DNA from: Thalassomonas sp. RHCl1
GTDB taxonomy: Bacteria > Pseudomonadota > Gammaproteobacteria > Enterobacterales > Alteromonadaceae
Assembly (NCBI RefSeq): GCF_947387555.1
Contig: NZ_CANDNZ010000015.1
Location: 62,001-126,000, forward strand
Reading direction: 5' to 3'
Length of the DNA stretch: 64,000 nucleotides
The notes beneath the pieces are model-generated. The model worked only from the letters and a program-made list of their open reading frames with translations, did no database searches and was not told where the DNA came from. Positions 1 to 64,000 of the stretch are shown piece after piece. How positions within the stretch are numbered: the stretch's first letter is position 1; each line of letters starts with the position of its first letter. Both the position numbers and the translations under genes were made by a program.

Positions 1-2
1 TT

Positions 3-533
3 ATCGACGATGTTTTTGAAACCGTGGAGTCAGCCAGCGAAAGGCTGGGCAAGGTATTGTCCCAGTTGCGCAATAAACAGCTGGTACAGTCCCAGAGCAA
101 GGTGGTTGATATTGCCGCCCTTATCGATAAAGTGGTGCAGCAATGTAATGTCCGTGAGCCCAGGGTGCAGGTGGAACAAAGCCGGGAGTGCCTGATGCCC
201 CTGGACGGTGAAACGTTTTATTCTATTCTCAATCACCTGATCCAGAATGCACAGGAAGCGACAAAATCCGACGGTTGGGTTAAAGTATCATTAGAGGCTG
301 ATGATAAACAGGCTAAAATCACTATAAGTGATAACGGTACCGGCATGTCGGAAGAGTTTATCAATAAGCGCTTATTTAAGCCCTTTGATACCACCAAAGG
401 CAATGCCGGTATGGGCATCGGGGTGTTTGAAGCCCGGCAGTTTATACACAGCATTGCCGGTAAAATTGATGTGGCAAGTGAAGAAGGCCAGGGTACCGAG
501 TTTTGCCTGACCTTGCCGATTAAATCGTTATAA
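3..533 (+). CDS. prsK: PrsK-type sensor histidine kinase, C-terminal fragment (5' cut by window edge)
   Basis: The reading frame is open from base 3, so this is the end of a longer gene. What remains is the HATPase_c domain of a histidine kinase: an N-box (LIQNAQEA), a G1 box (ISDNGTGM) and a G2 region (FDTTKGNAGMGIGVFEARQF). The sensor and His-phosphoacceptor parts lie outside the window. It precedes a sigma-54 response regulator by 141 bases, and the rest of the locus is an XrtA/PEP-CTERM system, where the kinase/regulator pair PrsK/PrsR is the known partner. The PrsK name rests on this context; the kinase call itself is firm. Confidence 0.85.
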   Translation: MDDVFETVESASERLGKVLSQLRNKQLVQSQSKVVDIAALIDKVVQQCNVREPRVQVEQSRECLMPLDGETFYSILNHLIQNAQEATKSDGWVKVSLEADDKQAKITISDNGTGMSEEFINKRLFKPFDTTKGNAGMGIGVFEARQFIHSIAGKIDVASEEGQGTEFCLTLPIKSL

Positions 534-674
534 AATGTGACACTTTTATCTTTAGGCCCCTCTTGTTGCCTTTGGCGATAATGGCTAAGCTAGCGTTGTA
601 AGGGCAGGGATCTGCGGTTTGTTATTTTGCCTGTAGCGCACTGAATTGAATAAAAATTAAGGATTTGAATCCCT

Positions 675-2021
675 ATGGAAAAATTGCTGATTATTGATGA
701 TGATAGCGGCGTTCAAAAGCAATTAAAGTGGAGTTTTTCTGATTATGATGTCATTTTGGCATCGGATCGTGAAAGCGCCATTGCGGCTGTCCGCCGCCAT
801 GAACCAAAAGTTATTACCCTGGATTTAGGCTTGCCGCCGGATGAAGCTAATGCTTCCGAGGGGTTGGCGGCCTTGCAGGAAATTCTGGCGATAGCTCCGC
901 ATACTAAGGTTATCGTGATCACGGGTAATGACGACAGGACCAATGCCTTAAAGGCGATTGCCGCCGGCGCCTATGATTTTTACCAGAAGCCGGTTGAACC
1001 CGAGGTGATCAATGTCATTGTCTCCCGCGCCTTTAGTGTTGCCGCGATAGAAGAAGAAAACCGCAAAATGCGTGCCGTCGCCGGTAGCGACATGGGGGTG
1101 ATAGGCAACAGCGCCAGCATAGACAGAATGCGTATGATGATCAAACGCATCGCCCCTACCAGTATTACTGCTTTGCTGCTGGGGGAAAGCGGCACGGGTA
1201 AGGAAGTGACCGCCAATGCCGTACATTTGGCCAGCGACCGCAAGAAAAAGCCTTTTATCGCCATTAACTGCGCCTCAATCCCGGAAACCCTGCTGGAAAG
1301 CGAGCTGTTTGGTTTTGAAAAAGGGGCCTTTACCGGCGCTCATAAAACCACTAAAGGGAAAATTGAATGTGCCGAGGGCGGCACTTTATTTTTAGATGAA
1401 ATCGGCGACATGCCCTATAACCTGCAGGCAAAACTACTACGCTTCTTGCAGGAAAAAAGCATCGAACGCTTGGGGGGACGCCAGGAAATTCCCGTGGATG
1501 TCCGGGTGATCTGTGCCACCAACCAGAACCTGGAGCAGATGGTGCAGGAAAAATCTTTCCGGGAAGATTTATTCTACCGGGTCAGTGAAATTACCTTGAA
1601 TATTCCGCCGCTTAGGGACCGGGAAGAAGATGTGCTGATCCTGGCGCAATACTTCCTGCAGCAATATGCTGCCGAATATAAGCGTAATGTTAAAGGCTTT
1701 TCCGAAGATGGCCTGAGTGCATTAAAAAATCATAAATGGCCGGGTAACATTCGCGAGTTGCAAAACAAGGTGAAAAGTTCGGTGATCATGAGCACAGGCA
1801 CCCAGGTGACCGCCATGGATCTCGGCTTCTTTGATCATGAAGACCAGGGTTATGAGCTGTCGCTGAATTTACGTGCCGTCAGGGAGCAGGCGGAAACCTT
1901 GGCAATCCAGAAAGCCTATGCCCTGTCTACCGGCAATATGTCGAAAACGGCGGAGTTGTTGGGTATTACCCGGCCGACGCTTTATTCTTTGGTGGAAAAG
2001 TATCAGTTGACCATCAACTAG
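675..2021 (+). CDS. prsR: PrsR-type sigma-54-dependent response regulator
   Basis: A 448-residue NtrC-family activator with three domains. The receiver domain (about 1-125) has acidic residues D8-D10, the phosphoacceptor candidate D50 (ITLDLGLP) and K105 (QKP). The AAA+ domain (about 143-370) has Walker A GESGTGKE at 170-177 and the sigma-54 contact motif GAFTGA at 217-222. A Fis-type helix-turn-helix closes the protein (SKTAELLGITRPTLYSL). Phosphorylation by the upstream kinase should let it remodel RpoN holoenzyme. In XrtA/PEP-CTERM genomes this is PrsR. Two sigma-54 promoters with a shared upstream palindrome-like motif lie before the PEP-CTERM genes at 42.2 and 43.5 kb and are its likely targets; that link is inference. 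Confidence 0.93.
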   Translation: MEKLLIIDDDSGVQKQLKWSFSDYDVILASDRESAIAAVRRHEPKVITLDLGLPPDEANASEGLAALQEILAIAPHTKVIVITGNDDRTNALKAIAAGAYDFYQKPVEPEVINVIVSRAFSVAAIEEENRKMRAVAGSDMGVIGNSASIDRMRMMIKRIAPTSITALLLGESGTGKEVTANAVHLASDRKKKPFIAINCASIPETLLESELFGFEKGAFTGAHKTTKGKIECAEGGTLFLDEIGDMPYNLQAKLLRFLQEKSIERLGGRQEIPVDVRVICATNQNLEQMVQEKSFREDLFYRVSEITLNIPPLRDREEDVLILAQYFLQQYAAEYKRNVKGFSEDGLSALKNHKWPGNIRELQNKVKSSVIMSTGTQVTAMDLGFFDHEDQGYELSLNLRAVREQAETLAIQKAYALSTGNMSKTAELLGITRPTLYSLVEKYQLTIN

Positions 2022-2030
2022 CAATTTGGC

Positions 2031-2059
2031 TTTCCGGCCGGCGCTAACACCGCCGGAAA
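2031..2059. terminator. Hairpin between convergent prsR and ATPase genes
   Basis: An 8-bp perfect stem, TTTCCGGC (2031-2038) with GCCGGAAA (2052-2059), lies in the 58-base gap between two convergent genes. It could terminate both, but there is no long U-run on either side. Confidence 0.4.
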
Positions 2060-2079
2060 CCTGCTTTGGGCGGCGGGGG

Positions 2080-3117
2080 TTAACTGTCGCTCACTTCGCT
2101 GTTTTTACTCGCCAATTCAATATTCTTTTGTTTCAGCAATTTATCCACATAACGGGATAGCTTGATTTTTTGCTTGATGGAATTTTCCAGGATATCTTCC
2201 ACTTCCCGCAGCACTTCACGCATGCTTTCAACGTTTTCACTGGAGTTGACCACTAGCTGTGCCGGTTCCGTGGCGCCGGTTTGTTGCCGGGCATTGATGG
2301 AACCGGTGAGTTCAATATCCATTTCCTCGGCGACTTCATTGATGGCCTTGCTGTCGATCACCGCTAATTCTTCCAGGAATCCGAACAGCAGCAGGCGGTC
2401 AACAAAGATATTGATTTTACGCGGCACCCCCAGGGTTTTTTCAAAAATCAGCTGGTAGGCGTTTTCTGAAAATAACTCTTCATTCTGGTATCCCGCCTGT
2501 GCCAGCCGGTGGCGGATATAACTTTGCACTTCTTCGCAGGACAAGGGTTTGAGGTGGGCGGATGCTATGATGCGCTGGCGGAACTGTTCCATATTCGGCG
2601 CCTGGATAATGCCTTTAAGCTCTTCCTGTCCCAATAAAAAGCTCTGGATCAACGGCTTGTTATTAAGCTGGAAATTCGACAGCATGCGCAGCTCTTCCAC
2701 TGTTTCTGCCGGCAGGTTTTGTGCTTCATCCACCAGCAGCAGGGCGCGTTTGCCTTGCTTGTGCAGACTGATCAAAAACTTTTCGATCACCTGCAGGATT
2801 TCTGCCTTGCTTTTGCTGACCACATCGAGCTGGAATTCGGCGGCGATCAGCTCCAGCAATTCATGGGGATCTAATTTCGTGGTGACCAGCTGGGCCGCCA
2901 CTATGCTGTCATCGCCGAGGTTACTGAGCAGGTTGCGGGCAATCGTGGTTTTGCCTGTGCCTATCGGGCCGGTAATCACGATAAAGCCTTCCCCCTGGTC
3001 CAAACCGTATTGCAGGTAGGACAAGGCCCTCTGGTGGTGGTTGGAGGCAAAAAAGAACTTGGGGTCCGGGCTTAACAGAAAAGGCCGGGCATTTAAGCCG
3101 TAATAGTTTTCATACAT
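2080..3117 (-). CDS. XrtA-associated ExeA-like AAA ATPase
   Basis: A 345-residue P-loop ATPase of the ExeA/GspA type that is a standard member of exosortase-A loci (TIGR03015-like). It opens with the typical MYENYYGLNARPF, carries Walker A GPIGTGKTT near residues 50-58 and Walker B LLLVDEAQNL near 126-135, and ends in a charged C-terminal helix (about 270-345) that may be a coiled coil. Its exact job in polysaccharide export is not established; an energising or assembly role at the inner membrane is plausible. It is the last gene of the minus-strand export operon and starts two bases after the stop of the beta-barrel gene. Confidence 0.9.
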   Translation of the reverse strand: MYENYYGLNARPFLLSPDPKFFFASNHHQRALSYLQYGLDQGEGFIVITGPIGTGKTTIARNLLSNLGDDSIVAAQLVTTKLDPHELLELIAAEFQLDVVSKSKAEILQVIEKFLISLHKQGKRALLLVDEAQNLPAETVEELRMLSNFQLNNKPLIQSFLLGQEELKGIIQAPNMEQFRQRIIASAHLKPLSCEEVQSYIRHRLAQAGYQNEELFSENAYQLIFEKTLGVPRKINIFVDRLLLFGFLEELAVIDSKAINEVAEEMDIELTGSINARQQTGATEPAQLVVNSSENVESMREVLREVEDILENSIKQKIKLSRYVDKLLKQKNIELASKNSEVSDS

Positions 3118-3119
3118 GA

Positions 3120-4709
3120 TCAGAATACTTTTTTTATGGTAAATTCCAGACGGGATTCCTGATAGTCCACCCCGGTCCCGGTAGAGTTTCTGCTGACGTG
3201 GCGCAGGCTGATATCGCTGCTGAGGCTTTCGTTTAAGCTGCGGTTGTATTTAATGGTGTGTACCCGGTAATGGTCCAGCTGGCCGGCTCCGGCAGTATTG
3301 TCGGTATCAAAGTCATTTTTGATAAAGTTGAAGCTGTAACTTACATTGGAGCGGGAGTTCAGGGCACGGGTAATGTCTAAGTCGCCGTTATATCTTTCGT
3401 CGATAACCTTGGAAGTCAGGTTTTCCCGGCGGTTAGCACTTAAAGTCAGGGTAAAGGTGGTTCTGGGCAGGGTCAGTATCGACTGCCACTCCAAATCTTT
3501 TTGCAGCGAAATATCATCTGCCTCCACCGGCTCCAAAGTTGTCAGCGGCACCAGGATATAATCGCTGAGATCGCTGTCCGGATTGACCAGACATTGCTCC
3601 AGGGTGAAGTCCCCGGTCGCGGGACAATAAAATGAGCCCAGCTCGACTTCGACATAGTTAAAGCGGTCAAAAGACTGCACGGTTTCGGCATAGCTGATGG
3701 AATTTACCAGTCGCCGGTTTTGGTGGACAAAGTCCAGGCCGTAGCTGTCACCGAAGAAACGTTTGCTAAATTGTGCCTGCAAAGCGGTTCTCGGCGAGGG
3801 ACGCCAGGTAATCTCCCCGCTTAAGTGATCTTCGTTTTCTTCCTGGTTGTCGACATAGTTGTACGCAAAATCCAGCCATAAGTGATCGCTTACCTGCCAA
3901 CGGATCCCGGGGCCCCAGGAATTGCTGTTGAGGTTGCTCTGGCTTGAGCTGTTTTCAAAACTGCCCTGGTTATCTTCGTCATAAACCCGGATAAAAGGCA
4001 TAAAACGGTAATCATTGATCAGGCCAAGTTTGGCATCGATGGAATAAAACCTGGTGTCGTTGCTGTTGTTTTTACTGGTGAGATCCTGAAAACTGGCATT
4101 GGTACTCCAGAACAGGTATTTGGCCGCCGAGCCGTTTTCAGCCGACAGGCTGGCGATCACCCCTTCGCGATCTCCTATGGTATTGTCCGAGGTCCGGCTC
4201 TGGTAATAAACCTGGCTGCGCATTTGTATGCTCGAGCGCGCCAGGTTATAGGTCAGGCCGAAATCCGACTGTTTCAGGGAGACGGCGTTGGCGGTTAATA
4301 AATCGGCAATGGCGTTGTTGCTGATCGATTGTTGCACCTGATCTTTATTCGCCCGGACAAAGAGTTGCGGACCATTGTCCCACAGGGAAAAACTGCCGTC
4401 GAGCTGATACATATCGTAATCGTCGTTATCGTCGGAGTCGTGACTGTAGCTGATAAAATTATTGCTTGCCTGAAACACCAGCTCCAGGCGCCGGCTGAGA
4501 TAATTGACATCCAGCACGGGTTTGATCTGGCTGATATAACTGTCGACCTTGCCGCTTTTATGCAGGTCGATATTATCCGATGCCGTGCCTGTTACCGACA
4601 GGCTGGGTTCTATGGTCCATTCCCCCGCCTGGACATGAACGGCTGAGGCTACAGCCAATGCAATGCCGGCCAGGGGAAACAGTTTGCGGTTAATAACCGT
4701 AATAGCCAT
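3120..4709 (-). CDS. PEP-CTERM system-associated outer-membrane beta-barrel (TIGR03016-like)
   Basis: About 529 residues from the ATG at 4709, chosen because AGGA sits five bases upstream and the protein then opens with a Sec signal peptide (MAITVINRKLF, hydrophobic core, cleavage after HVQA). The longer frame up to 4802 overlaps the kinase gene and has no signal sequence. The mature protein is full of alternating polar/aromatic strands, consistent with a large beta-barrel, and ends in a phenylalanine (FTIKKVF) as outer-membrane proteins do. In XrtA loci a protein of this type sits between the tyrosine kinase and the ATPase, as here, and is presumed to be the outer-membrane component for polysaccharide secretion. 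The start overlaps the kinase stop by 20 bases. Confidence 0.85.
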   Translation of the reverse strand: MAITVINRKLFPLAGIALAVASAVHVQAGEWTIEPSLSVTGTASDNIDLHKSGKVDSYISQIKPVLDVNYLSRRLELVFQASNNFISYSHDSDDNDDYDMYQLDGSFSLWDNGPQLFVRANKDQVQQSISNNAIADLLTANAVSLKQSDFGLTYNLARSSIQMRSQVYYQSRTSDNTIGDREGVIASLSAENGSAAKYLFWSTNASFQDLTSKNNSNDTRFYSIDAKLGLINDYRFMPFIRVYDEDNQGSFENSSSQSNLNSNSWGPGIRWQVSDHLWLDFAYNYVDNQEENEDHLSGEITWRPSPRTALQAQFSKRFFGDSYGLDFVHQNRRLVNSISYAETVQSFDRFNYVEVELGSFYCPATGDFTLEQCLVNPDSDLSDYILVPLTTLEPVEADDISLQKDLEWQSILTLPRTTFTLTLSANRRENLTSKVIDERYNGDLDITRALNSRSNVSYSFNFIKNDFDTDNTAGAGQLDHYRVHTIKYNRSLNESLSSDISLRHVSRNSTGTGVDYQESRLEFTIKKVF

Positions 4710-5571
4710 ACATATCCTTTTGAGTTTGCACAGCCTTATTGATGACAAAGCCGATGGCCAGATCTTCATTGAGGGAGTCCACGGCTTTTTGGATATCGGC
4801 AATTTTTGAATGGGACTCTTCCACTACCACCAGTGCCTGCCCCATGAGGTTGGCCAGCACCTGGCTTTCGTTGACTTCGATCAGCGGCGGCGAATCAAAG
4901 ATCACCATGCGATCGCCGTAGCGGTTGGCCAGTTCCTGGGTCAGCTGGCGCATCTTGTCGCTGGTTAGTAACTCCGAGGTCAGGTGATGGGGTTCACCGG
5001 CGGGGATAATCTTTAAGTTACTGATGCTGGTGTTATAGATCACTTCACTGACATTGCTTACTTCACCGAGCAGATATTCCACCAGGCCTTTGCGCGGGCT
5101 GATATTGAGCTCAGTGCTGATGCTGGGACGAATAACGTCGGCATCGATCAACAATACCGTTTTATCCTGCTCCAGCGCGATACTCAGCGCCAGGTTGATG
5201 GAGACAAAGGTTTTACCTTCATTGGGTTTGCCGCTGGAAACCATCACCAGGTTGCCGTTCTCCAGGCTGCTCGCCCCCGAGCCAAAGGCGTTATTGAGTA
5301 ACTTGCGTTTAATATAACGAAATTCATCTTTGATCTTCTGGCGCTCGGTAGAGTCGGTGATCAGGCCTTTTTCTTTGAGCTCTTTTTGATCTATGGTGAT
5401 CGGCTCTCTTTTATTATTGCCGTTTGGGCTTGCCGCCTGCGCCTGTTCCACCTGGTCAGCGGTGTTTTCTGCCGGGATATTGTCGGCAGCTGTTTCTGTC
5501 TGTGCCTGATCAGCACTTCCCTGCTGGTTCTTTTCCCTTTGCTTTTGCAAGGCTTTCTCTATGGTACTCAT
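4690..5571 (-). CDS. XrtA-associated tyrosine autokinase (BY-kinase)
   Basis: A 293-residue cytoplasmic BY-kinase. After a low-complexity, Gln/Ala-rich N-terminus (about 1-60), the kinase domain shows Walker A SSGKPNEGKTF near 111-121, Walker A' VLLIDADVIRPS, and Walker B MVIFDSPPLIEV. The C-terminus carries a short tyrosine cluster (MYGYYGY), the usual autophosphorylation tail. It partners with the Wzz-like membrane protein encoded immediately upstream; the start codon shares one base with that gene's stop, so the two are translationally coupled. It should control chain length or export by cycling between phosphorylated and unphosphorylated oligomers. Confidence 0.92.
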   Translation of the reverse strand: MSTIEKALQKQREKNQQGSADQAQTETAADNIPAENTADQVEQAQAASPNGNNKREPITIDQKELKEKGLITDSTERQKIKDEFRYIKRKLLNNAFGSGASSLENGNLVMVSSGKPNEGKTFVSINLALSIALEQDKTVLLIDADVIRPSISTELNISPRKGLVEYLLGEVSNVSEVIYNTSISNLKIIPAGEPHHLTSELLTSDKMRQLTQELANRYGDRMVIFDSPPLIEVNESQVLANLMGQALVVVEESHSKIADIQKAVDSLNEDLAIGFVINKAVQTQKDMYGYYGY

Positions 5572-7115
5572 TACAGCAACCCTCTTATACTTGTCTGCAG
5601 GGCAGGGATCAGATAAAAACTCATCATACCGGCATACATCACAACTATCATGCAGTTTGATAAGGTAAAGATAATGGCTTTACGCTTATGGCGTTTCGCC
5701 AGCCCTAAACTTTCCGTGGCGCTGACAATGCCAAATACCGGGTAACCGGTGGCGTTGCTCAGCTGCCTGGCCGAGGTGACAATAGGCGTCAGCTGGCTGA
5801 ACAGGAAAGAAATGCCGATGCCGGAGCCGAAGCCGAAGATCAGGATAGCGGTGATAAAGATCAGGCGTTTAGGTCCGGAAGGCTCAATCGGCACCCGCGG
5901 CGGATCGACCACTTTAAACTGGATCTTGTCGGTGGATTCATCGGCTTCCTGGGCCAGACGGGCGGTCTCCCGGCGGTTGAGCAGGTCTTCGAATTTTTTC
6001 TTGGTAATACCATAATCACGGTCCAGGGCGATTAATTCCGCTTCGATTTCCGGTATGGTATGGGCCTTGGCTTCCATTTGCTTCACCCGCTCCTGGAAGT
6101 CGTTGACCCGTACCGTCAGCGAAGCGACATTATTGGCCAGTTTACTTTCCGCCACTTTTAATTCCTGGTAAAGGGGGCTGTCGGTGAAGGCGGCGCTGCT
6201 CTGACCGTTTTCCCCGCTCATGGCGGTTTTTTCTTCTTCCTTGAGTCTTTTCAGGTCGGCGACCCGGCGTTTGGCTTCTTTAACATCCGGGTGGGCGTCT
6301 GTGTATCTGAGCATCAAACTGTCTAGCGACTGGGTCAGCTGGGCGATACGCTCGTCATATTGCGAGGTCACGACATTGGCAATCGGTTTTTGCCCGGTCA
6401 GTTGTTCTTTCGCCGATTGCCACTTGGTGGTGGCTTCGCGCAGCTGCAGCTCGGCTTCCTGTAGTTTGGACTTATTCAGGTTTAACCGGGTATAGAAGCC
6501 GCCGGTATCGCCGGGCAGGCTGCCGGAATATCTTTGCTTAAAGTCTGTTAACCGGCCTTCGGCTTCGAGCAGTCTGGCTTCATAATCCTGGATCTGGGTG
6601 TCGAGGAATTTTTGCGCCGTGTCGGACTCGCTGCGGGATTCCCCCAGGGTGTTTTCAATAAATACCGTCAGCGCCGCCTGCACCACGTTTTTTGCCATCT
6701 GCGGCTCTTCGTGTTCATAGGAGATGCTGTAAATGTTGTCGCCCCCTACCAGGCGTATGCTGATGGTCTTTTCCAGCTCTTCGATCAGCTTGTTATATTC
6801 CTTGGGGGTGGTTGCCTGGACGTCGAGATCTGTCATCCGGGCAATACGTTCAAGGTTAGGGCGGCTGAGCAGGGTTTTTACCATCAGGCTGACCTGCTTG
6901 TCGGGATCTGTCTCTACCGTCAGGCCTTTGAGCAAAGGACGTAACAAGGACTGGGTATCTGTATGTACCCGGGCAACCGACTCATAGGTATCCGGCAGCT
7001 GGGTAATACCCAGCCAGCCGAGGGGACAAAATAACCAGGTGGTAATAATGATATAGCGTCGCTTTAACCATATACCCTTGAGTTGTTCAATAATTTGTTC
7101 AAAGACTTCTTGCAT
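5571..7115 (-). CDS. XrtA-system polysaccharide chain-length determinant (Wzz-like)
   Basis: A 514-residue inner-membrane protein with an N-terminal membrane segment (about 19-38, RRYIIITTWLFCPLGWLGI), a long periplasmic region rich in heptad-like helices (about 170-400), and membrane segments near 418-440 and 490-507. This is the polysaccharide co-polymerase layout; in XrtA loci it corresponds to the TIGR03007 family. It lacks a kinase domain, which is supplied by the separate BY-kinase gene directly downstream. It is predicted to set polymer length and connect polymerisation to the outer-membrane exporter. Confidence 0.9.
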   Translation of the reverse strand: MQEVFEQIIEQLKGIWLKRRYIIITTWLFCPLGWLGITQLPDTYESVARVHTDTQSLLRPLLKGLTVETDPDKQVSLMVKTLLSRPNLERIARMTDLDVQATTPKEYNKLIEELEKTISIRLVGGDNIYSISYEHEEPQMAKNVVQAALTVFIENTLGESRSESDTAQKFLDTQIQDYEARLLEAEGRLTDFKQRYSGSLPGDTGGFYTRLNLNKSKLQEAELQLREATTKWQSAKEQLTGQKPIANVVTSQYDERIAQLTQSLDSLMLRYTDAHPDVKEAKRRVADLKRLKEEEKTAMSGENGQSSAAFTDSPLYQELKVAESKLANNVASLTVRVNDFQERVKQMEAKAHTIPEIEAELIALDRDYGITKKKFEDLLNRRETARLAQEADESTDKIQFKVVDPPRVPIEPSGPKRLIFITAILIFGFGSGIGISFLFSQLTPIVTSARQLSNATGYPVFGIVSATESLGLAKRHKRKAIIFTLSNCMIVVMYAGMMSFYLIPALQTSIRGLL

Positions 7116-7171
7116 TCCTGACCTCAGTTGCAGGGAAATAATTCACTAAATGGGCTGATATAATACCGGGG

Positions 7172-7807
7172 TTAAAACCAGGTTTCCGGGATCACGATAA
7201 TATCGCCTGGTAAAACATCGACATTGGCACTGATTTCACCATTTTTAAGCAGATCTTCAATTAAGACCTGGTATTCCATTTGCTGGCCATTTTCAATTCT
7301 TACCAGGGTGGCGTCATTGCCGTCGGCAAATTCGGTCAGCCCGCCGACCAGGATCATGACATCAAGCAAGGTCATATTTTGCTTGTAATTTACTGCCTGG
7401 GGTTGTGCCGCTTCCCCTATCACCCGGATCTGCTCGGAGATAGGGCCGACAAATTCGTTTACCGTGACCGTCACCACAGGGTCGCGCAAATAGGTGGCCA
7501 AGATCTCTTCGATGGAGCGGGCAAGTTCGGTCGGGGTTTTGCCCGATACCTGGATGTCTTCCACCAAAGAGGTGGTGATCATGCCGTCGGGGCGGACGAC
7601 AAAGGTTCCTGAGACTTCCGGGTTACGCCAGACAAAGATATTGAGCACATCGCCGGCACCGATTAAATATTTGTAGGAAGCCACATCACTCGTGGTCGAC
7701 GGGTGAAGTGTCGCACTGGGCAGTCTCGGGCTGCTGCAGCTGAAAATGAACTGCGTCAGCAGCAATAATATAAGAACTTTAAGCTTCTCAGAAATATGTA
7801 ATTCCAT
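7172..7807 (-). CDS. XrtA-system polysaccharide export lipoprotein (Wza-like)
   Basis: A 211-residue lipoprotein: the signal sequence ends in a lipobox with Cys24 (FIFSC). It contains a Poly_export/SLBB arrangement: YLIGAGDVLNIFVWRNPEVSG (first part of the Poly_export domain), then a SLBB-like region (IRVIGEAAQPQAV) and the closing LPGDIIVIPETWF. It should form the periplasmic/outer-membrane channel of the exporter. It is shorter than E. coli Wza (about 380 residues) and lacks its C-terminal helix; the barrel protein encoded downstream may provide the outer-membrane part. It is the first gene of the minus-strand operon reading to 2080. Confidence 0.9.
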   Translation of the reverse strand: MELHISEKLKVLILLLLTQFIFSCSSPRLPSATLHPSTTSDVASYKYLIGAGDVLNIFVWRNPEVSGTFVVRPDGMITTSLVEDIQVSGKTPTELARSIEEILATYLRDPVVTVTVNEFVGPISEQIRVIGEAAQPQAVNYKQNMTLLDVMILVGGLTEFADGNDATLVRIENGQQMEYQVLIEDLLKNGEISANVDVLPGDIIVIPETWF

Positions 7808-8168
7808 TGATTATGACCTTTGTTGACAAGCATTTATTAAAATGAGCGCATAAGTAAACAGATTGTATTTTATTTTTGTTTGTGATGCACATAATTTAAT
7901 AAAAGTTAACAAACTCGACTATAGTGTTTGAAGTTAAGAACAGGTCTGGCCTGCGGGACCGGGATGATCATCTATATTGACTGATATATCTCCCGGCTTA
8001 TTGTTAATGAATATACCCCTTTAGCGGGCTTTGATTAAATAGGGCTGCATTTGTTTAATCTTGTGACAAAAAGTAAGGCTTTTCTTTACATTCACAGATT
8101 GATCACTTCTAATATAGTCGTCCTTATTGTCTTCAAAACTAAATACTTAAAAGGAATATAACTCCCAT
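7808..8168. promoter_or_regulatory. Divergent intergenic region between export operon and sugar transferase
   Basis: A 361-base AT-rich stretch between divergently transcribed operons must hold promoters for both. I found no sigma-54 -24/-12 site, no copy of the TGTAAA-N6-TGACRY motif, and no clear sigma-70 pair. The plus-strand gene has AGGA about 13 bases before its ATG. Confidence 0.5.
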
Positions 8169-9572
8169 ATGTCAAGCCCCAAGTTCCGTGACCTGTCTGC
8201 GGGTAGTAAATCTCTTGTCCTGATCGAACTCGGCATTTTTGCCGGGGCCCTGTTGTTTTCGGTTTATTTAAACAGTGTATTTTTGTTTGTTGAACAGCCT
8301 GACACCCCGAATAACCTGATCATCGCCTATGCCTTGCTTTTCGCCCTGATCATGCAGCTTACCTCGCTGGCACTGGGGTTATATAACTCTAAATTAAGGG
8401 AAAGTATCCGCGGCGTGGTCCGCCGTATCCTGGTGTGTGTGGCGATAGGTTTTTTTGTTTTTTCTTTGATTAATCCTTTTCTGGGCAGTCATCCGCTACC
8501 GGTAGAGCTGTTGGCCTTGTCTTCGTTTTTAAGTTTGCTGGTGATGGGAGTCTTCAGGGCCTTTACCCTCAAGGTCGACTTTTTTGGTTTCAACAAGCGT
8601 AATATCCTGGTGCTGGGGGCGGGTGAAAGGGCGTCCATTATCGAGCAGCGTATGCGCCGTGATGTTGACCGCCAGGGCTTTCATGTCCACGCCTTTGTGG
8701 TGATGCCGGGGGATCATGAAGCGGGCATCGTCAAAGAAACCCGGATTGAGCTGGAAGAGTCCCTGGTCAATTACGCCATGGAAAACCAAATCGATGAAAT
8801 TGTCGTTGCCAGTGACGAGCGCCGCAATAACCTGCCGGTAGACGAGTTATTTGCCTGTAAAATTCGCGGTATTGAAGTGACCGAGATATTGGACTTTATT
8901 GAGCGGGAGACCGGGCAGGTTGCCGTGAACCTGATTTACCCCAGTTGGGTGATCTATTCCAACGGTTTTGCTTCCGCCAATTACCTGAGAAACACCCTGG
9001 ACTGGATTTTTAATGCCTCTATGGCCTTTATCATGCTGCTCTTTACCTGGCCGGTCATGTTGATCACCGCCCTGATCATCAAGATGGATGACGGCTGGAA
9101 ATCGCCGGTATTCTATTTTCAGGAAAGGGTCGGTCTGGACGGCGAACCCTTTAACATCATCAAATTCCGCAGCATGCGGGTTGACGCCGAGAAAAACGGT
9201 GCCCAATGGGCGTCGAAAAATGATGACAGAACCACGCGTATCGGCCACTTTCTGCGTAAATACCGGGTGGATGAATTGCCGCAAATTTATAATGTGATGC
9301 GCGGCGACATGGGCTTTGTCGGTCCCCGTCCGGAGCGTCCGGAATTTGTCCAGACCCTGGTCACTAACATTCCCTATTACAACGAGCGCCATAATGTCAA
9401 ACCCGGCTTGACCGGTTGGGCCCAGTTGAAATACCCCTATGGCGCCACCGAAACCGATGCCATGGAAAAACTGAAATACGATCTTTATTATATTAAGCAT
9501 CGCAGCTTTTTGCTGGATATGCTGATCCTGGTGAGAACGGCGGAAATTGTCTTGTTCGGCAAAGGCCGGTAA
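8169..9572 (+). CDS. Initiating sugar transferase (XrtA-type undecaprenyl-phosphate glycosylphosphotransferase)
   Basis: A 467-residue polyisoprenyl-phosphate hexose-1-phosphate transferase. The N-terminal half has several membrane spans (about 17-130) and a Rossmann-like nucleotide-binding region (NILVLGAGERA); another span precedes the catalytic domain (about 280-300). The catalytic part (about 300-467) shows the signature of the family: KFRSMRVDAE, LRKYRVDELPQIYNVMRGDMG and GPRPERPEF. It transfers the first sugar phosphate to undecaprenyl phosphate at the inner-membrane face and starts repeat-unit assembly. It is of the kind described for exosortase-A loci (TIGR03013). A strong terminator follows. 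Confidence 0.93.
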   Translation: MSSPKFRDLSAGSKSLVLIELGIFAGALLFSVYLNSVFLFVEQPDTPNNLIIAYALLFALIMQLTSLALGLYNSKLRESIRGVVRRILVCVAIGFFVFSLINPFLGSHPLPVELLALSSFLSLLVMGVFRAFTLKVDFFGFNKRNILVLGAGERASIIEQRMRRDVDRQGFHVHAFVVMPGDHEAGIVKETRIELEESLVNYAMENQIDEIVVASDERRNNLPVDELFACKIRGIEVTEILDFIERETGQVAVNLIYPSWVIYSNGFASANYLRNTLDWIFNASMAFIMLLFTWPVMLITALIIKMDDGWKSPVFYFQERVGLDGEPFNIIKFRSMRVDAEKNGAQWASKNDDRTTRIGHFLRKYRVDELPQIYNVMRGDMGFVGPRPERPEFVQTLVTNIPYYNERHNVKPGLTGWAQLKYPYGATETDAMEKLKYDLYYIKHRSFLLDMLILVRTAEIVLFGKGR

Positions 9573-9598
9573 GTTTCCCGTCGCCATCGAATTAATAG

Positions 9599-9634
9599 AA
9601 AAGTCAGGATCTCTTTTATCCTGACTTTTACTTT
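9599..9634 (+). terminator. Rho-independent terminator after the sugar transferase
   Basis: A 12-bp stem, AAAAGTCAGGAT (9599-9610) with ATCCTGACTTTT (9618-9629), has a 7-base loop and is followed by ACTTTTT. It suggests that manC/manB are at least partly transcribed from their own promoter or depend on read-through. Confidence 0.8.
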
Positions 9635-9666
9635 TTATGAAATAAGAAAAGGGAGCTTGTAACTAA

Positions 9667-11088
9667 GTGTCTAATTTTTATCCTGTTATTTTGTGCGGGG
9701 GCAGCGGCACCCGACTCTGGCCACTTTCAAGAAAGCAGCATCCTAAACAGTTCATTAAGCTGACCAATGGTTTTACTATGGTGCAAAACACCATCAAACG
9801 CCTGCCGGAAAATGTCCAGTCGCCTATTTTTATCTGTAACGAAGAACACAGGTTTATCGTCGCCGAGCAGGCCCGGGAAGTCAGTGTCGAGGCGAAAAGC
9901 ATTTTGCTGGAGCCGGTGGGGCGCAATACCGCCCCCGCCATCGCCCTGGCGGCTATCACGGCATTAAAAGAAAACAAAGATGCCGTTTTACTGGTACTGG
10001 CCTCAGATCATAATATCAAAGACGAAGAGATGTTTCGCCAGGCGGCGCAAAGCGCTTATGGCCTTGCGATGCAGGATAAGCTGGTGACCTTCGGCATAGT
10101 GCCTTCCAATCCCCATACCGGTTATGGCTATATCAAAAGGGGCGATGAACTCAGCCCCCAGGCGAGCCAGTATAAGGTCAGTGAGTTTGTTGAAAAGCCG
10201 GATGAAGCCACGGCGAAAACCTATGTCGACTCGGGAGAATATTACTGGAACAGCGGCATGTTTGTCTTTAAGGCCAGCAAGTTTCTGTCGGAGTTAAAAA
10301 CCTTCCGCCCCGATATTTTTGAGGCCTGTGAACGGGCGATGCAGGATGTTGCCGATGATCTCGACTTTACCCGGGTCAATAAAGCGGCTTTTGAAGCCTG
10401 CCCGGACGAATCCGTCGATTATGCGGTGATGGAGCATACCGAGCATGCGGTGGTGGTGCCGCTTGATGCCGGCTGGAGTGATGTCGGCTCCTGGTCGGCG
10501 TTATGGGAAGAGTCAGAGCGTGACGCCAATAATAATGCTATCCGCGGCGATGTGTTGACTGAGTCCACCACCAACAGTTATATCCAGGCGTCTGACCGCT
10601 TGGTGAGCAGCATAGGGCTGGACAATATCGTGATTATCGATACCCCGGATGCGCTTTTGGTGGCCAATAAAGATGATGTGCAAAATGTCAAAGGCATAGT
10701 GGATAAACTTAAAGGCCTGGAGCGCTCCGAATATATCCATCACCGGGAAGTTTATCGCCCCTGGGGCAAATACGACAGCGTTGACAGCGGCGGCCGTTTC
10801 CAGGTGAAACGCATCACAGTTAAACCCGGGGCCAAGCTGTCGGTGCAGATGCATCATCACAGGGCAGAGCACTGGGTCGTGGTTTCCGGCACCGCCAAGG
10901 TCAGAAACGGCGACAAGGAATTTATCCTGACAGAAAATGAATCCACCTATATCCCTATCGGTGCGGTACACAGCCTGGAAAATCCGGGTAAGCTGCCGCT
11001 GGAGCTGATTGAAGTGCAGTCGGGCTCTTATTTGGGAGAAGATGATATCGTCCGCCTTGCCGACAAGTATGGCAGGAGTGAAAAATAA
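9667..11088 (+). CDS. manC: Mannose-1-phosphate guanylyltransferase / mannose-6-phosphate isomerase
   Basis: A 473-residue two-domain enzyme starting at GTG, with GGGAG eleven bases upstream. The N-terminal nucleotidyltransferase domain has the signature [13 protein letters not shown] at 10-22 with K27, and FVEKPD further on. The C-terminal cupin domain has [19 protein letters not shown] and the metal-binding histidines of [10 protein letters not shown], as in AlgA/ManC. It makes GDP-mannose from mannose-1-phosphate and probably also isomerises fructose-6-phosphate. It is coupled to manB by a one-base stop/start overlap. Length matches the bifunctional family. Confidence 0.95.
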
Positions 11089-12455
11089 TGACCCGATTAA
11101 CTTGCTTTAAGGCTTATGATATCCGCGGCAAGCTTGGCGACGAGCTCAATCCGGATATCGTGTATCGTATCGGCCGGGCCTTTGCCCAGTATTTAAACGC
11201 GAAAAAAGTGGTGATCGGCGGCGATATCCGTTTGTCGACCCCTGAGCTGAAGTCGGCGCTGGCGGACGGCATTATGGCGGCGGGTTGTGATGTGATTGAT
11301 ATCGGCCTATGCGGCACCGAAGAAATCTATTTTGCCACCAGCCATCTCAATACCGACGGTGGTATCGTGGTTACCGCCAGCCATAACCCCAAAGATTATA
11401 ACGGTCTCAAACTGGTGCGGGAAAACAGTAAACCCATCAGCGGCGATACCGGCTTATTCGATATCCAAAAAATTGCCGAGCAAAGCCTGTTTCACCCGGT
11501 GGAGCGGCAGGGCAGGTTAACCCAAGTCTCTAACCTGGATGACTATGTCGGCCACTTGTTAACCTATATTTCACCGGAGAAACTTAAACCGCTTAAGCTG
11601 GTGGTAAACGCCGGAAACGGCGCTGCCGGCCATGTGGTGAATGCCCTGGAGCAGGTTTTTCAAGAGCAAAAGCTGCCGGTGGAGTTTATTAAAGTTTTTA
11701 ACGAGCCGGACGGAAACTTCCCCAACGGTATCCCCAATCCGCTGTTGCCGGAGAACCGCGGTGTGACCCGAGAGGCGGTGATCAAGCATAAAGCCGATAT
11801 GGGCATCGCCTGGGACGGTGATTTTGACCGCTGTTTCCTGTTTGATGAAAACGGCGACTTTATCGAAGGTTATTATATTGTCGGTTTGCTGGCGGAAGCC
11901 TTTTTACAAAAGCACAGCAATGAAAAGATCATCCATGATCCCCGCCTGACCCTAAATACCATAGACATTGTTGAAAACAACAAGGGCATTGCCATTCAAA
12001 GCAAAACCGGCCATGCCTTTATCAAAGAGCGCATGCGCCTGGAAAATGCCGTTTATGGCGGAGAAATGAGCGCCCATCATTATTTCAGGGACTTCAATTA
12101 CTGCGACAGCGGTATGATCCCCTGGTTGCTGGTGGCAGAGCTGATCAGCATGACCGGCACTTCGCTGTCGGCCATGGTCAGTGATCGTATCGCCAAGTTC
12201 CCGTCTTCCGGGGAAATAAACCGTAAGGTAACGGATGCGGATCTGGTGCTGGCCAAGGTTGATGAACATTACCGGGACGCTGCCCGTAAGAAGGAAGAAG
12301 TGGACGGCTTATCGCTGGCCTTTGACGGCTGGCGTTTAAATATCCGTAAGTCTAATACCGAACCTCTGCTGCGCCTCAATATAGAGTCTGAAGGGGATGT
12401 TGATTTAATGGAAAGAAAAACCCGGGAGCTGATCGCTTTTATCGAAAGCGTTTAG
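11088..12455 (+). CDS. manB: Phosphomannomutase (ManB/CpsG)
   Basis: A 455-residue alpha-D-phosphohexomutase. It opens with [12 protein letters not shown], holds the catalytic phosphoserine loop [11 protein letters not shown], the metal-binding loop [10 protein letters not shown], the sugar-binding loop [10 protein letters not shown] and the phosphate-binding [12 protein letters not shown]. It converts mannose-6-phosphate to mannose-1-phosphate, feeding the preceding ManC. The start codon overlaps the manC stop by one base (TAATG). The motif set favours phosphomannomutase over phosphoglucomutase or GlmM, though dual activity on glucose phosphates (as in AlgC) cannot be excluded. Confidence 0.93.
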
Positions 12456-12513
12456 CCACTGTGGTGGCTGCTGATAGCCGGATGTTTGTTTTAATGGCAG
12501 GATAGTTGAATTT

Positions 12514-14550
12514 ATGAAACCAGTGCATTTCACTTTTTTACTGTTATTGGCTGTAGCGGCCACAAGTTTGTCCGGCTGTGGCGGTGATTCCGGCGATTCT
12601 CGCGATTCTGGTGATACCGGCACTCAGGCCGTTAATCCTCCTGAAAAAGAGCAAAACCTGGCGCCGGTGATCTTGGGTGAGCCGTTAACCGTGATCGGTT
12701 TTAACGAAGAATACCAGTTTCTACCCCAGGTTAGCGATGACGGTAAAAGTGACCTGGTTTTTACTGTGACCAATAAACCCGCCTGGTGCTCGTTTAACAG
12801 TGCCAACGGCCGTTTAACCGGCTTGCCGTTTTCTACCGAAGCCGGTGTATATTCCGATATTGTGATTTCTGTTTCCGACGGCGTCCATAGCGTTTCACTG
12901 CCGGCTTTTTCAATCCGGGTCAGGGAAAGTATGCAGTTGCACCTTTCCGGGAAGCCGAAAGCGTTTTCCACCCTTGGCAATGAATATCTGTTTAAGCCGG
13001 CCTTAGCGCTGTCGTCAAATATGGATAAAGCCGGGGTGAGTTATAGTATCAGCAACCAACCTGGCTGGATGACGTTTGACAGCACCACGGGGCAGTTAAG
13101 CGGCGTGCCGGGCACTGCCGATCTCGGCTGGCATAAAGGAATAGTGATCAGCGCCAGTTACCAGGATGTCACCACAGCATTTCCTGCCTTTGATATTGAA
13201 GTACGGCCCTTGTCTAGTTTTGTGACCGGTAAGCAGATGATCCAGCCCGATTATGGCACATCTGTGCCGGCAAAAGGCGAGAAGCGGATTGATGCTACTA
13301 CGGGGGCGGAATTGGTGCGCTTAACGGATGCCACAGAGTTTAAAAATTCCGATGATGCCATGATTGTTTATTCCCGGTACAGTCCCGAGAATATCACCGG
13401 TGATGCCCTGCTGGTGTTTGGTACCGACTCCTATTCAAGCTGGGTGGTAAATCCCGATAGCGGTAAAATTATTACCGCGCTGGTGGATGATAAAGGCAAG
13501 CCTATTGGCGAAAAGCATGAAGTGCGCTGGCATGGCAGTGCAGAGCACCCTAACCGGGTTTATTATATTAAGGGCATGCAGTTTTGGATGATAGGGGATA
13601 TCACCCGGCAAGAGCAAACCCGCAAGCTGATCCGTGACTTTTCAGCTTTGTTCCCCAATGCCGTAAAAATTTATAATGATGTCGAGGGCGACAGCTCCAA
13701 TGACAGCGATCACTGGGCCTGGATGGCGGTGCATTATGGTGTTAATTATATCGGCCATAAAAGCTTTTTGGTGGATGGCTTTATTCATTACCAGGTGAGT
13801 ACCGATACGGTACACACCCTGGCTCCCGGTGATTTGGCCGGTACTAACCTGGCGCTGGAGAGTAAAAGTGCCAGTTTCCGTCACCGTCCCAACATGGTGG
13901 AAATCTCCCCTCTGGGGACAGGCATAGTGATCCATACCGGGCGTATGTGGGACGATACAGCTTATGGCGGCAGCAAAAAAGATTTTATCGGCACCTGGTT
14001 TGACGGGCCGCACTTGTGGCCGCTGGATTTTGATCACCGTAAAAAGGCGCCGGTTAAAATCTCGGTCACTGAAACCCATTCCGGCTGGTCATTTAATGAC
14101 AGTGGACAAGAAGTGTTTATCAGTCAGAATAACCGTACCGATAAGCTCGATGCCGTTGTTATCGACGGAAAAGGGGCAGGTTTTGATCACCGGCTTGAAG
14201 TTGCCAGCCATAAGGATTTCGGCTGGAATATGGGCTTTCATTACGGAAAAATGCCGCCGTCTAAACCCGGTTGGTTGTTTATGAGTACCTACAGCAAGCA
14301 GTCGGATTTATGGGCCGGTAACCAGCTGATGATGATCCAGCTGGCGCCTGAATCTCAGCGGCCGCTGATGTGGCGTATCGCCCCTACCTATACCCTCTAT
14401 AACGGTAATTATCGTGACGAGGTCCCCGCGGCGGTTAATTTTAGCGGCGACCGGATATATTTCTCTTCAAACTGGGGCGGCATGTTGGATCATCGTGAAG
14501 TTTTTCAGATCAAGTTGCCCAGTGACTGGCATAGCCGCATTGGTCGATAA
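12514..14550 (+). CDS. Secreted lipoprotein: Ig-like repeats plus unknown C-terminal domain
   Basis: A 678-residue protein with a lipoprotein signal (lipobox LSGC, Cys22) followed by a short Gly/Asp/Ser-rich linker. Two related Ig-like (putative-Ig/cadherin-like) repeats follow, each with the pattern 'NxPxWxxFxxxxGxLxGxP' (NKPAWCSFNSANGRLTGLP and NQPGWMTFDSTTGQLSGVP). From about residue 240 the remaining 430 residues are a domain I do not recognise, shared at high identity with the C-terminus of the protein at 16624-19164. It contains IYNDVEGDSSNDSDHWAWMA and many short beta-rich blocks, which may suggest a propeller. Its place just after manB suggests a polysaccharide-binding or -modifying role; no catalytic residues are assigned. 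Confidence 0.75.
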   Translation: MKPVHFTFLLLLAVAATSLSGCGGDSGDSRDSGDTGTQAVNPPEKEQNLAPVILGEPLTVIGFNEEYQFLPQVSDDGKSDLVFTVTNKPAWCSFNSANGRLTGLPFSTEAGVYSDIVISVSDGVHSVSLPAFSIRVRESMQLHLSGKPKAFSTLGNEYLFKPALALSSNMDKAGVSYSISNQPGWMTFDSTTGQLSGVPGTADLGWHKGIVISASYQDVTTAFPAFDIEVRPLSSFVTGKQMIQPDYGTSVPAKGEKRIDATTGAELVRLTDATEFKNSDDAMIVYSRYSPENITGDALLVFGTDSYSSWVVNPDSGKIITALVDDKGKPIGEKHEVRWHGSAEHPNRVYYIKGMQFWMIGDITRQEQTRKLIRDFSALFPNAVKIYNDVEGDSSNDSDHWAWMAVHYGVNYIGHKSFLVDGFIHYQVSTDTVHTLAPGDLAGTNLALESKSASFRHRPNMVEISPLGTGIVIHTGRMWDDTAYGGSKKDFIGTWFDGPHLWPLDFDHRKKAPVKISVTETHSGWSFNDSGQEVFISQNNRTDKLDAVVIDGKGAGFDHRLEVASHKDFGWNMGFHYGKMPPSKPGWLFMSTYSKQSDLWAGNQLMMIQLAPESQRPLMWRIAPTYTLYNGNYRDEVPAAVNFSGDRIYFSSNWGGMLDHREVFQIKLPSDWHSRIGR

Positions 14551-15193
14551 TTTTTCTCGGCCTGACTTGCCTGGCGTTTATGTCGCGGCGGAAAGTGGCG
14601 GCTACATAAGCGCTTTGGCTTGAGTTTTTAAGCAGGACCGGGAGCTCTGGCGAGCTAACCCCGGTATTGGAGTCTCCGTACCGGCAGCTTTATTATCAAC
14701 AGAAAATAACTTGTCAGCGGCTGGGTCCGACCCTGACATTTTCAGCTTATTACCGCTTTACTCACTTTTTTATTGTTAAAGCTATAAACGGCTTTTTATA
14801 TGAAAATATGATGTCGGAGAATCTTGAATAATCTTATTTGTTAGTTGCTTAGCAATTAATCTTCTTTGCAGATTGCTGTTTAGGGCCGTTTACAGCTAAA
14901 GCGCAGTCACCATGTTATTTTTGCTGTTAATTTATGCTAAATATGTTTGTTTTATGTGCTTTTTTGTTTTGTTAAAGCTAGAAATACGATATTGTTAGTA
15001 TTTTTATTCTTAATTATTTCATGCGCTTAATCAAGGAATGTGCATTTTTATTATTTATTTCACCTGTTAAGACCATTTGAGTATATAATGCGCACAAATT
15101 TAATAGGTTTCTAGAGTGGATAATTTTTGAGTAAGTGAAGGTACCTATTTTGTTTACTGTTTAAAATGTCTGATACTGCGAATAGGTGGAGTT
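14551..15193. other. 643-base intergenic region
   Basis: Gene-free and AT-rich. It contains overlapping GC-rich hairpins at 14638-14684 and a TATAAT at 15084-15089 lying 105 bases before the next start, without a convincing -35. Nothing else is supported. Confidence 0.5.
14638..14684 (+). ncRNA. Two overlapping, mutually exclusive RNA hairpins (possible leader or switch)
   Basis: Hairpin A pairs CCGGGAGCTC (14638-14647) with GAGCT (14652-14656) and CCCGG (14660-14664), with a three-base bulge. Hairpin B pairs CCGGTA (14661-14666) with TACCGG (14679-14684), with an inner GGAG/CTCC stem. Both need CCGG at 14661-14664, so only one can form at a time. No U-run follows B. It may be a regulatory leader or just a 3' structure of the preceding gene. 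Confidence 0.35.
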
Positions 15194-15679
15194 TTGAAAA
15201 AAAAGTTACTAGTTGTACGTGATGGTGGTGGTTTTGGTTTTGAAACTAGTCGATTGTATAGCCAATTGAAATCCGAATTTGATCTCTCTTTTTTGGTTCC
15301 CCAGGACAAAAGAATGAATAGGGAAATTTCCGAAGATAATTGGTTTGAAGTCGAGAAAATCACCTCTATTTATGAAAAAAACAAACTGAAATTATCTTTT
15401 GCCTTTATGAAATCCATGGTTCAAATCGCTTCGTTACAACGTCGCCATAAATTTGAAACTTTGCTTTGTGTCGGCTCTTCTATTGCCGTGCCTATGTTTA
15501 TTGTTGGCGGGCTTTTTAGAACCAAACGGGTATTTATCGAAAGCCATACCCGGGTTAACGATATCTCTTCCACGACTAAGATTTTATTAAAATTTGGTTT
15601 GGCGGACCGTATTTATGTGCAATGGCCTGAATTGGCAAATCAGCATGAAAAGCTATTATACAAAGGGAATTTATTATGA
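15194..15679 (+). CDS. Glycosyltransferase subunit, Alg14/PssD-like
   Basis: A 161-residue protein with start TTG, preceded by GGTGGAG. The N-terminus MKKKLLVVRDGGGFGFETSRL resembles the nucleotide-sugar glycosyltransferase Alg14/PssD fold. A hydrophobic stretch (SIAVPMFIVGGLF) and ESHTRVNDISSTTKI follow, and YVQWPEL near the end is typical. Alg14-type subunits anchor the catalytic Alg13-type partner to the membrane. The gene overlaps the next one by four bases, as expected for two halves of one enzyme. Confidence 0.85.
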   Translation: MKKKLLVVRDGGGFGFETSRLYSQLKSEFDLSFLVPQDKRMNREISEDNWFEVEKITSIYEKNKLKLSFAFMKSMVQIASLQRRHKFETLLCVGSSIAVPMFIVGGLFRTKRVFIESHTRVNDISSTTKILLKFGLADRIYVQWPELANQHEKLLYKGNLL

Positions 15680-16134
15680 TTTTTGTTACGGTAGGCACCT
15701 TTTATTTTGATCCCCTGATTAAGGCTTTGGATGCGCTGGTTGCCAAGGGAGTGATCAAGGACAAGGTCATCTGTCAAATAGGCAAGGGGCGATATGAACC
15801 CAGTCACTGTGAGTATTTTAGATATACCCAGGAAATAGAGCCCTATATTGCACAAGCCGATTTAGTTATTTGTCACGGCGGAACCGGCTCGGTACTTAAT
15901 TTATTGTTGGAAGAAAAGAAGTTCCTGGCGGTTGCCAATACTGAGCTGGCAGATGATCACCAAACCGAGTTTTTGTCTGCCCTGGCTAAAGATGTGCCAA
16001 TCAGCTGGATAAGGGATCTGAATAAACTGGAACAGATGCTGGTCTCAGGTAATATACAGCCGCTGCCTTTATCTGAATATGATTTTTTCAATTATAACTT
16101 ATGTTCGGATCTGGTCGATTTCATTAAGGCCTAG
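15676..16134 (+). CDS. Glycosyltransferase subunit, Alg13/PssE-like (GT28 C-terminal)
   Basis: A 152-residue GT28 C-terminal-domain protein: MIFVTVGTFYFDPLIKAL at the start, and the UDP-sugar-binding region ADLVICHGGTGSVLNLLLE followed by NTELADDHQ. It pairs with the Alg14-like protein encoded immediately upstream to form a two-part glycosyltransferase that adds a sugar, probably from a UDP donor, to the lipid-linked repeat unit. Confidence 0.88.
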   Translation: MIFVTVGTFYFDPLIKALDALVAKGVIKDKVICQIGKGRYEPSHCEYFRYTQEIEPYIAQADLVICHGGTGSVLNLLLEEKKFLAVANTELADDHQTEFLSALAKDVPISWIRDLNKLEQMLVSGNIQPLPLSEYDFFNYNLCSDLVDFIKA

Positions 16135-16623
16135 TAAGCCATATCGTTTATTTTTCAATGTAGTGTACCGGGTTGTAGCGGCCCGGCAGGTTTCAACCTT
16201 TCTACAGCATTCTTTGGGCAAACAAGAGTGTGAATGAACCACCTGGCCTACTTTGCTCTGGTATTCCTTCATTATCGCCATTTTAAGCCTGCCAGCTCTT
16301 TTTGTTTTTAATGGTGACTAAAATTTTTTATTTTATATCGCTTGAGTAACCAGCTGTTTTTGTAGTGTAAAAAAACAGCTTTGAAGCTCATTTACAGTAT
16401 AGTTACAAAAAAAGTGCGGTTATTTTTTGTACAGCTATGGCTTTATGATTTCGCTTTCATTAGAATGGCAAGCCACCGATAACCGGCACGTCAGTAAGAG
16501 AGGTGTAATATCAAAGATTTACCCATACAGTAAAAAAAGGATACAGGTCAGTCGTATTTTTGCATTGATATGTTTGGTGCTTAGATTGACATAAAAAACA
16601 TTAATGTTTGTTGAGAGGTCATT
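16135..16623. other. 489-base intergenic region
   Basis: No gene is supported. A 10-bp stem pairs AGCTGTTTTT (16352-16361) with AAAAACAGCT (16371-16380), with no U-run, so termination is uncertain. GAGAGG lies five bases before the next ATG. The region should contain the promoter of the 16624 gene, but I could not pick a convincing one. Confidence 0.45.
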
Positions 16624-19164
16624 ATGTTTAGGAAAGTTTCTTCAGCGTTGTCGCTATCTATTGTGTTGTTTTTTAGTTTCAATGTTGCTGCAGTAGAAAC
16701 AGTAACGTATCAGCAGGGAGCTAACGGTTTTAACGGGGCTACATCTACGATGTTCAGTGGCTCCAGAGCACAGAATTCTATCAGAGAATCTCATTATTTC
16801 AGGTATGACGGTACTAAAAGGTATTATAACCTGGAGCATTTCGATTTAGGTGATATCAGTCAGAAAAATGATATTTCTTCTGCCAAATTAATTTTTACCC
16901 GTGTCTCGGGCGGTGTTTATGTGGCCTCCGAGATATATGTCAGACAGATCCTGGATCCCGATAACTTAGGTCAGGCTTATGCCACCGGCTGGAAAGTTGG
17001 CTATGGCTTCCGCGCCGGCGCCAATAGTGAGTCCCGGGATGATTCTGCCGGGACCGATGTCAAGTGGCGCCTGTCAGATCCGGATTCACCGGAAGATCTT
17101 AATGCCGATTATTTTCAGGGGGTCTTGAAAGCTCTGGATCAATCTCCTTATTTTATCCCGCAAGCGGCCGATGCTATCGGTACCCAGTATGAGGTTGACG
17201 TGACCGCAGATCTGCAATGCATACAACAAGGCACTTGTGTTAACCAGGGCTGGGCGCTATTTCATGGCAATCCCAATGCCAATATTCAAGATATCACCGC
17301 CAATTCCAATTATGCGACGGCCGAGTATCGCCCTATGCTGGTGGTGACTTATGGTATTAATGATTCAAATGCGCCCAGAAGCAGACAAGCCATCCAACAA
17401 ACAACCTTGTTGGAAGATGACAGCCATGTTATCACCCTGACCATAGAAACCGATGAAGCGGCGAACTGTAAAGCCGATATTGACAGTGGCGATGCTTTTG
17501 CCGCAATGGATATTAGCATGCAGGCATCCGGCGGTGACCTGATGCATACTTATGCGTTGAATGCCGATGAGCAGCCAAGCCAATTGTATGTCAAATGTAG
17601 CGATAGCTCAGGCAATGTCAGCGATAACCTGCATACCTTTATTTTCACGGTTCAAGCCGGCAGTGATAACGGTGGCAGTGACGGCGGTACCGGCGGTAGC
17701 GACGGCGGTGCTGGTGGTAGTGATGGCGGTACTGGTGGTAGTGACGGCGGCACCGACGGTGGTACCGGTGGCGGTACTGGCGGTGGCACAGATGGCGGTA
17801 CTGAGGGTAGCTTTGTCCTGGGCAAAGAGGTGATCACCCCTGACTTTGGTACTGAAGCGCCGGCTATCGGCGAGTCTATTGTTGACCCGACTACAGGCGC
17901 CAAGATCACCCGCTTAGCCGGTGACGGTGTTGAAGATGCCTTAATCGTTTACTCCCGTTATTCTCCGGAAAACTCTGCCGGTGACTTGCTGCTGGTGTTC
18001 GGCAGCAATTCAACCTCAAGTAAAGTGATCAACCGCACCACCAGTGAAGTGGTTGCCAACCTTAACCATCAAGACGGCACTACCATAGGTGAAAACCACG
18101 AAATACGTTGGGATACCTCAGGTAATCACCCTTATCGTATCTATTACATCAAGGGCATGCAGTTCTGGAAAATTGACGATGTCCGGGATCAGGAAAATAC
18201 CCGGGTGATGATCAGAGACTTTAGCGAGTTATTCCCTAACTCTCTTAAGATTTACAATGATGTTGAAGGCGACAGCTCCAATGACAGTGATCACTGGGCC
18301 TGGATGGCGGTACATTACGGTCAGAACGAGTTTGGTTCATATACCTACTTAGTGGACGCCTTTGTACACTATCAAGTGTCAACCGATACCGTGCATACCT
18401 TGACACCAGCTGATTTGGCGGGTAGCAACTTAGATATAGAAGCCACTAAGGCCGAGGGCGCTGAGACCCCGATTTTTACTTACCGTCCGAATATGGTGGA
18501 AATGTCTCCTTTAGGTACAGGCATTGTTATCCACACGGGTTATAAGTGGGATGATGCCGCCTATGGCGGAAGCGCTGTCAATTATATCGGTACCTGGTTT
18601 GACGGCGCCCATCTGTGGCCGGTAGATTTTGACTTTAACCGCCAGGCGCCGGTTAAAATCTCAATCAGTGAAACCCATTCCGGTTGGGCTTTTGATGAAA
18701 ACGGCAGGGAGATGTTTGTCAGTCAGAATAACCGTACCGACCGTCTTGATGCCATTTATATTAATGGTGAAAATGCCGGCTATGACAACCGTGTTGAAGT
18801 GGGCAGCCATGCCGATTTTGGCTGGGCCATGAGTTTCCATTACGGCAAGATGCCAGAGAGCAAGCCCGGTTGGTTGTTTATGAACACTTATTCTAAAGAC
18901 GACAGTCTGTGGGCGGCTAACCAGTTTATGATGATTCAAACCAAACCCGAAGAAGAGAACCCGGTGATCTGGCGTATCTCTCCCGCATATAACGCTTATG
19001 ACGGCGAGTACCGGGATGAAGCCCCGGCGGCGATTAACCTGGAAGGTAACCGCATCTACTGGTCTTCAAACTGGGGTAATGTTGGCGACAAGCGTTCGGT
19101 TTATATGATTGAGTTGCCGGACGACTGGGATACTAAAGTCCTGGAGCAAGCGAACCTGCCATAA
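16624..19164 (+). CDS. Large secreted protein: DNRLRE-like N-domain, Gly-rich linker, unknown C-terminal domain
   Basis: An 846-residue protein with a Sec signal peptide (MFRKVSSALSLSIVLFFSF, cleavage near NVAA). Residues about 25-240 resemble a DNRLRE/carbohydrate-binding-type beta-sandwich (YYNLEHFDLGDI, AKLIFTRVSGG, RPMLVVTYG). Residues about 250-345 look like another Ig/FN3-like domain with paired cysteines. A linker (about 350-397) is almost pure Gly/Ser/Asp/Thr. The last 430 residues match the C-terminal domain of the lipoprotein at 12514 closely, including IYNDVEGDSSNDSDHWAWMA. There is no PEP-CTERM tail or lipobox, so it is probably released or matrix-bound. Function unknown; the neighbourhood implies polysaccharide binding or processing. 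Confidence 0.75.
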   Translation: MFRKVSSALSLSIVLFFSFNVAAVETVTYQQGANGFNGATSTMFSGSRAQNSIRESHYFRYDGTKRYYNLEHFDLGDISQKNDISSAKLIFTRVSGGVYVASEIYVRQILDPDNLGQAYATGWKVGYGFRAGANSESRDDSAGTDVKWRLSDPDSPEDLNADYFQGVLKALDQSPYFIPQAADAIGTQYEVDVTADLQCIQQGTCVNQGWALFHGNPNANIQDITANSNYATAEYRPMLVVTYGINDSNAPRSRQAIQQTTLLEDDSHVITLTIETDEAANCKADIDSGDAFAAMDISMQASGGDLMHTYALNADEQPSQLYVKCSDSSGNVSDNLHTFIFTVQAGSDNGGSDGGTGGSDGGAGGSDGGTGGSDGGTDGGTGGGTGGGTDGGTEGSFVLGKEVITPDFGTEAPAIGESIVDPTTGAKITRLAGDGVEDALIVYSRYSPENSAGDLLLVFGSNSTSSKVINRTTSEVVANLNHQDGTTIGENHEIRWDTSGNHPYRIYYIKGMQFWKIDDVRDQENTRVMIRDFSELFPNSLKIYNDVEGDSSNDSDHWAWMAVHYGQNEFGSYTYLVDAFVHYQVSTDTVHTLTPADLAGSNLDIEATKAEGAETPIFTYRPNMVEMSPLGTGIVIHTGYKWDDAAYGGSAVNYIGTWFDGAHLWPVDFDFNRQAPVKISISETHSGWAFDENGREMFVSQNNRTDRLDAIYINGENAGYDNRVEVGSHADFGWAMSFHYGKMPESKPGWLFMNTYSKDDSLWAANQFMMIQTKPEEENPVIWRISPAYNAYDGEYRDEAPAAINLEGNRIYWSSNWGNVGDKRSVYMIELPDDWDTKVLEQANLP
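17671..17810 (+). repeat. Short tandem repeats coding a GGSDGG(T/A) linker
   Basis: About 140 bases of imperfect 9-21-base repeats of the type GGTGGTAGTGACGGCGG, encoding a flexible acidic glycine linker between two domains. Such repeats are prone to copy-number change in frame. Confidence 0.85.
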
Positions 19165-19193
19165 CCTCTCAACAAGCAGTGGTAGGTTAGGCA

Positions 19194-19218
19194 AAGGCAC
19201 CTTCGGGTGCCTTTTTTT
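19194..19218 (+). terminator. Rho-independent terminator with UUCG loop
   Basis: AGGCACC (19195-19201), TTCG loop, GGTGCCT (19206-19212) and a run of seven T: a textbook intrinsic terminator 30 bases after the stop of the 16624 gene. Confidence 0.93.
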
Positions 19219-19220
19219 AT

Positions 19221-19420
19221 GTTCAGGATGTAAGGTCAGTTTATTTGCTCCTGACATAAACTAAGTACCTGCATCCATGCAGGCAATGCCACGGTTACAT
19301 GGATGTAAAGGAGTGGCCATGTTCAGGATGTACGGTCAGTTTATTTGTTCCTGACATAAACTAAGTACCTGCATCCATGCAGGCAATGCCACGGTTATAA
19401 GGATTTAAAGGAGTGGCTAG
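19221..19420. repeat. 100-bp tandem duplication
   Basis: Two directly adjacent units, 19221-19320 and 19321-19420, are identical at 93 of 100 positions with no gaps. Each holds a near-palindrome CCTGCATCCATGCAGG (19268-19283 and 19368-19383) and a GTCAG...CTGAC inverted pair. Not coding. Origin unknown; a REP-like element or simple duplication is possible. With the terminator before it and about 180 featureless bases after, it fills the gap to the next gene. Confidence 0.9.
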
Positions 19421-19601
19421 GTGCAGAGTGAAAACTAGATCATCCTTACTATGGGAGCGCAGATGCCGGTATTTTTACAAGGTTTAGCGTCTGTGTGGCA
19501 ACATCCGGTGCGGTGATGATTGTACTATTGTTGGTTAAGGTTATTTATGCTGGCTAATATGATAGTATCGCCAGTATTAACCATCAATAACATGCTGAAA
19601 A

Positions 19602-20327
19602 ATGGTTTTATTATATCCGTTTACCTTCTTAATTTTTATGATCATTTTAACCTGCTTTATTGAAAGGTTAACCAGAGTCAAATTAAGCAAATTGCGGGTT
19701 TTTTGTTTTGCTTGCCTCTATATCAGCTGTACGCCTTTATCCGCTAACTTAAGTATCTTTTTGCTTCAGTCAAAAATCAATTATCAGGACTGCGCAGCGG
19801 ATATCAGCGGAGCTATTTTGCTGGCCGGGGGCCTTTCAAAAACGGCTTCAGGGAAAAGTGACTGGAGTGCGCTTGGCGATGAGTCGCTAAGCCGCACTGT
19901 TTTTCTCGCTTCCCAACTTGATCGGCTTAATAACCCATCGGTTATTATCTCCGGCGGCTCCGGGGCCGGGATTAAAGAAGCCGAATTGATGGCGGATTTG
20001 CTAGGGAACCTCTCTTCTGGCAAACCGCTTGATATTATCTCTGATGTTAATGCCATACGTACCCGGGAATCGGCACTTTTCGTCCGCAGTAAAATGCCTG
20101 ATGAAAATGCCGGTTATTACCTGGTAACCTCAGACTGGCATATGGCAAGGGCGCAAGCCATTTTTGAACATCACGGCGTTAAGGTTTGTCCACTCGCCAG
20201 CGGTGACAGTTATGTCCCCTACGGCTTTCCCGGTTGGTTTATTCCGCAAAAAAGCGCTTTGGCAAAATTTGAACTTGCCTGGCATGAATTAGGTGGCCTG
20301 CTGCTGTTGTGGTGGACTAACCGCTAG
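19602..20327 (+). CDS. DUF218 (YdcF/SanA/ElyC-like) membrane protein
   Basis: A 241-residue protein with an N-terminal membrane region (two hydrophobic segments, about 2-20 and 32-54) and a DUF218 domain: ISGAILLAGGL, SVIISGGSGAG, then NAIRTRESALFVR and LVTSDWHMARAQAIFEHHG. Members such as ElyC and SanA act in envelope or undecaprenyl-carrier metabolism; the substrate here is unknown. A plausible role is tuning lipid-carrier use for the polysaccharide. It converges on the acyltransferase gene with four bases between stops. Confidence 0.82.
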   Translation: MVLLYPFTFLIFMIILTCFIERLTRVKLSKLRVFCFACLYISCTPLSANLSIFLLQSKINYQDCAADISGAILLAGGLSKTASGKSDWSALGDESLSRTVFLASQLDRLNNPSVIISGGSGAGIKEAELMADLLGNLSSGKPLDIISDVNAIRTRESALFVRSKMPDENAGYYLVTSDWHMARAQAIFEHHGVKVCPLASGDSYVPYGFPGWFIPQKSALAKFELAWHELGGLLLLWWTNR

Positions 20328-20331
20328 TGCT

Positions 20332-21426
20332 TTAGCCGAACTTCTTTTTTATCTTAGTCAGGGTATGCAGGGCCTGTAACCACCAGGAGGAAATAATGCG
20401 TATGCTCACCTGGGGCTGGATCTTATTGGCCAGGTACTGCTTATAGGGATCCGACTGGCCGCCTCCGGGTAATAGCTGTAATTGCGTTAACCCCTGGCTA
20501 TAACCCTGTTCGATAACATAACCCAGGTGTAAGAAGCCCAGGGAAAGCTTGCTGTTATAGTCAGGATCAAAGGCGTATTGCAGAAAATAACCCTGGTTAT
20601 CGCAGGCAAAACCAAAAAAAGCCGATTGCACCTGATCGTCCATGACCATCATGGAAGACAGCAGGGAGATCTCCTGGCTTTGGCTGCATAAGCCGGTAAA
20701 CATTTGCTGGAACTTGAGTCTTTGGTTTTCATAAACTTTTTTGTTCCAGCGGCTGAGCTTAAGGCGGTTTAATTGTTCGATAAAAGCATCAGTTTCCTGA
20801 AAGCCTACCGTTTTCAACTCCAGCTGTTCGGCGATAAAACGCCGGTGTAAAAGGGTTTTTTGTCTGACTTTCTTTTTTAACTTTTTGCTGAAGCTGTGAA
20901 AATCTTCGCTGAAGTCAACGATATAGTTGGTGGTCCGGGATAAGAGTTCCAGGCGTTTACTGGTTTTCAAAGCCCTGAGCAGGCGAAAAACATGGCTGCT
21001 GCGGCTGGCGCTTTGGATCAGGCAAGTATGCCAGGACAGGCTGTTTATCGCCCGGTGCAATACCTGGTCTATGGCGCTTATCTCTGCCTGGCGATGGACA
21101 ATAAAATCCAGGTTATCGCTGCGCACCGCATCATGGATATCATAACTGCAGCCGATAAATTGCAGCTGCCTGATGGTCAGCAGCTTTTTGACGCGCTTTT
21201 GATGGCTGAACAGGGGAGCTAATGCCACCAGTTGCTGTTGCTCATAAACGGCGATGATATGCAGCCGGGGTTTTTGACAGCTGCAGTTTTTCCACCAGGC
21301 GTATTGCCACTGCCAGGACAAAAACAGCCGGTCAGCATCACTTTTCTCCAGTAATTGTTGCCACAGCTGCTGGTTGTCGCTAAAAGCCTGTTCATCCCAG
21401 ATCTTAAAAGTTAACTGACTAGACAA
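20332..21426 (-). CDS. CelD/FemAB-like GNAT acyltransferase
   Basis: A 364-residue protein of the Acetyltransf_6 (CelD/BcsL, FemAB-like) type: FLSWQWQYAWWKNC near 36-49 is the usual N-terminal signature, followed by LVALAPLFSHQK and, in the C-terminal half, the GNAT-like strand region (QGYFLQYAFDPDYN, LGFLHLGYVIEQGY, LQLLPGG). Such enzymes transfer acyl or aminoacyl groups to sugars or peptides. It is the last gene of the long minus-strand assembly operon and sits next to an asparagine-synthase-like gene and an ATP-grasp further upstream, which fits decoration of the polymer with an amino-acid or acyl group (inference). Confidence 0.8.
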   Translation of the reverse strand: MSSQLTFKIWDEQAFSDNQQLWQQLLEKSDADRLFLSWQWQYAWWKNCSCQKPRLHIIAVYEQQQLVALAPLFSHQKRVKKLLTIRQLQFIGCSYDIHDAVRSDNLDFIVHRQAEISAIDQVLHRAINSLSWHTCLIQSASRSSHVFRLLRALKTSKRLELLSRTTNYIVDFSEDFHSFSKKLKKKVRQKTLLHRRFIAEQLELKTVGFQETDAFIEQLNRLKLSRWNKKVYENQRLKFQQMFTGLCSQSQEISLLSSMMVMDDQVQSAFFGFACDNQGYFLQYAFDPDYNSKLSLGFLHLGYVIEQGYSQGLTQLQLLPGGGQSDPYKQYLANKIQPQVSIRIISSWWLQALHTLTKIKKKFG

Positions 21427-21442
21427 AACTGCTTATCCTGCG

Positions 21443-23284
21443 CTATAAGGTCCGGGAGATCCATTTACTGATCCCGGCAATATGGAAGATATGCCCGCTG
21501 GCCTGGGTTTTGTTCTCTGCTATGGCGGCAAAAAATGACGCTATGCGATTGCTGTCGGTAATGTTACCGCTTAACAGCCAGTTGCGGGCGATATCCCTTA
21601 ACTGGCGGTTGTCTTTAAACCAGTGTCCCCAGTTGCTAAAGTGCAGGCTTTTTTCTTTATAGCGGTCGTTGAAACCCGGGATATAGATGCCTTTACCGTT
21701 TAAAATCGACGCCCATTTATGGGCGGCGGCGGGGTAGGTGGCCGGTACCCGGGTGCGGCTATAGGGGATTTGGGCAAAAGCCGGGTAATTGTCTTTTAAT
21801 GCCCTAAGCTGTCCCCGGCGGTAGGCCGCCTGCATCGGGGAAAGTTCGAGGCAGGTATAAATCAGCTCTTTGTCTAAGCCCAGCGGGTAGTTGACCTTGA
21901 GAAACTGCCTGGCGTTGACCCCCTGGCTCAGGGTGTAGTTAACCGAGCGGTTGGCGGCGGTAATATTTCTGAAGATATAGGCCACCGAGTCGGTATGTTG
22001 TGCAAAACGTTTGACTTCGGTGCAGATATCATCGAGTATCGCAGGTTTTGCCTGTTTGATGGCACCGATAAAGTCGGGATCCAGGTACTGGCCCAACTGG
22101 TCATAGCTTTTAACCAGGTTGGCGCTGTCGAAATAGGCCTCGGCAATGGCTTCGGTGGAATGTTTGCTCGTGCTTTGATCGATAAACAGTCCCAGGTATT
22201 TGGCCAGTTTGCTTACCGGCGATAAATAGCTGTCGTTGAGGAAAAAATCGCCGCCGAGGAAAACGTCGATCAAAAAGCCGTCGTTAACCGAGTTAAAGCC
22301 CTGCTGCGCCATCCGCTGTGCGAAAAAATAACGCTCGGGAAAGCAGGCCAGGCCGCTGAAATCAAAGATATTTTCTATCATGGCAGCAATATCGCCGCCG
22401 TCCGGGATCACATGGTGCAGCGGCTCACCGTTAAGCCTGGCCACCTGTTTGGCAAATTCTATTTCTGCCGACTGCGGCGCGCCGTAGGTAAAATGCTCCA
22501 GCGGATGATCTTTTGGCCAGGCGGCGGTGACCATTCTCGAGTCCAGGCCGCCGCTGAGAAAAGAAGCGGTTTTCCCTGAGGTGTTTGCTACCCTGCTACA
22601 GGCTTTGTTGATCAGCCGGGCGTATTTTTCCCTGTGATAGTTTTGCCGCTCGGGAAAGGTTTCAAACAGGTTGTTATGGCCTTTGAGGATTTTGCTGGTT
22701 TTACGGGTTAAGTCATATTCCAGGCAGCAATTAGCCGGTAATTTATTGAGCTCCCGGGTAATATGGCGGGAGCCGAAGGCGTAACCCAAGTGGGCATAGG
22801 AGGCAACGCCTGTCATGTCCAGGGTGGTGGGGAATAAACCGCTGTTAAACAGGGCGATCGGGTTGGTGCTGACCACAGTGCCCAGATTCGACTTGGCATA
22901 ATATAAGGGGATAGAGCCGATAAAGTCATTTAAAAACAGCACTTTTTCTGCTTTTTTATCCACTATTGCCAGGTTGAAGCTGCCGGCGGCGATGGCGGCT
23001 ATCACCCCTTGATAACCGTTTTTCAGGTAGATGGCTTCGATGGCTGCCAGCGACTGCTGCAGGGTGCTGTCCCGGTCTGTTAGCGCCAGGCTGCCGTCGA
23101 TGAAGATTTGGCTGTGTTCGCTTTGATAATAACTTTCATCATAGCTTTGGCCGTCAAACTGGAAAAAATCACAGCTTGGCGTGATCTGGCTATGCCTGTA
23201 GGTTTCTGACGGATTAAAGCGCCAAATCTCATCAAAGGCTTTTTTATTATCGGTTGCGGTGTCCTGAAAAAAGAGTCCGTGCAC
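21443..23284 (-). CDS. Asparagine-synthase-like protein lacking the amidotransferase cysteine
   Basis: A 613-residue protein starting at GTG with AGGGG eight bases upstream. It has the AsnB two-part layout: an N-terminal Ntn-hydrolase-like domain (about 1-190, VLFLNDFIGSIPLYYA) and a C-terminal synthase domain with the PP-loop ASFLSGGLDSRMV (about 240-252), which binds ATP. The family's essential Cys2 (Met-Cys-Gly) is replaced: the protein begins Met-His-Gly, so it should not hydrolyse glutamine. It probably adenylates a carboxylate and uses another amine donor, modifying a sugar acid or amino acid of the polymer. Nine bases separate it from the upstream GT2 gene. Confidence 0.83.
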   Translation of the reverse strand: MHGLFFQDTATDNKKAFDEIWRFNPSETYRHSQITPSCDFFQFDGQSYDESYYQSEHSQIFIDGSLALTDRDSTLQQSLAAIEAIYLKNGYQGVIAAIAAGSFNLAIVDKKAEKVLFLNDFIGSIPLYYAKSNLGTVVSTNPIALFNSGLFPTTLDMTGVASYAHLGYAFGSRHITRELNKLPANCCLEYDLTRKTSKILKGHNNLFETFPERQNYHREKYARLINKACSRVANTSGKTASFLSGGLDSRMVTAAWPKDHPLEHFTYGAPQSAEIEFAKQVARLNGEPLHHVIPDGGDIAAMIENIFDFSGLACFPERYFFAQRMAQQGFNSVNDGFLIDVFLGGDFFLNDSYLSPVSKLAKYLGLFIDQSTSKHSTEAIAEAYFDSANLVKSYDQLGQYLDPDFIGAIKQAKPAILDDICTEVKRFAQHTDSVAYIFRNITAANRSVNYTLSQGVNARQFLKVNYPLGLDKELIYTCLELSPMQAAYRRGQLRALKDNYPAFAQIPYSRTRVPATYPAAAHKWASILNGKGIYIPGFNDRYKEKSLHFSNWGHWFKDNRQLRDIARNWLLSGNITDSNRIASFFAAIAENKTQASGHIFHIAGISKWISRTL

Positions 23285-23293
23285 AAATTGCCC

Positions 23294-24433
23294 CTAACGT
23301 TTCTTCCATAATTTTTCCGGAGTGGAAAACAAGTGTTTAAATAAGGCGATAAAAGCCGCGATATTTAAAATAGCAAAGGTGGCCGGTACATTGAAAATAC
23401 CGGCATTTTTTCCCTGAACCAGTTTTTTATAACCATAATAGGCACAAGCATAAAAGCCCAGCTGCAGGGCCAGTAAAAGATTAAAAATCATCTCCTGCAA
23501 GGCGATACAAGTAGCAAAGAGCAAGATCAAGGCAAAAGGCACCAGCAAGCGGCAGACCTTATGGGAAAACCATTGCCAGAAAATAGGGTTTTTAAACGGG
23601 TTATTGAGCCAGGGCAGGATTTTCATCAGCTGGTAGTTGCCCGCCAGGGTGCGTACCTTACGGCCAAACTCTTCTTTGACACTATGGCTGGAACTGTCAA
23701 AGGCCAGGGCCTTGTTGGCCATAACCACGCGTTTGCCGGCTTTGACAATGCACATAGGGGTAAAGACATCGTCTAAAATGGTGTGCTGTTGCAGCGGCGT
23801 AAACAACTGGCTGCGGATCATGTAAATAGCACCGGTGACACCGACCACGGAATTGATCTGGCCTTCGGCGTGGCGGATGGCTTTTTCATACTTCCAGTAG
23901 AGGCCGGGATCTTTGGAAGCACCGTCATCCTGGTTTTGCTCTATCATCAAATTGCCGGTGACCGCCCCTACCGCTTTATCGTTGAAATGCTGGCACATTT
24001 GCTCAAGCGCGTCCGGGGCAAAATCCTGGCGTAAATCGGCAAAGGCCACTAACGGGGTGGTTACCTGGGCCATTGCCTGGTTTATTGCCGCGGCTTTCCC
24101 TTGGTTTTGCTCCTGTTCAATCACCCTCAGGCGCTCAAAATCATAGGCCCTGGCGACGGCCACGGTATTGTCGGTGGAGCCGTCGGAAACCATAATAATA
24201 TGCAGCTTCTCCTGCGGGTAGCGGGTGGCCAGCAGGTTATCCAGACGGGCGGTGATCCTGTGCTCGCCATTATAGGCGGCTAACACCACAGTGACCTCGG
24301 GAAAATCCTCCGGGGCCATTGCTCCTTGTTCCTCGCTGTCATCAAGCTTGCGGCTGAGTAACATCAGCAGCAGCGGGTAGCCGATATAGGCATAGAAAAT
24401 GACGGCGGCACTGATGAAAAAAATGACTTCCAT
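23294..24433 (-). CDS. Membrane glycosyltransferase family 2
   Basis: A 379-residue processive-type GT2. A membrane segment (about 1-20) leads to the GT-A domain: VTVVLAAYNGEHR, IIMVSDGSTDNT, the DxD-region variant VAFADLRQD, and the acceptor region ILDDVFTP. RKVRTLAGNYQLM takes the place of the QxxRW motif. Three or so membrane segments lie at about 290-365. This is the layout of poly-N-acetylglucosamine or hyaluronan-type synthases, but in a Wzx/Wzy-like locus it more probably adds one residue to the repeat unit. Four bases separate it from the upstream deacetylase gene. Confidence 0.85.
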   Translation of the reverse strand: MEVIFFISAAVIFYAYIGYPLLLMLLSRKLDDSEEQGAMAPEDFPEVTVVLAAYNGEHRITARLDNLLATRYPQEKLHIIMVSDGSTDNTVAVARAYDFERLRVIEQEQNQGKAAAINQAMAQVTTPLVAFADLRQDFAPDALEQMCQHFNDKAVGAVTGNLMIEQNQDDGASKDPGLYWKYEKAIRHAEGQINSVVGVTGAIYMIRSQLFTPLQQHTILDDVFTPMCIVKAGKRVVMANKALAFDSSSHSVKEEFGRKVRTLAGNYQLMKILPWLNNPFKNPIFWQWFSHKVCRLLVPFALILLFATCIALQEMIFNLLLALQLGFYACAYYGYKKLVQGKNAGIFNVPATFAILNIAAFIALFKHLFSTPEKLWKKR

Positions 24434-24436
24434 AGT

Positions 24437-25201
24437 TTAAACTCTTATCAACTTACTGCGGATTTTTTCATAATTTTTATTGCCCAACAGACGCTTGGCC
24501 AGGGTAAGTACCTGCTGGACGATAATGGCCTTCCAATACATCATGCCGGTGCCCGAGAGCATATTGGCCAATACCTTGATACTGGTATTGCTGGTCATGG
24601 TGATACGGTTTATTGGTTGTTTGCGCTTGTTATGCCCCAATACTGAGGTGGCGATATAGGAGTAACCTAATTTCTGGTACAGGGGTAATACCTGTTTCAA
24701 ACCTCTGCCGCCGGGCAGGGCAACGGTATGCACCGGGTGTTGGGTGACGGACTCCACCTTTTGTTTGCTGATCTTCAGCTCCTGCTCCAGTGCTTCTGGC
24801 TCCAGATCCGACATATAGGTATGGGTCTGGCCATGGGCCTGTATGCTCATGCCTGCCTGGTGCATTTCCAGCAGCTGCTGGCCGGACATATAACCCGGGG
24901 TGTCTATCCAGTCGCTGGTGATATAAAACTCCGCCAGCATATTTCGCTTTTTCAGCTCGGGAAAAGCAAAGCTGTAGTTGGAGACATCACCGTCATCGAA
25001 GGTGATCACCACAGGCTTTTGATATTCGCCGCTCAGGGCCTGCTCCAGCGTCACCGCCTGGTAGTGGTTGGCCAGCAGGTAATCCAGTTGCTCAACAAAT
25101 GACTCTCGGGTCACGCTGTAGACGGCATCGAAGCAGCCGTCACATTCCGGGGTGGAATGTATGCCGTGATACATCAGGGAAGTAAAAGAAATCTTGCTCA
25201 T
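24437..25201 (-). CDS. Polysaccharide deacetylase (NodB domain)
   Basis: A 254-residue NodB-type CE4 protein with TSLMYHGIHS at the start, the metal/catalytic motif ITFDDGD near 67-73, and a second motif QAHGQTHTYM near 117-126. No signal peptide is visible, so it may act in the cytoplasm on a precursor or be exported by another route. It overlaps the exosortase gene by four bases and is of the kind that often accompanies exosortase-A loci. Likely removes N- or O-acetyl groups from sugar residues. Confidence 0.88.
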   Translation of the reverse strand: MSKISFTSLMYHGIHSTPECDGCFDAVYSVTRESFVEQLDYLLANHYQAVTLEQALSGEYQKPVVITFDDGDVSNYSFAFPELKKRNMLAEFYITSDWIDTPGYMSGQQLLEMHQAGMSIQAHGQTHTYMSDLEPEALEQELKISKQKVESVTQHPVHTVALPGGRGLKQVLPLYQKLGYSYIATSVLGHNKRKQPINRITMTSNTSIKVLANMLSGTGMMYWKAIIVQQVLTLAKRLLGNKNYEKIRSKLIRV

Positions 25202-26646
25202 TGTTTTTCTGTCATCAGTTGTTTGATAAAGCCCTGGTGGGGCGCCAGGTTAGTACAGGCGTTGTCGCATTCGGTGGCGACAAAATAGGCGCGGTTAATA
25301 AAATTCCCTTTAAGCAGGCTGGTAACCGAGGCCAGTTTGACTTTGGTTAGACTTGTGGTCAGCAGCTCGCCGCTCTGATACCAAAAGCTGTAATAATATT
25401 GCTTGCCATTTCCGGTGAGGATAAAGGTTTTCAGCGCGTGATCGGCGACCTTGTCGGTGATCTCTTCTTTAATGCGGTATTTTTTGCTCACCGGACGGTT
25501 TTCCGTATCGGTGATGTCGGCATTTTGATCCCGCATATCATATTCAAGCAGCATCAGGGTGTGGCGGCTGCCTTGCACAAGCTCCTGGCGGTATTGCTCC
25601 TGAGTTGGCGGGGTAAAGTTGTGCATAACTATTGGCTGATTGCCGGCCTGATTACTGAGTTGGTTGTCTTCCTGGCTGACCGGATTTATTGGCGCCTGCT
25701 GGTAAAGATAAGCGGGTATTGCCGCCGCCATGGCTAACACAGCGACAGTGGCCAGTGCCAGCCATTTCTGCCTTGCCTGCAGCGGCTGTGGCGTGATCGC
25801 CTGCTCTTTGTTTTCCTGGGTGGTGATATAAGGCAGCAGCAGGAAATAAAACAGCATAAAGACAGCAAACACTATCCAGCCCAGGCTGTTATGATCGGCG
25901 ATGATAGGGTGTGACATACCGTACTGGTGGGCATATAACACGATAACTTCTATCCGCACCCAGTTGGCGACAATCGCCAGTGCAAAGGCCAGGGTCAGGG
26001 AAATTACCTGGGAGCGGGTTTTAAACTGGGATAATTCGCTGTTGATCAGGGCGATGGATAAGGCCACCAGAATATAGCGGACTCCGCTGCAGCCTTCCGC
26101 CACCAAAAAGGTGCCGTTGGGAATGGCAACGGAATTGCCTTCAATATAGGTGGGAATGCCGATCAGCATACTGATGGTGGCGACGGCATTGGCGGCAATG
26201 GCCTGAAAAATAGGGGAAACAATCGACCATGACGGTACGGTAAAAAACAGCAGCAACAGGGGGATCAGAAACTTTTTCAGGTTGCGATAGCCGAATACCG
26301 CCCCGGTGGCGGCAATCATAAAGCAGGGCATTAAAAAACGTAATACCACTTCTATTTTGGCCAGCGAGGCCAGGGCATACGCCAGGGTAAGCCCTGCCAG
26401 CAGCAGCAGGAAGCCGATATTGCCCCTGGAGCCCTCGACGGCATAAGGTTTGGAGCCTATCAGAAAAAGGCTGACCAGCAGCAGCAATGAGCCGTGGGAA
26501 TAACTGTGGCTGTTCATCCAGGCATCCCAGTATTCGTGGATCTGCAGCGGATAAAAAACGCTAAATATGGCGATTAATGCCATAAACCATATCAATATGC
26601 TTAAATTTTTAGGTGCTAGATTCAAACCAGGGTTAACCTTATTCAT
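25198..26646 (-). CDS. xrtA: Exosortase A with C-terminal EpsI domain
   Basis: About 482 residues from the ATG at 26646; the upstream extension to 26700 is polar and unlike the family, which starts just before the first membrane helix. Many membrane helices are followed by the exosortase active-site set: Cys186 in LVAEGCSGVRY, Arg231 in ANWVRIEV and His252 in ADHNSLGW. The periplasmic C-terminal part (about 310-482) is the EpsI-type domain often fused to XrtA. The enzyme is predicted to cleave PEP-CTERM tails of exported proteins and pass them to an acceptor at the cell surface. Substrates in this window are the two proteins at 41390 and 42656. Confidence 0.95.
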   Translation of the reverse strand: MNKVNPGLNLAPKNLSILIWFMALIAIFSVFYPLQIHEYWDAWMNSHSYSHGSLLLLVSLFLIGSKPYAVEGSRGNIGFLLLLAGLTLAYALASLAKIEVVLRFLMPCFMIAATGAVFGYRNLKKFLIPLLLLFFTVPSWSIVSPIFQAIAANAVATISMLIGIPTYIEGNSVAIPNGTFLVAEGCSGVRYILVALSIALINSELSQFKTRSQVISLTLAFALAIVANWVRIEVIVLYAHQYGMSHPIIADHNSLGWIVFAVFMLFYFLLLPYITTQENKEQAITPQPLQARQKWLALATVAVLAMAAAIPAYLYQQAPINPVSQEDNQLSNQAGNQPIVMHNFTPPTQEQYRQELVQGSRHTLMLLEYDMRDQNADITDTENRPVSKKYRIKEEITDKVADHALKTFILTGNGKQYYYSFWYQSGELLTTSLTKVKLASVTSLLKGNFINRAYFVATECDNACTNLAPHQGFIKQLMTEKQ

Positions 26647-27004
26647 TATCAATTGCCGGGAATTCGGGTGAAGGGGTGAAAATAAACGGCAAATAGCCAA
26701 ACCTGGCCTTTGCTGAGACAGCGGACGTTTTTACTCGCGGGTTTATTGTTCATCTTGTTGGTATCGTCCTGCCAGCTGTCGGCCGAATCATCATAACCTC
26801 AGGAGAACTGCCCTTTATCCCGGGTGATGATGTCAATTCCTTCATTTATTGCTCTTTGTTATTCTTTTGTCAGCTGCTTTGTCAACAGCAAGAGCAAGTT
26901 AGTAACCACAATCTGGTCTAGTATAAAATGTTTTAATATTCAGAGCCAGAGATAGATGATTTTGGCGGATATTTTCATTTTTTAAGTCAAGATGCTGATA
27001 AGTA
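26647..27004. other. Intergenic gap upstream of xrtA
   Basis: About 358 bases between two co-directional genes. I see no sigma-54 site, terminator or small gene that I can support. The gap suggests that xrtA and the five-gene tail may have their own promoter. Confidence 0.4.
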
Positions 27005-28699
27005 TTATTTTTTTCCAAGTTTAAACTTGTTCGCCAGTACATCTATGATTTGCAGCTCACCGGTTTTATTAAAGGTATGGGTGGCCAGCAGGTTTTTCTG
27101 CCAATTGGGTTTCACCTGGGAAACCGTGACTTCGCTATATTGCTCTGGGGTCAGGCAGGTTATATGATTTAAGTTAAAGCCGTAACCGTATCTGTGGGCG
27201 CAATTTTGCGATGGCCGGTACAAGTTGCCGTTCATTTCAAAAATAGCGCCGGCGGGACGTGCTTTACGGACATCGGAAATGACCGGGTTTTGTTGGTGGG
27301 CCTGCCAGTTGGTGGTGCGAAAATCATCACTGTAAAAGATAAACAACTCATCCATGGAGGAGGCGCCCCTGGTTTCCACCATATTGGCAAATAACCACCA
27401 TTTACCCTGATGAAAATACAAGGTGCTATCGACGGCATAAACGTTTTCCATCAGGTTCATCTGCCATTGCCATTTAAAGGGGAATTCGCTGCTTTTATAT
27501 AGCTCTATGGTACGGTTGGAGGCGGTTTCCGGGATCATATAGTAATCCCCGTCAACCATAAAAACATAGGGGTAGGACAGGTGGTGATTTTTTTCCAGCA
27601 CCTTGACCGGGAATTTATAATTGCCCTGGCGATCCATTTCAATGACGGAAATATGGCCTTTTTTGCTGGCCTGCATAAATTCTTCAATGAAAATATAATA
27701 TTTGTCATCGGCAAAAATAATATGGGGATCCGCCCAAAACCTGTCCCTGGGGGGCATGATCTTTTTATAGCGCCTGAAGCTGGTCGACAGGGCGGGTTTA
27801 AGATCATAGAGCAAAAACCACTGTTGATAATATAAGCTTTTATTGAAGAAAATATTGAGCTTATCCAGCAGTTTTTTGCCGGTTAGCTTGAATTTTTCTT
27901 TTGCTGTCGGCGGATTGAAACAACGGTTGGTATTAAATTCAGGGTGCAGATTATCGGCGTTGACTCTTTGATAAAAGGCTTGTTCTCCCTGGCGATGCAA
28001 CTCAGTTAGCACCCTGGCCACAAAAGTTGATGCTTTCCAGTACTCGGCGTTTTTATTATGGGTAAAGGCCATATGATCTGTGGCCGAATGGGAGCGGTAT
28101 AATATCAGATCATTTTCGTTTTCCGGGGTGAGTTTGATCAGCATAACCCCGGTGCTTTCTGACCAGTCGCCTAAGGTTTGCCAGTAACTCGGGGCACCGG
28201 CCCGGCTGATCTGGTTGTCGGTATGATGAAGTGACCAGATCCCATGCCTGGCGGCGGTTAATAGCTTGCCGGTTAAATCCCTGGCATGGTCGCAGATGAT
28301 CACATCGAGGGAGGCCTGGCTGATGGTGTTAAGGTCGTTATCACTAAGCTCCTGGTTAGCTGCCGGCCAGCCGGGGGTAATGCTCGGGAGCCGGGCCAGC
28401 GCCGGGCGTAAATCTACCCTGGCTTTGGCATCGGCAACTTGCGGGTGTTTTTCCATCAGGGCGCGATAAGTGATATCGGCCACTTTATTGGTCAGGGCCA
28501 GGCAAAGTTTTTTACTTTTTTTAACCAGTTCGGTTTTAAGTTGCACCTGATTGTTTATTCCCTGAGTTTCAGGCTTGAGAATAACCAGTTCGATCTCGGC
28601 ATAATCGCTGTCAAGCAGCCGCTGCACGGTTTTGGCAAACCAGGCATCGACCTGGTAGCCTTTGATTAATAATCCGATCTTTAATCTATTTTCTTTCAT
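27005..28699 (-). CDS. Formyltransferase-like / five-blade-propeller fusion (GIPC-transferase-like N-domain)
   Basis: A 564-residue protein. The N-terminal 250 residues resemble a formyl-transferase fold (KIGLLIKGYQ, LDVIICDHARD, ARHGIWSLHHTDN) without the usual catalytic Asn-His-Asp set being obvious. From about 300 the sequence resembles a GH43-like propeller as seen in glucosamine inositolphosphorylceramide transferase N-termini: DRFWADPHIIFADDKYYIF, SYPYVFMVDGDYYMIPE, and RPSQNCAHRYGYG. It probably acts on a sugar or lipid-linked sugar in repeat-unit assembly. The start overlaps the ligase gene's end by four bases. Confidence 0.7.
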   Translation of the reverse strand: MKENRLKIGLLIKGYQVDAWFAKTVQRLLDSDYAEIELVILKPETQGINNQVQLKTELVKKSKKLCLALTNKVADITYRALMEKHPQVADAKARVDLRPALARLPSITPGWPAANQELSDNDLNTISQASLDVIICDHARDLTGKLLTAARHGIWSLHHTDNQISRAGAPSYWQTLGDWSESTGVMLIKLTPENENDLILYRSHSATDHMAFTHNKNAEYWKASTFVARVLTELHRQGEQAFYQRVNADNLHPEFNTNRCFNPPTAKEKFKLTGKKLLDKLNIFFNKSLYYQQWFLLYDLKPALSTSFRRYKKIMPPRDRFWADPHIIFADDKYYIFIEEFMQASKKGHISVIEMDRQGNYKFPVKVLEKNHHLSYPYVFMVDGDYYMIPETASNRTIELYKSSEFPFKWQWQMNLMENVYAVDSTLYFHQGKWWLFANMVETRGASSMDELFIFYSDDFRTTNWQAHQQNPVISDVRKARPAGAIFEMNGNLYRPSQNCAHRYGYGFNLNHITCLTPEQYSEVTVSQVKPNWQKNLLATHTFNKTGELQIIDVLANKFKLGKK

Positions 28700-29985
28700 C
28701 GCAATCTTTTATTGTTACGTTTTTTAGGGCCGGCAGGCGGCGGCCCTTTCGAGAGCTGCTGCAGTTTGATCAGCATGCCTACCAGGGTCCAGTAGATAAA
28801 CACGACTGAATAATGTGAAAAACGATCGCCAAACATATTACCCACCATCATGCCCAGGGTCGCCAGCAGTACCGCCAGGGCGATGGCCTTATGGGTGGGA
28901 TCGGTGGCATTTTTATAAGCGTACCTGGCGAGTTTATAATTGGCATAAACCAGGGCGAGCAGGAGAAACATGCCGATTGCCCCGCCTTCGACTATGGTTT
29001 TGACAAAATAGTTATGGGTATCCATACCGGTTTTATTGATTTCCGGACTGCGCCAGCTGCGGTAGCCATAACCCCAAATCGGCGACTCCTGGGCTTTTTC
29101 AAAGGCGGCTTCCCAGAAAACAAAACGTGACGCGGCGCTGGCATCGCGATCGCTTTCATCGGAACTGATGCTCGAGAAACGCTCTACCACGGAAACCGGC
29201 ATAATCACCGGCAGGCTGAGGGTAAACAACACCAGCACCAGGGTCAGTTTGCCCTTTTTCTCCTTGATTAGGTAAAAATACAGCCCCGCCAGGATCATCG
29301 CCAGATATGCTCCCCGGGAATAGGTCAGGGTGAGCGAGATACCCGAGCACGCCAGGGCCAGATAGGTAAAGTAACGCACCCACTTTTTCCTGGATTTATA
29401 GAAGGTTACCAGCGCCAGCAATAGCAAGGTGGTGGTGACCAGGTAGGCCCCGAGTTCATTGGAGCCTAACCCTTCCATAGGACCGTTTACCCTTAAATCA
29501 TCGGAGTAATGCCAGCGGGCCACCGACTTGTATTGGGAATAAACCAGGCGGAATACATAAGGCATAGGCAGGATAAGGGCGATAATAATTTTTTCTACGT
29601 CTTCAACCCGGGTGATGCTTCTTTGCACTATATAGGTCAGGCACAGGATAAAAACAAAATCTTTTAAGGCGTTCGCCGAACCTTCTATCGGGTTGCTCAG
29701 GTTGGCCATCATCAACAGCAAAGAGCAAAACAGATAAAGGATGAAATAGAGCAATTTCTTATTGGGGACATAACTCCAGTCAATTTTTTCTTTACTCTTT
29801 AAGCAGAAGATAAATGCCAGGACAAAGAAAACATTAACAAAGTTGATGCCGCCTGGTAACGGCGGGAAAAACTTGGTGACTACATTTCGCAGCGGCAGGA
29901 AAAACAAGAAAATAAGCAAGGGCCAGTTGGTAAATCCCTGGTCGGTCGCTTGTTGTCGTTTATTTACAGGTCTCATAGTGTCCAA
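28696..29985 (-). CDS. O-antigen ligase/polymerase-like (Wzy_C) membrane protein
   Basis: A 429-residue protein with around ten to twelve hydrophobic helices and the Wzy_C core SLTLTYSRGAYLAMILAGLYF, followed by a periplasmic loop with GYGYRSWRSPEINKTGMDTHNYF, containing the conserved Arg/His pattern of O-antigen ligases. In exosortase-A loci a protein of this type (TIGR03097-like) is the presumed polymerase or ligase. It joins repeat units or transfers finished chains at the periplasmic face. It lies between the flippase gene and the formyltransferase-like gene with minimal spacing. Confidence 0.87.
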   Translation of the reverse strand: MDTMRPVNKRQQATDQGFTNWPLLIFLFFLPLRNVVTKFFPPLPGGINFVNVFFVLAFIFCLKSKEKIDWSYVPNKKLLYFILYLFCSLLLMMANLSNPIEGSANALKDFVFILCLTYIVQRSITRVEDVEKIIIALILPMPYVFRLVYSQYKSVARWHYSDDLRVNGPMEGLGSNELGAYLVTTTLLLLALVTFYKSRKKWVRYFTYLALACSGISLTLTYSRGAYLAMILAGLYFYLIKEKKGKLTLVLVLFTLSLPVIMPVSVVERFSSISSDESDRDASAASRFVFWEAAFEKAQESPIWGYGYRSWRSPEINKTGMDTHNYFVKTIVEGGAIGMFLLLALVYANYKLARYAYKNATDPTHKAIALAVLLATLGMMVGNMFGDRFSHYSVVFIYWTLVGMLIKLQQLSKGPPPAGPKKRNNKRLR

Positions 29986-29986
29986 T

Positions 29987-31468
29987 TTATAACGGCTTAA
30001 CCGCTTGTTTGGCGTCGGGATTGCGCTTTAACAAGGAGTTAAATAAAAAGAGGGTTAAGGGTTTTTCAAATAAGATAAACACCAGGCAGAAATAAACCAC
30101 CCCGGCGCCAACCTTAAGGCCCAGCTGGATAACATTGATGTCATGCTGGATATAAGGCGACAGCAGCAGGAAAACCCCGGCATATAAACAGCTGCGCAGA
30201 AAAATAGCAAAATTGACCCTCACCGTCAGGGTGCTTGAGCCGAAATAGGCAAAACTGGCGGCAATGCAGGCATAACTGATAGTGGTGGTGATGGCTGCTG
30301 CCGTTAAACCGTAGCGGGGAATGAAAATAAGGTTGAGGATCAGGTTTAACACTGCACTGAAAATAACCGAGTAAAACATGGTCATCGAGGCTTTTTTAAT
30401 TTTTAACCCGGCGGAAAATAACGGCATCGCGGACTGCAGCAGCACGCCCATGGCAATCAGGGGCAAGAGGTAGGCATAGGCGATATATTCGTCTGTGGTG
30501 AGCAAGGCAAACAGCTCTTTTGATACCACCCAGAGGCTGATAATGATAATGGGGTAGATCAGCAGCAAGCCGTTGAAAATCCGGCTTAATAAGGCTTCGG
30601 TTGCTTCCCGGCCCTGTTCATTCCAGGTTTTCAGATAAGCGGGCACAACAGCCGTGGTCAGTCCGCCGATGATCAAGGCTGCCAGCATAGTGGCCATATT
30701 GTAATAGGCGGAATAATAGCCGAGGTATCTGGCTTCCATAAAGTATTTGATCAGGTAACGGTCGATAAAGGCATGCAGCATACTGACCATTTCCAGCCCG
30801 AGCAGGGGAATGCTGAACAGCAGCAGGGGTTTGTAGATCTTGGCCGAGACCTTTGACAAGCTGATGCCGGTAAACAATTTGTGCTTTTGGGCAATAAAAA
30901 GGGTCAGGGAAAGCACGATAATTTCGGCAACCAGGAAGCCATAGATAAAGCCTTTGGCGGAAGCTAAAATGACGACGACCGTGGATAAGGTAAAGGTCAT
31001 AGTGATCACTTTGCTGATGATCCTGATTTTCGCCACCAGCGGGCTTTCCTGTTCGCTGATAAAGTAATTGACGATAAAATTCCTGATTTGTTCGCCAAAG
31101 GCGAGAAAAATCACGATAAGTACGGTATCTATATGGTTTGACGGAATAAAGTCCAGTTGATACAGGAGCAGGGAAAGCGCCATAAAGGTCAGGCATAATG
31201 CCAGCGGACCGAGTAAGGCTAAATAAGCGATGTTGCTGATAAAGGTGGTTTTTTCATAGTCTTCGCGATAGCGGATAATACCGTGCTGTATGCCTAATTT
31301 GCCGAAGGAGGCGAGCATGCTTAAGCTGACCGTGATCAGGCCTAAGGTGCCGTATTCTTCCGTGGACAGGGATTTGGTTAAAACAGGAAAGGAAATTAAA
31401 CCAGCAAAAATCATAAATAGCTGAAATAACGAATAAATCATGCTGTGTTTAATGAGCTGATTAGACAA
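29987..31468 (-). CDS. Oligosaccharide flippase (Wzx/MATE-like)
   Basis: A 493-residue MOP-superfamily exporter. It opens with MSNQLIKHSMIYSLFQLFMIF and the typical second segment PVLTKSLSTEEYGTLGLI; about 12-14 hydrophobic helices follow through the C-terminus. It should move lipid-linked repeat units across the inner membrane for the polymerase encoded directly downstream (one base between genes). Confidence 0.92.
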   Translation of the reverse strand: MSNQLIKHSMIYSLFQLFMIFAGLISFPVLTKSLSTEEYGTLGLITVSLSMLASFGKLGIQHGIIRYREDYEKTTFISNIAYLALLGPLALCLTFMALSLLLYQLDFIPSNHIDTVLIVIFLAFGEQIRNFIVNYFISEQESPLVAKIRIISKVITMTFTLSTVVVILASAKGFIYGFLVAEIIVLSLTLFIAQKHKLFTGISLSKVSAKIYKPLLLFSIPLLGLEMVSMLHAFIDRYLIKYFMEARYLGYYSAYYNMATMLAALIIGGLTTAVVPAYLKTWNEQGREATEALLSRIFNGLLLIYPIIIISLWVVSKELFALLTTDEYIAYAYLLPLIAMGVLLQSAMPLFSAGLKIKKASMTMFYSVIFSAVLNLILNLIFIPRYGLTAAAITTTISYACIAASFAYFGSSTLTVRVNFAIFLRSCLYAGVFLLLSPYIQHDINVIQLGLKVGAGVVYFCLVFILFEKPLTLFLFNSLLKRNPDAKQAVKPL

Positions 31469-31493
31469 CGGAAAGTTTCCTTTTTTTTAAATA

Positions 31494-32675
31494 TTATTTT
31501 TTTGGCTGAAATAAACCGGATAAGGAAATTATGATAAACTTTCTCACCGATGCGATAAAGGGTTTTAGATCGCCACGGTCGAAATAGGCGAAAGAGCGGG
31601 CTTTGCTGATATCTTTGAGCCAGGGTAGCAGGGTGAGTTTGCCGCTTTTTCGTTTGCGGATAAAGGAGCCGAAATCCCGGGTAAAATCGAGCCAGTATAC
31701 CCCGTCTTTTTGTCTGCTGAGGCAGGGGGGCAGTGTTGCGCACTTTGTGGTGAGCTGATAGGCGAGATAGTTAATGTCTAAGCCGGCATCTTTAAACAGC
31801 TGGTTGTGATAAAAGGTGCGGATATTAAGCTCGATAAAAATAAAGCTGTCAGTTGCCTCGTCATAAGCGAACTCCAGCGTGGCAAAACCGCGATAACCTA
31901 TGGCTTCGAGAAAATCACTCACGGTTTGCTTTAATTTTTCCTGATGCTCGCTGACCCCGAAACAGGTGACGCCATAGTCGGGTAAATACTGGCGGATTTT
32001 TTTGCCGGAATAAATGACCCTGACTTTGCCGTTTTGATCGGAGAAGCTACTAACCACGTAAATATTGCCGTCACCGCTGGGTACGATACTTTGTGCCACC
32101 ACCCGGGTTTCCAGCTCAGGGTAACGGCCGATAAAGTCTGTTAGCTCCTGATGGCTGTTGACCACGACATTCTTGCCGGGAAAGCCCCCATCAAAGGTGA
32201 GATCGGGCTTGATGATCACCGGGTAACTTAAGTTTTTTGTCAGGGCAGCCAGTTCTCCCGCCGTTTTACTGTAACATGTCTCGGGTATGGGAAAGTTATG
32301 CTCATTGCAGATATCTGCGGTGGCCTGCTTGGCCAGGAAACGCCAGTAGAGCTCCTTACTTGGCGTGGTCAGCAAAAAATAGGGGGCAAACAGTTCGCTG
32401 TGCCCCGCCAGGGTTTCGGCAAATTGATCTGTGGTGCAAATAAGTACGGGTTTATGGCCGGTTTTATCCTGTGCTGAACTCACTGCCCGGCAGGCGGCCA
32501 AGACTTGCTTGGCATCAAAGCTGTCTGGCAGTTTTTCCACGGCGTTCAGATACCGGGAATACCTGCCCAGATCGCCGTTGTCATGGTAAATGCCGGCGAC
32601 CTTTAAGTGTTGGCATCCCAGCGAGCGGGTAACCGCCAGGCCGTTGACGCCCAGGCCTAAGACTATTGCATCCAT
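31494..32675 (-). CDS. ATP-grasp carboxylate-amine ligase-like protein
   Basis: A 393-residue ATP-grasp protein: N-terminal Rossmann-like VLGLGVNGLAVTRSL, the ATP-binding lid YPVIIKPDLTFDGGFPGKN, and the metal site region GFATLEFAYDEATDSFIFIELNIR. Relatives join a carboxylate to an amine (for example D-aspartate ligases). Together with the asparagine-synthase-like and CelD/FemAB-like proteins of this operon, it points to an amino-acid or amide substituent on the polymer. It is 25 bases upstream of the flippase gene. Substrate unknown. Confidence 0.85.
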   Translation of the reverse strand: MDAIVLGLGVNGLAVTRSLGCQHLKVAGIYHDNGDLGRYSRYLNAVEKLPDSFDAKQVLAACRAVSSAQDKTGHKPVLICTTDQFAETLAGHSELFAPYFLLTTPSKELYWRFLAKQATADICNEHNFPIPETCYSKTAGELAALTKNLSYPVIIKPDLTFDGGFPGKNVVVNSHQELTDFIGRYPELETRVVAQSIVPSGDGNIYVVSSFSDQNGKVRVIYSGKKIRQYLPDYGVTCFGVSEHQEKLKQTVSDFLEAIGYRGFATLEFAYDEATDSFIFIELNIRTFYHNQLFKDAGLDINYLAYQLTTKCATLPPCLSRQKDGVYWLDFTRDFGSFIRKRKSGKLTLLPWLKDISKARSFAYFDRGDLKPFIASVRKFIIISLSGLFQPKK

Positions 32676-32695
32676 ACTTGAATTATATCCATCAT

Positions 32696-33700
32696 TTATC
32701 TGTGCCCGTGCACTTGCAGTTTAAAGACCTCAATGCCGGTGTCGGTATTGATAAACAAGCGCTTAAAGGCGAGCAATTCTTTTTGCGGAGCCGTCAGACC
32801 ATTTATGGTGGTGGCGGAAAAGCGTATGCCGTTGTCACTGAGTATTTGCTGGTGGCTCTCGTTAAAATCTTCGGCCCGGCCGTTGGGGTAGGCAAAGCAG
32901 TAGCAGGGCTTGCCGGTAAGTTTTTCGGTTTCCAGGATAGAGGTCTGAATTTCTTCCCTGGCATGCTCCAAAGTGGTTTTAGACAGGATAACATGGTTAT
33001 GGGTATGGGCGCCGAAGGTGATTAACCCGGAATCGGACATTTCTTTAATGGCCGCTGTCGTCAACATATAAAAAGGTGAGTCTGCCTGGTAGCGGTAGTC
33101 TAAATCGCAATCGAGCGCTTTAGCCAAAGCCTGCAGCTCGGCCCTGGCCTCATCCGCTTTCCTGGTTTTCAATTGTGCCTGCAACAGCCTGGATAGCGCC
33201 TGTTTTTGCTCATTGTTTTTGAGGTGGTAGCGTTTTCCCTGCCAAAGCAAGGTTTTATTCGGGGTTTGGCTGAGCATACGCAGCAGATCACAAAACCAGA
33301 TGGTATGGTGGCTGTTGATATAGTTGGTTGCCAGAAAAATTGTTGCCGGCAGCTGCAGCGCCTTGAGCACGGGAAATGCCTGCGAGTAGTTGTTATAAAA
33401 GCCGTCATCGAAAGTGATCGCCGCCAGGGGTTTCTCCCCGTCATAATCCGACATCTGCAAGGCTTGCTCTAAAGGCAGCACATTAAAATGCTGATGCAGG
33501 TAATGCATCTGCTCTTGAAAACGATCAAGATGCATAAAGCAATGATCTTCCAGCGGCAGTTCATCGCTATGTATGCCGTGATAGGAGACTATGGTGACTT
33601 TGTGGTAGCCGCGCACCCGGTGCAGCTTTGCCGACAAGCCGGACATGCCGATCAGGGCCTGTTTTACCCGGGCAATAACCTTAGCTGGCGAGATCTTCAT
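32696..33700 (-). CDS. Polysaccharide deacetylase (NodB domain), second copy
   Basis: A 334-residue CE4-type protein with SYHGIHSDELPLED, the motif ITFDDGFYNNY near 94-104, the metal-site histidines GAHTHNHVILS near 222-232, and CFAYPNGRAEDFN. A helical insertion (about 140-190) makes it longer than the 24437 copy, to which it is only distantly similar. No signal peptide. It overlaps the acetyltransferase gene by 20 bases, so acetyl addition and removal are encoded side by side. Confidence 0.88.
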   Translation of the reverse strand: MKISPAKVIARVKQALIGMSGLSAKLHRVRGYHKVTIVSYHGIHSDELPLEDHCFMHLDRFQEQMHYLHQHFNVLPLEQALQMSDYDGEKPLAAITFDDGFYNNYSQAFPVLKALQLPATIFLATNYINSHHTIWFCDLLRMLSQTPNKTLLWQGKRYHLKNNEQKQALSRLLQAQLKTRKADEARAELQALAKALDCDLDYRYQADSPFYMLTTAAIKEMSDSGLITFGAHTHNHVILSKTTLEHAREEIQTSILETEKLTGKPCYCFAYPNGRAEDFNESHQQILSDNGIRFSATTINGLTAPQKELLAFKRLFINTDTGIEVFKLQVHGHR

Positions 33701-34241
33701 CGGCCTGGTTCGGAATTATTTTTGCCGGAATACCGACGGCTGTGCTATTTGCCGGTACATCTTTGTTGACCACGGCATTGGCGCCGATGATGACATTGTC
33801 TCCTATGGAGATAGCACCGAATACTTTGGCGCCGGCGCCGATATAGACATTTTCTCCGATTGTCGGCCAGCCGTTGGATTTGCCTGCGCCTTTGCGCCCT
33901 ATGGTCACCCCCTGGCCGACGGAGCAGTTACGGCCGATTTTTTCTGCGCCTATGATGATGCAGCTGAAATGGCCGATAAAAAAGCCCGGTGCGATATCGG
34001 AATTGACATTGATTTGTATCCCGGTCAGCACTTCGGAGATGTATTTGAGCAGGATATAGACAATTTTCAGCACATGACTGAGCACCGGGGTTTCGATGGT
34101 ATTGACATAACGGCCAAAGCGGTACACCAGCAGGGCGATAAAGCCGTGCTGCAGCAGTGAAAAGATAAACCGGGAAACCGGGTTGTGTCTTTCGGTAACC
34201 CTGGCGTATTTCTGATAGTCGACTTTAATATTATTAAACAT
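33681..34241 (-). CDS. Serine-acetyltransferase-like hexapeptide acetyltransferase
   Basis: A 186-residue left-handed beta-helix O-acetyltransferase of the CysE/WcaB type: helices in the N-terminal half, then hexapeptide repeats (INVNSDIAPGFFIGHFSC, IGRNCSVGQGVTIGRK, IGENVYIGAGAKVFG, IGDNVIIGANAVV) ending in VGIPAKII. CysE-like proteins inside polysaccharide loci usually acetylate sugars rather than serine. The tandem deacetylase gene overlaps its end. Confidence 0.88.
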   Translation of the reverse strand: MFNNIKVDYQKYARVTERHNPVSRFIFSLLQHGFIALLVYRFGRYVNTIETPVLSHVLKIVYILLKYISEVLTGIQINVNSDIAPGFFIGHFSCIIIGAEKIGRNCSVGQGVTIGRKGAGKSNGWPTIGENVYIGAGAKVFGAISIGDNVIIGANAVVNKDVPANSTAVGIPAKIIPNQADEDLAS

Positions 34242-34251
34242 GTTATTAGTA

Positions 34252-35457
34252 TTAAGTGTTTGTTGTAATGATAGTATTATAACTGCTTAGCAGTTTATTG
34301 GCGATAATGTCCCAGTCATATTTACTTGTGGCGAGCTCGCGCGCCGAATGGCCGAAACGGTTATTTTTTTCACTGTCGGTTAATAAGGCGATGATCCCCC
34401 GGGCAAAGGCACTGGCATCATCGGCGTAGATGATATTTTCATCGGCGTTCAGGTTCACCCCTTCGGCGCCGACCGAGGTGGAAACGATGGCTTTACCCAT
34501 GGCCATGGCTTCGAGCAGTTTCAGCCGGGTGCCTGAGCCGACACGGATCGGCAGGATATAAACGGCGGCACTGGCGACAATCGGCCTGAAATCGTCAACA
34601 AAGCCGGTCACGGTAATATTGTCCTTAACATCTTGTGGAATTTGTACCCCGGTGGACTTACCTACCAGGGTCAGTTTCGCGTCGGGGATTTTCGCCAGGA
34701 TTTTCGGCATCACCTCGTCCATAAAGAAAATCATGCCGTCTTTATTGGGAAACCAGCCCATACCGCCGACAAAAACCAGGCTATTTTCTATCTGTTCCTG
34801 CTTCCCCGGGGAGAAGAACTGGGTATCAACGCCGTTTTCCACGACACTGATCTTGGCCGCCGGACTCAGCTCTTGCAGGATATCGGCATCGATTTGCGAG
34901 CAGACAAAGGTTTCTTTGGCCCGGGCACAAACATCGGCTTCAAACCGGTGCAGGCTTTTGCCCTGGTTGGAGAAAAAGATCTTTTCAGGCAAAGAATCGG
35001 CATTTTCGGCGCGCCGTTTTAACAGCAGGGATTCAACATTGTGGTTATTTAACACATAGGGGACATTGCCGAGTAACTTGCCGTATTGCGCCAGCGGCAG
35101 CATATCAAAATGCACCAGGTCAAATTGTTCCGTAGCCAGCTTTTCTTCAATGGCGCGTGCCAGCTCCTGGGAAAAGTACTTGCGTACCACAAAAGGTGTT
35201 TTGGTGAAAAATCCCTGCAACAAATCTTTGGCAAAGCGAATTTTTGAATGCTCGTTGGGGATCGGGAAAACCTGGACCGATTGGCACATACCCTCAAGGT
35301 GTTGTACCGCCGAAGGGTCGTCATCATTACGCTGCAGGGATAAATAATGAACCTGATGCGAAGGGCATATTCTTTTGAGCAGGTTGTAGGTTCTGATCTG
35401 GTGCCCTTCATTTGTCGGGTAAGGCAAACGTGTGGTGATAAAAAGAATTTTTGCCAT
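34252..35457 (-). CDS. XrtA-system glycosyltransferase (GT4, TIGR03087-like)
   Basis: A 401-residue GT-B enzyme. It begins ILFITTRLPYPTNEGHQIRTYNLL, the usual opening of the exosortase-A-associated family, and the C-terminal domain has SLVFVGGMGWFPNKDG and the nucleotide-binding GSGTRLKLLEAMAMGKAIVST with the conserved EAMA glutamate. Retaining transfer from a nucleotide sugar to the growing lipid-linked oligosaccharide is expected. Confidence 0.92.
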   Translation of the reverse strand: MAKILFITTRLPYPTNEGHQIRTYNLLKRICPSHQVHYLSLQRNDDDPSAVQHLEGMCQSVQVFPIPNEHSKIRFAKDLLQGFFTKTPFVVRKYFSQELARAIEEKLATEQFDLVHFDMLPLAQYGKLLGNVPYVLNNHNVESLLLKRRAENADSLPEKIFFSNQGKSLHRFEADVCARAKETFVCSQIDADILQELSPAAKISVVENGVDTQFFSPGKQEQIENSLVFVGGMGWFPNKDGMIFFMDEVMPKILAKIPDAKLTLVGKSTGVQIPQDVKDNITVTGFVDDFRPIVASAAVYILPIRVGSGTRLKLLEAMAMGKAIVSTSVGAEGVNLNADENIIYADDASAFARGIIALLTDSEKNNRFGHSARELATSKYDWDIIANKLLSSYNTIITTNT

Positions 35458-35532
35458 TACTATTGATTCCTTTTTGGCCTGTTATGGTCGCAGTTTATTA
35501 TGCTGTTAATGACGTTTGAAAAATACCGGCAG

Positions 35533-36633
35533 CTAGTTCAGCAATTCGGCGTATAAATTTTCGTGTTTTTCTCTTGCCCGGGACAAGGACAAATGATCCT
35601 CGATATACTTTCTTCCCGCGGCGGTCATAGCTTCTATACCGGCCTGATCTTGGGCTAATATCCGCTTTAATCCCTGATGCAGGGCTTGCGGGCTGCAATC
35701 ATCGCATAAGATGCCCGCCTTGCTTTGCTGCAGCAACTCAGGGATAGCGCCAACCGGTGTCGCCACCACGGGCAGGCGGCAAGATAAGGCTTCGAGGATC
35801 ACCAAAGGCATGCCTTCGGTGAGGGAACTGGAGATATAGAGATCATTTTGCTGGTAATAGGGCAGCATGTTTGTTTGCACGCCGTGAAAAGTCACTTGCT
35901 CTGTTAATGCCAGTCGTTCGCTGGTGGCTGTCAGTGCTGCTTTGAGTTCGCCGTCGCCGACGATATTCAGGTGCCAGTTGTTGTTCCCCTCCTGCTTTAA
36001 CTGCGCCAGGGCGGTTAACAGGTTGTCATGGCCTTTTTCCGGCGACAGGCGCCCGACGATCAGTAAGTTTATCCGGGCCTGGCTTTCCCGGGACCGGGAT
36101 ACGGCAGGGTGAAACTTTTCGGTATCTATGGCGTTTTCCAGCAGGAAAATTTTATCCCGGGGTATTTGTCCCGCCAGATCCCGGCTGATTTCTTTGCTGA
36201 CGGCAATGACCCTGGCAAACCATGGCAGGCATAACTTTTCCACCAGGTTATTAAATTTCATATTGAGATCGTTTTTGACCCAGCCGTGCATGGTCACGAT
36301 TTTTTTCGGTGAGCGGCTGAGCAGGGTGGCCAGGGTCGCGTAAAAAACCGACTTGGGATCATGGCAATGCAAAACATCGATTTTTGAGGATTTCAGTATT
36401 TTCCTCAAGGCGCCCAGGGTGGCGAGATCAAACTTGCCCGAGTTGGGCAGTTTATGGCTGGTGACGCCATTTGCCTTCGCCGCCTCAAACAGTTCGTTAT
36501 TGTCGTTGAGGTAATTTTGGATCACCGCCAGTTCGTGATGGCACTTAGCCGAACTTTGCCCGGTTAAATTTAAAATAACGTGTTCGGCGCCATATAACCC
36601 TGAGCTCGAACGTAAATGTAAAACATTAATCAC
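35533..36633 (-). CDS. Glycosyltransferase family 4
   Basis: A 366-residue GT4 enzyme: LRSSSGLYGAEHVILNL at the N-terminus, IDVLHCHDPKSVFYA in the acceptor domain, LLIVGRLSPEKGHDNLL at the start of the donor domain, and the EX7E-type SSLTEGMPLVILEALSCRLPVV. Adds one residue of the repeat unit. It overlaps the upstream glycosyltransferase gene by eight bases. Confidence 0.92.
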   Translation of the reverse strand: MINVLHLRSSSGLYGAEHVILNLTGQSSAKCHHELAVIQNYLNDNNELFEAAKANGVTSHKLPNSGKFDLATLGALRKILKSSKIDVLHCHDPKSVFYATLATLLSRSPKKIVTMHGWVKNDLNMKFNNLVEKLCLPWFARVIAVSKEISRDLAGQIPRDKIFLLENAIDTEKFHPAVSRSRESQARINLLIVGRLSPEKGHDNLLTALAQLKQEGNNNWHLNIVGDGELKAALTATSERLALTEQVTFHGVQTNMLPYYQQNDLYISSSLTEGMPLVILEALSCRLPVVATPVGAIPELLQQSKAGILCDDCSPQALHQGLKRILAQDQAGIEAMTAAGRKYIEDHLSLSRAREKHENLYAELLN

Positions 36634-37768
36634 GGTTTTCCTGCCCTGTTAAACGTTCGAATAAGCCGGTGTAGGTTTGCAGCATATTTTTTAATGAAAA
36701 CTGCTGTTCTACCAGGGCGCGGGAGGCCCTGGCGGCTTCGGTATACCCGGGAGAGGAGGGCAGGTAATTCATCAGTGCCCGGGCCAGCGCTTCGGGGTCT
36801 TCTGCCGGCACCAGCTCGCCGTTAATGCCGTTTTGCACCACTTCCGGATTACCGCCGACATCGGTTGCTATCAGGGGCAAGCCGGATGCGGCGCTTTCGA
36901 GCAGGGCGTTGGACAGGCCTTCGGTGACCGAGGGCAGGGCCATCAGATCAAAAGCCGGCAGGTACTCTTTGACATTGCCGCAATAGCCTTTAAGAAATAC
37001 ATCATCTTCGAGTTTTAATGATTTAACCTGCTGCGCCAGATCGTCAAAATTGTCCCCTTCCCCGAACAGCACCAACTGGCAATTTGCCCCGCGCTCATTC
37101 ATGATGCCGACGGCATCCACCAGAAACCTTTGCCCTTTCCAGGGGTTTAAATTGCCTATGGTGACCAGCTTGACCTTGTCTTCTTTTAGTCCTAATTCTG
37201 AAATCAACCGGGCTTTTTCTTCCTTGGGCTGTTCCAGGGCCTGGGTGAAGGTTTCGCTGTCGATGCCGTTATATAACAGCAAGGTTTTTTCTTTTGGGAT
37301 CCCTTCACTTAACACTTTTTGCTGTACCGCTTTGGAGGGGCATAAGACCAGCAAAAAGTTTCTGTTGATAAAGCGGATCATTTTTTCCAGGGTTTGATTA
37401 CGTTTAAAACCCATATCCCTTCTGCTGGAAAGTTTGATCACTTTGACCGGTAACAGGGCATTGAGAATATCGGACATTTCATGGAAAGAGAGTACGATTT
37501 GTATGCCTTTTTCGCGGATAAGTTTGCTGATGGCAAAAAGTGTTTTAAAACCGGAAAGGCCGTAGACTTTTTTCACCGGGAAATGATGGTAACTGAGGTT
37601 GGCATCACATGTGCCTGACGGAAAAGGGATCTGTTCGGTATTCGACAGCTGGATAATATCTATGCGGTATTTGTCCTTGTCTAAGCCGGAAACCAGGTCT
37701 TTTATGTGTTTTTCACTACCGCCTTTTGCGCCAACAAAAGAGTCCGTCAAAATAACTATTTTAATCAC
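36626..37768 (-). CDS. Glycosyltransferase family 4, first gene of the assembly operon
   Basis: A 380-residue GT4 enzyme. N-terminal IVILTDSFVGAKGGSEKHIKDLV, donor-domain entry LVTIGNLNPWKGQRFLV and the EX7E region PSVTEGLSNALLESAASGLPLIATDVGGNPE are all clear. As the most upstream gene of the minus-strand block reading to 20332, it should lie closest to the operon promoter in 37769-38188. Confidence 0.92.
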   Translation of the reverse strand: MIKIVILTDSFVGAKGGSEKHIKDLVSGLDKDKYRIDIIQLSNTEQIPFPSGTCDANLSYHHFPVKKVYGLSGFKTLFAISKLIREKGIQIVLSFHEMSDILNALLPVKVIKLSSRRDMGFKRNQTLEKMIRFINRNFLLVLCPSKAVQQKVLSEGIPKEKTLLLYNGIDSETFTQALEQPKEEKARLISELGLKEDKVKLVTIGNLNPWKGQRFLVDAVGIMNERGANCQLVLFGEGDNFDDLAQQVKSLKLEDDVFLKGYCGNVKEYLPAFDLMALPSVTEGLSNALLESAASGLPLIATDVGGNPEVVQNGINGELVPAEDPEALARALMNYLPSSPGYTEAARASRALVEQQFSLKNMLQTYTGLFERLTGQENRD

Positions 37769-38188
37769 GCATCATTCCTATATAGCAAATATCTTAGGGT
37801 CTTAATAATCAAAAAAAATTTCGTCCGCATGATAGCATATTATTTGTCATAATTACCCGCCGGACTTAAGTTAATTTTTCAAAAAAAATCACTGAACCAG
37901 GAGATTTTTTCGCGGCAAATTGCTGCTTTTTTTGTTTGCTTACCCCCGATGAAATTGTTTTCAGCGCCTGAACAGCCGCCTGTTTTTCTATTTCATTGTT
38001 TTGATTGTGAATCCAACCCAGATGGCATAGAATTTTGTGGTATATATCTGAGGTTTTCTGTAGTTTTTTTCTAACCGGCAAGAACTGCTGCAATAGGGGA
38101 GATTGCAGGCAAGAAAACCTCTTCTTTAATTGGCCAGGCATTTTGCTATATTGGCTATATATCTTTGCTTATAGATGGACTTGTTTAC
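37769..38188. promoter_or_regulatory. Divergent intergenic region between the assembly operon and prsT
   Basis: About 420 AT-rich bases between divergent transcription units. It must hold the assembly-operon promoter, which I cannot locate. It has no consensus sigma-54 site; a small frame at 37866-38141 was not accepted as a gene. Confidence 0.45.
38144..38152 (+). promoter_or_regulatory. Possible extended -10 promoter of prsT
   Basis: TGCTATATT matches an extended -10 (TGn-TATAAT) and would start transcription about 30 bases before the prsT ATG. There is no good -35. Confidence 0.35.
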
Positions 38189-40948
38189 ATGAAAAATGCT
38201 AATAAATTATTGTTTGCCACTAGTTTGATGCTAGCGGCATCTGCATGTACCCCACAAAAAACCGCCGAGGAACAAATAACCGAGGCCAAAGCTCATATCG
38301 CGCAACAGCAATTGTCCACTGCGAGTATCACTTTAAAAAATGTTCTTAAGGAAACGCCTCGCTCTGCCGAGGGGCGTTTTCTCCTGGCACAGGTTTACCT
38401 GAAAGTCGGTGAACTTGATAATGCCGAAAAAGAAATTAAAAAAGCGATTGAATATGGCTATGAAGCCGAAACGGCTAACTTATTCCTGGCGGAAGTTCTG
38501 TTAGAAAAAAATGATAACCAGGCGGTGATCGATTTACTGGAAAAACAAAAGTTTTCCACAGAATCGGCGCAAATTTTGAGCTTTATCTTTAAAGGTAAGG
38601 CGCACATCAATTTAAATCAGGTCGAGCTGGCCAAAGATGCCTTTGATACCGCTAATGACATTAATGTTGAGTCTTCCTATAGCCTCTACGGCTCTGCGAT
38701 AGTTGCTTCCATGGATGACAATTACCAGCTGGCGGCAGAGTTACTGGATAAGGCGCTGGCGCAACAGGATGATTTGGCAGAAGGCTGGATACTGAAAGCC
38801 CGGGTGGCGGAGCAAAATAAAGATTTTGCCACTGCCGTGAGTGCATATGAAAAATTCTTAGAGCTTAGGCCCAGGGCGCATAGCATCAAGTTATTGATGG
38901 CGAATGATTATCTTCAGTTAGAAAATGACGAGGCGGCAGAAAAGCTGGTTGATGACTTACTGAAATTAAATGAGGCCCACCCGACGGCCAACCTGTTAAA
39001 GGCAAAAATAGCCAACAGCAGAAAAGATTATGAGCTGGTGAAAAAACATGCCGAAACTACTTTAAACAGCACCCCGGAAGATCCCCTGGCGCTGTATTTA
39101 TCCGGGATCAGCAATTACTTTTTGAATAATTTCGAACAGGCCTATACCGCACTTTCCAAAATTGTCGAGCGCCTGCCTAAAACCCATGAAGCCCATAAGC
39201 TCTACATGTTGTCTATGTTGAAACTCGGTTATGTTGAGCAGTTAAACGAGCATGTCGGAGAATATGAAGGTTTTGACGATAAAGACAGTAATTTGCTTTC
39301 GGTGATCGGCTCCAGCCTGGCGGTCAGCGGTCAAACCCAAGATGCGGAAACGATCTTCGAAAGGGCGCTTGAGGTAAAACCTGATGATGTCAACGCCAAG
39401 AAAAAACTGGCTTTTGCCCGCCTGATGAACCGTGACCTGCAGGGGATCAGCGATCTGGAAGAAGTCAACGCCGTCAGTTCAGATGACAAAATGGTCAACC
39501 TGGTACTGGCATCTGCCTATCTCTACCAAAATAAAATTGAAGAAGCGAACAATATCGTTGAAAAGTGGCTGGAAAAAGAGCCGAAAGATATCGAGGCGCT
39601 ATTGTTAAAAGCACGGGTGTTAAGCGTTTCCGGCGAGCAGGATGCCAGTTTAACCGTGCTCAAACAGGCACAAGGTTATCAGCCTGACTCTACCAAGGTT
39701 TTATTAAAACTGGCGGAACATCATTTAAGGGCCGAGGAATATCAAACGGCAGAAAGCTTGCTGAAGCAGATATTGGCTGCTGCTCCGGATACCAAGCCTG
39801 CTTTGATTATGCTGAATCTGGCCAGTCAAAAACAGGAAAAACAACAGCAATTCTTTGATTATCTGACGGATATTAATAGCAAGCATAAAGAGGTGATTTG
39901 GCCTAAGCTGATGCTGGCGCAAAAATTCATCAATGACAGGGAGGCGGAGCAGGCATTAAAATATCTGGCACCGCTTGCTCAGGTGGAAAAATTACCCAAT
40001 GCCTACTATTCCATTGTGATGAACGGCTACTATCTGTTATCGGATAAAAGTAAACTTAACGATGTTGCCGGTACCTGGCAAGCAGTTAACCCCCAGGCGG
40101 TAGTCGCTTACCTTAAGCATATTGAATTTCTGGAAAAGCTCGGTGATATTCAGTCGGCTTTGCTTCAGGCGCGAAAAGCCCAGAAAAAAGTCACCAAAGA
40201 AAGTGATAATTTACGTTTAATGGTTTTGGAAACCCATTACCTGTTGCGTTTAGGCCGAAATAATAAAGTTGGTCCTTTGCTGACCAAGTTACAGGATAAA
40301 TTGCCGGACAATGCCCTGGTGAGTCAATTGGCAGGTCACCTGGCATTTAATAAAAAGCAATACGACGAAGCTATCAAGCATCTCGAGCAGTCTTTTGCTA
40401 AAGATAGCAATGTCAGAACAGCCCTGTTGCTGGCAAGCGCCTACCGCAGGAGTGACAATGAGGCCAAAGCAGTTGCCTTACTGGAGCAGGCACCTGAAAA
40501 AGTGAATCAAAATGTTGCTGTACAAAGTTTGTTATCTGAAATGTATACCAGAACAGATACAGCCAAAGCGATAGACTCTTATTTAAGACAGATTAAAGCC
40601 TCACCCAGAAATGTTGTTGCTTTAAATAATCTGGCCTGGCTGTTAACTGAGCAGAAACAATATGAGCAAGCCATTAGCTATGCCAGAAAAGCGCATGAGT
40701 TGATGCCTGATAATCCGCAAATACTGGACACTTTAGGGGTTGCTTTACTGAAGAACATCAAACGGGGGGAGGCCCTGGAAATATTGAAGAAAGCTTATTC
40801 GCTTTCTAAAGAAGCCACTATTAAAGTGCATTATGCTCAGGCGCTTGCCGCGAACGGTAAGAAAAGTGAAGCGAAACAATTGGTAGACGGACTGACAGAG
40901 CAGGAAAAATCAGAGCTCAAAGATGAGATAGAGCAGCTGGTTTTGTAA
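38189..40948 (+). CDS. prsT: PrsT: PEP-CTERM-system TPR-repeat lipoprotein
   Basis: About 919 residues from the ATG at 38189. This start gives a lipoprotein signal (MKNANKLLFATSLMLAAS, Cys20); a TTG at 38165 adds eight residues before it and is less likely. Almost the whole protein is tetratricopeptide repeats, with recurring patterns such as ARVAEQNKDFATAVSAYEKFLELRP, and late repeats (NVVALNNLAWLLTEQKQYEQAI). Long TPR lipoproteins named PrsT (TIGR02917) are typical of exosortase-A genomes and are thought to organise secretion or matrix assembly. It is monocistronic, facing away from the assembly operon. Confidence 0.92.
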   Translation: MKNANKLLFATSLMLAASACTPQKTAEEQITEAKAHIAQQQLSTASITLKNVLKETPRSAEGRFLLAQVYLKVGELDNAEKEIKKAIEYGYEAETANLFLAEVLLEKNDNQAVIDLLEKQKFSTESAQILSFIFKGKAHINLNQVELAKDAFDTANDINVESSYSLYGSAIVASMDDNYQLAAELLDKALAQQDDLAEGWILKARVAEQNKDFATAVSAYEKFLELRPRAHSIKLLMANDYLQLENDEAAEKLVDDLLKLNEAHPTANLLKAKIANSRKDYELVKKHAETTLNSTPEDPLALYLSGISNYFLNNFEQAYTALSKIVERLPKTHEAHKLYMLSMLKLGYVEQLNEHVGEYEGFDDKDSNLLSVIGSSLAVSGQTQDAETIFERALEVKPDDVNAKKKLAFARLMNRDLQGISDLEEVNAVSSDDKMVNLVLASAYLYQNKIEEANNIVEKWLEKEPKDIEALLLKARVLSVSGEQDASLTVLKQAQGYQPDSTKVLLKLAEHHLRAEEYQTAESLLKQILAAAPDTKPALIMLNLASQKQEKQQQFFDYLTDINSKHKEVIWPKLMLAQKFINDREAEQALKYLAPLAQVEKLPNAYYSIVMNGYYLLSDKSKLNDVAGTWQAVNPQAVVAYLKHIEFLEKLGDIQSALLQARKAQKKVTKESDNLRLMVLETHYLLRLGRNNKVGPLLTKLQDKLPDNALVSQLAGHLAFNKKQYDEAIKHLEQSFAKDSNVRTALLLASAYRRSDNEAKAVALLEQAPEKVNQNVAVQSLLSEMYTRTDTAKAIDSYLRQIKASPRNVVALNNLAWLLTEQKQYEQAISYARKAHELMPDNPQILDTLGVALLKNIKRGEALEILKKAYSLSKEATIKVHYAQALAANGKKSEAKQLVDGLTEQEKSELKDEIEQLVL

Positions 40949-40992
40949 CTCGTTTGTTTTAATACTGCAAAGTATTTTTTAGTTTTCTAATT

Positions 40993-41025
40993 AAACCAGC
41001 AAATTTTTTTGCTGGTTTTTTTATG
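40993..41025 (+). terminator. Rho-independent terminator of prsT
   Basis: AAACCAGCAAA (40993-41003) pairs with TTTGCTGGTTT, ending in a T-run; 45 bases after the stop. Confidence 0.9.
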
Positions 41026-41112
41026 TCTGCCGGCGCTGACAATAGCCCTGTGGCGAATAGCTTTGTTTTGATGATAGGTCAATTAAAGCGGTTAGCAGGC
41101 TAGGGCTTTTCA

Positions 41113-41322
41113 TTGCTCGCTCCGGTATTGGCGATGTGCGTGACCTGGCTTAGCGCTTCAATAGCTCTCTTTTATAGCCTCTCTATTCCAACCTTAAGTT
41201 ACTTGTGGGTCTTCCTGACGCTTGGCCTTGTTCATAATCAGGTTTTTAACGGTTTATGCTCGGGTGTGCAGAAGGTGATGCTGTTGGCGGATGACAATCG
41301 TGGAACGAAAACGGATAGCTAA
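41113..41322 (+). CDS. Doubtful small hydrophobic protein
   Basis: A 69-residue frame with start TTG. Residues about 1-42 could form one or two membrane helices (VLAMCVTWLSASIALFYSL). No recognisable family and no clear ribosome-binding site. It lies alone between two terminators, so it may be non-coding. The rest of the 40949-41389 gap holds nothing else I can support. Confidence 0.2.
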   Translation: MLAPVLAMCVTWLSASIALFYSLSIPTLSYLWVFLTLGLVHNQVFNGLCSGVQKVMLLADDNRGTKTDS

Positions 41323-41335
41323 TTGAAAGGCTAAA

Positions 41336-41369
41336 AACAAAAAACCTCTGCCAATGCAGAGGTTTTTTT
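41336..41369 (-). terminator. Bidirectional terminator after PEP-CTERM gene 1
   Basis: An 11-bp stem, AAAACCTCTGC (41341-41351) with GCAGAGGTTTT (41356-41366), CAAT loop, and T-runs on both strands; 21 bases beyond the stop of the minus-strand gene. The CCTCTG/CAGAGG core recurs in the hairpin at 42602. Confidence 0.92.
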
Positions 41370-41389
41370 ATTTCGAAGAATATTCGAGA

Positions 41390-42244
41390 TTACTTCTTGG
41401 CTTTTCTCTTGGAAAAACCTAATCCTAATAAACCAAGGCCAAATAAGGCAATCATTGAAGGCTCAGGAACTTCTGTTAAACGGGCAAAAGTATAAACCGT
41501 GGTAGAGGTTTCTTCTTCAGTCCAAACGCGGTCCTGGTTGATAAACGTACTGCCGTCGGCATCAAAAGAAGTGAAGATCGTTAATGCGTAGTGCTTGCCG
41601 TCGATGTAAAAAGGTACGGCAAATGGCATAACGTCCGGTAATGGATCTGGGTTATCGATTGAATAGTCAAAGTAGTCATCACAACCTGTGATAAATTCGT
41701 GGCTCTCGCCGCCGGCAATGCCGTCTTGATCTACCGGAGAACACTGAGTAGGGTCAGTCTTGTTATAAGTTTCGGTGAATCCGATATCGAAATCACTGGT
41801 TGCGGTTGAAGTGAAGTCATCAATAACGAATGAGTTACCGAAGTCAGCAGCGATACCGCCTGAGTGATCGCTTGAAAAATCAATAGAGCCGGCAATATCA
41901 GCTTGCGTTAACCAGTCAAAACTAGCACTGATACGGAAGTTGTTGTGGGTCAAGGCAGAAATCATATAGTTGGTATCAAGGGCATCGATATCTACAGAGA
42001 AACCTTCAAGAATTAAAGAGCTGTATGCACCGTTACCGCCCCAGCGAACACCGTCATGGATCACTGTGCCGTCGTTTGTTTGATCAGCATGTGCACTACC
42101 ATCAAGGTTAGTGAATTCACCGGCATCTTTATAAACAAAGCCACCGGTAGAAGTTGCTGTCATAAAAGTTGCATTAGCGCTGAAAGAAAATGCACTAGCA
42201 ATCGCTAAAGCGGTTAAATTTTTAACCCATCCAGTATTTTTCAT
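41390..42244 (-). CDS. THxN-family PEP-CTERM protein 1
   Basis: A 284-residue exosortase substrate. A Sec signal peptide ends near FSANA (about residue 25). The THNN motif at 99-102 (ALTHNNFRIS) marks the THxN group. Two cysteines (PTQCSPV and ITGCDDY) probably form a disulfide. The C-terminus is a full PEP-CTERM signal from residue 259: VPEPS, a hydrophobic helix (MIALFGLGLLGLGF) and the basic end SKRKAKK. XrtA, encoded at 25198-26646, should cleave near VPEPS. A sigma-54 promoter and three copies of an activator-like motif lie upstream. Very similar to the next gene upstream (42656-43510), so a duplication. Role in matrix or floc formation is inferred from the class. Confidence 0.95.
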   Translation of the reverse strand: MKNTGWVKNLTALAIASAFSFSANATFMTATSTGGFVYKDAGEFTNLDGSAHADQTNDGTVIHDGVRWGGNGAYSSLILEGFSVDIDALDTNYMISALTHNNFRISASFDWLTQADIAGSIDFSSDHSGGIAADFGNSFVIDDFTSTATSDFDIGFTETYNKTDPTQCSPVDQDGIAGGESHEFITGCDDYFDYSIDNPDPLPDVMPFAVPFYIDGKHYALTIFTSFDADGSTFINQDRVWTEEETSTTVYTFARLTEVPEPSMIALFGLGLLGLGFSKRKAKK

Positions 42245-42323
42245 TGTTTACCCTGTAAGTGTTTGATTCTGCGTGTTTATTTTAAAATGTTGTGCGGCAT
42301 TAATGTGCCCGATACCCTAACTA

Positions 42324-42340
42324 AAGCAGTTAGTGTGCCA
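42324..42340 (-). promoter_or_regulatory. Sigma-54 (-24/-12) promoter of PEP-CTERM gene 1
   Basis: Reading on the minus strand: TGGCAC, five bases, CTGCTT. It matches TGGCAY-N5-TTGCW at all but one fixed position, with the essential GG and GC exactly ten bases apart. The start site would be near 42314, about 70 bases before the ATG. Confidence 0.85.
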
Positions 42341-42414
42341 ATGTTTAAAATTTCTTTTAAAACAGTCTGTTAGCTATTGATTTGTCCTGCAAAGGCGGAT
42401 TGGCTGGAATTTGA

Positions 42415-42478
42415 TGTAAAGAAATCTGACATGTGTATGTAAAGTAATTTGACGTGGATGTGTAAATAATATTGACAC
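42415..42478 (-). promoter_or_regulatory. Three tandem enhancer-like motifs (TGTAAA-N6-TGACRY), 23-bp period
   Basis: Copies begin at 42415, 42438 and 42461, exactly 23 bases apart: TGTAAAgaaatcTGACAT, TGTAAAgtaattTGACGT and TGTAAAtaatatTGACAC. The core TGTMA-N7-TKACR is an imperfect inverted repeat, as expected for a dimeric Fis-type helix-turn-helix. Centres lie about 110, 133 and 156 bases upstream of the predicted start site. PrsR is the likely ligand (inference). The rest of the 42245-42655 gap is otherwise empty apart from the 42602 hairpin. Confidence 0.75.
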
Positions 42479-42601
42479 AGTTTTTGGCTGTTGAAGTTAG
42501 CCTGAACAGCTCGAGTTATATCGTCTTTTTTGCTGATGTGTTGTTATGGATTCTTATTTAAGAGAAAAGCATTTAGCTGAGGAAGTTTTGGCGGCTGTAA
42601 A

Positions 42602-42634
42602 ATGTAGAACCTCTGCTTAACAGAGGTTCTACAT
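42602..42634 (-). terminator. Hairpin terminator of PEP-CTERM gene 2
   Basis: A perfect 14-bp stem, ATGTAGAACCTCTG (42602-42615) with CAGAGGTTCTACAT (42621-42634) and a 5-base loop; on the minus strand TTTTA follows. It lies 22 bases beyond the stop. Confidence 0.8.
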
Positions 42635-42655
42635 GACTAGCTTATGTGAATAACT

Positions 42656-43510
42656 TTATTGCTCCGATTTTCTTTTAGAGAGACTAAAACCTAATAAACC
42701 TAAAGCGAGTATCGCCAGGGTGGATGGCTCTGGAATTTCACTTAAGCGGGCAAAGGTATAAAGGGTGGTTGATTTCTCTTCTTCTGTCCAGATCCGTCCG
42801 GGAGGTAATACCGTACTGCCATCAGCATCAAAAGAACTGAATATGGTCAAAGCATAATGGCTGCCGTCAATATAGAAGGGAATGGCGAACGGCAGGGTAT
42901 CAGGGAGCGGGGCCGGGTTGTCGATCGAATAGTCGAAGTAGTCATCACAGTTTGTGACAAAAGTGTGAGTGGCGCCACCGGCAACACCGTCTTCATCTAC
43001 CGGTGCGCAACCTGCGACAGTTGAGGTGTTAAAGGTTTCGGTGAAGCCGATATCAAAGTCACTCATGGCATTGGCAGTGAAGGCATCGGCTACCGTTGAA
43101 CTACCAAAGGCTGCTGCAATACCGCCGGTATTGGTGCTGGTGAAAGCGATCATACCCAAAATATCGGCATTGGTAAGCCAGGGAAAGGCGGCACTGATGC
43201 GGAAGTTATTATGGGTTAATGCCGAAAGCATATAGTTAGTATCAAGGGCATCAATATCCGGAGCAAAGTCTTCCAGCACCAGTGAACTGTATGCACCGTC
43301 ACCGCCCCAGCGAACCCCTGCATGTTTTACCGTTCCATCATTGGTTTGATCCGCATGGAGGGTACCGTCAAGGTTAATAAACTCGCCGGCATCCTTCATA
43401 ACAAAGCCGCCGTTGGATGTTGCCGTCATGAAAGTTGCGTTAGCGCCAAAAGAAAGTGCACTCGTAAGTGCTATCGCAGTCATGTTTTTCATCAATCCGA
43501 TATTTTTCAT
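42656..43510 (-). CDS. THxN-family PEP-CTERM protein 2
   Basis: A 284-residue paralogue of the 41390 gene, the same length and alignable throughout: signal peptide (cleavage near FGANA), THNN in SALTHNNFRIS, paired cysteines (VAGCAPV, VTNCDDY), and a PEP-CTERM tail IPEPS plus hydrophobic helix TLAILALGLLGFSL and basic end SKRKSEQ. Differences concentrate in the middle region (about 110-170). It has its own sigma-54 promoter with one upstream motif copy and its own terminator, so the two paralogues are separate transcription units under shared-looking control. Confidence 0.95.
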   Translation of the reverse strand: MKNIGLMKNMTAIALTSALSFGANATFMTATSNGGFVMKDAGEFINLDGTLHADQTNDGTVKHAGVRWGGDGAYSSLVLEDFAPDIDALDTNYMLSALTHNNFRISAAFPWLTNADILGMIAFTSTNTGGIAAAFGSSTVADAFTANAMSDFDIGFTETFNTSTVAGCAPVDEDGVAGGATHTFVTNCDDYFDYSIDNPAPLPDTLPFAIPFYIDGSHYALTIFSSFDADGSTVLPPGRIWTEEEKSTTLYTFARLSEIPEPSTLAILALGLLGFSLSKRKSEQ

Positions 43511-43579
43511 TGCCTTTCCTTTATTTGTTGAATTTTACCAAACCAGAAATTGATTTAGCCCAGGTGTGGTTAAAAAATG

Positions 43580-43595
43580 AGCATAAGACATGCCA
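43580..43595 (-). promoter_or_regulatory. Sigma-54 (-24/-12) promoter of PEP-CTERM gene 2
   Basis: On the minus strand: TGGCAT, five bases, ATGCT. One mismatch to TGGCAY-N5-TTGCW, with correct GG-N10-GC spacing. Start site near 43569, about 58 bases before the ATG. Confidence 0.82.
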
Positions 43596-43659
43596 TCAAA
43601 TTAAAGTCAATAGAAAACAAAGGATTGGCGAAAAGTGTAATCTTTTGGCTGAAAGCTTA

Positions 43660-43677
43660 TGTAAAATATGTTGACAT
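43660..43677 (-). promoter_or_regulatory. Single enhancer-like motif upstream of PEP-CTERM gene 2
   Basis: TGTAAAatatgtTGACAT fits the same TGTAAA-N6-TGACRY pattern as the triple array upstream of PEP-CTERM gene 1. Its distance to the -24 element is 65 bases against 75 for the nearest copy at gene 1, a difference of about one helical turn. It abuts the stop codon of the upstream gene. Confidence 0.7.
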
Positions 43678-44534
43678 CAGGCGTCCACGACACGTTTGGC
43701 GATATGAAACATGATGCGTGGTATCAGCCCTGAGTTGCCAAAAGGACGCCAGGTTTTTACCAGTTTATTACGGTAGGCATCAAAGTGCAGCCCATGGGGG
43801 GCGGCTAATATTTCTCCCCGGTTAAGTAGTATTTTTAAAGCATAAGTTTCGGCTATTCCTGCACATAGGCTTACCGCCATCGGGGTTGAGGGGCCGCGTT
43901 TTTCTTTGAAATTAACCCGGCTGTCATCCACCAGGTATTGGCGTTGCAGCATGGCGGGTGAAAGACCTATCAGGAACTGAATAAGCTGGTCGTGCTCTGA
44001 TTTCCCTGCAAATTTGAAGTATTGTTCATAAGTCATTTGTCCCGGCATAAAGCAAAGTAAGGCACAACCCATGCCTAAGGGGGCTGCCGTGATCACCGGG
44101 ATCTGCTTTTCATAGCATTTTTGAAAAACGGTTTTACGGGCTTCGAGGGCAAAAAAGTCCAAAGCATCTACATATAAATCAACACCTTCGAGAAACTCAT
44201 CGACATTATGTGCGAAAATACCTTCCGGAAAAGATTTTATGTTTGCTTCCGGGTTGATATCTTTTGCCATCTCTTCCATCACATCGACTTTTTGTCTGCC
44301 AAGTGTCGACATAAATGCCCCGGATTGACGGTTAAAATTGTGGACTTCAAAGTCGTCAAAATCTGAGATGTTAAAATTTTCGACACCCAGTCTTGCCAGG
44401 GTGAGTAAGTGGATACCACCAACGCCGCCGGCACCTGCTATGGCCACCCGCCGGGTTCTTAATGTTTCCTGTTCGGCTTCGGTAACCCAGCCGATGTTTC
44501 TTGAAAAAGCTTTTTTGTAATCAAACATGCTCAA
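43677..44534 (-). CDS. ThiF/E1-like adenylyltransferase-family protein
   Basis: A 285-residue ThiF-type protein: the nucleotide-binding glycine loop VAIAGAGGVGG at 30-40, then ISDFDDFEVHNFNRQSG (57-72) with the conserved Asp, Asn, Arg and Gln of E1-like enzymes, and DLYVDALDFFALEARK. The zinc-binding CxxC pairs of MoeB/ThiF are not visible, and no catalytic cysteine can be assigned with confidence. Such proteins adenylate a carboxylate, typically a C-terminus. It sits between the UDP-sugar genes and the PEP-CTERM genes. What it activates is unknown. Confidence 0.85.
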   Translation of the reverse strand: MSMFDYKKAFSRNIGWVTEAEQETLRTRRVAIAGAGGVGGIHLLTLARLGVENFNISDFDDFEVHNFNRQSGAFMSTLGRQKVDVMEEMAKDINPEANIKSFPEGIFAHNVDEFLEGVDLYVDALDFFALEARKTVFQKCYEKQIPVITAAPLGMGCALLCFMPGQMTYEQYFKFAGKSEHDQLIQFLIGLSPAMLQRQYLVDDSRVNFKEKRGPSTPMAVSLCAGIAETYALKILLNRGEILAAPHGLHFDAYRNKLVKTWRPFGNSGLIPRIMFHIAKRVVDA

Positions 44535-44782
44535 CCTTGATGCTGTAAGTTCAGGAATATAAATTCAAAAATGAATGTCTTCATTTTGAGTTTATCTATT
44601 ATATTTTTATTGTCATTTTAATCTAACTGTCTTTATCACCTTAGTTCATAGGTCAGTATTTTTAGCATTATTCGCATAATTTACCGCAGGAAAATTCAGG
44701 TTAGCCAATGCGCAGTGATGAAATAGGTGCAAGAGTTGATGTTGGCGGGGAAAATAACTGAGCCAGAAATGACCCGGTTACT

Positions 44783-44821
44783 TGTTATCACCGGCTAAAT
44801 GGGGTGCTGCCGGTGATAACA
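44783..44821. terminator. Strong hairpin downstream of the epimerase gene
   Basis: A 13-bp perfect stem, TGTTATCACCGGC (44783-44795) with GCCGGTGATAACA (44809-44821). It starts 11 bases beyond the epimerase stop. No U-tail, so it may block exonucleases rather than terminate. The rest of the 298-base gap to the ThiF-like gene holds nothing I can support. Confidence 0.5.
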
Positions 44822-44832
44822 TAACGGGACGC

Positions 44833-45891
44833 TTATACCTTATGGTAGTCCCGGTACCAGTTGACGAAGTTGCCGATACCCGTTTGGATCGTGGTTTGTG
44901 GACGATAGTTGACATCCTGTACCAGTTGCTCAACATCGGCATAGGTATCCGGCACATCACCCGGTTGTAGCGGCAGCAGGTTCTTCTCTGCTTTTTTCCC
45001 TAAAGCGTTTTCCAGGGTTTCAATATAATCCAGTAACTCGACCGGTGACTGGTTACCGATATTATAAACCCGCCATGGCGCCTTACTGGTGCCAGGATCC
45101 GGAGTTTCGCCGGACCAGTCCGGATTACCGGTTGCGGTATTATCTAAGGTGCGGACAATGCCGTTGACGATATCATCGATATAGGTGAAGTCACGCTTGT
45201 GTTTGCCGTAGTTAAAGACATCAATAGGTTTGCCTTCGAGAATGGCTTTGGTAAACATAAACAAAGCCATATCCGGGCGTCCCCAGGGGCCGTACACGGT
45301 AAAGAAGCGTAAACCGGTTGTCGGCAAGTCGTATAGGTGGCTGTAGGTATGGGCCATCAGTTCATTGGCTTTTTTACTGGCGGCATATAAAGACAGCGGG
45401 TGATCGACATTGTCATGCACCGAAAACGGCATACTTTCATTAGCGCCATAAACGGAACTGGATGAAGCATAAGTCAGGTGTTTCACCTTATGATGGCGGC
45501 ACCCTTCGAGGATATTGGTAAAGCCGACAATGTTGCTGTCGATATAAGCGTGGGGATTTTCTATTGAGTAACGCACCCCTGCCTGGGCTGCGAGATGCAC
45601 GACTTTATCGAATTTTTGCTCGGCGAAAAGCTGCTCCATGCCTTCACGGTCGGCAACATCCATTTCGATAAAGGTAAAGCTGCCCTTATTGCCTGACTCG
45701 GGATAGGGAAAGCTTTCTTCCGACGTGCCGTCCAGATAAGCGTCAATCCTTTTCAGGCGGCTGTGTTTTAAATTGACATCGTAATAATCATTGAGGTTAT
45801 CTAAGCCGACAACTTCGTCTCCCCGCGCCAACAGGAAAAGCGAGACATGAGAGCCGATAAAACCGGCGGCACCGGTGACTAAAATTTTCAT
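44833..45891 (-). CDS. UDP-glucuronate-4-epimerase-like NAD-dependent epimerase
   Basis: A 352-residue extended SDR. The Rossmann motif [10 protein letters not shown] is at 7-16, followed by [13 protein letters not shown], which is typical of UDP-glucuronate 4-epimerases (LspL/Cap1J). [13 protein letters not shown] and the catalytic YAASKKANE complete the set. It interconverts C4 of a UDP-uronic acid. With the dehydrogenase gene 28 bases upstream it can supply a galacto-configured sugar acid; a TviC-like role on the N-acetylated UDP-uronic acid is the alternative. Confidence 0.88.
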
Positions 45892-45919
45892 AGCAGTTTC
45901 TCAAACAGGATAATTAACA

Positions 45920-47194
45920 TTAAAGTCTTAAATCAGACTCTTGCGCATCAAACAGGTATTTTAAGTCAAATACCAGGGCGCCGGGTTTGCCTAGCTTTCT
46001 GATTTCGGGCATAGACATGGTTTTGAATTCTTGATGGCCGACGGCGATGATGATGGCGTCATACTGGCCGGCTTGTGGTTGTACCATCTCAATGCCGTAT
46101 TCATGTTTGACAATGTCGGCATCGGCCCAGGGATCGTGGATATCTACCTGGGCGCTGTAATCTTTTAACTCATCCACTATGTCGATCACCCGGGTATTGC
46201 GTACATCCGGACAGTTTTCTTTGAAGGTAAAGCCGAGGATCAATACTTTGGCATCAACAATATGGATGCGCTTTTCTATCATGGCTTTAACCAGGCGTTT
46301 CACAACAAAACGTCCCATATCATCATTTATCCTGCGCCCGGATAAAATCACTTGAGGATGATAATTGAGTTGCTGGGCTTTATGGGTCAAATAATAGGGA
46401 TCGACACCGATACAGTGACCGCCCACCAGGCCAGGCCTGAACGGCAGGAAATTCCACTTGGTGCCGGCCGCCTTTAAGACCTCTTCGGTATTGATGCCTA
46501 TTTTGCTAAAGATCACCGCCAGTTCATTGATCAGGGCGATATTGACATCCCTTTGGGTATTTTCAATGACTTTTGCCGCTTCGGCGACTTTAATTGAAGA
46601 GGCCTTATGGGTGCCTGCGGTGATTATGCTGGCATAAACCTGATCGACAAAGTCGGCAATTTCGGGGGTAGAGCCCGCGGTGACTTTTAAAATGGTTTCC
46701 AGTCTATGCTCCTTATCGCCGGGATTGATCCTTTCCGGGCTGTATCCGGCGTAAAAGTCCCGGTTAAAGGCCATACCGGTATTTTTTTCGATAACGGGAA
46801 TACACACTTCTTCTGTGGCGCCGGGATAAACGGTCGATTCATAAACCACAATATCTCCCGGCTGGATCACCTTGGCGATAGTTTCACTGGCCTTGATTAA
46901 CGGCGTCAGATCCGGCTGCTTGTATTCATCTATCGGGGTCGGAACGGTGACAATATAAAAATTGCACTGGCTCAGCGATTCAATATCATGACTAAAGGTT
47001 AACTGGTTTGCTTGTGCCAGCTCATCTTGCTCGACTTCAAGGGTATTATCAACGCCCTGGTTGAGCTCGCTGATGCGTTGCTGGTTAATATCAAAACCCA
47101 GGGTCGGGTACTTTTTACCAAAAGATACGGCAAGCGGAAGACCGACATAACCCAGTCCAATGATACCAATTTTCAATGACGCTATGTTTTTCAT
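45920..47194 (-). CDS. UDP-N-acetylhexosamine/UDP-sugar 6-dehydrogenase (TviB/WbpO-like)
   Basis: A 424-residue nucleotide-sugar dehydrogenase: [19 protein letters not shown] at the NAD-binding start, [28 protein letters not shown], and the catalytic Cys261 in [26 protein letters not shown] supports the TviB/WbpO group, which oxidises UDP-GlcNAc or UDP-GalNAc to the uronic acid, over UDP-glucose dehydrogenase. It produces an acidic sugar for the polysaccharide together with the epimerase downstream. Confidence 0.92.
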
Positions 47195-47384
47195 TCCGTG
47201 ATTTCTCTAGTTTAAGCAAAAATAAGCTTATTATGACAATGATCACCTTAACCTGGCAATACTGCTTACCGATACTAATGAAAATAAAGCCGTTTTGGCG
47301 AGCCTTGGCCAAAGGGGCCACAGTGGCCAGCCCCAAACAGCACTCGGACAGGAAGAGATGTTTTTTAGCCAGCTGTGTCTGAAG

Positions 47385-48209
47385 CTAAATTAACTTAAGT
47401 TCGCTCAGCTGCTCGCAAATATCATTTTCGATAGCTTTGAACAGGCTTTTAAAGCCCGGGGTTAAATTATCCATAAAGATTTTGGGATTAATATAATAGG
47501 GGGCCCTGAGGCCATGGTAATCGATGGCGTCGCCGAGCTGGTGAAAGTTAATGCCGACAAACTTCATACTGCGGGCGAGCCTGGGTTCCATCATCACATA
47601 AACATGTTTGATACCGGTATCTATGGCCAGGGTGGCCGCAGCCATATACAGGCCTATGGCAATAAAAGGGAAGCAGCGCAATTCGGTTTCCGAATAGGTA
47701 CTTTCGCTGATCACCCCGATGGCGGAGCCTTTAAACTGATCTGATTTACGGCGGCGGAAATCTGCTTTAACCGCTAACCTGGATATTTCACAGATTTCAG
47801 TCCTTTTAAAGTTACTCGGGTGCAGGCTTTCATTTTGGATGGAGTCGAGACAATATTTTTCAATCGGCAGCAACTCTTCTTCGCAGCTGGATTTTACCAC
47901 GCGAACACAACTGGTGTAGGTGCTCGAAGGTTTATGTTTGATCATAGAGAAAATGGAATGATCATCAAACTCATCCTTTTCTTGCCCTTCTGCTTTCACT
48001 TCTTCGAAAGCGAGTTCTTCGCAATAGACATTATGCCTGATTTTGAAGACTTCAGCGCGCAGTTCATCGGTTGTTGCCAGTTCAGGTTTAAGAAATTGGG
48101 TAAAATGCTCCGCAATATTCTTGGCATCATTGCTGACTTTCATCGATGCTATCTTTTTGGTGATGTCGCCAATAATGGGGGTATTAAGCAACCTCTTATT
48201 CCAACTCAT
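47385..48209 (-). CDS. PEP-CTERM/exosortase-associated acyltransferase (N-acyl amino acid synthase-like)
   Basis: A 274-residue protein of the family recorded next to PEP-CTERM systems (TIGR03694-like), related in fold to autoinducer synthases and N-acyl amino acid synthases. Recognisable parts are ELRAEVFKIRHNVYCEELAFE near 49-69, the region KRTEICEISRLAVKADFRRR and the C-terminal ALDTGIKHVY-like strand (LAIDTGIKHVYVMMEPRLARSM contains it). It probably moves an acyl chain from acyl-ACP or acyl-CoA to an amino-group acceptor. It lies between a patatin-like lipase gene and UDP-sugar genes; product unknown. Confidence 0.87.
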   Translation of the reverse strand: MSWNKRLLNTPIIGDITKKIASMKVSNDAKNIAEHFTQFLKPELATTDELRAEVFKIRHNVYCEELAFEEVKAEGQEKDEFDDHSIFSMIKHKPSSTYTSCVRVVKSSCEEELLPIEKYCLDSIQNESLHPSNFKRTEICEISRLAVKADFRRRKSDQFKGSAIGVISESTYSETELRCFPFIAIGLYMAAATLAIDTGIKHVYVMMEPRLARSMKFVGINFHQLGDAIDYHGLRAPYYINPKIFMDNLTPGFKSLFKAIENDICEQLSELKLI

Positions 48210-48334
48210 TTGTTGTCTCTTTAGTTTTGCCGCAAAAAATGTATTTTTGCCCTTAGCAATATTATGACTTGTTTATTTGGATGTATGCAATTCGTAATTG
48301 ATAAATTTACCGCATTAATGCTAGATGTTCTCGG

Positions 48335-49198
48335 TCAATTTGAGTTTGATTTTGGGGAAAACATGGCAGGTGCCAGGCTTGCCGTATCTGTTTTGATCGG
48401 GATAATTTTCATGGCGGTGTCATATCCTGTTTTAAACAAATGGTACTTTTGATCATTGCTCATTTTAAAGTCCACGGCGGAGCACTCGCCGGTATTGATG
48501 ATGATGGTATTGTGCCAAAAGGCCTCGTTGATATATTCCCGGGAAATGGTGGTCATAAAGGTGCGGATCAATAAGGTGACATAATTAAATATCGGGAATA
48601 ATCCCTGGGTATTGAGTTCATCATATTCATGCTCTCCCCGCAGGCGGAAGCATAATACCGGGGTGCCGCGCTGATCCCAGTCTCTGTGCAGGGCATCTTC
48701 CGATAAGATGCTGCCGTCCACCATCAAGTGTTTACCAAAAGTCTTAAAACTGAACACTAAAGGGATCGACATGGAAAAGCGTACCGCTAACGAAACTTTC
48801 ATTTTCGGGGTATGCTCGGCATCGAAAATGACGGGTCTGCCGCGTTTAACATCTGTGGCAACGATGTGCAGGTTTTGATCCAGTTGCTCAAAGGTTTTTC
48901 CCTGTAAATGTTCATCAACCCAATATTCAAAAGCGTCGCCGGAACTCAGGCCACCGTTGCGGATCAGTTTCAGCAGGGAAAAGCCCCTGAACTGGCTGTA
49001 ATCGGTTTTCAGGGCTATTTCTTTTATCTGTTCTATGCTGAGCCCGGCAGCATATAAGCTGGCGATAATGCTGCCGCCGGAAACGCCCACGAGGTGATTA
49101 AACTCTATGCTTAAATCTTCCAGTGCTTTGATGATCCCTATGTGTGCCGGTAAGCGGGTTCCTCCTCCCGCAAGGATAGGTATAATTCTATTTGCCAT
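48335..49198 (-). CDS. Patatin-like phospholipase
   Basis: A 287-residue patatin-domain protein: oxyanion loop LAGGGTRLPAHIG at 9-21, nucleophile Ser40 in GVSGGS, and catalytic Asp161 in LMVDGSI (DGS in place of DGG/DGA). No signal peptide or membrane helix, so it is cytoplasmic or peripheral unless secreted by another route. It lies 125 bases upstream of the exosortase-associated acyltransferase in the same direction, suggesting shared work on acyl lipids. Confidence 0.9.
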   Translation of the reverse strand: MANRIIPILAGGGTRLPAHIGIIKALEDLSIEFNHLVGVSGGSIIASLYAAGLSIEQIKEIALKTDYSQFRGFSLLKLIRNGGLSSGDAFEYWVDEHLQGKTFEQLDQNLHIVATDVKRGRPVIFDAEHTPKMKVSLAVRFSMSIPLVFSFKTFGKHLMVDGSILSEDALHRDWDQRGTPVLCFRLRGEHEYDELNTQGLFPIFNYVTLLIRTFMTTISREYINEAFWHNTIIINTGECSAVDFKMSNDQKYHLFKTGYDTAMKIIPIKTDTASLAPAMFSPKSNSN

Positions 49199-49328
49199 AA
49201 AGCGCCCTCAAAATACTATCAGTAATTATGGTCATTATTAGTAAAATAGCTATTTAGTCCTCCGGATGTGATCGGGTACACTGATAACCATAGCTCATGG
49301 GAAGCATTAAGTAGGGAAGAAGTTATTT

Positions 49329-50093
49329 ATGTTGAAACGTTTTTGTTGTCTGTTGTTGGCCCTTATGTTGATGTCACCGGCGGCGCAGGCAAACCTGTCT
49401 CAAACTTTGAAAAAAATCAAACCTTCCGTGGTGGGCATAGGCGTACACACCCCCACCGGCCGGCCGAAAAATGACTTACGCGGCACCGGCTTTGTGGTCG
49501 GCAACGGCCAGTATGTAGTCACGAATGCCCATGTGTTGCCCGCCGAGCTGGATAAATCCCTGAAGCAAAGCATAGTGGTCTTTAGCGGTTCAGGTAAAAA
49601 ACCGAAAACCTTAAAGGCGAAAGTGATCGCCCGCTCCGACTATTATGACCTGGCGGTATTAAAATTTGATGCCCCAGCCTTACCCGCGATGAAGCTTGCC
49701 GGTGGTGAGTACCAGAGCGAGGGCAGTTATGTTGCTTTTACCGGCTTTCCCATAGGTTCGGTGCTGGGCTTATATCCGGTTACCCACAGGGGCATTATCG
49801 CCAGTATCACCCCGAGCGTGGTGCCTGTGGCGGATGCCGGTCAGCTGAGCATTAAGATGTTAAAACGTATGCGTGACCCTTATCTGGTGTACCAGCTTGA
49901 TGCCACCGCTTATCCCGGCAACAGCGGCAGCGCCCTTTATGATATGGAAAGCGGTGAGGTGATAGGTATTATCAATAAGGTGTTTGTGCAGCAGACCAAA
50001 GAAGCGGTGATCAGCAATCCCAGCGGCATTACTTATGCCATTCCGGTTAAACATTTAAGAGATTTATTAACCGAGCATAATGTTGTTTACTAA
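49329..50093 (+). CDS. Periplasmic trypsin-like serine protease
   Basis: A 254-residue S1-family protease with a Sec signal peptide (MLKRFCCLLLALMLMSPAAQA). The triad is His68 (TNAHVLP), Asp107 (YYDLAVLKF) and Ser199 (YPGNSGSALY). No PDZ domain follows, so it is not a full DegP/DegS type. Substrate unknown; periplasmic quality control or regulated cleavage are possible. It converges on the yibQ-like gene. Confidence 0.88.
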   Translation: MLKRFCCLLLALMLMSPAAQANLSQTLKKIKPSVVGIGVHTPTGRPKNDLRGTGFVVGNGQYVVTNAHVLPAELDKSLKQSIVVFSGSGKKPKTLKAKVIARSDYYDLAVLKFDAPALPAMKLAGGEYQSEGSYVAFTGFPIGSVLGLYPVTHRGIIASITPSVVPVADAGQLSIKMLKRMRDPYLVYQLDATAYPGNSGSALYDMESGEVIGIINKVFVQQTKEAVISNPSGITYAIPVKHLRDLLTEHNVVY

Positions 50094-50116
50094 CGGTTAT
50101 TTGCCTAAACCGTTAG
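50090..50116. terminator. Hairpin at the convergent ends of protease and deacetylase genes
   Basis: A 9-bp stem, CTAACGGTT (50090-50098) with AACCGTTAG (50108-50116), begins within the protease stop codon. No clear U-tail on the plus strand. Confidence 0.45.
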
Positions 50117-50122
50117 TGGGGC

Positions 50123-50893
50123 TTAGTCGGCTTTATTTGCTTTGGCCGTTTTGGTTTTAACTTTTGCGCTATATTGATCTGCCGCTAAGGCCGACAGCGG
50201 CACCAGGCTGATATTATGCTCGGCCAGTGTCGGCAGCAGGGCCGTTAGGGCATCTATGGTTTCCGGGTGGGGATGGGCGATCGCAACCGCACTCTGATAG
50301 GTCTTGGCCAGCAGGATCAATTCGTTAAATTGCCCGCTGATATATTCATCGGATAGCTGGTTGTCGAGAAAGACATGGCGGTTGAGGCTAGGCACGCCAT
50401 AATCCCGGGCGATTTCCCGTCCCCGGCTGTATTCTGTGGTCAGGCTGTCGAGAAACAGCAGATCCCGCTCTTTCAGGAACTCCATGACCCAGGACATGGG
50501 ACGATACAATTGCGTTAATAAGCTGCCCATATGGTTATTGATGCCGATGGCAAAAGGGATCTCTTCAAAAGAGCGTTTCAGGCTGGCGCGGATTTTTTCT
50601 TCACTCATTTTATGGGTCAGGGCCCCGGGTCCCAGGCGCTTGCCGTTTTCCGACTCCATCGGAATGTGCAGCAGGATATCTTTATTTTGCTGGTAGGCCT
50701 GCAGGGCCAGGGTTTGCCCGTAAGGGGTCTGGGGCAAGATGGAAAAGGTTATATCCCCGGGTAACTCCAGGGCCCGGCTATCGGTTTGCCGGTAGCCGAT
50801 ATCGTCGATCACTATGGCAATGCGGTTTTCTGCTGCCGTAACAGCGGCAAAAAAGCACAGGGATAAAAAACAAAAGCGCAAACGTGAAATCAT
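50123..50893 (-). CDS. yibQ: Divergent polysaccharide deacetylase (YibQ family)
   Basis: A 256-residue protein with a Sec signal peptide (cleavage near VTAA) and the divergent-deacetylase fold: IAIVIDDIGYR, ILLHIPMES, INNHMGSLLT and AIAHPHPET. It lies just downstream of envC and gpmI, the order seen widely in gammaproteobacteria. Likely acts in the periplasm on cell-wall or polysaccharide material; the E. coli homologue has no settled function. Confidence 0.88.
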   Translation of the reverse strand: MISRLRFCFLSLCFFAAVTAAENRIAIVIDDIGYRQTDSRALELPGDITFSILPQTPYGQTLALQAYQQNKDILLHIPMESENGKRLGPGALTHKMSEEKIRASLKRSFEEIPFAIGINNHMGSLLTQLYRPMSWVMEFLKERDLLFLDSLTTEYSRGREIARDYGVPSLNRHVFLDNQLSDEYISGQFNELILLAKTYQSAVAIAHPHPETIDALTALLPTLAEHNISLVPLSALAADQYSAKVKTKTAKANKAD

Positions 50894-50954
50894 AAATATT
50901 ATTATTGGTTATGTTAATTAACGTTAGCCGTTGAGTCTCTGCGGCTGATTTAAG

Positions 50955-52091
50955 TTACTGGCACCAGAGTTTGGGGTTTTTTGCCTGCCCCCGGTGACGT
51001 ACTTCAAAATATAAACCGGAGCGGTTTTGGCCACCACTTTGCCCTACCAGGGCAATGACTTCACCGGTTTCCACCCGGTCGCCGACATTTTTTAACAGCG
51101 TCTGGTTGTGTCCGTATAAACTCATATAACCGTTGCCGTGATCGATCACGGTGACCAGGCCATAACCTTTAAGCCAGTCGGAAAACAATACGGTACCATT
51201 ATGTATGGTTTGTACCTGGCGGCCAATAGGCGCAGACAACAAAACCCCTTTCCACTTCAGGTAACCCTGCTTTTTACTGCCAAAGGTATGTAATATTTTG
51301 CCTTTTACCGGCCAGGATAACTTATGTTTTAACTGCCCCAGGCCGTTCAAATTGGTTTCTGCCTTGACCAGTTTCTCCAGTTCTTTCAGTGCCTGTACCA
51401 GGTTGGCTTCTTCGGCTTCGAGTTTTGCCAGTTGCTGTTTATTATTGAGTAATTGTGCTTTCAGGGCGCTTAAGGTTTGCTTGCGCTTTTGTTTGTTTTC
51501 CTGCAGCGCAACCTGTTGTTGTTTTTGTGTGTTTTGCAGGGTAAGTAATTTGTTGCTGTGTTCCTGGTGCTCTGTGGTGACCTGCAGCAGGCTGCTTAAG
51601 GTCGCCTGGAAGCGTTCAATTTCCTGTACCCTGGCATCGTTAATATATTGATAATAACTCAGGGTTCTTTGAATCTTGGTGGTTTGCTCCTGATTTAGCA
51701 GCAGCTTCAGGTAATCGTGGTGGCCGGTGGAATAGACGGTTCTCAGCTGGTGCGCCAGCAGTTGCTCCTGGCGGGATTTTTGTTGCGTGAGTTGTTGCTT
51801 TTCTTTGGCCAGCTGAGTGAGTTTTTTTTGCGTGTGCTGATAGTCGCTGGCGGTATCATTGATGGCCCGGGCAATTTTGGCCACCGCGAGATCGTCTTTT
51901 TTCAGCTGCTGTTCCAGTTGGGCGCGTTTTTTGTCTTTTTCGGCGATGGCGGATTTTTGCTCGGCAATGGCTTTTTGTATTTGTGACAATTGCCGGTTGG
52001 GATCTTGCTCCCGGCTATTCTCCGCCGCCAGTGCAGTACAAGTTAAGCTGTACAGCAACAGGGCGAGTAATAACTGCAAAGTCAAAGACAT
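50955..52091 (-). CDS. envC: Murein hydrolase activator EnvC
   Basis: A 378-residue periplasmic protein: signal peptide (cleavage near CTALA), long coiled coils (about 30-245, very rich in Gln, Lys and Leu) and a C-terminal LytM/M23 domain (GNGYMSLYGHNQTLL, GEVIALVGQSGG, LYFEVRHRG). The domain lacks the first metal-binding HxxxD (the position reads LKWKGVLL), consistent with EnvC, which activates amidases rather than cutting murein itself. Acts at the division septum. 15 bases downstream of gpmI. Confidence 0.92.
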   Translation of the reverse strand: MSLTLQLLLALLLYSLTCTALAAENSREQDPNRQLSQIQKAIAEQKSAIAEKDKKRAQLEQQLKKDDLAVAKIARAINDTASDYQHTQKKLTQLAKEKQQLTQQKSRQEQLLAHQLRTVYSTGHHDYLKLLLNQEQTTKIQRTLSYYQYINDARVQEIERFQATLSSLLQVTTEHQEHSNKLLTLQNTQKQQQVALQENKQKRKQTLSALKAQLLNNKQQLAKLEAEEANLVQALKELEKLVKAETNLNGLGQLKHKLSWPVKGKILHTFGSKKQGYLKWKGVLLSAPIGRQVQTIHNGTVLFSDWLKGYGLVTVIDHGNGYMSLYGHNQTLLKNVGDRVETGEVIALVGQSGGQNRSGLYFEVRHRGQAKNPKLWCQ

Positions 52092-52105
52092 GCCGGCAGC
52101 GCTCG

Positions 52106-53650
52106 TTAGTTGTCCAGTGTCATCAATACCGAGCCTGTCATTTCTTTTGGCTGCTCCAGCCCCATCAGGTGCAGCAAGGTCGGGGAGATGTCACTTAAGG
52201 TGCCGCTTTGTGCCGGTGTAGCCTGACGGCCGACATAAATTAGCGGCACAGGTTCGCAGGTATGGGCGGTATGGGCCTGGCCGGTTTCGCTGTTGGTCAT
52301 CTGTTCGGCATTGCCGTGATCTGCGGTGATCAAACACTCGCCGCCGGTTTTTTGCAGGGCGCTCACCACACGTCCAATCGAGCGGTCAACGGCTTCACAG
52401 GCCTGAACCGCGGCATCGAATTTTCCGGTGTGGCCCACCATATCGCCATTGGGGTAGTTACAGACGATAAAATCGAACTCACCGCTTTCGATGGCGGATA
52501 CCAGTTTGTCGGTTAATAACGCCGAGTTCATTTCCGGCTGCATGTCATAGGTGGCGACCTGGGGAGAAGGTACTAAAATACGCTGTTCGCCGTCGAAAAC
52601 CGCTTCTTTGCCGCCGCTAAAGAAAAATGATACATGGGCATATTTTTCGGTTTCGGAAATGCGCAGTTGGGTTTTGTTATGTTTTGCCAGCCATTCCCCG
52701 AGTACGTTTTCCAGTTCGACCGCCGGGAAAGCGCAGCTGGTGTCTATATCGGCGGCATACTCGGTTAACATGACAAAATCGGCAATTGCCGGTACTTTTT
52801 TGCGGGCAAAACCGTTGAAATCGGGATCGGTAAAGCTACGGGTGAACTGGCGCGCCCGGTCTGCGCGAAAGTTCATAAAAATCAGTGCATCGCCGTCGTT
52901 CACTGCTATTGCCTTACCCTCGGGGTCCAGGATAACGCTGGGGGAGACAAATTCATCGTTTTCATCCCGGCCGTAAGCATCACTCAGTGCCGAGACCGCA
53001 TCCGGGTATTGGTATTTGGCCTCACCGCATACCATCAGGTTATAAGCGGCTTCCACGCGTTCCCAGCGCTGATCCCTGTCCATGGCATAATAGCGGCCGC
53101 TGATAGACGCTATCTGGCCGCAGCCGGATGCGCTGAGTTTTTCCTGCACCTTAACCAGCGAGCTTTGTGCGCTGCGTGGCGGGGTATCCCGGCCGTCGAG
53201 AAAGGCGTGCAGATAAATTTTATTGGCGCCTCTTGCGTGGGCGAGTTCGATCATGGCGATAATATGATCTTCATGGCTGTGGACGCCGCCGGGGGAAAGC
53301 AAGCCAAAGATATGGACCGCCTTGCCCTGCTCGGTGGCAAGATCAACCGCCCGGCACAGCGCCGGATTTTGTTCAAATTCTTTATCGTTTATGGCTTTGG
53401 TGATGCGGGTGAAATCCTGGTAAACGGTACGTCCGGCGCCCAGGTTGACATGACCGACTTCGGAATTGCCCATTTGCCCCTCGGGCAGGCCCACCGCCAT
53501 GCCTGAGGTATCGATCAGCATATTGGGGTAGTTGGCTTTCAGTTCGTCGAGTACCGGGGTGCTGGCATGATAAATGGCATTAGCGCTGCTATCCTCACGA
53601 TAGCCCCAACCGTCTAAAATGATAAGTACCGTGGTTTTTTTGTTAGCCAT
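52106..53650 (-). CDS. gpmI: 2,3-bisphosphoglycerate-independent phosphoglycerate mutase
   Basis: A 514-residue glycolytic enzyme interconverting 3- and 2-phosphoglycerate. It has the alkaline-phosphatase-fold metal site: Asp13 in [12 protein letters not shown], catalytic Ser63 in [37 protein letters not shown], and the second metal set in [13 protein letters not shown] and [11 protein letters not shown]. Length matches the family. First gene of gpmI-envC-yibQ. Confidence 0.97.
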
Positions 53651-53881
53651 GACAATTCCTCTATGATAACTGAAAGCAAATTTAGCTGGCGGACATTGTA
53701 CACGGATAGAGAGATATCGCCAGTTGGCGTCGCTTTTTTCTCCCTTTTTCAGGGGGATTTTTGTAACAACTTACCCTGAGCGGCTTTTCTTGCCGCGATC
53801 GACGCCGGGATACTTTTCTTTACCGCATTAGCCTGTATACTGTGGCAGTTTTACAATTTATCTACAATAGCGGTCTAATCT

Positions 53882-54313
53882 ATGGAACAACTTATTGCCT
53901 TTGCCGGTAACCATCCCATGTTAAGCATGATATGGCTGATACTGGTGATTTTGCTGATCGGCACCAGTATTAAAATGAAATTGTCGCCGATTAAAGCGAT
54001 TACCCCACAAGAGCTGACTTTCCAGGTGAACCGGGAAGACGGGGTCGTTGTGGATATTCGCCCGGAAAAAGAGTTTAAAACCAGTCATATTCTGGACTCG
54101 ATCAATCTTTCCAATGAAAAAATTAGCAATAATGACTTTGTCAGCCTTGAAAAGCATAAAGATAAACCCATTATTGTGGTATGTGCCGCTGGTATGACCG
54201 CGGGTAAAGTGGCTAATCAGCTGTTAAAAGCCGGCTTCTCTAAAGTGAGTCTACTTAAGGGGGGCATGGGGGCATGGTCGGGGGCCGGATTGCCGGTCGC
54301 CAAAGGTAAGTAG
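53882..54313 (+). CDS. yibN: Rhodanese-like sulfurtransferase YibN
   Basis: A 143-residue protein with an N-terminal membrane helix (about 14-30, LSMIWLILVILLIGTSI) and a rhodanese domain: VVDIRPEKEFKTSHI and the active-site cysteine in IIVVCAAGMTAGKV. It is the first gene of the conserved yibN-grxC-secB-gpsA cluster, nine bases before grxC. Sulfur transfer at the inner-membrane face is presumed. Confidence 0.92.
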   Translation: MEQLIAFAGNHPMLSMIWLILVILLIGTSIKMKLSPIKAITPQELTFQVNREDGVVVDIRPEKEFKTSHILDSINLSNEKISNNDFVSLEKHKDKPIIVVCAAGMTAGKVANQLLKAGFSKVSLLKGGMGAWSGAGLPVAKGK

Positions 54314-54322
54314 AGGTATATT

Positions 54323-54580
54323 GTGGTAGCGGTAGATATTTATACTAAAGAGTATTGTCCTTATTGTGTCAGGGCCAAGGCCTTGTTGACACAAAAACAA
54401 GTCAGCTTCAGAGAAATAAAAATCGATGAAAATCCGGGATTGAGACCCGAGATGATTGAGCGTAGCAAGGGCGGTACCACGGTACCACAAATCTTTATTA
54501 ACGATGCCCATGTCGGCGGTTGTGACGATTTAATGGCGTTAGAAGCCAGTAATAACTTAGACAGCCTGCTAAAGGCATAA
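54323..54580 (+). CDS. grxC: Glutaredoxin 3
   Basis: An 85-residue glutaredoxin, start GTG with AGAGG six bases upstream. The dithiol active site is CPYC at 12-15, followed by the glutathione-binding TTVPQIFIND and GGCDDLMAL. Reduces disulfides with glutathione in the cytoplasm. Second gene of the conserved cluster. Confidence 0.96.
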   Translation: MVAVDIYTKEYCPYCVRAKALLTQKQVSFREIKIDENPGLRPEMIERSKGGTTVPQIFINDAHVGGCDDLMALEASNNLDSLLKA

Positions 54581-54679
54581 TCGAACTTAGCCCGGGTGTT
54601 ACGCCGGGGTTAAATAAATAATAATATTCAGGCGTCAGATTTATTGATGATGGCGCTCCATTAAAACAGGATGATTAAC

Positions 54680-55186
54680 ATGGCTGACGAAATTCAAAAC
54701 GGCTCAGAAACCGGCGCAGAACAAGCGGCGCCACAATTTGCGATCCAACGCGTATATACCAAAGATATTTCTTTTGAAACGCCGAATTCTCCGGCGATTT
54801 TCCAAAAAGAATGGAAGCCGGAAATTAAACTGGACTTAGATACCCGTTCAGCCAAACTGGCGGATGATACTTATGAAGTTGTCTTGGCCCTGACGGTTAC
54901 CGCGACAGTCGAAGGGCAAACTGCCTTTTTAGCCGAAGTACAGCAAGCGGGTATCTTCACTATCGGTAACTTACCTGAAGCACAACTGGCTCACACCATT
55001 GGCGCCTTCTGTCCGACGACCTTGTTCCCGTATGCCCGTGAAGCGGTATCCAGCCTGGTTAACCGTGGTTCTTTCCCGCAGCTGAACCTGGCACCGGTTA
55101 ACTTTGATGCCTTATTTGCTTCTTACGTGCAAAAACGTGCCGCAGACGCTGAAGCAGGCGCAGCAGCAAGCACAGAAACACATTAA
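54680..55186 (+). CDS. secB: Protein-export chaperone SecB
   Basis: About 168 residues from the ATG at 54680, which has CAGGA eight bases upstream; the in-frame ATG at 54671 overlaps that site and would add three residues. Features of Sec[28 protein letters not shown], and the region [26 protein letters not shown]. It keeps precursors unfolded and delivers them to SecA, which fits a genome exporting many envelope proteins. Confidence 0.97.
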
Positions 55187-55192
55187 TCCTTA

Positions 55193-56200
55193 ATGAGCTC
55201 AGAACAAGCGAAAATTGTCGTGCTCGGCGCCGGCTCTTATGGGACGGCGCTGGCGATTTGTCTGGCGCGCAATGGTCATAAAACCTTGCTTTGGGGCCGG
55301 GATCAAGCACATGTGGCGCAAATGGCGGCCAGCCGGGATAACCAGCGTTATCTGCCGGATGTTGCTTTTCCGGAGGCTTTACAGCTGGAAAGTGATTTGG
55401 CTACTGCGGTTAAGGCCAGCGACAATATCTTAGTGGTGGTGCCCAGCCATGCCTTTGGCGATATGCTTGGGCAGATCAAACCTTATTTGTCTGCCCGCAG
55501 CAAGGTTGCCTGGGCCACGAAAGGCCTGGAGCCGGAAACCGGCCGTTTGTTGCAGGATGTCGCCCGAGAGGCGCTGGGGCAGGAGATGTCCCTGGCGGTG
55601 TTGTCCGGTCCTACTTTTGCCCGGGAAATGGCCGCGGGTTTGCCGACGGCCATTTCTATGTCCTCGACAGATGCAAGCTTTGTGACTGAGCTTTCGGACC
55701 TGCTGCATTGCCAAAAGCATTTTCGGGTTTATCTCAATAATGATTTTATCGGAGTACAGCTTGGCGGCGCGGTCAAGAATGTGATTGCCATCGGCGCCGG
55801 TATGGCTGACGGCATAGGCTTCGGGGCGAATGCCCGTACCGCCTTGATCACCCGCGGCCTGGCGGAAATGACCCGTTTGGGGGAAGCCTTGGGGGCGGAC
55901 GCCAATACCTTTATGGGGATGGCGGGTCTGGGGGATCTGGTGCTGACCTGCACCGATAACCAGTCTCGTAACCGGCGTTTCGGCCTGGCGTTAGGCCAGG
56001 GTAAAGAAGTTGAACAGGCGATGACGGATATTGGCCAGGTGGTGGAAGGTTACCGCAATACCAAAGAAGTTTATCTGCTTGCCCGGCGTATGAAAGTGGA
56101 AATGCCGATCGTTGAACAAGTTTACCAGGTCTTGTATCAGGGCAAAGATGCCAAATTGGCGGCTTCTGATCTGCTATCGCGCCAGCCTAAGGTTGAATAA
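55193..56200 (+). CDS. gpsA: Glycerol-3-phosphate dehydrogenase [NAD(P)+]
   Basis: A 335-residue Gps[22 protein letters not shown] at the NAD-binding start, [17 protein letters not shown], the catalytic lysine region [17 protein letters not shown], and [18 protein letters not shown]. Makes sn-glycerol-3-phosphate for phospholipid synthesis. Six bases after secB. Confidence 0.97.
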
Positions 56201-56213
56201 CCCTATCTGTTAT

Positions 56214-56246
56214 TACCGCCTGAAATACCAGGCGGTATTATCTTTC
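56214..56246 (+). terminator. Terminator after gpsA
   Basis: A 9-bp stem, TACCGCCTG (56214-56222) with CAGGCGGTA (56229-56237), followed by TTATCTTTCTTTT. Ends the yibN-gpsA cluster. Confidence 0.8.
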
Positions 56247-56278
56247 TTTTCTTGCTAAAGGGCTGTGAAAATCAGCTT

Positions 56279-56743
56279 TTATACCGCATCCGTGAATCCC
56301 AGCTGACGCCAGGCTTCATAGACAATCACCGCGGCGGCATTGGATAAATTCATGCTGCGGCTGTCTTGTAACATAGGAATGCGGATCTTGTCCTGATCCG
56401 GGATTTGTACCCTGACGTCTTCCGGCAAGCCCGATGTTTCCGAGCCGAATAATAAGTAATCCCCTTCGCTGAAGTTGACTTCATGATGGTATTTGGTCGC
56501 CTTGGTGGTGATGGCCAAAATACGCTTAGGTTGCTGGTTTTCGACAAAGTCGTTAAAACTTGCGTGTTTCTTGATGGCGGCAAACTCATGATAATCCAGC
56601 CCGGCGCGGCGCAGGCGTTTATCGTCTACAGAAAAACCAAGAGGCTCAATCAGATGCAGGCGAAAACCTGAGTTAGCGCAAAGGCGGATGATATTCCCGG
56701 TATTTGGCGGGATCTGAGGTTGAAAAAGAACAACGTCTAACAT
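56279..56743 (-). CDS. trmL: tRNA (cytidine(34)-2'-O)-methyltransferase
   Basis: A 154-residue SPOUT methyltransferase: [23 protein letters not shown] at the start, [21 protein letters not shown], and the knotted SAM site [12 protein letters not shown] and [20 protein letters not shown]. Modifies the wobble base of tRNA-Leu species. Convergent with gpsA. Confidence 0.96.
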
Positions 56744-56847
56744 AAAGTCTGCTCAATAAGGATAAATCCCGCTGATTATACCCTGCTTATCCGGAAAGTC
56801 TTTACCGATGTGGAGAATTTTATCGCCAGGGGAGAGGATGATGCTGT

Positions 56848-57768
56848 ATGAACAAAGTGACTGAAACCGCCGAGAACTATGCTTTTTGGGTGCGCCTGGC
56901 CGCCATCGCCTCCTCGGGCACGGCAGTATTACTGGTGGTGATCAAGCTTTATGCCTGGTTTGTCACCGATGCCAGTGCCATGCTGGCATCGGCGACGGAC
57001 TCTATGCTGGATCTCTTTGCCTCGGTAATGAATATTATTATTCTCAGGTTTGCCCTGGCTCCCGCCGATAAAGAGCATAGGTTTGGTCACGGCAAGGCGG
57101 AAAGCCTGGCGGGGTTAGTCCAGGCAGCCTTTGTCCTGGGGTCGGCCTTGCTGTTGTTGTTTAACGGTGTCAGCCGCCTGCTCAACCCCCAGGTGGTGGT
57201 AAATGCCGATATTGGTATCTGGGTTACTGTGATCACTATTGCGCTGACCTTGCTGTTGGTGGCTTTTCAGCAATATGTGATCCGTTTGACCCGCTCTGTG
57301 GTGATCAGCGCCGATGCCCTGCATTATAAATCGGATTTACTGCTTAATGTTGGCGTGTTGGTGGCGCTCTTTTTAAGCCAGGGGATCTGGTTGAGGGCGG
57401 ATGGCCTTTTCACCATAGGGGTCGGCTGTTACCTGATGTGGGGAGCGGGGAAAATTATCTGGGTCAGCATACATCACTTGATGGATCATGAACTTGAAGA
57501 GGAAGATCTCGAGCAGATCAAAGCTATAGTGCTCAATCATGATGGCGCCCTGGGCATGCATGAACTGCGTACCCGTCAGTCGGGTAATATACGCTTTATC
57601 CAGTTTCACCTGGAACTGGACGATAACCTTTCTTTGTTAGAAGCCCATGGTATAGGGGAAGAAATCGAATTCAAGATCAACAAAGCCTTAGCGCCGTGTG
57701 AGGTCTTTATTCATCACGACCCCACCTCTGTGGTGCAGAAGGAGCTGGCCCGGGATGAAACGCTTTAA
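56848..57768 (+). CDS. fieF: Cation diffusion facilitator (FieF-like)
   Basis: A 306-residue CDF metal/proton antiporter with six membrane helices. Metal-site residues are in ASATDSMLDLFAS (helix 2) and VISADALHYKSDLLLN (helix 5), and the loop motif HRFGHGKAE is the family hallmark. The cytoplasmic C-terminal domain (about 210-306) holds metal-binding histidines. Exports Fe2+/Zn2+ from the cytoplasm; exact ion not certain. Its end overlaps the convergent hydrolase gene by four bases. Confidence 0.94.
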   Translation: MNKVTETAENYAFWVRLAAIASSGTAVLLVVIKLYAWFVTDASAMLASATDSMLDLFASVMNIIILRFALAPADKEHRFGHGKAESLAGLVQAAFVLGSALLLLFNGVSRLLNPQVVVNADIGIWVTVITIALTLLLVAFQQYVIRLTRSVVISADALHYKSDLLLNVGVLVALFLSQGIWLRADGLFTIGVGCYLMWGAGKIIWVSIHHLMDHELEEEDLEQIKAIVLNHDGALGMHELRTRQSGNIRFIQFHLELDDNLSLLEAHGIGEEIEFKINKALAPCEVFIHHDPTSVVQKELARDETL

Positions 57769-58772
57769 TATGCTTCAAACCATTGTATTGCCCGGGTAAG
57801 CGCCTGCTGTCGATATTCGTCTTTTTCAAACAAGAGTTCGTGACGGGCCTTGTCTATGGTGATCGCTTTACCGCCGGGACAGGAAGCAGGGAAGATTTGA
57901 TTTAACCGGTAGCAAAACTCATCCTGGGCCCGGTTATCCACTATGATCTCTGCCCCCGCCTGCAACACAGTTATCGGTGTTTTGAGGCGGTTTAAGTCCC
58001 TGAAAATGGCCTTGTGGGTGTTAATGGCCTGGTTTAACCAATGAAAGGTGACTCCCCCCAGTTGCAGCTCTGTGGTGGTTTGATATAACTCGGTAAATTT
58101 TTGGTAGCGCACCTGCGAGTGCATCAGCGGGTTGTTGTTAAAGTCTTTTTGCGTAAACCCTCCCTGGCCGATAAAGTACCAGGGGCTCTTGCCTAGCCAT
58201 TGGTTAAGGCGGTTGCCGGTTTTTATCAGGCAAGCGGCAAGCCAGTCGGGTATGCCGCCGCTGTTAATGGCGATCATCGGCGAAGCAAAAACTGCTGCGC
58301 TGATGTTGTTTTGGTATTGCTGTAAATAGCGGGTGGCGATCGCCGCTCCCATGGAGTGGGCCAGAATATAGTTCTTTGACTGGCTGTCGGCCTTGACGAC
58401 AGTGTCGATAAACTGCTGCAGATCCTGGCTGTAATCATCGAAGAGCTTCACATAACCTTTATGGGGATGGCTTAGCAGCCGCTGTGAAATCCCCTGGCCG
58501 CGGTGATCGATAATATAGACACTGTAACCGGCATGAAACAGCTCATAACTAAGCTCCTGGTATTTTAAATAACCCTCCGAACGGCCCGGCACCAGGATCA
58601 GTTTTTTAATGCTGTTTTGTTCGCTGTTATGCTCGAAAGCGGCAAAATTGATGCGGGCATTGTCAACCCCGTTAAAGTCGCCAAAACGGCCTTGTTGCCA
58701 AAACGGTTCGATCTTGTCCCGGTAAACTCGGCTCAGTTCCGCTTCTTTGATCAGTTTAATGCTCGCAGCCAT
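57765..58772 (-). CDS. pldB: Alpha/beta hydrolase, lysophospholipase L2-like
   Basis: A 335-residue serine hydrolase of the PldB/monoglyceride-lipase type: LVPGRSEGYLKYQELSYEL, VYIIDHRGQGIS, the nucleophile elbow ILAHSMGAAIATR, and ITIDKARHELLFE holding the catalytic histidine. No signal peptide. Probably hydrolyses lysophospholipids; the symbol is by resemblance. Confidence 0.82.
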   Translation of the reverse strand: MAASIKLIKEAELSRVYRDKIEPFWQQGRFGDFNGVDNARINFAAFEHNSEQNSIKKLILVPGRSEGYLKYQELSYELFHAGYSVYIIDHRGQGISQRLLSHPHKGYVKLFDDYSQDLQQFIDTVVKADSQSKNYILAHSMGAAIATRYLQQYQNNISAAVFASPMIAINSGGIPDWLAACLIKTGNRLNQWLGKSPWYFIGQGGFTQKDFNNNPLMHSQVRYQKFTELYQTTTELQLGGVTFHWLNQAINTHKAIFRDLNRLKTPITVLQAGAEIIVDNRAQDEFCYRLNQIFPASCPGGKAITIDKARHELLFEKDEYRQQALTRAIQWFEAY

Positions 58773-58816
58773 ACCTTTTATCCCTGTGTCTATCTACCAA
58801 CACAAGTGACAACCGG

Positions 58817-60262
58817 CTAACCGGCATCCGTTTGTTCTGGTTGAATATTATCAAGAGGTAATTGTATGGTAACCGTCAGTCCGCCGCTATCATTATTCTG
58901 TGCCGTGATACTGCCCCGGTGCGCCAATACTGCCTGCCTGGCAATCGCCAGCCCCAAACCTGTGCCGCCGGTTTTCCTGTCCCTGGCTTCGGCGACCCGG
59001 TAGAAAGGGTCGAATAATTGCGCCAGGGCATGCTCAGGTACGCCGGGACCGGCATCGGCAATGGTGAGCACGGCGTTATGGCCCTGGTGCCTGAGTGTTA
59101 CTTCAATATTGCTGCCTTGCGGGCTGTATTTCACCGCATTGCCCAGCACATTACTGATGGCACTGGCAATCAGCTGGCTGTCGGCCTTAAGCTGGCTGTT
59201 TTTTACCGCATCAAGCTGCAGTTTTATTGATTTTTCATCGGCGGTAAACTGGGCGTCCTGGAGCAAAATATCCAACAGCCCCGTCAGATCCAGTTTGGCA
59301 AAGTTCAGCTGGTGCAGGGCATTCTCGAGCCGGGATAAGGCCAGTACATCGGCGATCATTTGATCCAGGCGATGTACTTCGGTTTCACATCTTTGCAGGT
59401 GCTTGCTCAGGTTTTTTGGATCATCTGAGGATTTTTGCGCCAGACCCAGGGCCATTTGCAGCCGGGTCATGGGGGAGCGCAGTTCATGGGAGACATCCCC
59501 CAACAGGCGTTTTTGCGCCTGCAGGGAGATTTCCAGTTTTTGTGCCATTTGATTGATGCTTCTTGCCAGTGAGCCAAGTTCATCGCTGCGTGTGGCACCG
59601 TCATTCACCCGCACCGATAAATCGCCGTCTCCGAGCCGGTTGGCGACGCTGCGCATACTTAATAACGGCTTGCTAAGGTTACGGGCCAATAGCCAGCAAA
59701 AGATAAAGCTGATCACCAGGGGCAGGGCGATACGGGCCCAGGGAGGCAGTTGTGAAAAGAACAGCATAGTAAAATGTTTCCGGCTTTCTTTTACCGCAAC
59801 AAAAAACTGGTAGTCCTTATTATGTAAAGTGACTAGCTGCGGTCCGGTCAGACGCAACTCGGGAAACTGGTAGGTTTTAAGTTCGCTAAAATGATTCCCG
59901 CCCAGGTAGTTTTTAAGCGCAGGCAAGTCATTGCCTGAGCTGGTCAGCAACTTGCCGCCGGCGAGTTCCTTTATCCACAACTCAGGCGGGGTACCAAAGG
60001 CCCTTTTCATCTTAAAGCGCCCCCTGCGGTGAAAATTTTCGAGGAAATCCAGTATGTCCGCCGGTTGTGCCCGGGTGATCCTGCGGCTGATATTGTGCAG
60101 GTGTCCCCTGTCCCCTTCGTGGGGGGCCAGGATCAGGATATCATTGCTTAGCTGGGCGATAATAAAGCGGGTGGTCAATATCGATAAAATGGTAATTAAC
60201 CAGAACCAGCAGAAAAGCTTGACCTTGATCGACGACAGCACGGCCCTGATTTGCTTGATCAT
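58817..60262 (-). CDS. cpxA: Sensor histidine kinase CpxA-like
   Basis: A 481-residue kinase: membrane helix (about 15-32), periplasmic sensor region (about 33-170), second helix (about 180-197, ALPLVISFIFCWLLARNL), HAMP domain, phosphoacceptor motif LLGDVSHELRSPMTRLQMAL, N-box AISNVLGNAVKYSP, and G boxes IADAGPGVPE and GGTGLGLAIARQ. The H-box wording matches CpxA. Overlaps the regulator gene by four bases. Senses envelope stress and phosphorylates the CpxR-like partner. Confidence 0.92.
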   Translation of the reverse strand: MIKQIRAVLSSIKVKLFCWFWLITILSILTTRFIIAQLSNDILILAPHEGDRGHLHNISRRITRAQPADILDFLENFHRRGRFKMKRAFGTPPELWIKELAGGKLLTSSGNDLPALKNYLGGNHFSELKTYQFPELRLTGPQLVTLHNKDYQFFVAVKESRKHFTMLFFSQLPPWARIALPLVISFIFCWLLARNLSKPLLSMRSVANRLGDGDLSVRVNDGATRSDELGSLARSINQMAQKLEISLQAQKRLLGDVSHELRSPMTRLQMALGLAQKSSDDPKNLSKHLQRCETEVHRLDQMIADVLALSRLENALHQLNFAKLDLTGLLDILLQDAQFTADEKSIKLQLDAVKNSQLKADSQLIASAISNVLGNAVKYSPQGSNIEVTLRHQGHNAVLTIADAGPGVPEHALAQLFDPFYRVAEARDRKTGGTGLGLAIARQAVLAHRGSITAQNNDSGGLTVTIQLPLDNIQPEQTDAG

Positions 60263-60963
60263 GTCAGGGATTCACCGGATAAAAAGATGTAACCGGCACC
60301 GCGGATGGTTTTAATTTTATCCTGATCGCTGGCGGGCAGGAGCTTGCGCCTGATGTTGCTGACATGCATGTCGATGCTGCGGTCAAACGGGCTGAGCTTA
60401 CGTCCGAGCACCAACTCAGATAAAGTTTCTTTACTGACAATGGTGCCGTGATGTTCCATCAGGTAGGTCAGGATCTGGTATTCGGTACCGGTGAGCTCCA
60501 GTGGTTGTCCGTGGCAACATACTTGTCGGGTGGCATGGTTAAGTTCGACCTCGTTGACCTTCACTAAAGCCACGGGTTCGTGGTTATCCCTGATAATATC
60601 TATGCGCCGTAAAATCGCCTTGATCCGTGCCAGTAACTCCCTGTGATGAAAAGGTTTGGCCAGGTAATCATCGGCGCCAAGCTCCAGTCCGAGTACGCGA
60701 TCGGTATCATCTCCCTTGGCGGTGAGCATTAACACCGGAGTCTGATGATTACCTCCCAGTGCCTTTAACACCTCGAAACCGTTGAGTTCGGGCATCATCA
60801 CATCAAGTAAAATCAGGTCTATGCCCTTGTCATAGGCCCGGGATAAGCCGGAGATGCCATCATGGCAGCATTCGACCTCAAAGCCTTCACCGCCCAGATA
60901 TTCAGTTAATAACTCTGTCAGTTCCCTGTCATCATCAATAATTAATAAACGTTTATTATTCAC
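60259..60963 (-). CDS. cpxR: OmpR-family response regulator CpxR-like
   Basis: A 234-residue regulator: receiver domain with LLIIDDDRELTELL, phosphoacceptor in LILLDVMMPELNG, and LAKPFHHRELLARI; winged-helix C-terminus with LTGTEYQILTYLMEHHG, SPFDRSIDMHVSNIRRKL and IKTIRGAGYIF. A CpxR-box-like site lies in the divergent region between it and the cpxP-like gene, supporting autoregulation. Confidence 0.93.
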   Translation of the reverse strand: MNNKRLLIIDDDRELTELLTEYLGGEGFEVECCHDGISGLSRAYDKGIDLILLDVMMPELNGFEVLKALGGNHQTPVLMLTAKGDDTDRVLGLELGADDYLAKPFHHRELLARIKAILRRIDIIRDNHEPVALVKVNEVELNHATRQVCCHGQPLELTGTEYQILTYLMEHHGTIVSKETLSELVLGRKLSPFDRSIDMHVSNIRRKLLPASDQDKIKTIRGAGYIFLSGESLT

Positions 60964-61063
60964 AGTACTATCTCCGGTAACGGCAACAAATCAAGGTGGC
61001 AAATCAGCCCATGCCTAACAGGCAAAATTATAATACCCCAGAGATGAAAAAACAGCGCCGCCT

Positions 61064-61079
61064 TTTACATAACCTTTAC
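61064..61079 (-). promoter_or_regulatory. CpxR box in the divergent cpxRA/cpxP region
   Basis: On the minus strand, GTAAA-GGTTAT-GTAAA: two GTAAA half-sites six bases apart, within the 4-8 spacing reported for CpxR boxes. It is the only such pair I see in the 60964-61228 region and lies about 100 bases from the cpxR start and about 150 from the cpxP start. Confidence 0.7.
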
Positions 61080-61228
61080 ACTGGCTTTGCGTTTCTTTGC
61101 GCTGTGCTGGTTATACTTTTTTCAAGCTTATTTAATCCCCCTCCACTTGCCTAGGGAGTTGGGGATAAAGGGATGTTAAGCCCGGATAAGCGTTAGATCA
61201 AAGTTAGATGAAAGTCGAGGAGACAATG

Positions 61229-61693
61229 ATGAAAAAATCTTTATTAAAGCCGTGGAAGTCGACCCTGGCATTAGCCGCATTTTGCGGTGTGCTGGCCCTG
61301 CCTAATACCGCGTTAGCCTGTCCCAATGATGGTTTTAGCGTGCAAGACACTGAGCAGATGAGGCATTATGGCGGCAAAGGTAAGATGCGTCGCATGGCCC
61401 GCCATTTAGGGCTGGATGAAGCGCAAATCAGTGAGATCAGGGCCATACACCAGGCCGCCCGGGATGAAAATACCGAGCTGCGCGATACCATGAAAACCTT
61501 TAGGGAAGAAATGAAAACCTTGCTGGCGGCGGAAACCTTTGATGAAGAAGCCTTTGCCGAGCTGCAGGAAAAATACCAGGAAAGCTTCCAGCAGAAGGGC
61601 TTGCTCAGGGCAAAAACCAAACATGCGGTGATTCAGGTTTTTACCGATGAACAGAAAGAAAAGTGGCTGGCGGGCAGGCAGGATAAGGCTTAA
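61229..61693 (+). CDS. CpxP/Spy-family periplasmic protein
   Basis: About 154 residues from the ATG at 61229, which has GGAG six bases upstream; ATGs at 61208 and 61226 are in frame but worse placed. Signal peptide MKKSLLKPWKSTLALAAFCG, cleavage near ALA. The mature protein is helical and rich in Glu, Lys, Arg and Gln (MARHLGLDEAQISEIR, FTDEQKEKWLAGRQ), like CpxP/Spy with weak LTxxQ-like motifs. A periplasmic chaperone or CpxA feedback inhibitor, divergent from cpxRA as in E. coli. Confidence 0.88.
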   Translation: MKKSLLKPWKSTLALAAFCGVLALPNTALACPNDGFSVQDTEQMRHYGGKGKMRRMARHLGLDEAQISEIRAIHQAARDENTELRDTMKTFREEMKTLLAAETFDEEAFAELQEKYQESFQQKGLLRAKTKHAVIQVFTDEQKEKWLAGRQDKA

Positions 61694-61731
61694 TTTTTTG
61701 CCGGTTTATCTTAAACCATATATGCTGAAAA

Positions 61732-61762
61732 CTTATGGAGAATCTTGACCATTCTCCATAAG
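61732..61762. terminator. Bidirectional hairpin between cpxP and M56 genes
   Basis: A perfect 12-bp stem, CTTATGGAGAAT (61732-61743) with ATTCTCCATAAG (61751-61762), 7-base loop. On the minus strand TTTTC follows, so it serves the M56 gene (stop at 61766) best. Confidence 0.78.
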
Positions 61763-61765
61763 CGG

Positions 61766-63670
61766 TTATTTCAGGTTAAAAGAAAAAATCTTGCTCATCT
61801 GGCTCGGCACCGCTTTGCCATCTTGCTGTGCCGGGGTAAAACGCCATTTTGCCATGGCATTGCGAATGTTGCGTTTGAAATAATTCGCCTTGCCGTTTTG
61901 CGCAAACACCAGATCCCTCACCTTACCGTCAACACCTATGGTAAAGCGTACCCTGACTTCTAACTCCAGGCCTTTGCGTTTGGCGGTGGTTGGATATTTA
62001 GGCTCAACCGAGCTGATTAAGCGGGCGTTGACTTTATCTGCGCTGAAGTTGTTTTTTTCCTTGTTTGCCTGGGGGGCTTCTGCGGCAGGTCTTTCCTGAG
62101 AAAGGTCCCGCGCCAGTGCCGCCACCTGATTGGCATAAGGATTATTGACCGGAGAAAATTTATTGCTGGAATCGGTTCTGATAAAAGCACGCTCTGAATT
62201 GCTGGTGCTCTGAGCCTCGCTGTTATTGAAGGCTAAGGGCTGAGTTTGCTGACGGGCAAATTCCTGTTTTTCGTCCAGGTGCAGCTGGGCCAGGGCGGGC
62301 TCCTGTGCTTTTGGCAAACTTGTTTTGGCCGCCGCAGACTGGGTTTGCACCGGCGTTTGTTGCACAGCTGGCTGGGGTAAGCTCTTCGGGGCTACAACCG
62401 GCGTACTTGTTTTCTTCGCGGTAACATTTTCGGTTACCGGTTGAGCATTTTCCTGACTGGTGCTTTGAACACTTGCCTGCGCTTTTTCCTGCGCCGTTAT
62501 ACCGGGTAAAGGCGCCTGAATAGCCAATAATTCACGGGCGATAGAGGTGTTTTCGTGCTCAGCAAGGTAATCGCTTGATTTGGCATCAAAAAAGCTATTA
62601 CTTTTGCTTTGGGAAAAAGGCAGTTTCCCTTGGGCCAGCTGTTGTAACGGTCCGGGCAGGGTCAGCACCGAAGTCAGTAAAAATATGGCCAGCAACACGG
62701 TAAAGGGGGCGAGCCATTTGGCATGGTCGCTATCATTAGCGGCGCAATGGTGGTTAACCAGGCGAACAACCCTTTGTTTTAAGTCACCGCCGGAAGCGGC
62801 CATCGCCATCACAGGAATGGTATTGTGTCTGTGCTTGGCACAAATCTCTGCGGTATCCGCCAGGGTATGGGCATAGGCGATATGATCCCCGCACAGGGCG
62901 ACGGCAATATCATCACTGCAATATTCCCGCTCAATGCGCATCTTTTTGGCAATCCACAGCACGGCAGGGTGGAAAAAAAGTAAGATTTCCACCAGGGTCT
63001 GCAGAAAATTGACCAAATAATCATGGCGGCGAATATGGGCCAGTTCATGCAGTATCAGCATATCCAGCTGGGCGCTGCTCAGGCCGGTGACCATACTGGC
63101 GGGCAGTAACACTACGGGTTTGAGCCAGCCTATGGCCATAGGCACTTCGGCTTTTAAGGAGATCAATAAACGGGGCAGGCGTTTTAGCTGGACCCGCTGA
63201 GCCAGTAAGGCAAATCTTGCTGCCAGTTCGGCATCCGGCTGCCGGCTTGCCTGCTTAGGCAAGTGGTTAACGCTATAGACCTGCATCAGTAATTTCACTG
63301 CCAGGAAAATCACTATGCTTAACCAGGCAAAGGAAACGTAAGGCAGGTTTTCCACCAGATCGTTTGACCACCAATAACCGGTGATTTGCTGCTGGGTGTT
63401 AAGGGGTTTTTCCTCCGCCAATAACTGGCCAAAATGAGCCAGTTGGATGTTATCCGGCTGGTAGATCAGGCAAAAGGTGATCACCGGCAACAGCAGGCAT
63501 AACAGCATGGCAAAAGCGCTAAAAGCGTAACGCAGCTGGGGATTTTTATCGGGAATAATAAATAGCGCAGATTTTAACAGCAATGCAACCAGCAGCCCTT
63601 GCCATAAGAAATGGATAAGGCTAAGTCCCAGGCTATAAAAAAATGGACTGCTTAATAACTGCTCCGTCAT
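61766..63670 (-). CDS. M56 (BlaR1-like) metallopeptidase fused to a TonB C-terminal domain
   Basis: About 634 residues from the ATG at 63670 (GGGA six bases upstream; a TTG at 63682 is the alternative). Four membrane helices surround an M56 zinc-protease domain with the HELAH motif near 208-212 and REYCSDDIAVALCG. A long Gln/Ala/Ser-rich linker (about 370-550) leads to a TonB C-terminal domain (LISSVEPKYPTTAKRKG, VRFTIGVDGKVRDL, WRFTPAQQDGK). No penicillin-binding sensor domain is present. M56-TonB proteins paired with a BlaI-type repressor presumably sense an envelope signal and cleave the repressor; target genes unknown. Confidence 0.88.
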   Translation of the reverse strand: MTEQLLSSPFFYSLGLSLIHFLWQGLLVALLLKSALFIIPDKNPQLRYAFSAFAMLLCLLLPVITFCLIYQPDNIQLAHFGQLLAEEKPLNTQQQITGYWWSNDLVENLPYVSFAWLSIVIFLAVKLLMQVYSVNHLPKQASRQPDAELAARFALLAQRVQLKRLPRLLISLKAEVPMAIGWLKPVVLLPASMVTGLSSAQLDMLILHELAHIRRHDYLVNFLQTLVEILLFFHPAVLWIAKKMRIEREYCSDDIAVALCGDHIAYAHTLADTAEICAKHRHNTIPVMAMAASGGDLKQRVVRLVNHHCAANDSDHAKWLAPFTVLLAIFLLTSVLTLPGPLQQLAQGKLPFSQSKSNSFFDAKSSDYLAEHENTSIARELLAIQAPLPGITAQEKAQASVQSTSQENAQPVTENVTAKKTSTPVVAPKSLPQPAVQQTPVQTQSAAAKTSLPKAQEPALAQLHLDEKQEFARQQTQPLAFNNSEAQSTSNSERAFIRTDSSNKFSPVNNPYANQVAALARDLSQERPAAEAPQANKEKNNFSADKVNARLISSVEPKYPTTAKRKGLELEVRVRFTIGVDGKVRDLVFAQNGKANYFKRNIRNAMAKWRFTPAQQDGKAVPSQMSKIFSFNLK

Positions 63671-63703
63671 TATATTTCCCAATTTTCTCCCGTGTTGGTG
63701 TGT

Positions 63704-64000
63704 TTATTTTTCTAATTCGCTTAACAGCTGACGAATATCTTCGATTTCTTCATTACTGGTGGAGTCGTCTATGGCACGCATCACCAGTTTAGAGGTCGAA
63801 CCGCCAAAGGCTTTCATGATCAAATCTTTTAATAATGAAGACTGGGTATGGGTTTCGCTGTTAGCGGCCGCATACACATGTGCCCGGTTACTTTCGTCAC
63901 GGATCACCAGGGATTTCTCATGCATAATTTGCAATATCTTCAAAACCGTAGTGTACCCTGTTTTTTGGGTTTCGCTAAGCGCTTCGTGTATTTGTCTTAC
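63704..64000 (-). CDS. BlaI/MecI/CopY-type repressor (5' cut by window end)
   Basis: The frame is open to the window end; 98 residues remain. The winged-helix part shows ETQKTGYTTVLKILQIMHEKSLV, where the TTVLKILQ run is the usual recognition helix, and the C-terminal dimerisation/cleavage part has SSLLKDLIMKAFGGSTSKLV. It sits 33 bases upstream of the M56-TonB gene in the same direction, the standard BlaI-BlaR1-like pairing. It should repress its own operon until cleaved. Confidence 0.9.
   Translation of the reverse strand, partial: VRQIHEALSETQKTGYTTVLKILQIMHEKSLVIRDESNRAHVYAAANSETHTQSSLLKDLIMKAFGGSTSKLVMRAIDDSTSNEEIEDIRQLLSELEK

What the first reader, a model, noticed from the sequence alone, without database searches (positions are those of the whole stretch)
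42324..42478. Sigma-54 promoter with a three-copy, 23-bp-phased enhancer array before a PEP-CTERM gene
Seen: a -24/-12 element with one mismatch, and three copies of TGTAAA-N6-TGACRY at an exact 23-bp period, 75-155 bases upstream of the -24 element. Known: NtrC-family activators bind such inverted repeats upstream of RpoN promoters, and PrsR, encoded at 675-2021, has GAFTGA and a Fis helix-turn-helix. Inference: these are PrsR binding sites giving cooperative, probably steep, activation of the exosortase substrate.
Basis: partly seen in the sequence, partly recalled or inferred. Interest (0 to 1): 0.8.

Follow-up and report, generated by a model that had tools for sequence, protein, structure and literature searches.

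The report
Helically phased PrsR/sigma-54 enhancer array
The repeats look like real copies of a known binding site for the regulator PrsR, which controls genes for cell-surface (PEP-CTERM) proteins, and across many bacteria such sites lie whole turns of the DNA helix from the promoter, often with what looks like a DNA-bending-protein site in between.

Summary
Confirmed: three TGTAAA-N6-TGACRY boxes at an exact 23-bp period lie upstream of a -24/-12 element before a PEP-CTERM gene; a fourth box with its own -24/-12 precedes the paralogous neighbour. The motif is published: "motif 1" of Haft et al. 2006 (17 nt ending TTTACA, "sometimes repeated", ~63 nt from a sigma-54 site, assigned to PrsR). 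What I add: (1) box-to-promoter distance is helically quantised. In 80 PrsR-positive genomes, 238 box-promoter pairs cluster near 41, 52, 63, 74, 85 and 95 nt (period about 11.05 bp); 202 lie within 2 bp of a rung. (2) An IHF-like site sits 30-34 (or, inverted, 18-21) nt upstream of the -24 in 45 of 100 promoters versus 1.3 in shuffles; the window's two promoters match 7/9 and 8/9. (3) Box orientation is nearly fixed. (4) Multi-copy arrays are rare outside this genus. Best reading: PrsR on face-aligned boxes, DNA bent by IHF, activating sigma-54 polymerase. PrsR binding and cooperativity are inferred.

The parts
42415..42432 (-). PrsR box, proximal copy (gene strand ATGTCAGATTTCTTTACA); 74 nt from the -24 T
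42438..42455 (-). PrsR box, middle copy (97 nt from the -24 T)
42461..42478 (-). PrsR box, distal copy (120 nt from the -24 T)
42360..42372 (-). IHF-like site TAACAGACTGTTT, 7 of 9 consensus positions, at the position enriched across the class (starts 32 nt upstream of the -24 T)
   Evidence: identity inferred
42325..42340 (-). sigma-54 -24/-12 element TGGCACACTAACTGCT
41390..42244 (-). THxN-family PEP-CTERM protein gene downstream of the array
43660..43677 (-). single PrsR box of the neighbouring promoter (64 nt from its -24 T)
43615..43627 (-). IHF-like site CAATCCTTTGTTT (8 of 9) of the neighbouring promoter
   Evidence: identity inferred
43580..43595 (-). sigma-54 element TGGCATGTCTTATGCT of the neighbouring promoter
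42656..43510 (-). paralogous THxN PEP-CTERM gene (NF038125, 87.0 bits, cut-off 85)
675..2021 (+). PrsR, sigma-54 enhancer-binding response regulator (TIGR02915)
24..533 (+). C-terminal part of a PrsK-like histidine kinase (TIGR02916 profile 518-679, 196.7 bits, below the full-length cut-off 300; the rest would lie outside the window)
38165..40948 (+). PrsT TPR protein (TIGR02917, 533.2 bits, cut-off 312.2)
25198..26700 (-). exosortase (TIGR02602 over cut-off; best match XrtA, 181.1 bits, below its cut-off 208)

Best explanation
The array is the enhancer of a PrsK/PrsR-controlled sigma-54 promoter. Phosphorylated PrsR binds the directional 17-bp boxes; a bend at a fixed IHF-like site between enhancer and promoter brings PrsR's GAFTGA AAA+ ring onto sigma-54 polymerase waiting at -24/-12. 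Contact works only if the box lies on the right face of the helix, so natural boxes sit on rungs about 11 bp apart. The three copies at 23 bp (about two turns) lie at 74 and 97 nt, on those rungs, and at 120 nt, within 2 bp of the extrapolated ladder, and probably give more, or more cooperative, PrsR occupancy than the usual single box. Shown by sequence: boxes, promoter, IHF-like site, rung spacing, orientation, conservation, association with PrsR genomes. Inferred: PrsR binding, IHF identity, bending, cooperativity, steep output.
For:: of 13 exact genomic matches 12 lie before ORFs with PEP-CTERM-like tails (10 promoters; 8 of these genes are in the TIGR02595 list, 2 judged by eye); three boxes kept in three congeners while much of the spacer diverged; 61 of 123 PEP-CTERM upstream regions of three genomes of the genus hold a box at score >=12 (78 sites); shuffles 0.4 sites; opposite strand 0 sites; 52 of 61 box-bearing regions have a sigma-54 score >=16 downstream, against 17% of far-upstream control windows; 238 box-promoter pairs in 72 of 80 PrsR-positive genomes versus 3 for the reversed-pattern controls; period 11.05-11.07 bp (bootstrap by genome 10.89-11.26); 202 of 238 within 2 bp of a rung; 0 of 2000 smoothed-null draws reach the observed periodicity; inverted box 8 matches, against 136. 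IHF-like site in a fixed place in 45 of 100 versus mean 1.3 (max 5) in 200 shuffles. Published: pepA needs RpoN1 in Aquincola, with a predicted enhancer upstream of its mapped promoter (PMC9850573 passages).
Against: No binding or expression data. 7 of 80 genomes scored PrsR-negative still have a match (3 of 66 among the near-complete ones); their gaps are 51, 53, 63, 39, 48, 38 and 41, several on or near rungs. In Aquincola prsK or prsK-prsR on a plasmid did not restore an epsB2 insertion mutant, which epsB2 did restore, so that paper gives no genetic support for PrsR. Extra boxes are rare: none scoring >=9 of 10 lies 17-75 bp upstream of the box in 100 class promoters, so an array is not needed for PrsR action. 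55 of 100 promoters have no IHF-like site at >=8 of 9. The periodicity score alone separates 11.05 from 10.5 bp weakly (R 0.736 versus 0.693), though both interval estimates exclude 10.5. The matrix was trained on own-genome sites, and orthologues are not independent. A sigma-54 score >=14 is not selective (57 of 61, but also 71% of control windows). rpoN and ihf genes of this genome were not searched.
Confidence: 0.85

Rival explanations
1. Same promoter class, but the three copies add no function: tandem duplication of a box leaves redundant copies, only one of which works.
For: Most PrsR promoters have one box (47 of 61). G001 carries a second box at two promoters (L166, L171) where the apparent G000 and G003 counterparts have one.
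Against: At this promoter all four species of the genus that are held keep three boxes although the spacer diverged and the inner letters of the boxes differ, so the copies look maintained and not freshly duplicated. Periods are 21-23 bp.
Confidence: 0.25
2. The boxes are bound by a different NtrC-type activator than PrsR, or by several related ones.
For: PrsR-like boxes occur before efflux genes in Bacteroidota, in one case beside a PrsR-related regulator below the TIGR02915 cut-off; 7 of 80 PrsR-negative genomes have a match.
Against: Box+promoter pairs track PrsR: 65 of 80 PrsR-positive versus 7 of 80 negative genomes for gaps of 35-65 nt, agreeing with the phylogenetic profile of Haft 2006.
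Confidence: 0.1
3. The conserved element 32 or 19-20 nt upstream of the -24 is intrinsic curvature or a polymerase (alpha-CTD) contact and not an IHF site.
For: The stretch is AT-rich in general (position profile) and 55 of 100 promoters lack a site at >=8 of 9.
Against: The match is to a gapped consensus in either orientation, never both at >=8 in one promoter, with fixed positions; the D. vulgaris orp2 sigma-54 promoter, with a functional IHF site at -43 and the activator site at -88, has a similar layout (PMC3897727 passages).
Confidence: 0.25

Closest known systems
PEP-CTERM cis-regulatory site, motif 1 + motif 2 (Haft et al. 2006, PMC1569441; section 7 read; other passages)
   Same: 17-nt box ending TTTACA, spacer 62.8 (SD 10.6) nt to a sigma-54 element, before PEP-CTERM genes in PrsR/PrsK/PrsT genomes; repetition already mentioned (R. 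rubrum)
   Different: Section 7 gives mean, SD and range of the spacer and no helical quantisation; 'IHF' and 'integration host factor' do not occur in the text, and 'helical' only for a protein; no three-copy 23-bp array is described in the passages I saw
Vibrio qrr enhancers under LuxO (Brunwasser-Meirom et al. 2016, PMC4740811; section 10 read)
   Same: Sigma-54 enhancers whose activator-promoter distances cluster about 11 bp apart; tandem activator sites
   Different: 61 enhancers of one gene family in one genus with loops of ~80-120 bp; here a regulon sampled in 72 genomes, mostly single boxes, 39-96 nt within the searched range
D. vulgaris orp2 promoter (PMC3897727, passages)
   Same: Activator site (-88), IHF site (-43), sigma-54 element
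   Different: Different activator (DVU2106) and genes
NtrC enhancer of glnA (recalled, no call)
   Same: Imperfect 17-bp dyads bound by an NtrC-family response regulator upstream of -24/-12
   Different: Two sites about three turns apart (recalled) against about two turns here; the PrsR box is strongly asymmetric

Membership tests
PEP-CTERM/PrsR cis-regulatory site (Haft 2006) | 17-nt motif ending TTTACA on the gene strand | tested here: met
PEP-CTERM/PrsR cis-regulatory site (Haft 2006) | -24 GG / -12 GC element 32-92 nt downstream of the most 3' box | tested here: met
   74 nt (array) and 64 nt (neighbour)
PEP-CTERM/PrsR cis-regulatory site (Haft 2006) | Gene encodes a PEP-CTERM protein; genome has PrsR, PrsK, PrsT | tested here: met
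   of PrsK only a C-terminal part is in the window, below the full-length cut-off
NtrC-family enhancer-binding protein (PrsR) | Receiver, sigma-54 activation domain with GAFTGA, Fis-type HTH | tested here: met
Sigma-54-dependent promoter | Transcription requires rpoN | not testable with these tools
   shown elsewhere for pepA of Aquincola
PrsR-bound enhancer | Direct, phosphorylation-dependent PrsR binding | not testable with these tools
   needs footprinting
IHF-assisted sigma-54 promoter | IHF consensus between activator site and promoter, bound by IHF | tested here: inconclusive
   window sites 7 and 8 of 9 at the class-enriched position; binding not tested

The most novel reading that the evidence does not exclude
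The PrsR regulon is a natural ruler for enhancer action: hundreds of sigma-54 promoters across a bacterial class keep the activator box at whole helical turns (about 11.05 bp and not 10.5) upstream of a fixed IHF bend, so evolution has recorded the in vivo helical repeat and the geometry of the activator-polymerase contact; the three-box array occupies several rungs at once to strengthen or sharpen activation.
Probability: 0.6. Interest if true: 0.65.

Novelty: new member of a known kind. Interest (0 to 1): 0.5.

Why it matters
The array itself is a richer example of a promoter class predicted in 2006. The wider pattern is more useful: a regulon with a near-invariant directional box, a bend site in a fixed place and about 11-bp rungs lets one read loop geometry and in vivo helical repeat from genomes (compare lac-loop fits of 11.08 and 10.95 for one study's strains and 11.60 for another, PMC1762422 passages). 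It also gives a sharp rule (box, rung, IHF-like site) for finding PrsR targets, including any that are not PEP-CTERM genes.

Tried and rejected
Tandem arrays as a general PrsR feature: rejected. A scan for tandem boxes (period 16-46) hit 5 of 80 PrsR-positive genomes, 3 of them congeners; 100 class promoters show no preferred second-box offset (at most 3 of 100 at any offset for >=7 of 10); the genome-contig scan for TTTACA + box + promoter gave 52 stretches, but in only 4 of the 23 that my crude expression calls PEP-CTERM is the upstream copy a full GTC box, so most are half-sites, probably chance among very many promoters. That expression misses some: several of the 29 others have PEP-CTERM-like tails to the eye (for example L229, L239).

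Order-wide and family-wide tandem scans with stricter patterns found few hits: 6 of 295 and 2 of 59 genomes. The units in G204, G225, G255 and G309 were not followed.

Weak second boxes in the genus: only a small excess at -22/-23, consistent with the known tandem promoters.

IHF-like site frequency falling with loop length (30 of 56 at gaps up to 65 versus 15 of 44 longer): not significant (Fisher p = 0.069); not claimed.

PEP-CTERM detection in the 100 class promoters was crude: 40 of 100 in a first pass, 50 of 100 in a second, with 37 showing a closed ORF but no match and 13 open. I do not claim what share of class targets is PEP-CTERM.

Choice of positions for the IHF-like count (30-34 and 18-21 nt): first seen in the genus, widened after looking at the same 100 promoters, so partly post hoc; the shuffles use the same windows. 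At the laxer >=7 of 9 the count is 67 of 100 versus 9.6 in shuffles and 16 of 99 at control positions.

Rows dropped or not used: 2 of 66 G000 PEP-CTERM hits without a proper ORF; 28 of 43 G003 and 32 of 50 G001 genes were fetched, and 1 of the 28 dropped for want of an ATG; G002 genes were not fetched. Searches used 80 of the 106 PrsR-positive genomes. One search used 80 of its 263 negatives; 'negative' means no TIGR02915 match at E <= 1e-150 with at most 4 candidates scored per genome, and most negatives were identified by their handle being absent from the list of positives. The 100 class promoters were picked by hand from the 238, spread over genomes and rungs.

Full report
OBSERVATION. 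The three boxes, their exact 23-bp period and the -24/-12 element are in the sequence as described. The one-mismatch scan of the window gives four matches, all exact; 100 shuffles give at most three. On the gene strand the box reads RYGTCA-N6-TTTACA.

WHAT IS PUBLISHED. Haft et al. 2006 (PMC1569441; section 7 read whole, other passages) described a 17-nt motif ending TTTACA, "sometimes repeated", followed after 62.8 nt (SD 10.6, 32-92) by a sigma-54 motif, before 99 of 167 proteobacterial PEP-CTERM genes, and assigned it to PrsR by phylogenetic profile. In Aquincola, pepA transcription depends on RpoN1 from a mapped -24/-12, and a predicted enhancer sequence was noted upstream (PMC9850573, passages). 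So the class of element is known; I saw no direct test of PrsR binding in these papers. Literature searches were (open-licence PubMed Central only, so subscription papers are not covered); the two closest (PEP-CTERM with PrsK/PrsR, and PEP-CTERM with integration host factor) listed 8 and 3 papers, of which I opened only PMC1569441 and PMC9850573.

ENRICHMENT IN THE OWN GENOME. The exact pattern occurs 13 times in 7.56 Mb against 4 for the reversed pattern. Twelve of the 13 (10 promoters) precede ORFs with PEP-CTERM-like tails, each with a GG-N10-GC element 40-81 nt after the (proximal) box; the remaining one (L002) precedes no such ORF. Eight of the 10 genes are among the 66 TIGR02595 hits; those at L005 and L013 I judged by eye.

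CONSERVATION. Orthologues of the array gene exist in three congeners (85-96% identity). Two keep three boxes at 23/23; the third keeps three boxes at 23/21, two of them off the strict pattern. In the alignment boxes, -24/-12 and the start region stand out from a diverged spacer. Elsewhere in the genus tandem pairs at 22-23 bp occur before other PEP-CTERM genes (successive-box spacings 22 once and 23 eight times, orthologues counted separately, then 44 and 135-218). Multi-copy arrays are otherwise rare.

HELICAL QUANTISATION. In the genus, 52 of 61 box-bearing regions have a sigma-54 score >=16 (17% of control windows), and at >=14 (57 of 61; not selective, 71% of control windows) the gaps are almost only 40-42, 50-52, 61-64 and 73-74 nt, with single cases at 81 and 97. 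A class-wide test used 80 of 106 PrsR-positive genomes. The pattern box + 35-65 nt + TGGC-N8-TGC gave 136 matches (reversed control 2) and with 66-96 nt 102 matches (control 1). The best period is 11.05-11.07 bp; bootstrap by genome 10.89-11.26; a regression of gap on turn number (gaps under 92) gives 10.94 (10.69-11.17); 202 of 238 lie within 2 bp of a rung (about 45% expected if uniform); with one promoter per genome the median period is 11.15; outside the main rung it is 11.05-11.10. None of 2000 draws from a smoothed version of the same distribution reached the observed periodicity. The periodicity score itself is flat between 10.5 (0.693) and 11.05 (0.736), so the preference for 11 over 10.5 rests on the bootstrap and regression intervals. 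Fits of lac loops in E. coli gave 11.08 and 10.95 for one study's strains and 11.60 for another (PMC1762422 passages). The nearest precedent I found is the about 11-bp clustering of 61 Vibrio qrr enhancers (PMC4740811 section 10).

ORIENTATION AND PrsR LINK. In PEP-CTERM upstream regions the box matrix finds 78 sites on the gene strand and none on the other at score >=12; at >=8 it is 85 and 15, against 7.4 in shuffles (the matrix is asymmetric and was trained on own-genome sites). Class-wide the inverted box gave 8 matches (reversed control 1) against 136 for an equally wide gap range, with scattered gaps. In 80 of the 263 PrsR-negative genomes the shorter-gap pattern hit 7 genomes (3 of 66 near-complete ones), against 65 of 80 PrsR-positive ones; some of those seven gaps (51, 53, 63) are on rungs, so a few may be real sites in incomplete genomes or sites of a related activator.

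IHF-LIKE SITE. In 56 genus promoters, 23 have YAAN4TTGATW at >=8 of 9 in the spacer (about 5 expected from shuffles), 20 of them 31-32 nt upstream of the -24 T; 15 have WATCAAN4TTR at >=8 (about 5 expected), 9 of them at 19-20 (consensus recalled, a near form WATCARxxxxTTR is printed in PMC3897727). A further set of 100 class promoters peaks at the same two positions: 45 of 100 have a site scoring >=8 of 9 at 30-34 or 18-21 nt, against mean 1.3 and maximum 5 in 200 shuffles, and 5 of 99 at control positions; none has both. The place is tied to the promoter, not to the box. I suggest that both orientations cover the same stretch, because IHF contacts extend to one side of the consensus (recalled, inference). 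The array promoter scores 7 and its neighbour 8 exactly 32 nt upstream.

MECHANISM. Established family knowledge: NtrC-type AAA+ activators with GAFTGA remodel sigma-54 polymerase after looping, often helped by IHF. The sequence evidence adds that contact seems possible only from one face of the helix. The 23-bp array keeps its copies at 74 and 97 nt, on rungs, and at 120 nt, within 2 bp of the ladder extrapolated beyond the searched range. Why this promoter has three copies is inferred: more or cooperative PrsR occupancy. In this genus the tandem promoters often have the proximal box off the favoured 63-nt rung (74, 50, 73; one at 63), so extra boxes may compensate for a less favourable position; the numbers are too small to test.

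LOCUS. A C-terminal part of PrsK, PrsR, an exosortase and PrsT are in the same window, so the predicted circuit of Haft 2006 is present.

Noticed in passing
L196, L200, L201, L202, L216, L220, L230, L235 (Bacteroidota records): 8 of the 12 Bacteroidota hits have two PrsR-like boxes 21-23 bp apart before a near-consensus sigma-54 element. Of 6 downstream ORFs scanned, 3 are TolC-type (L196, L216, L220), 2 MacB/FtsX permeases (L230, L235) and 1 a radical SAM protein (L201). L220 also carries a divergent NtrC-type response regulator (37% identical to the window's PrsR, below the TIGR02915 cut-off) and a kinase. Possibly a separate sigma-54 efflux regulon using a PrsR-like box.
   Followed up: partly
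43660-43677: The fourth PrsR box overlaps by one base the stop codon of the upstream gene 43677-44534(-).
   Followed up: no
L005 and L013 (own genome C5:314306 and C24:2917): Box-bearing promoters before short proteins with PEP-CTERM-like tails that are not among the 66 TIGR02595 hits; the box could help find missed exosortase substrates.
   Followed up: no
G204, G225, G255, G309 (L073-L076): A conserved 57-bp unit with two box-like GTCA-N6-TTTACA copies 41 bp apart in four genomes of one other genus of the order; its relation to PrsR was not examined.
   Followed up: no
41339-41368: Terminator-like hairpin downstream of the array gene on the minus strand (13 pairs, then a T-rich tail).
   Followed up: no
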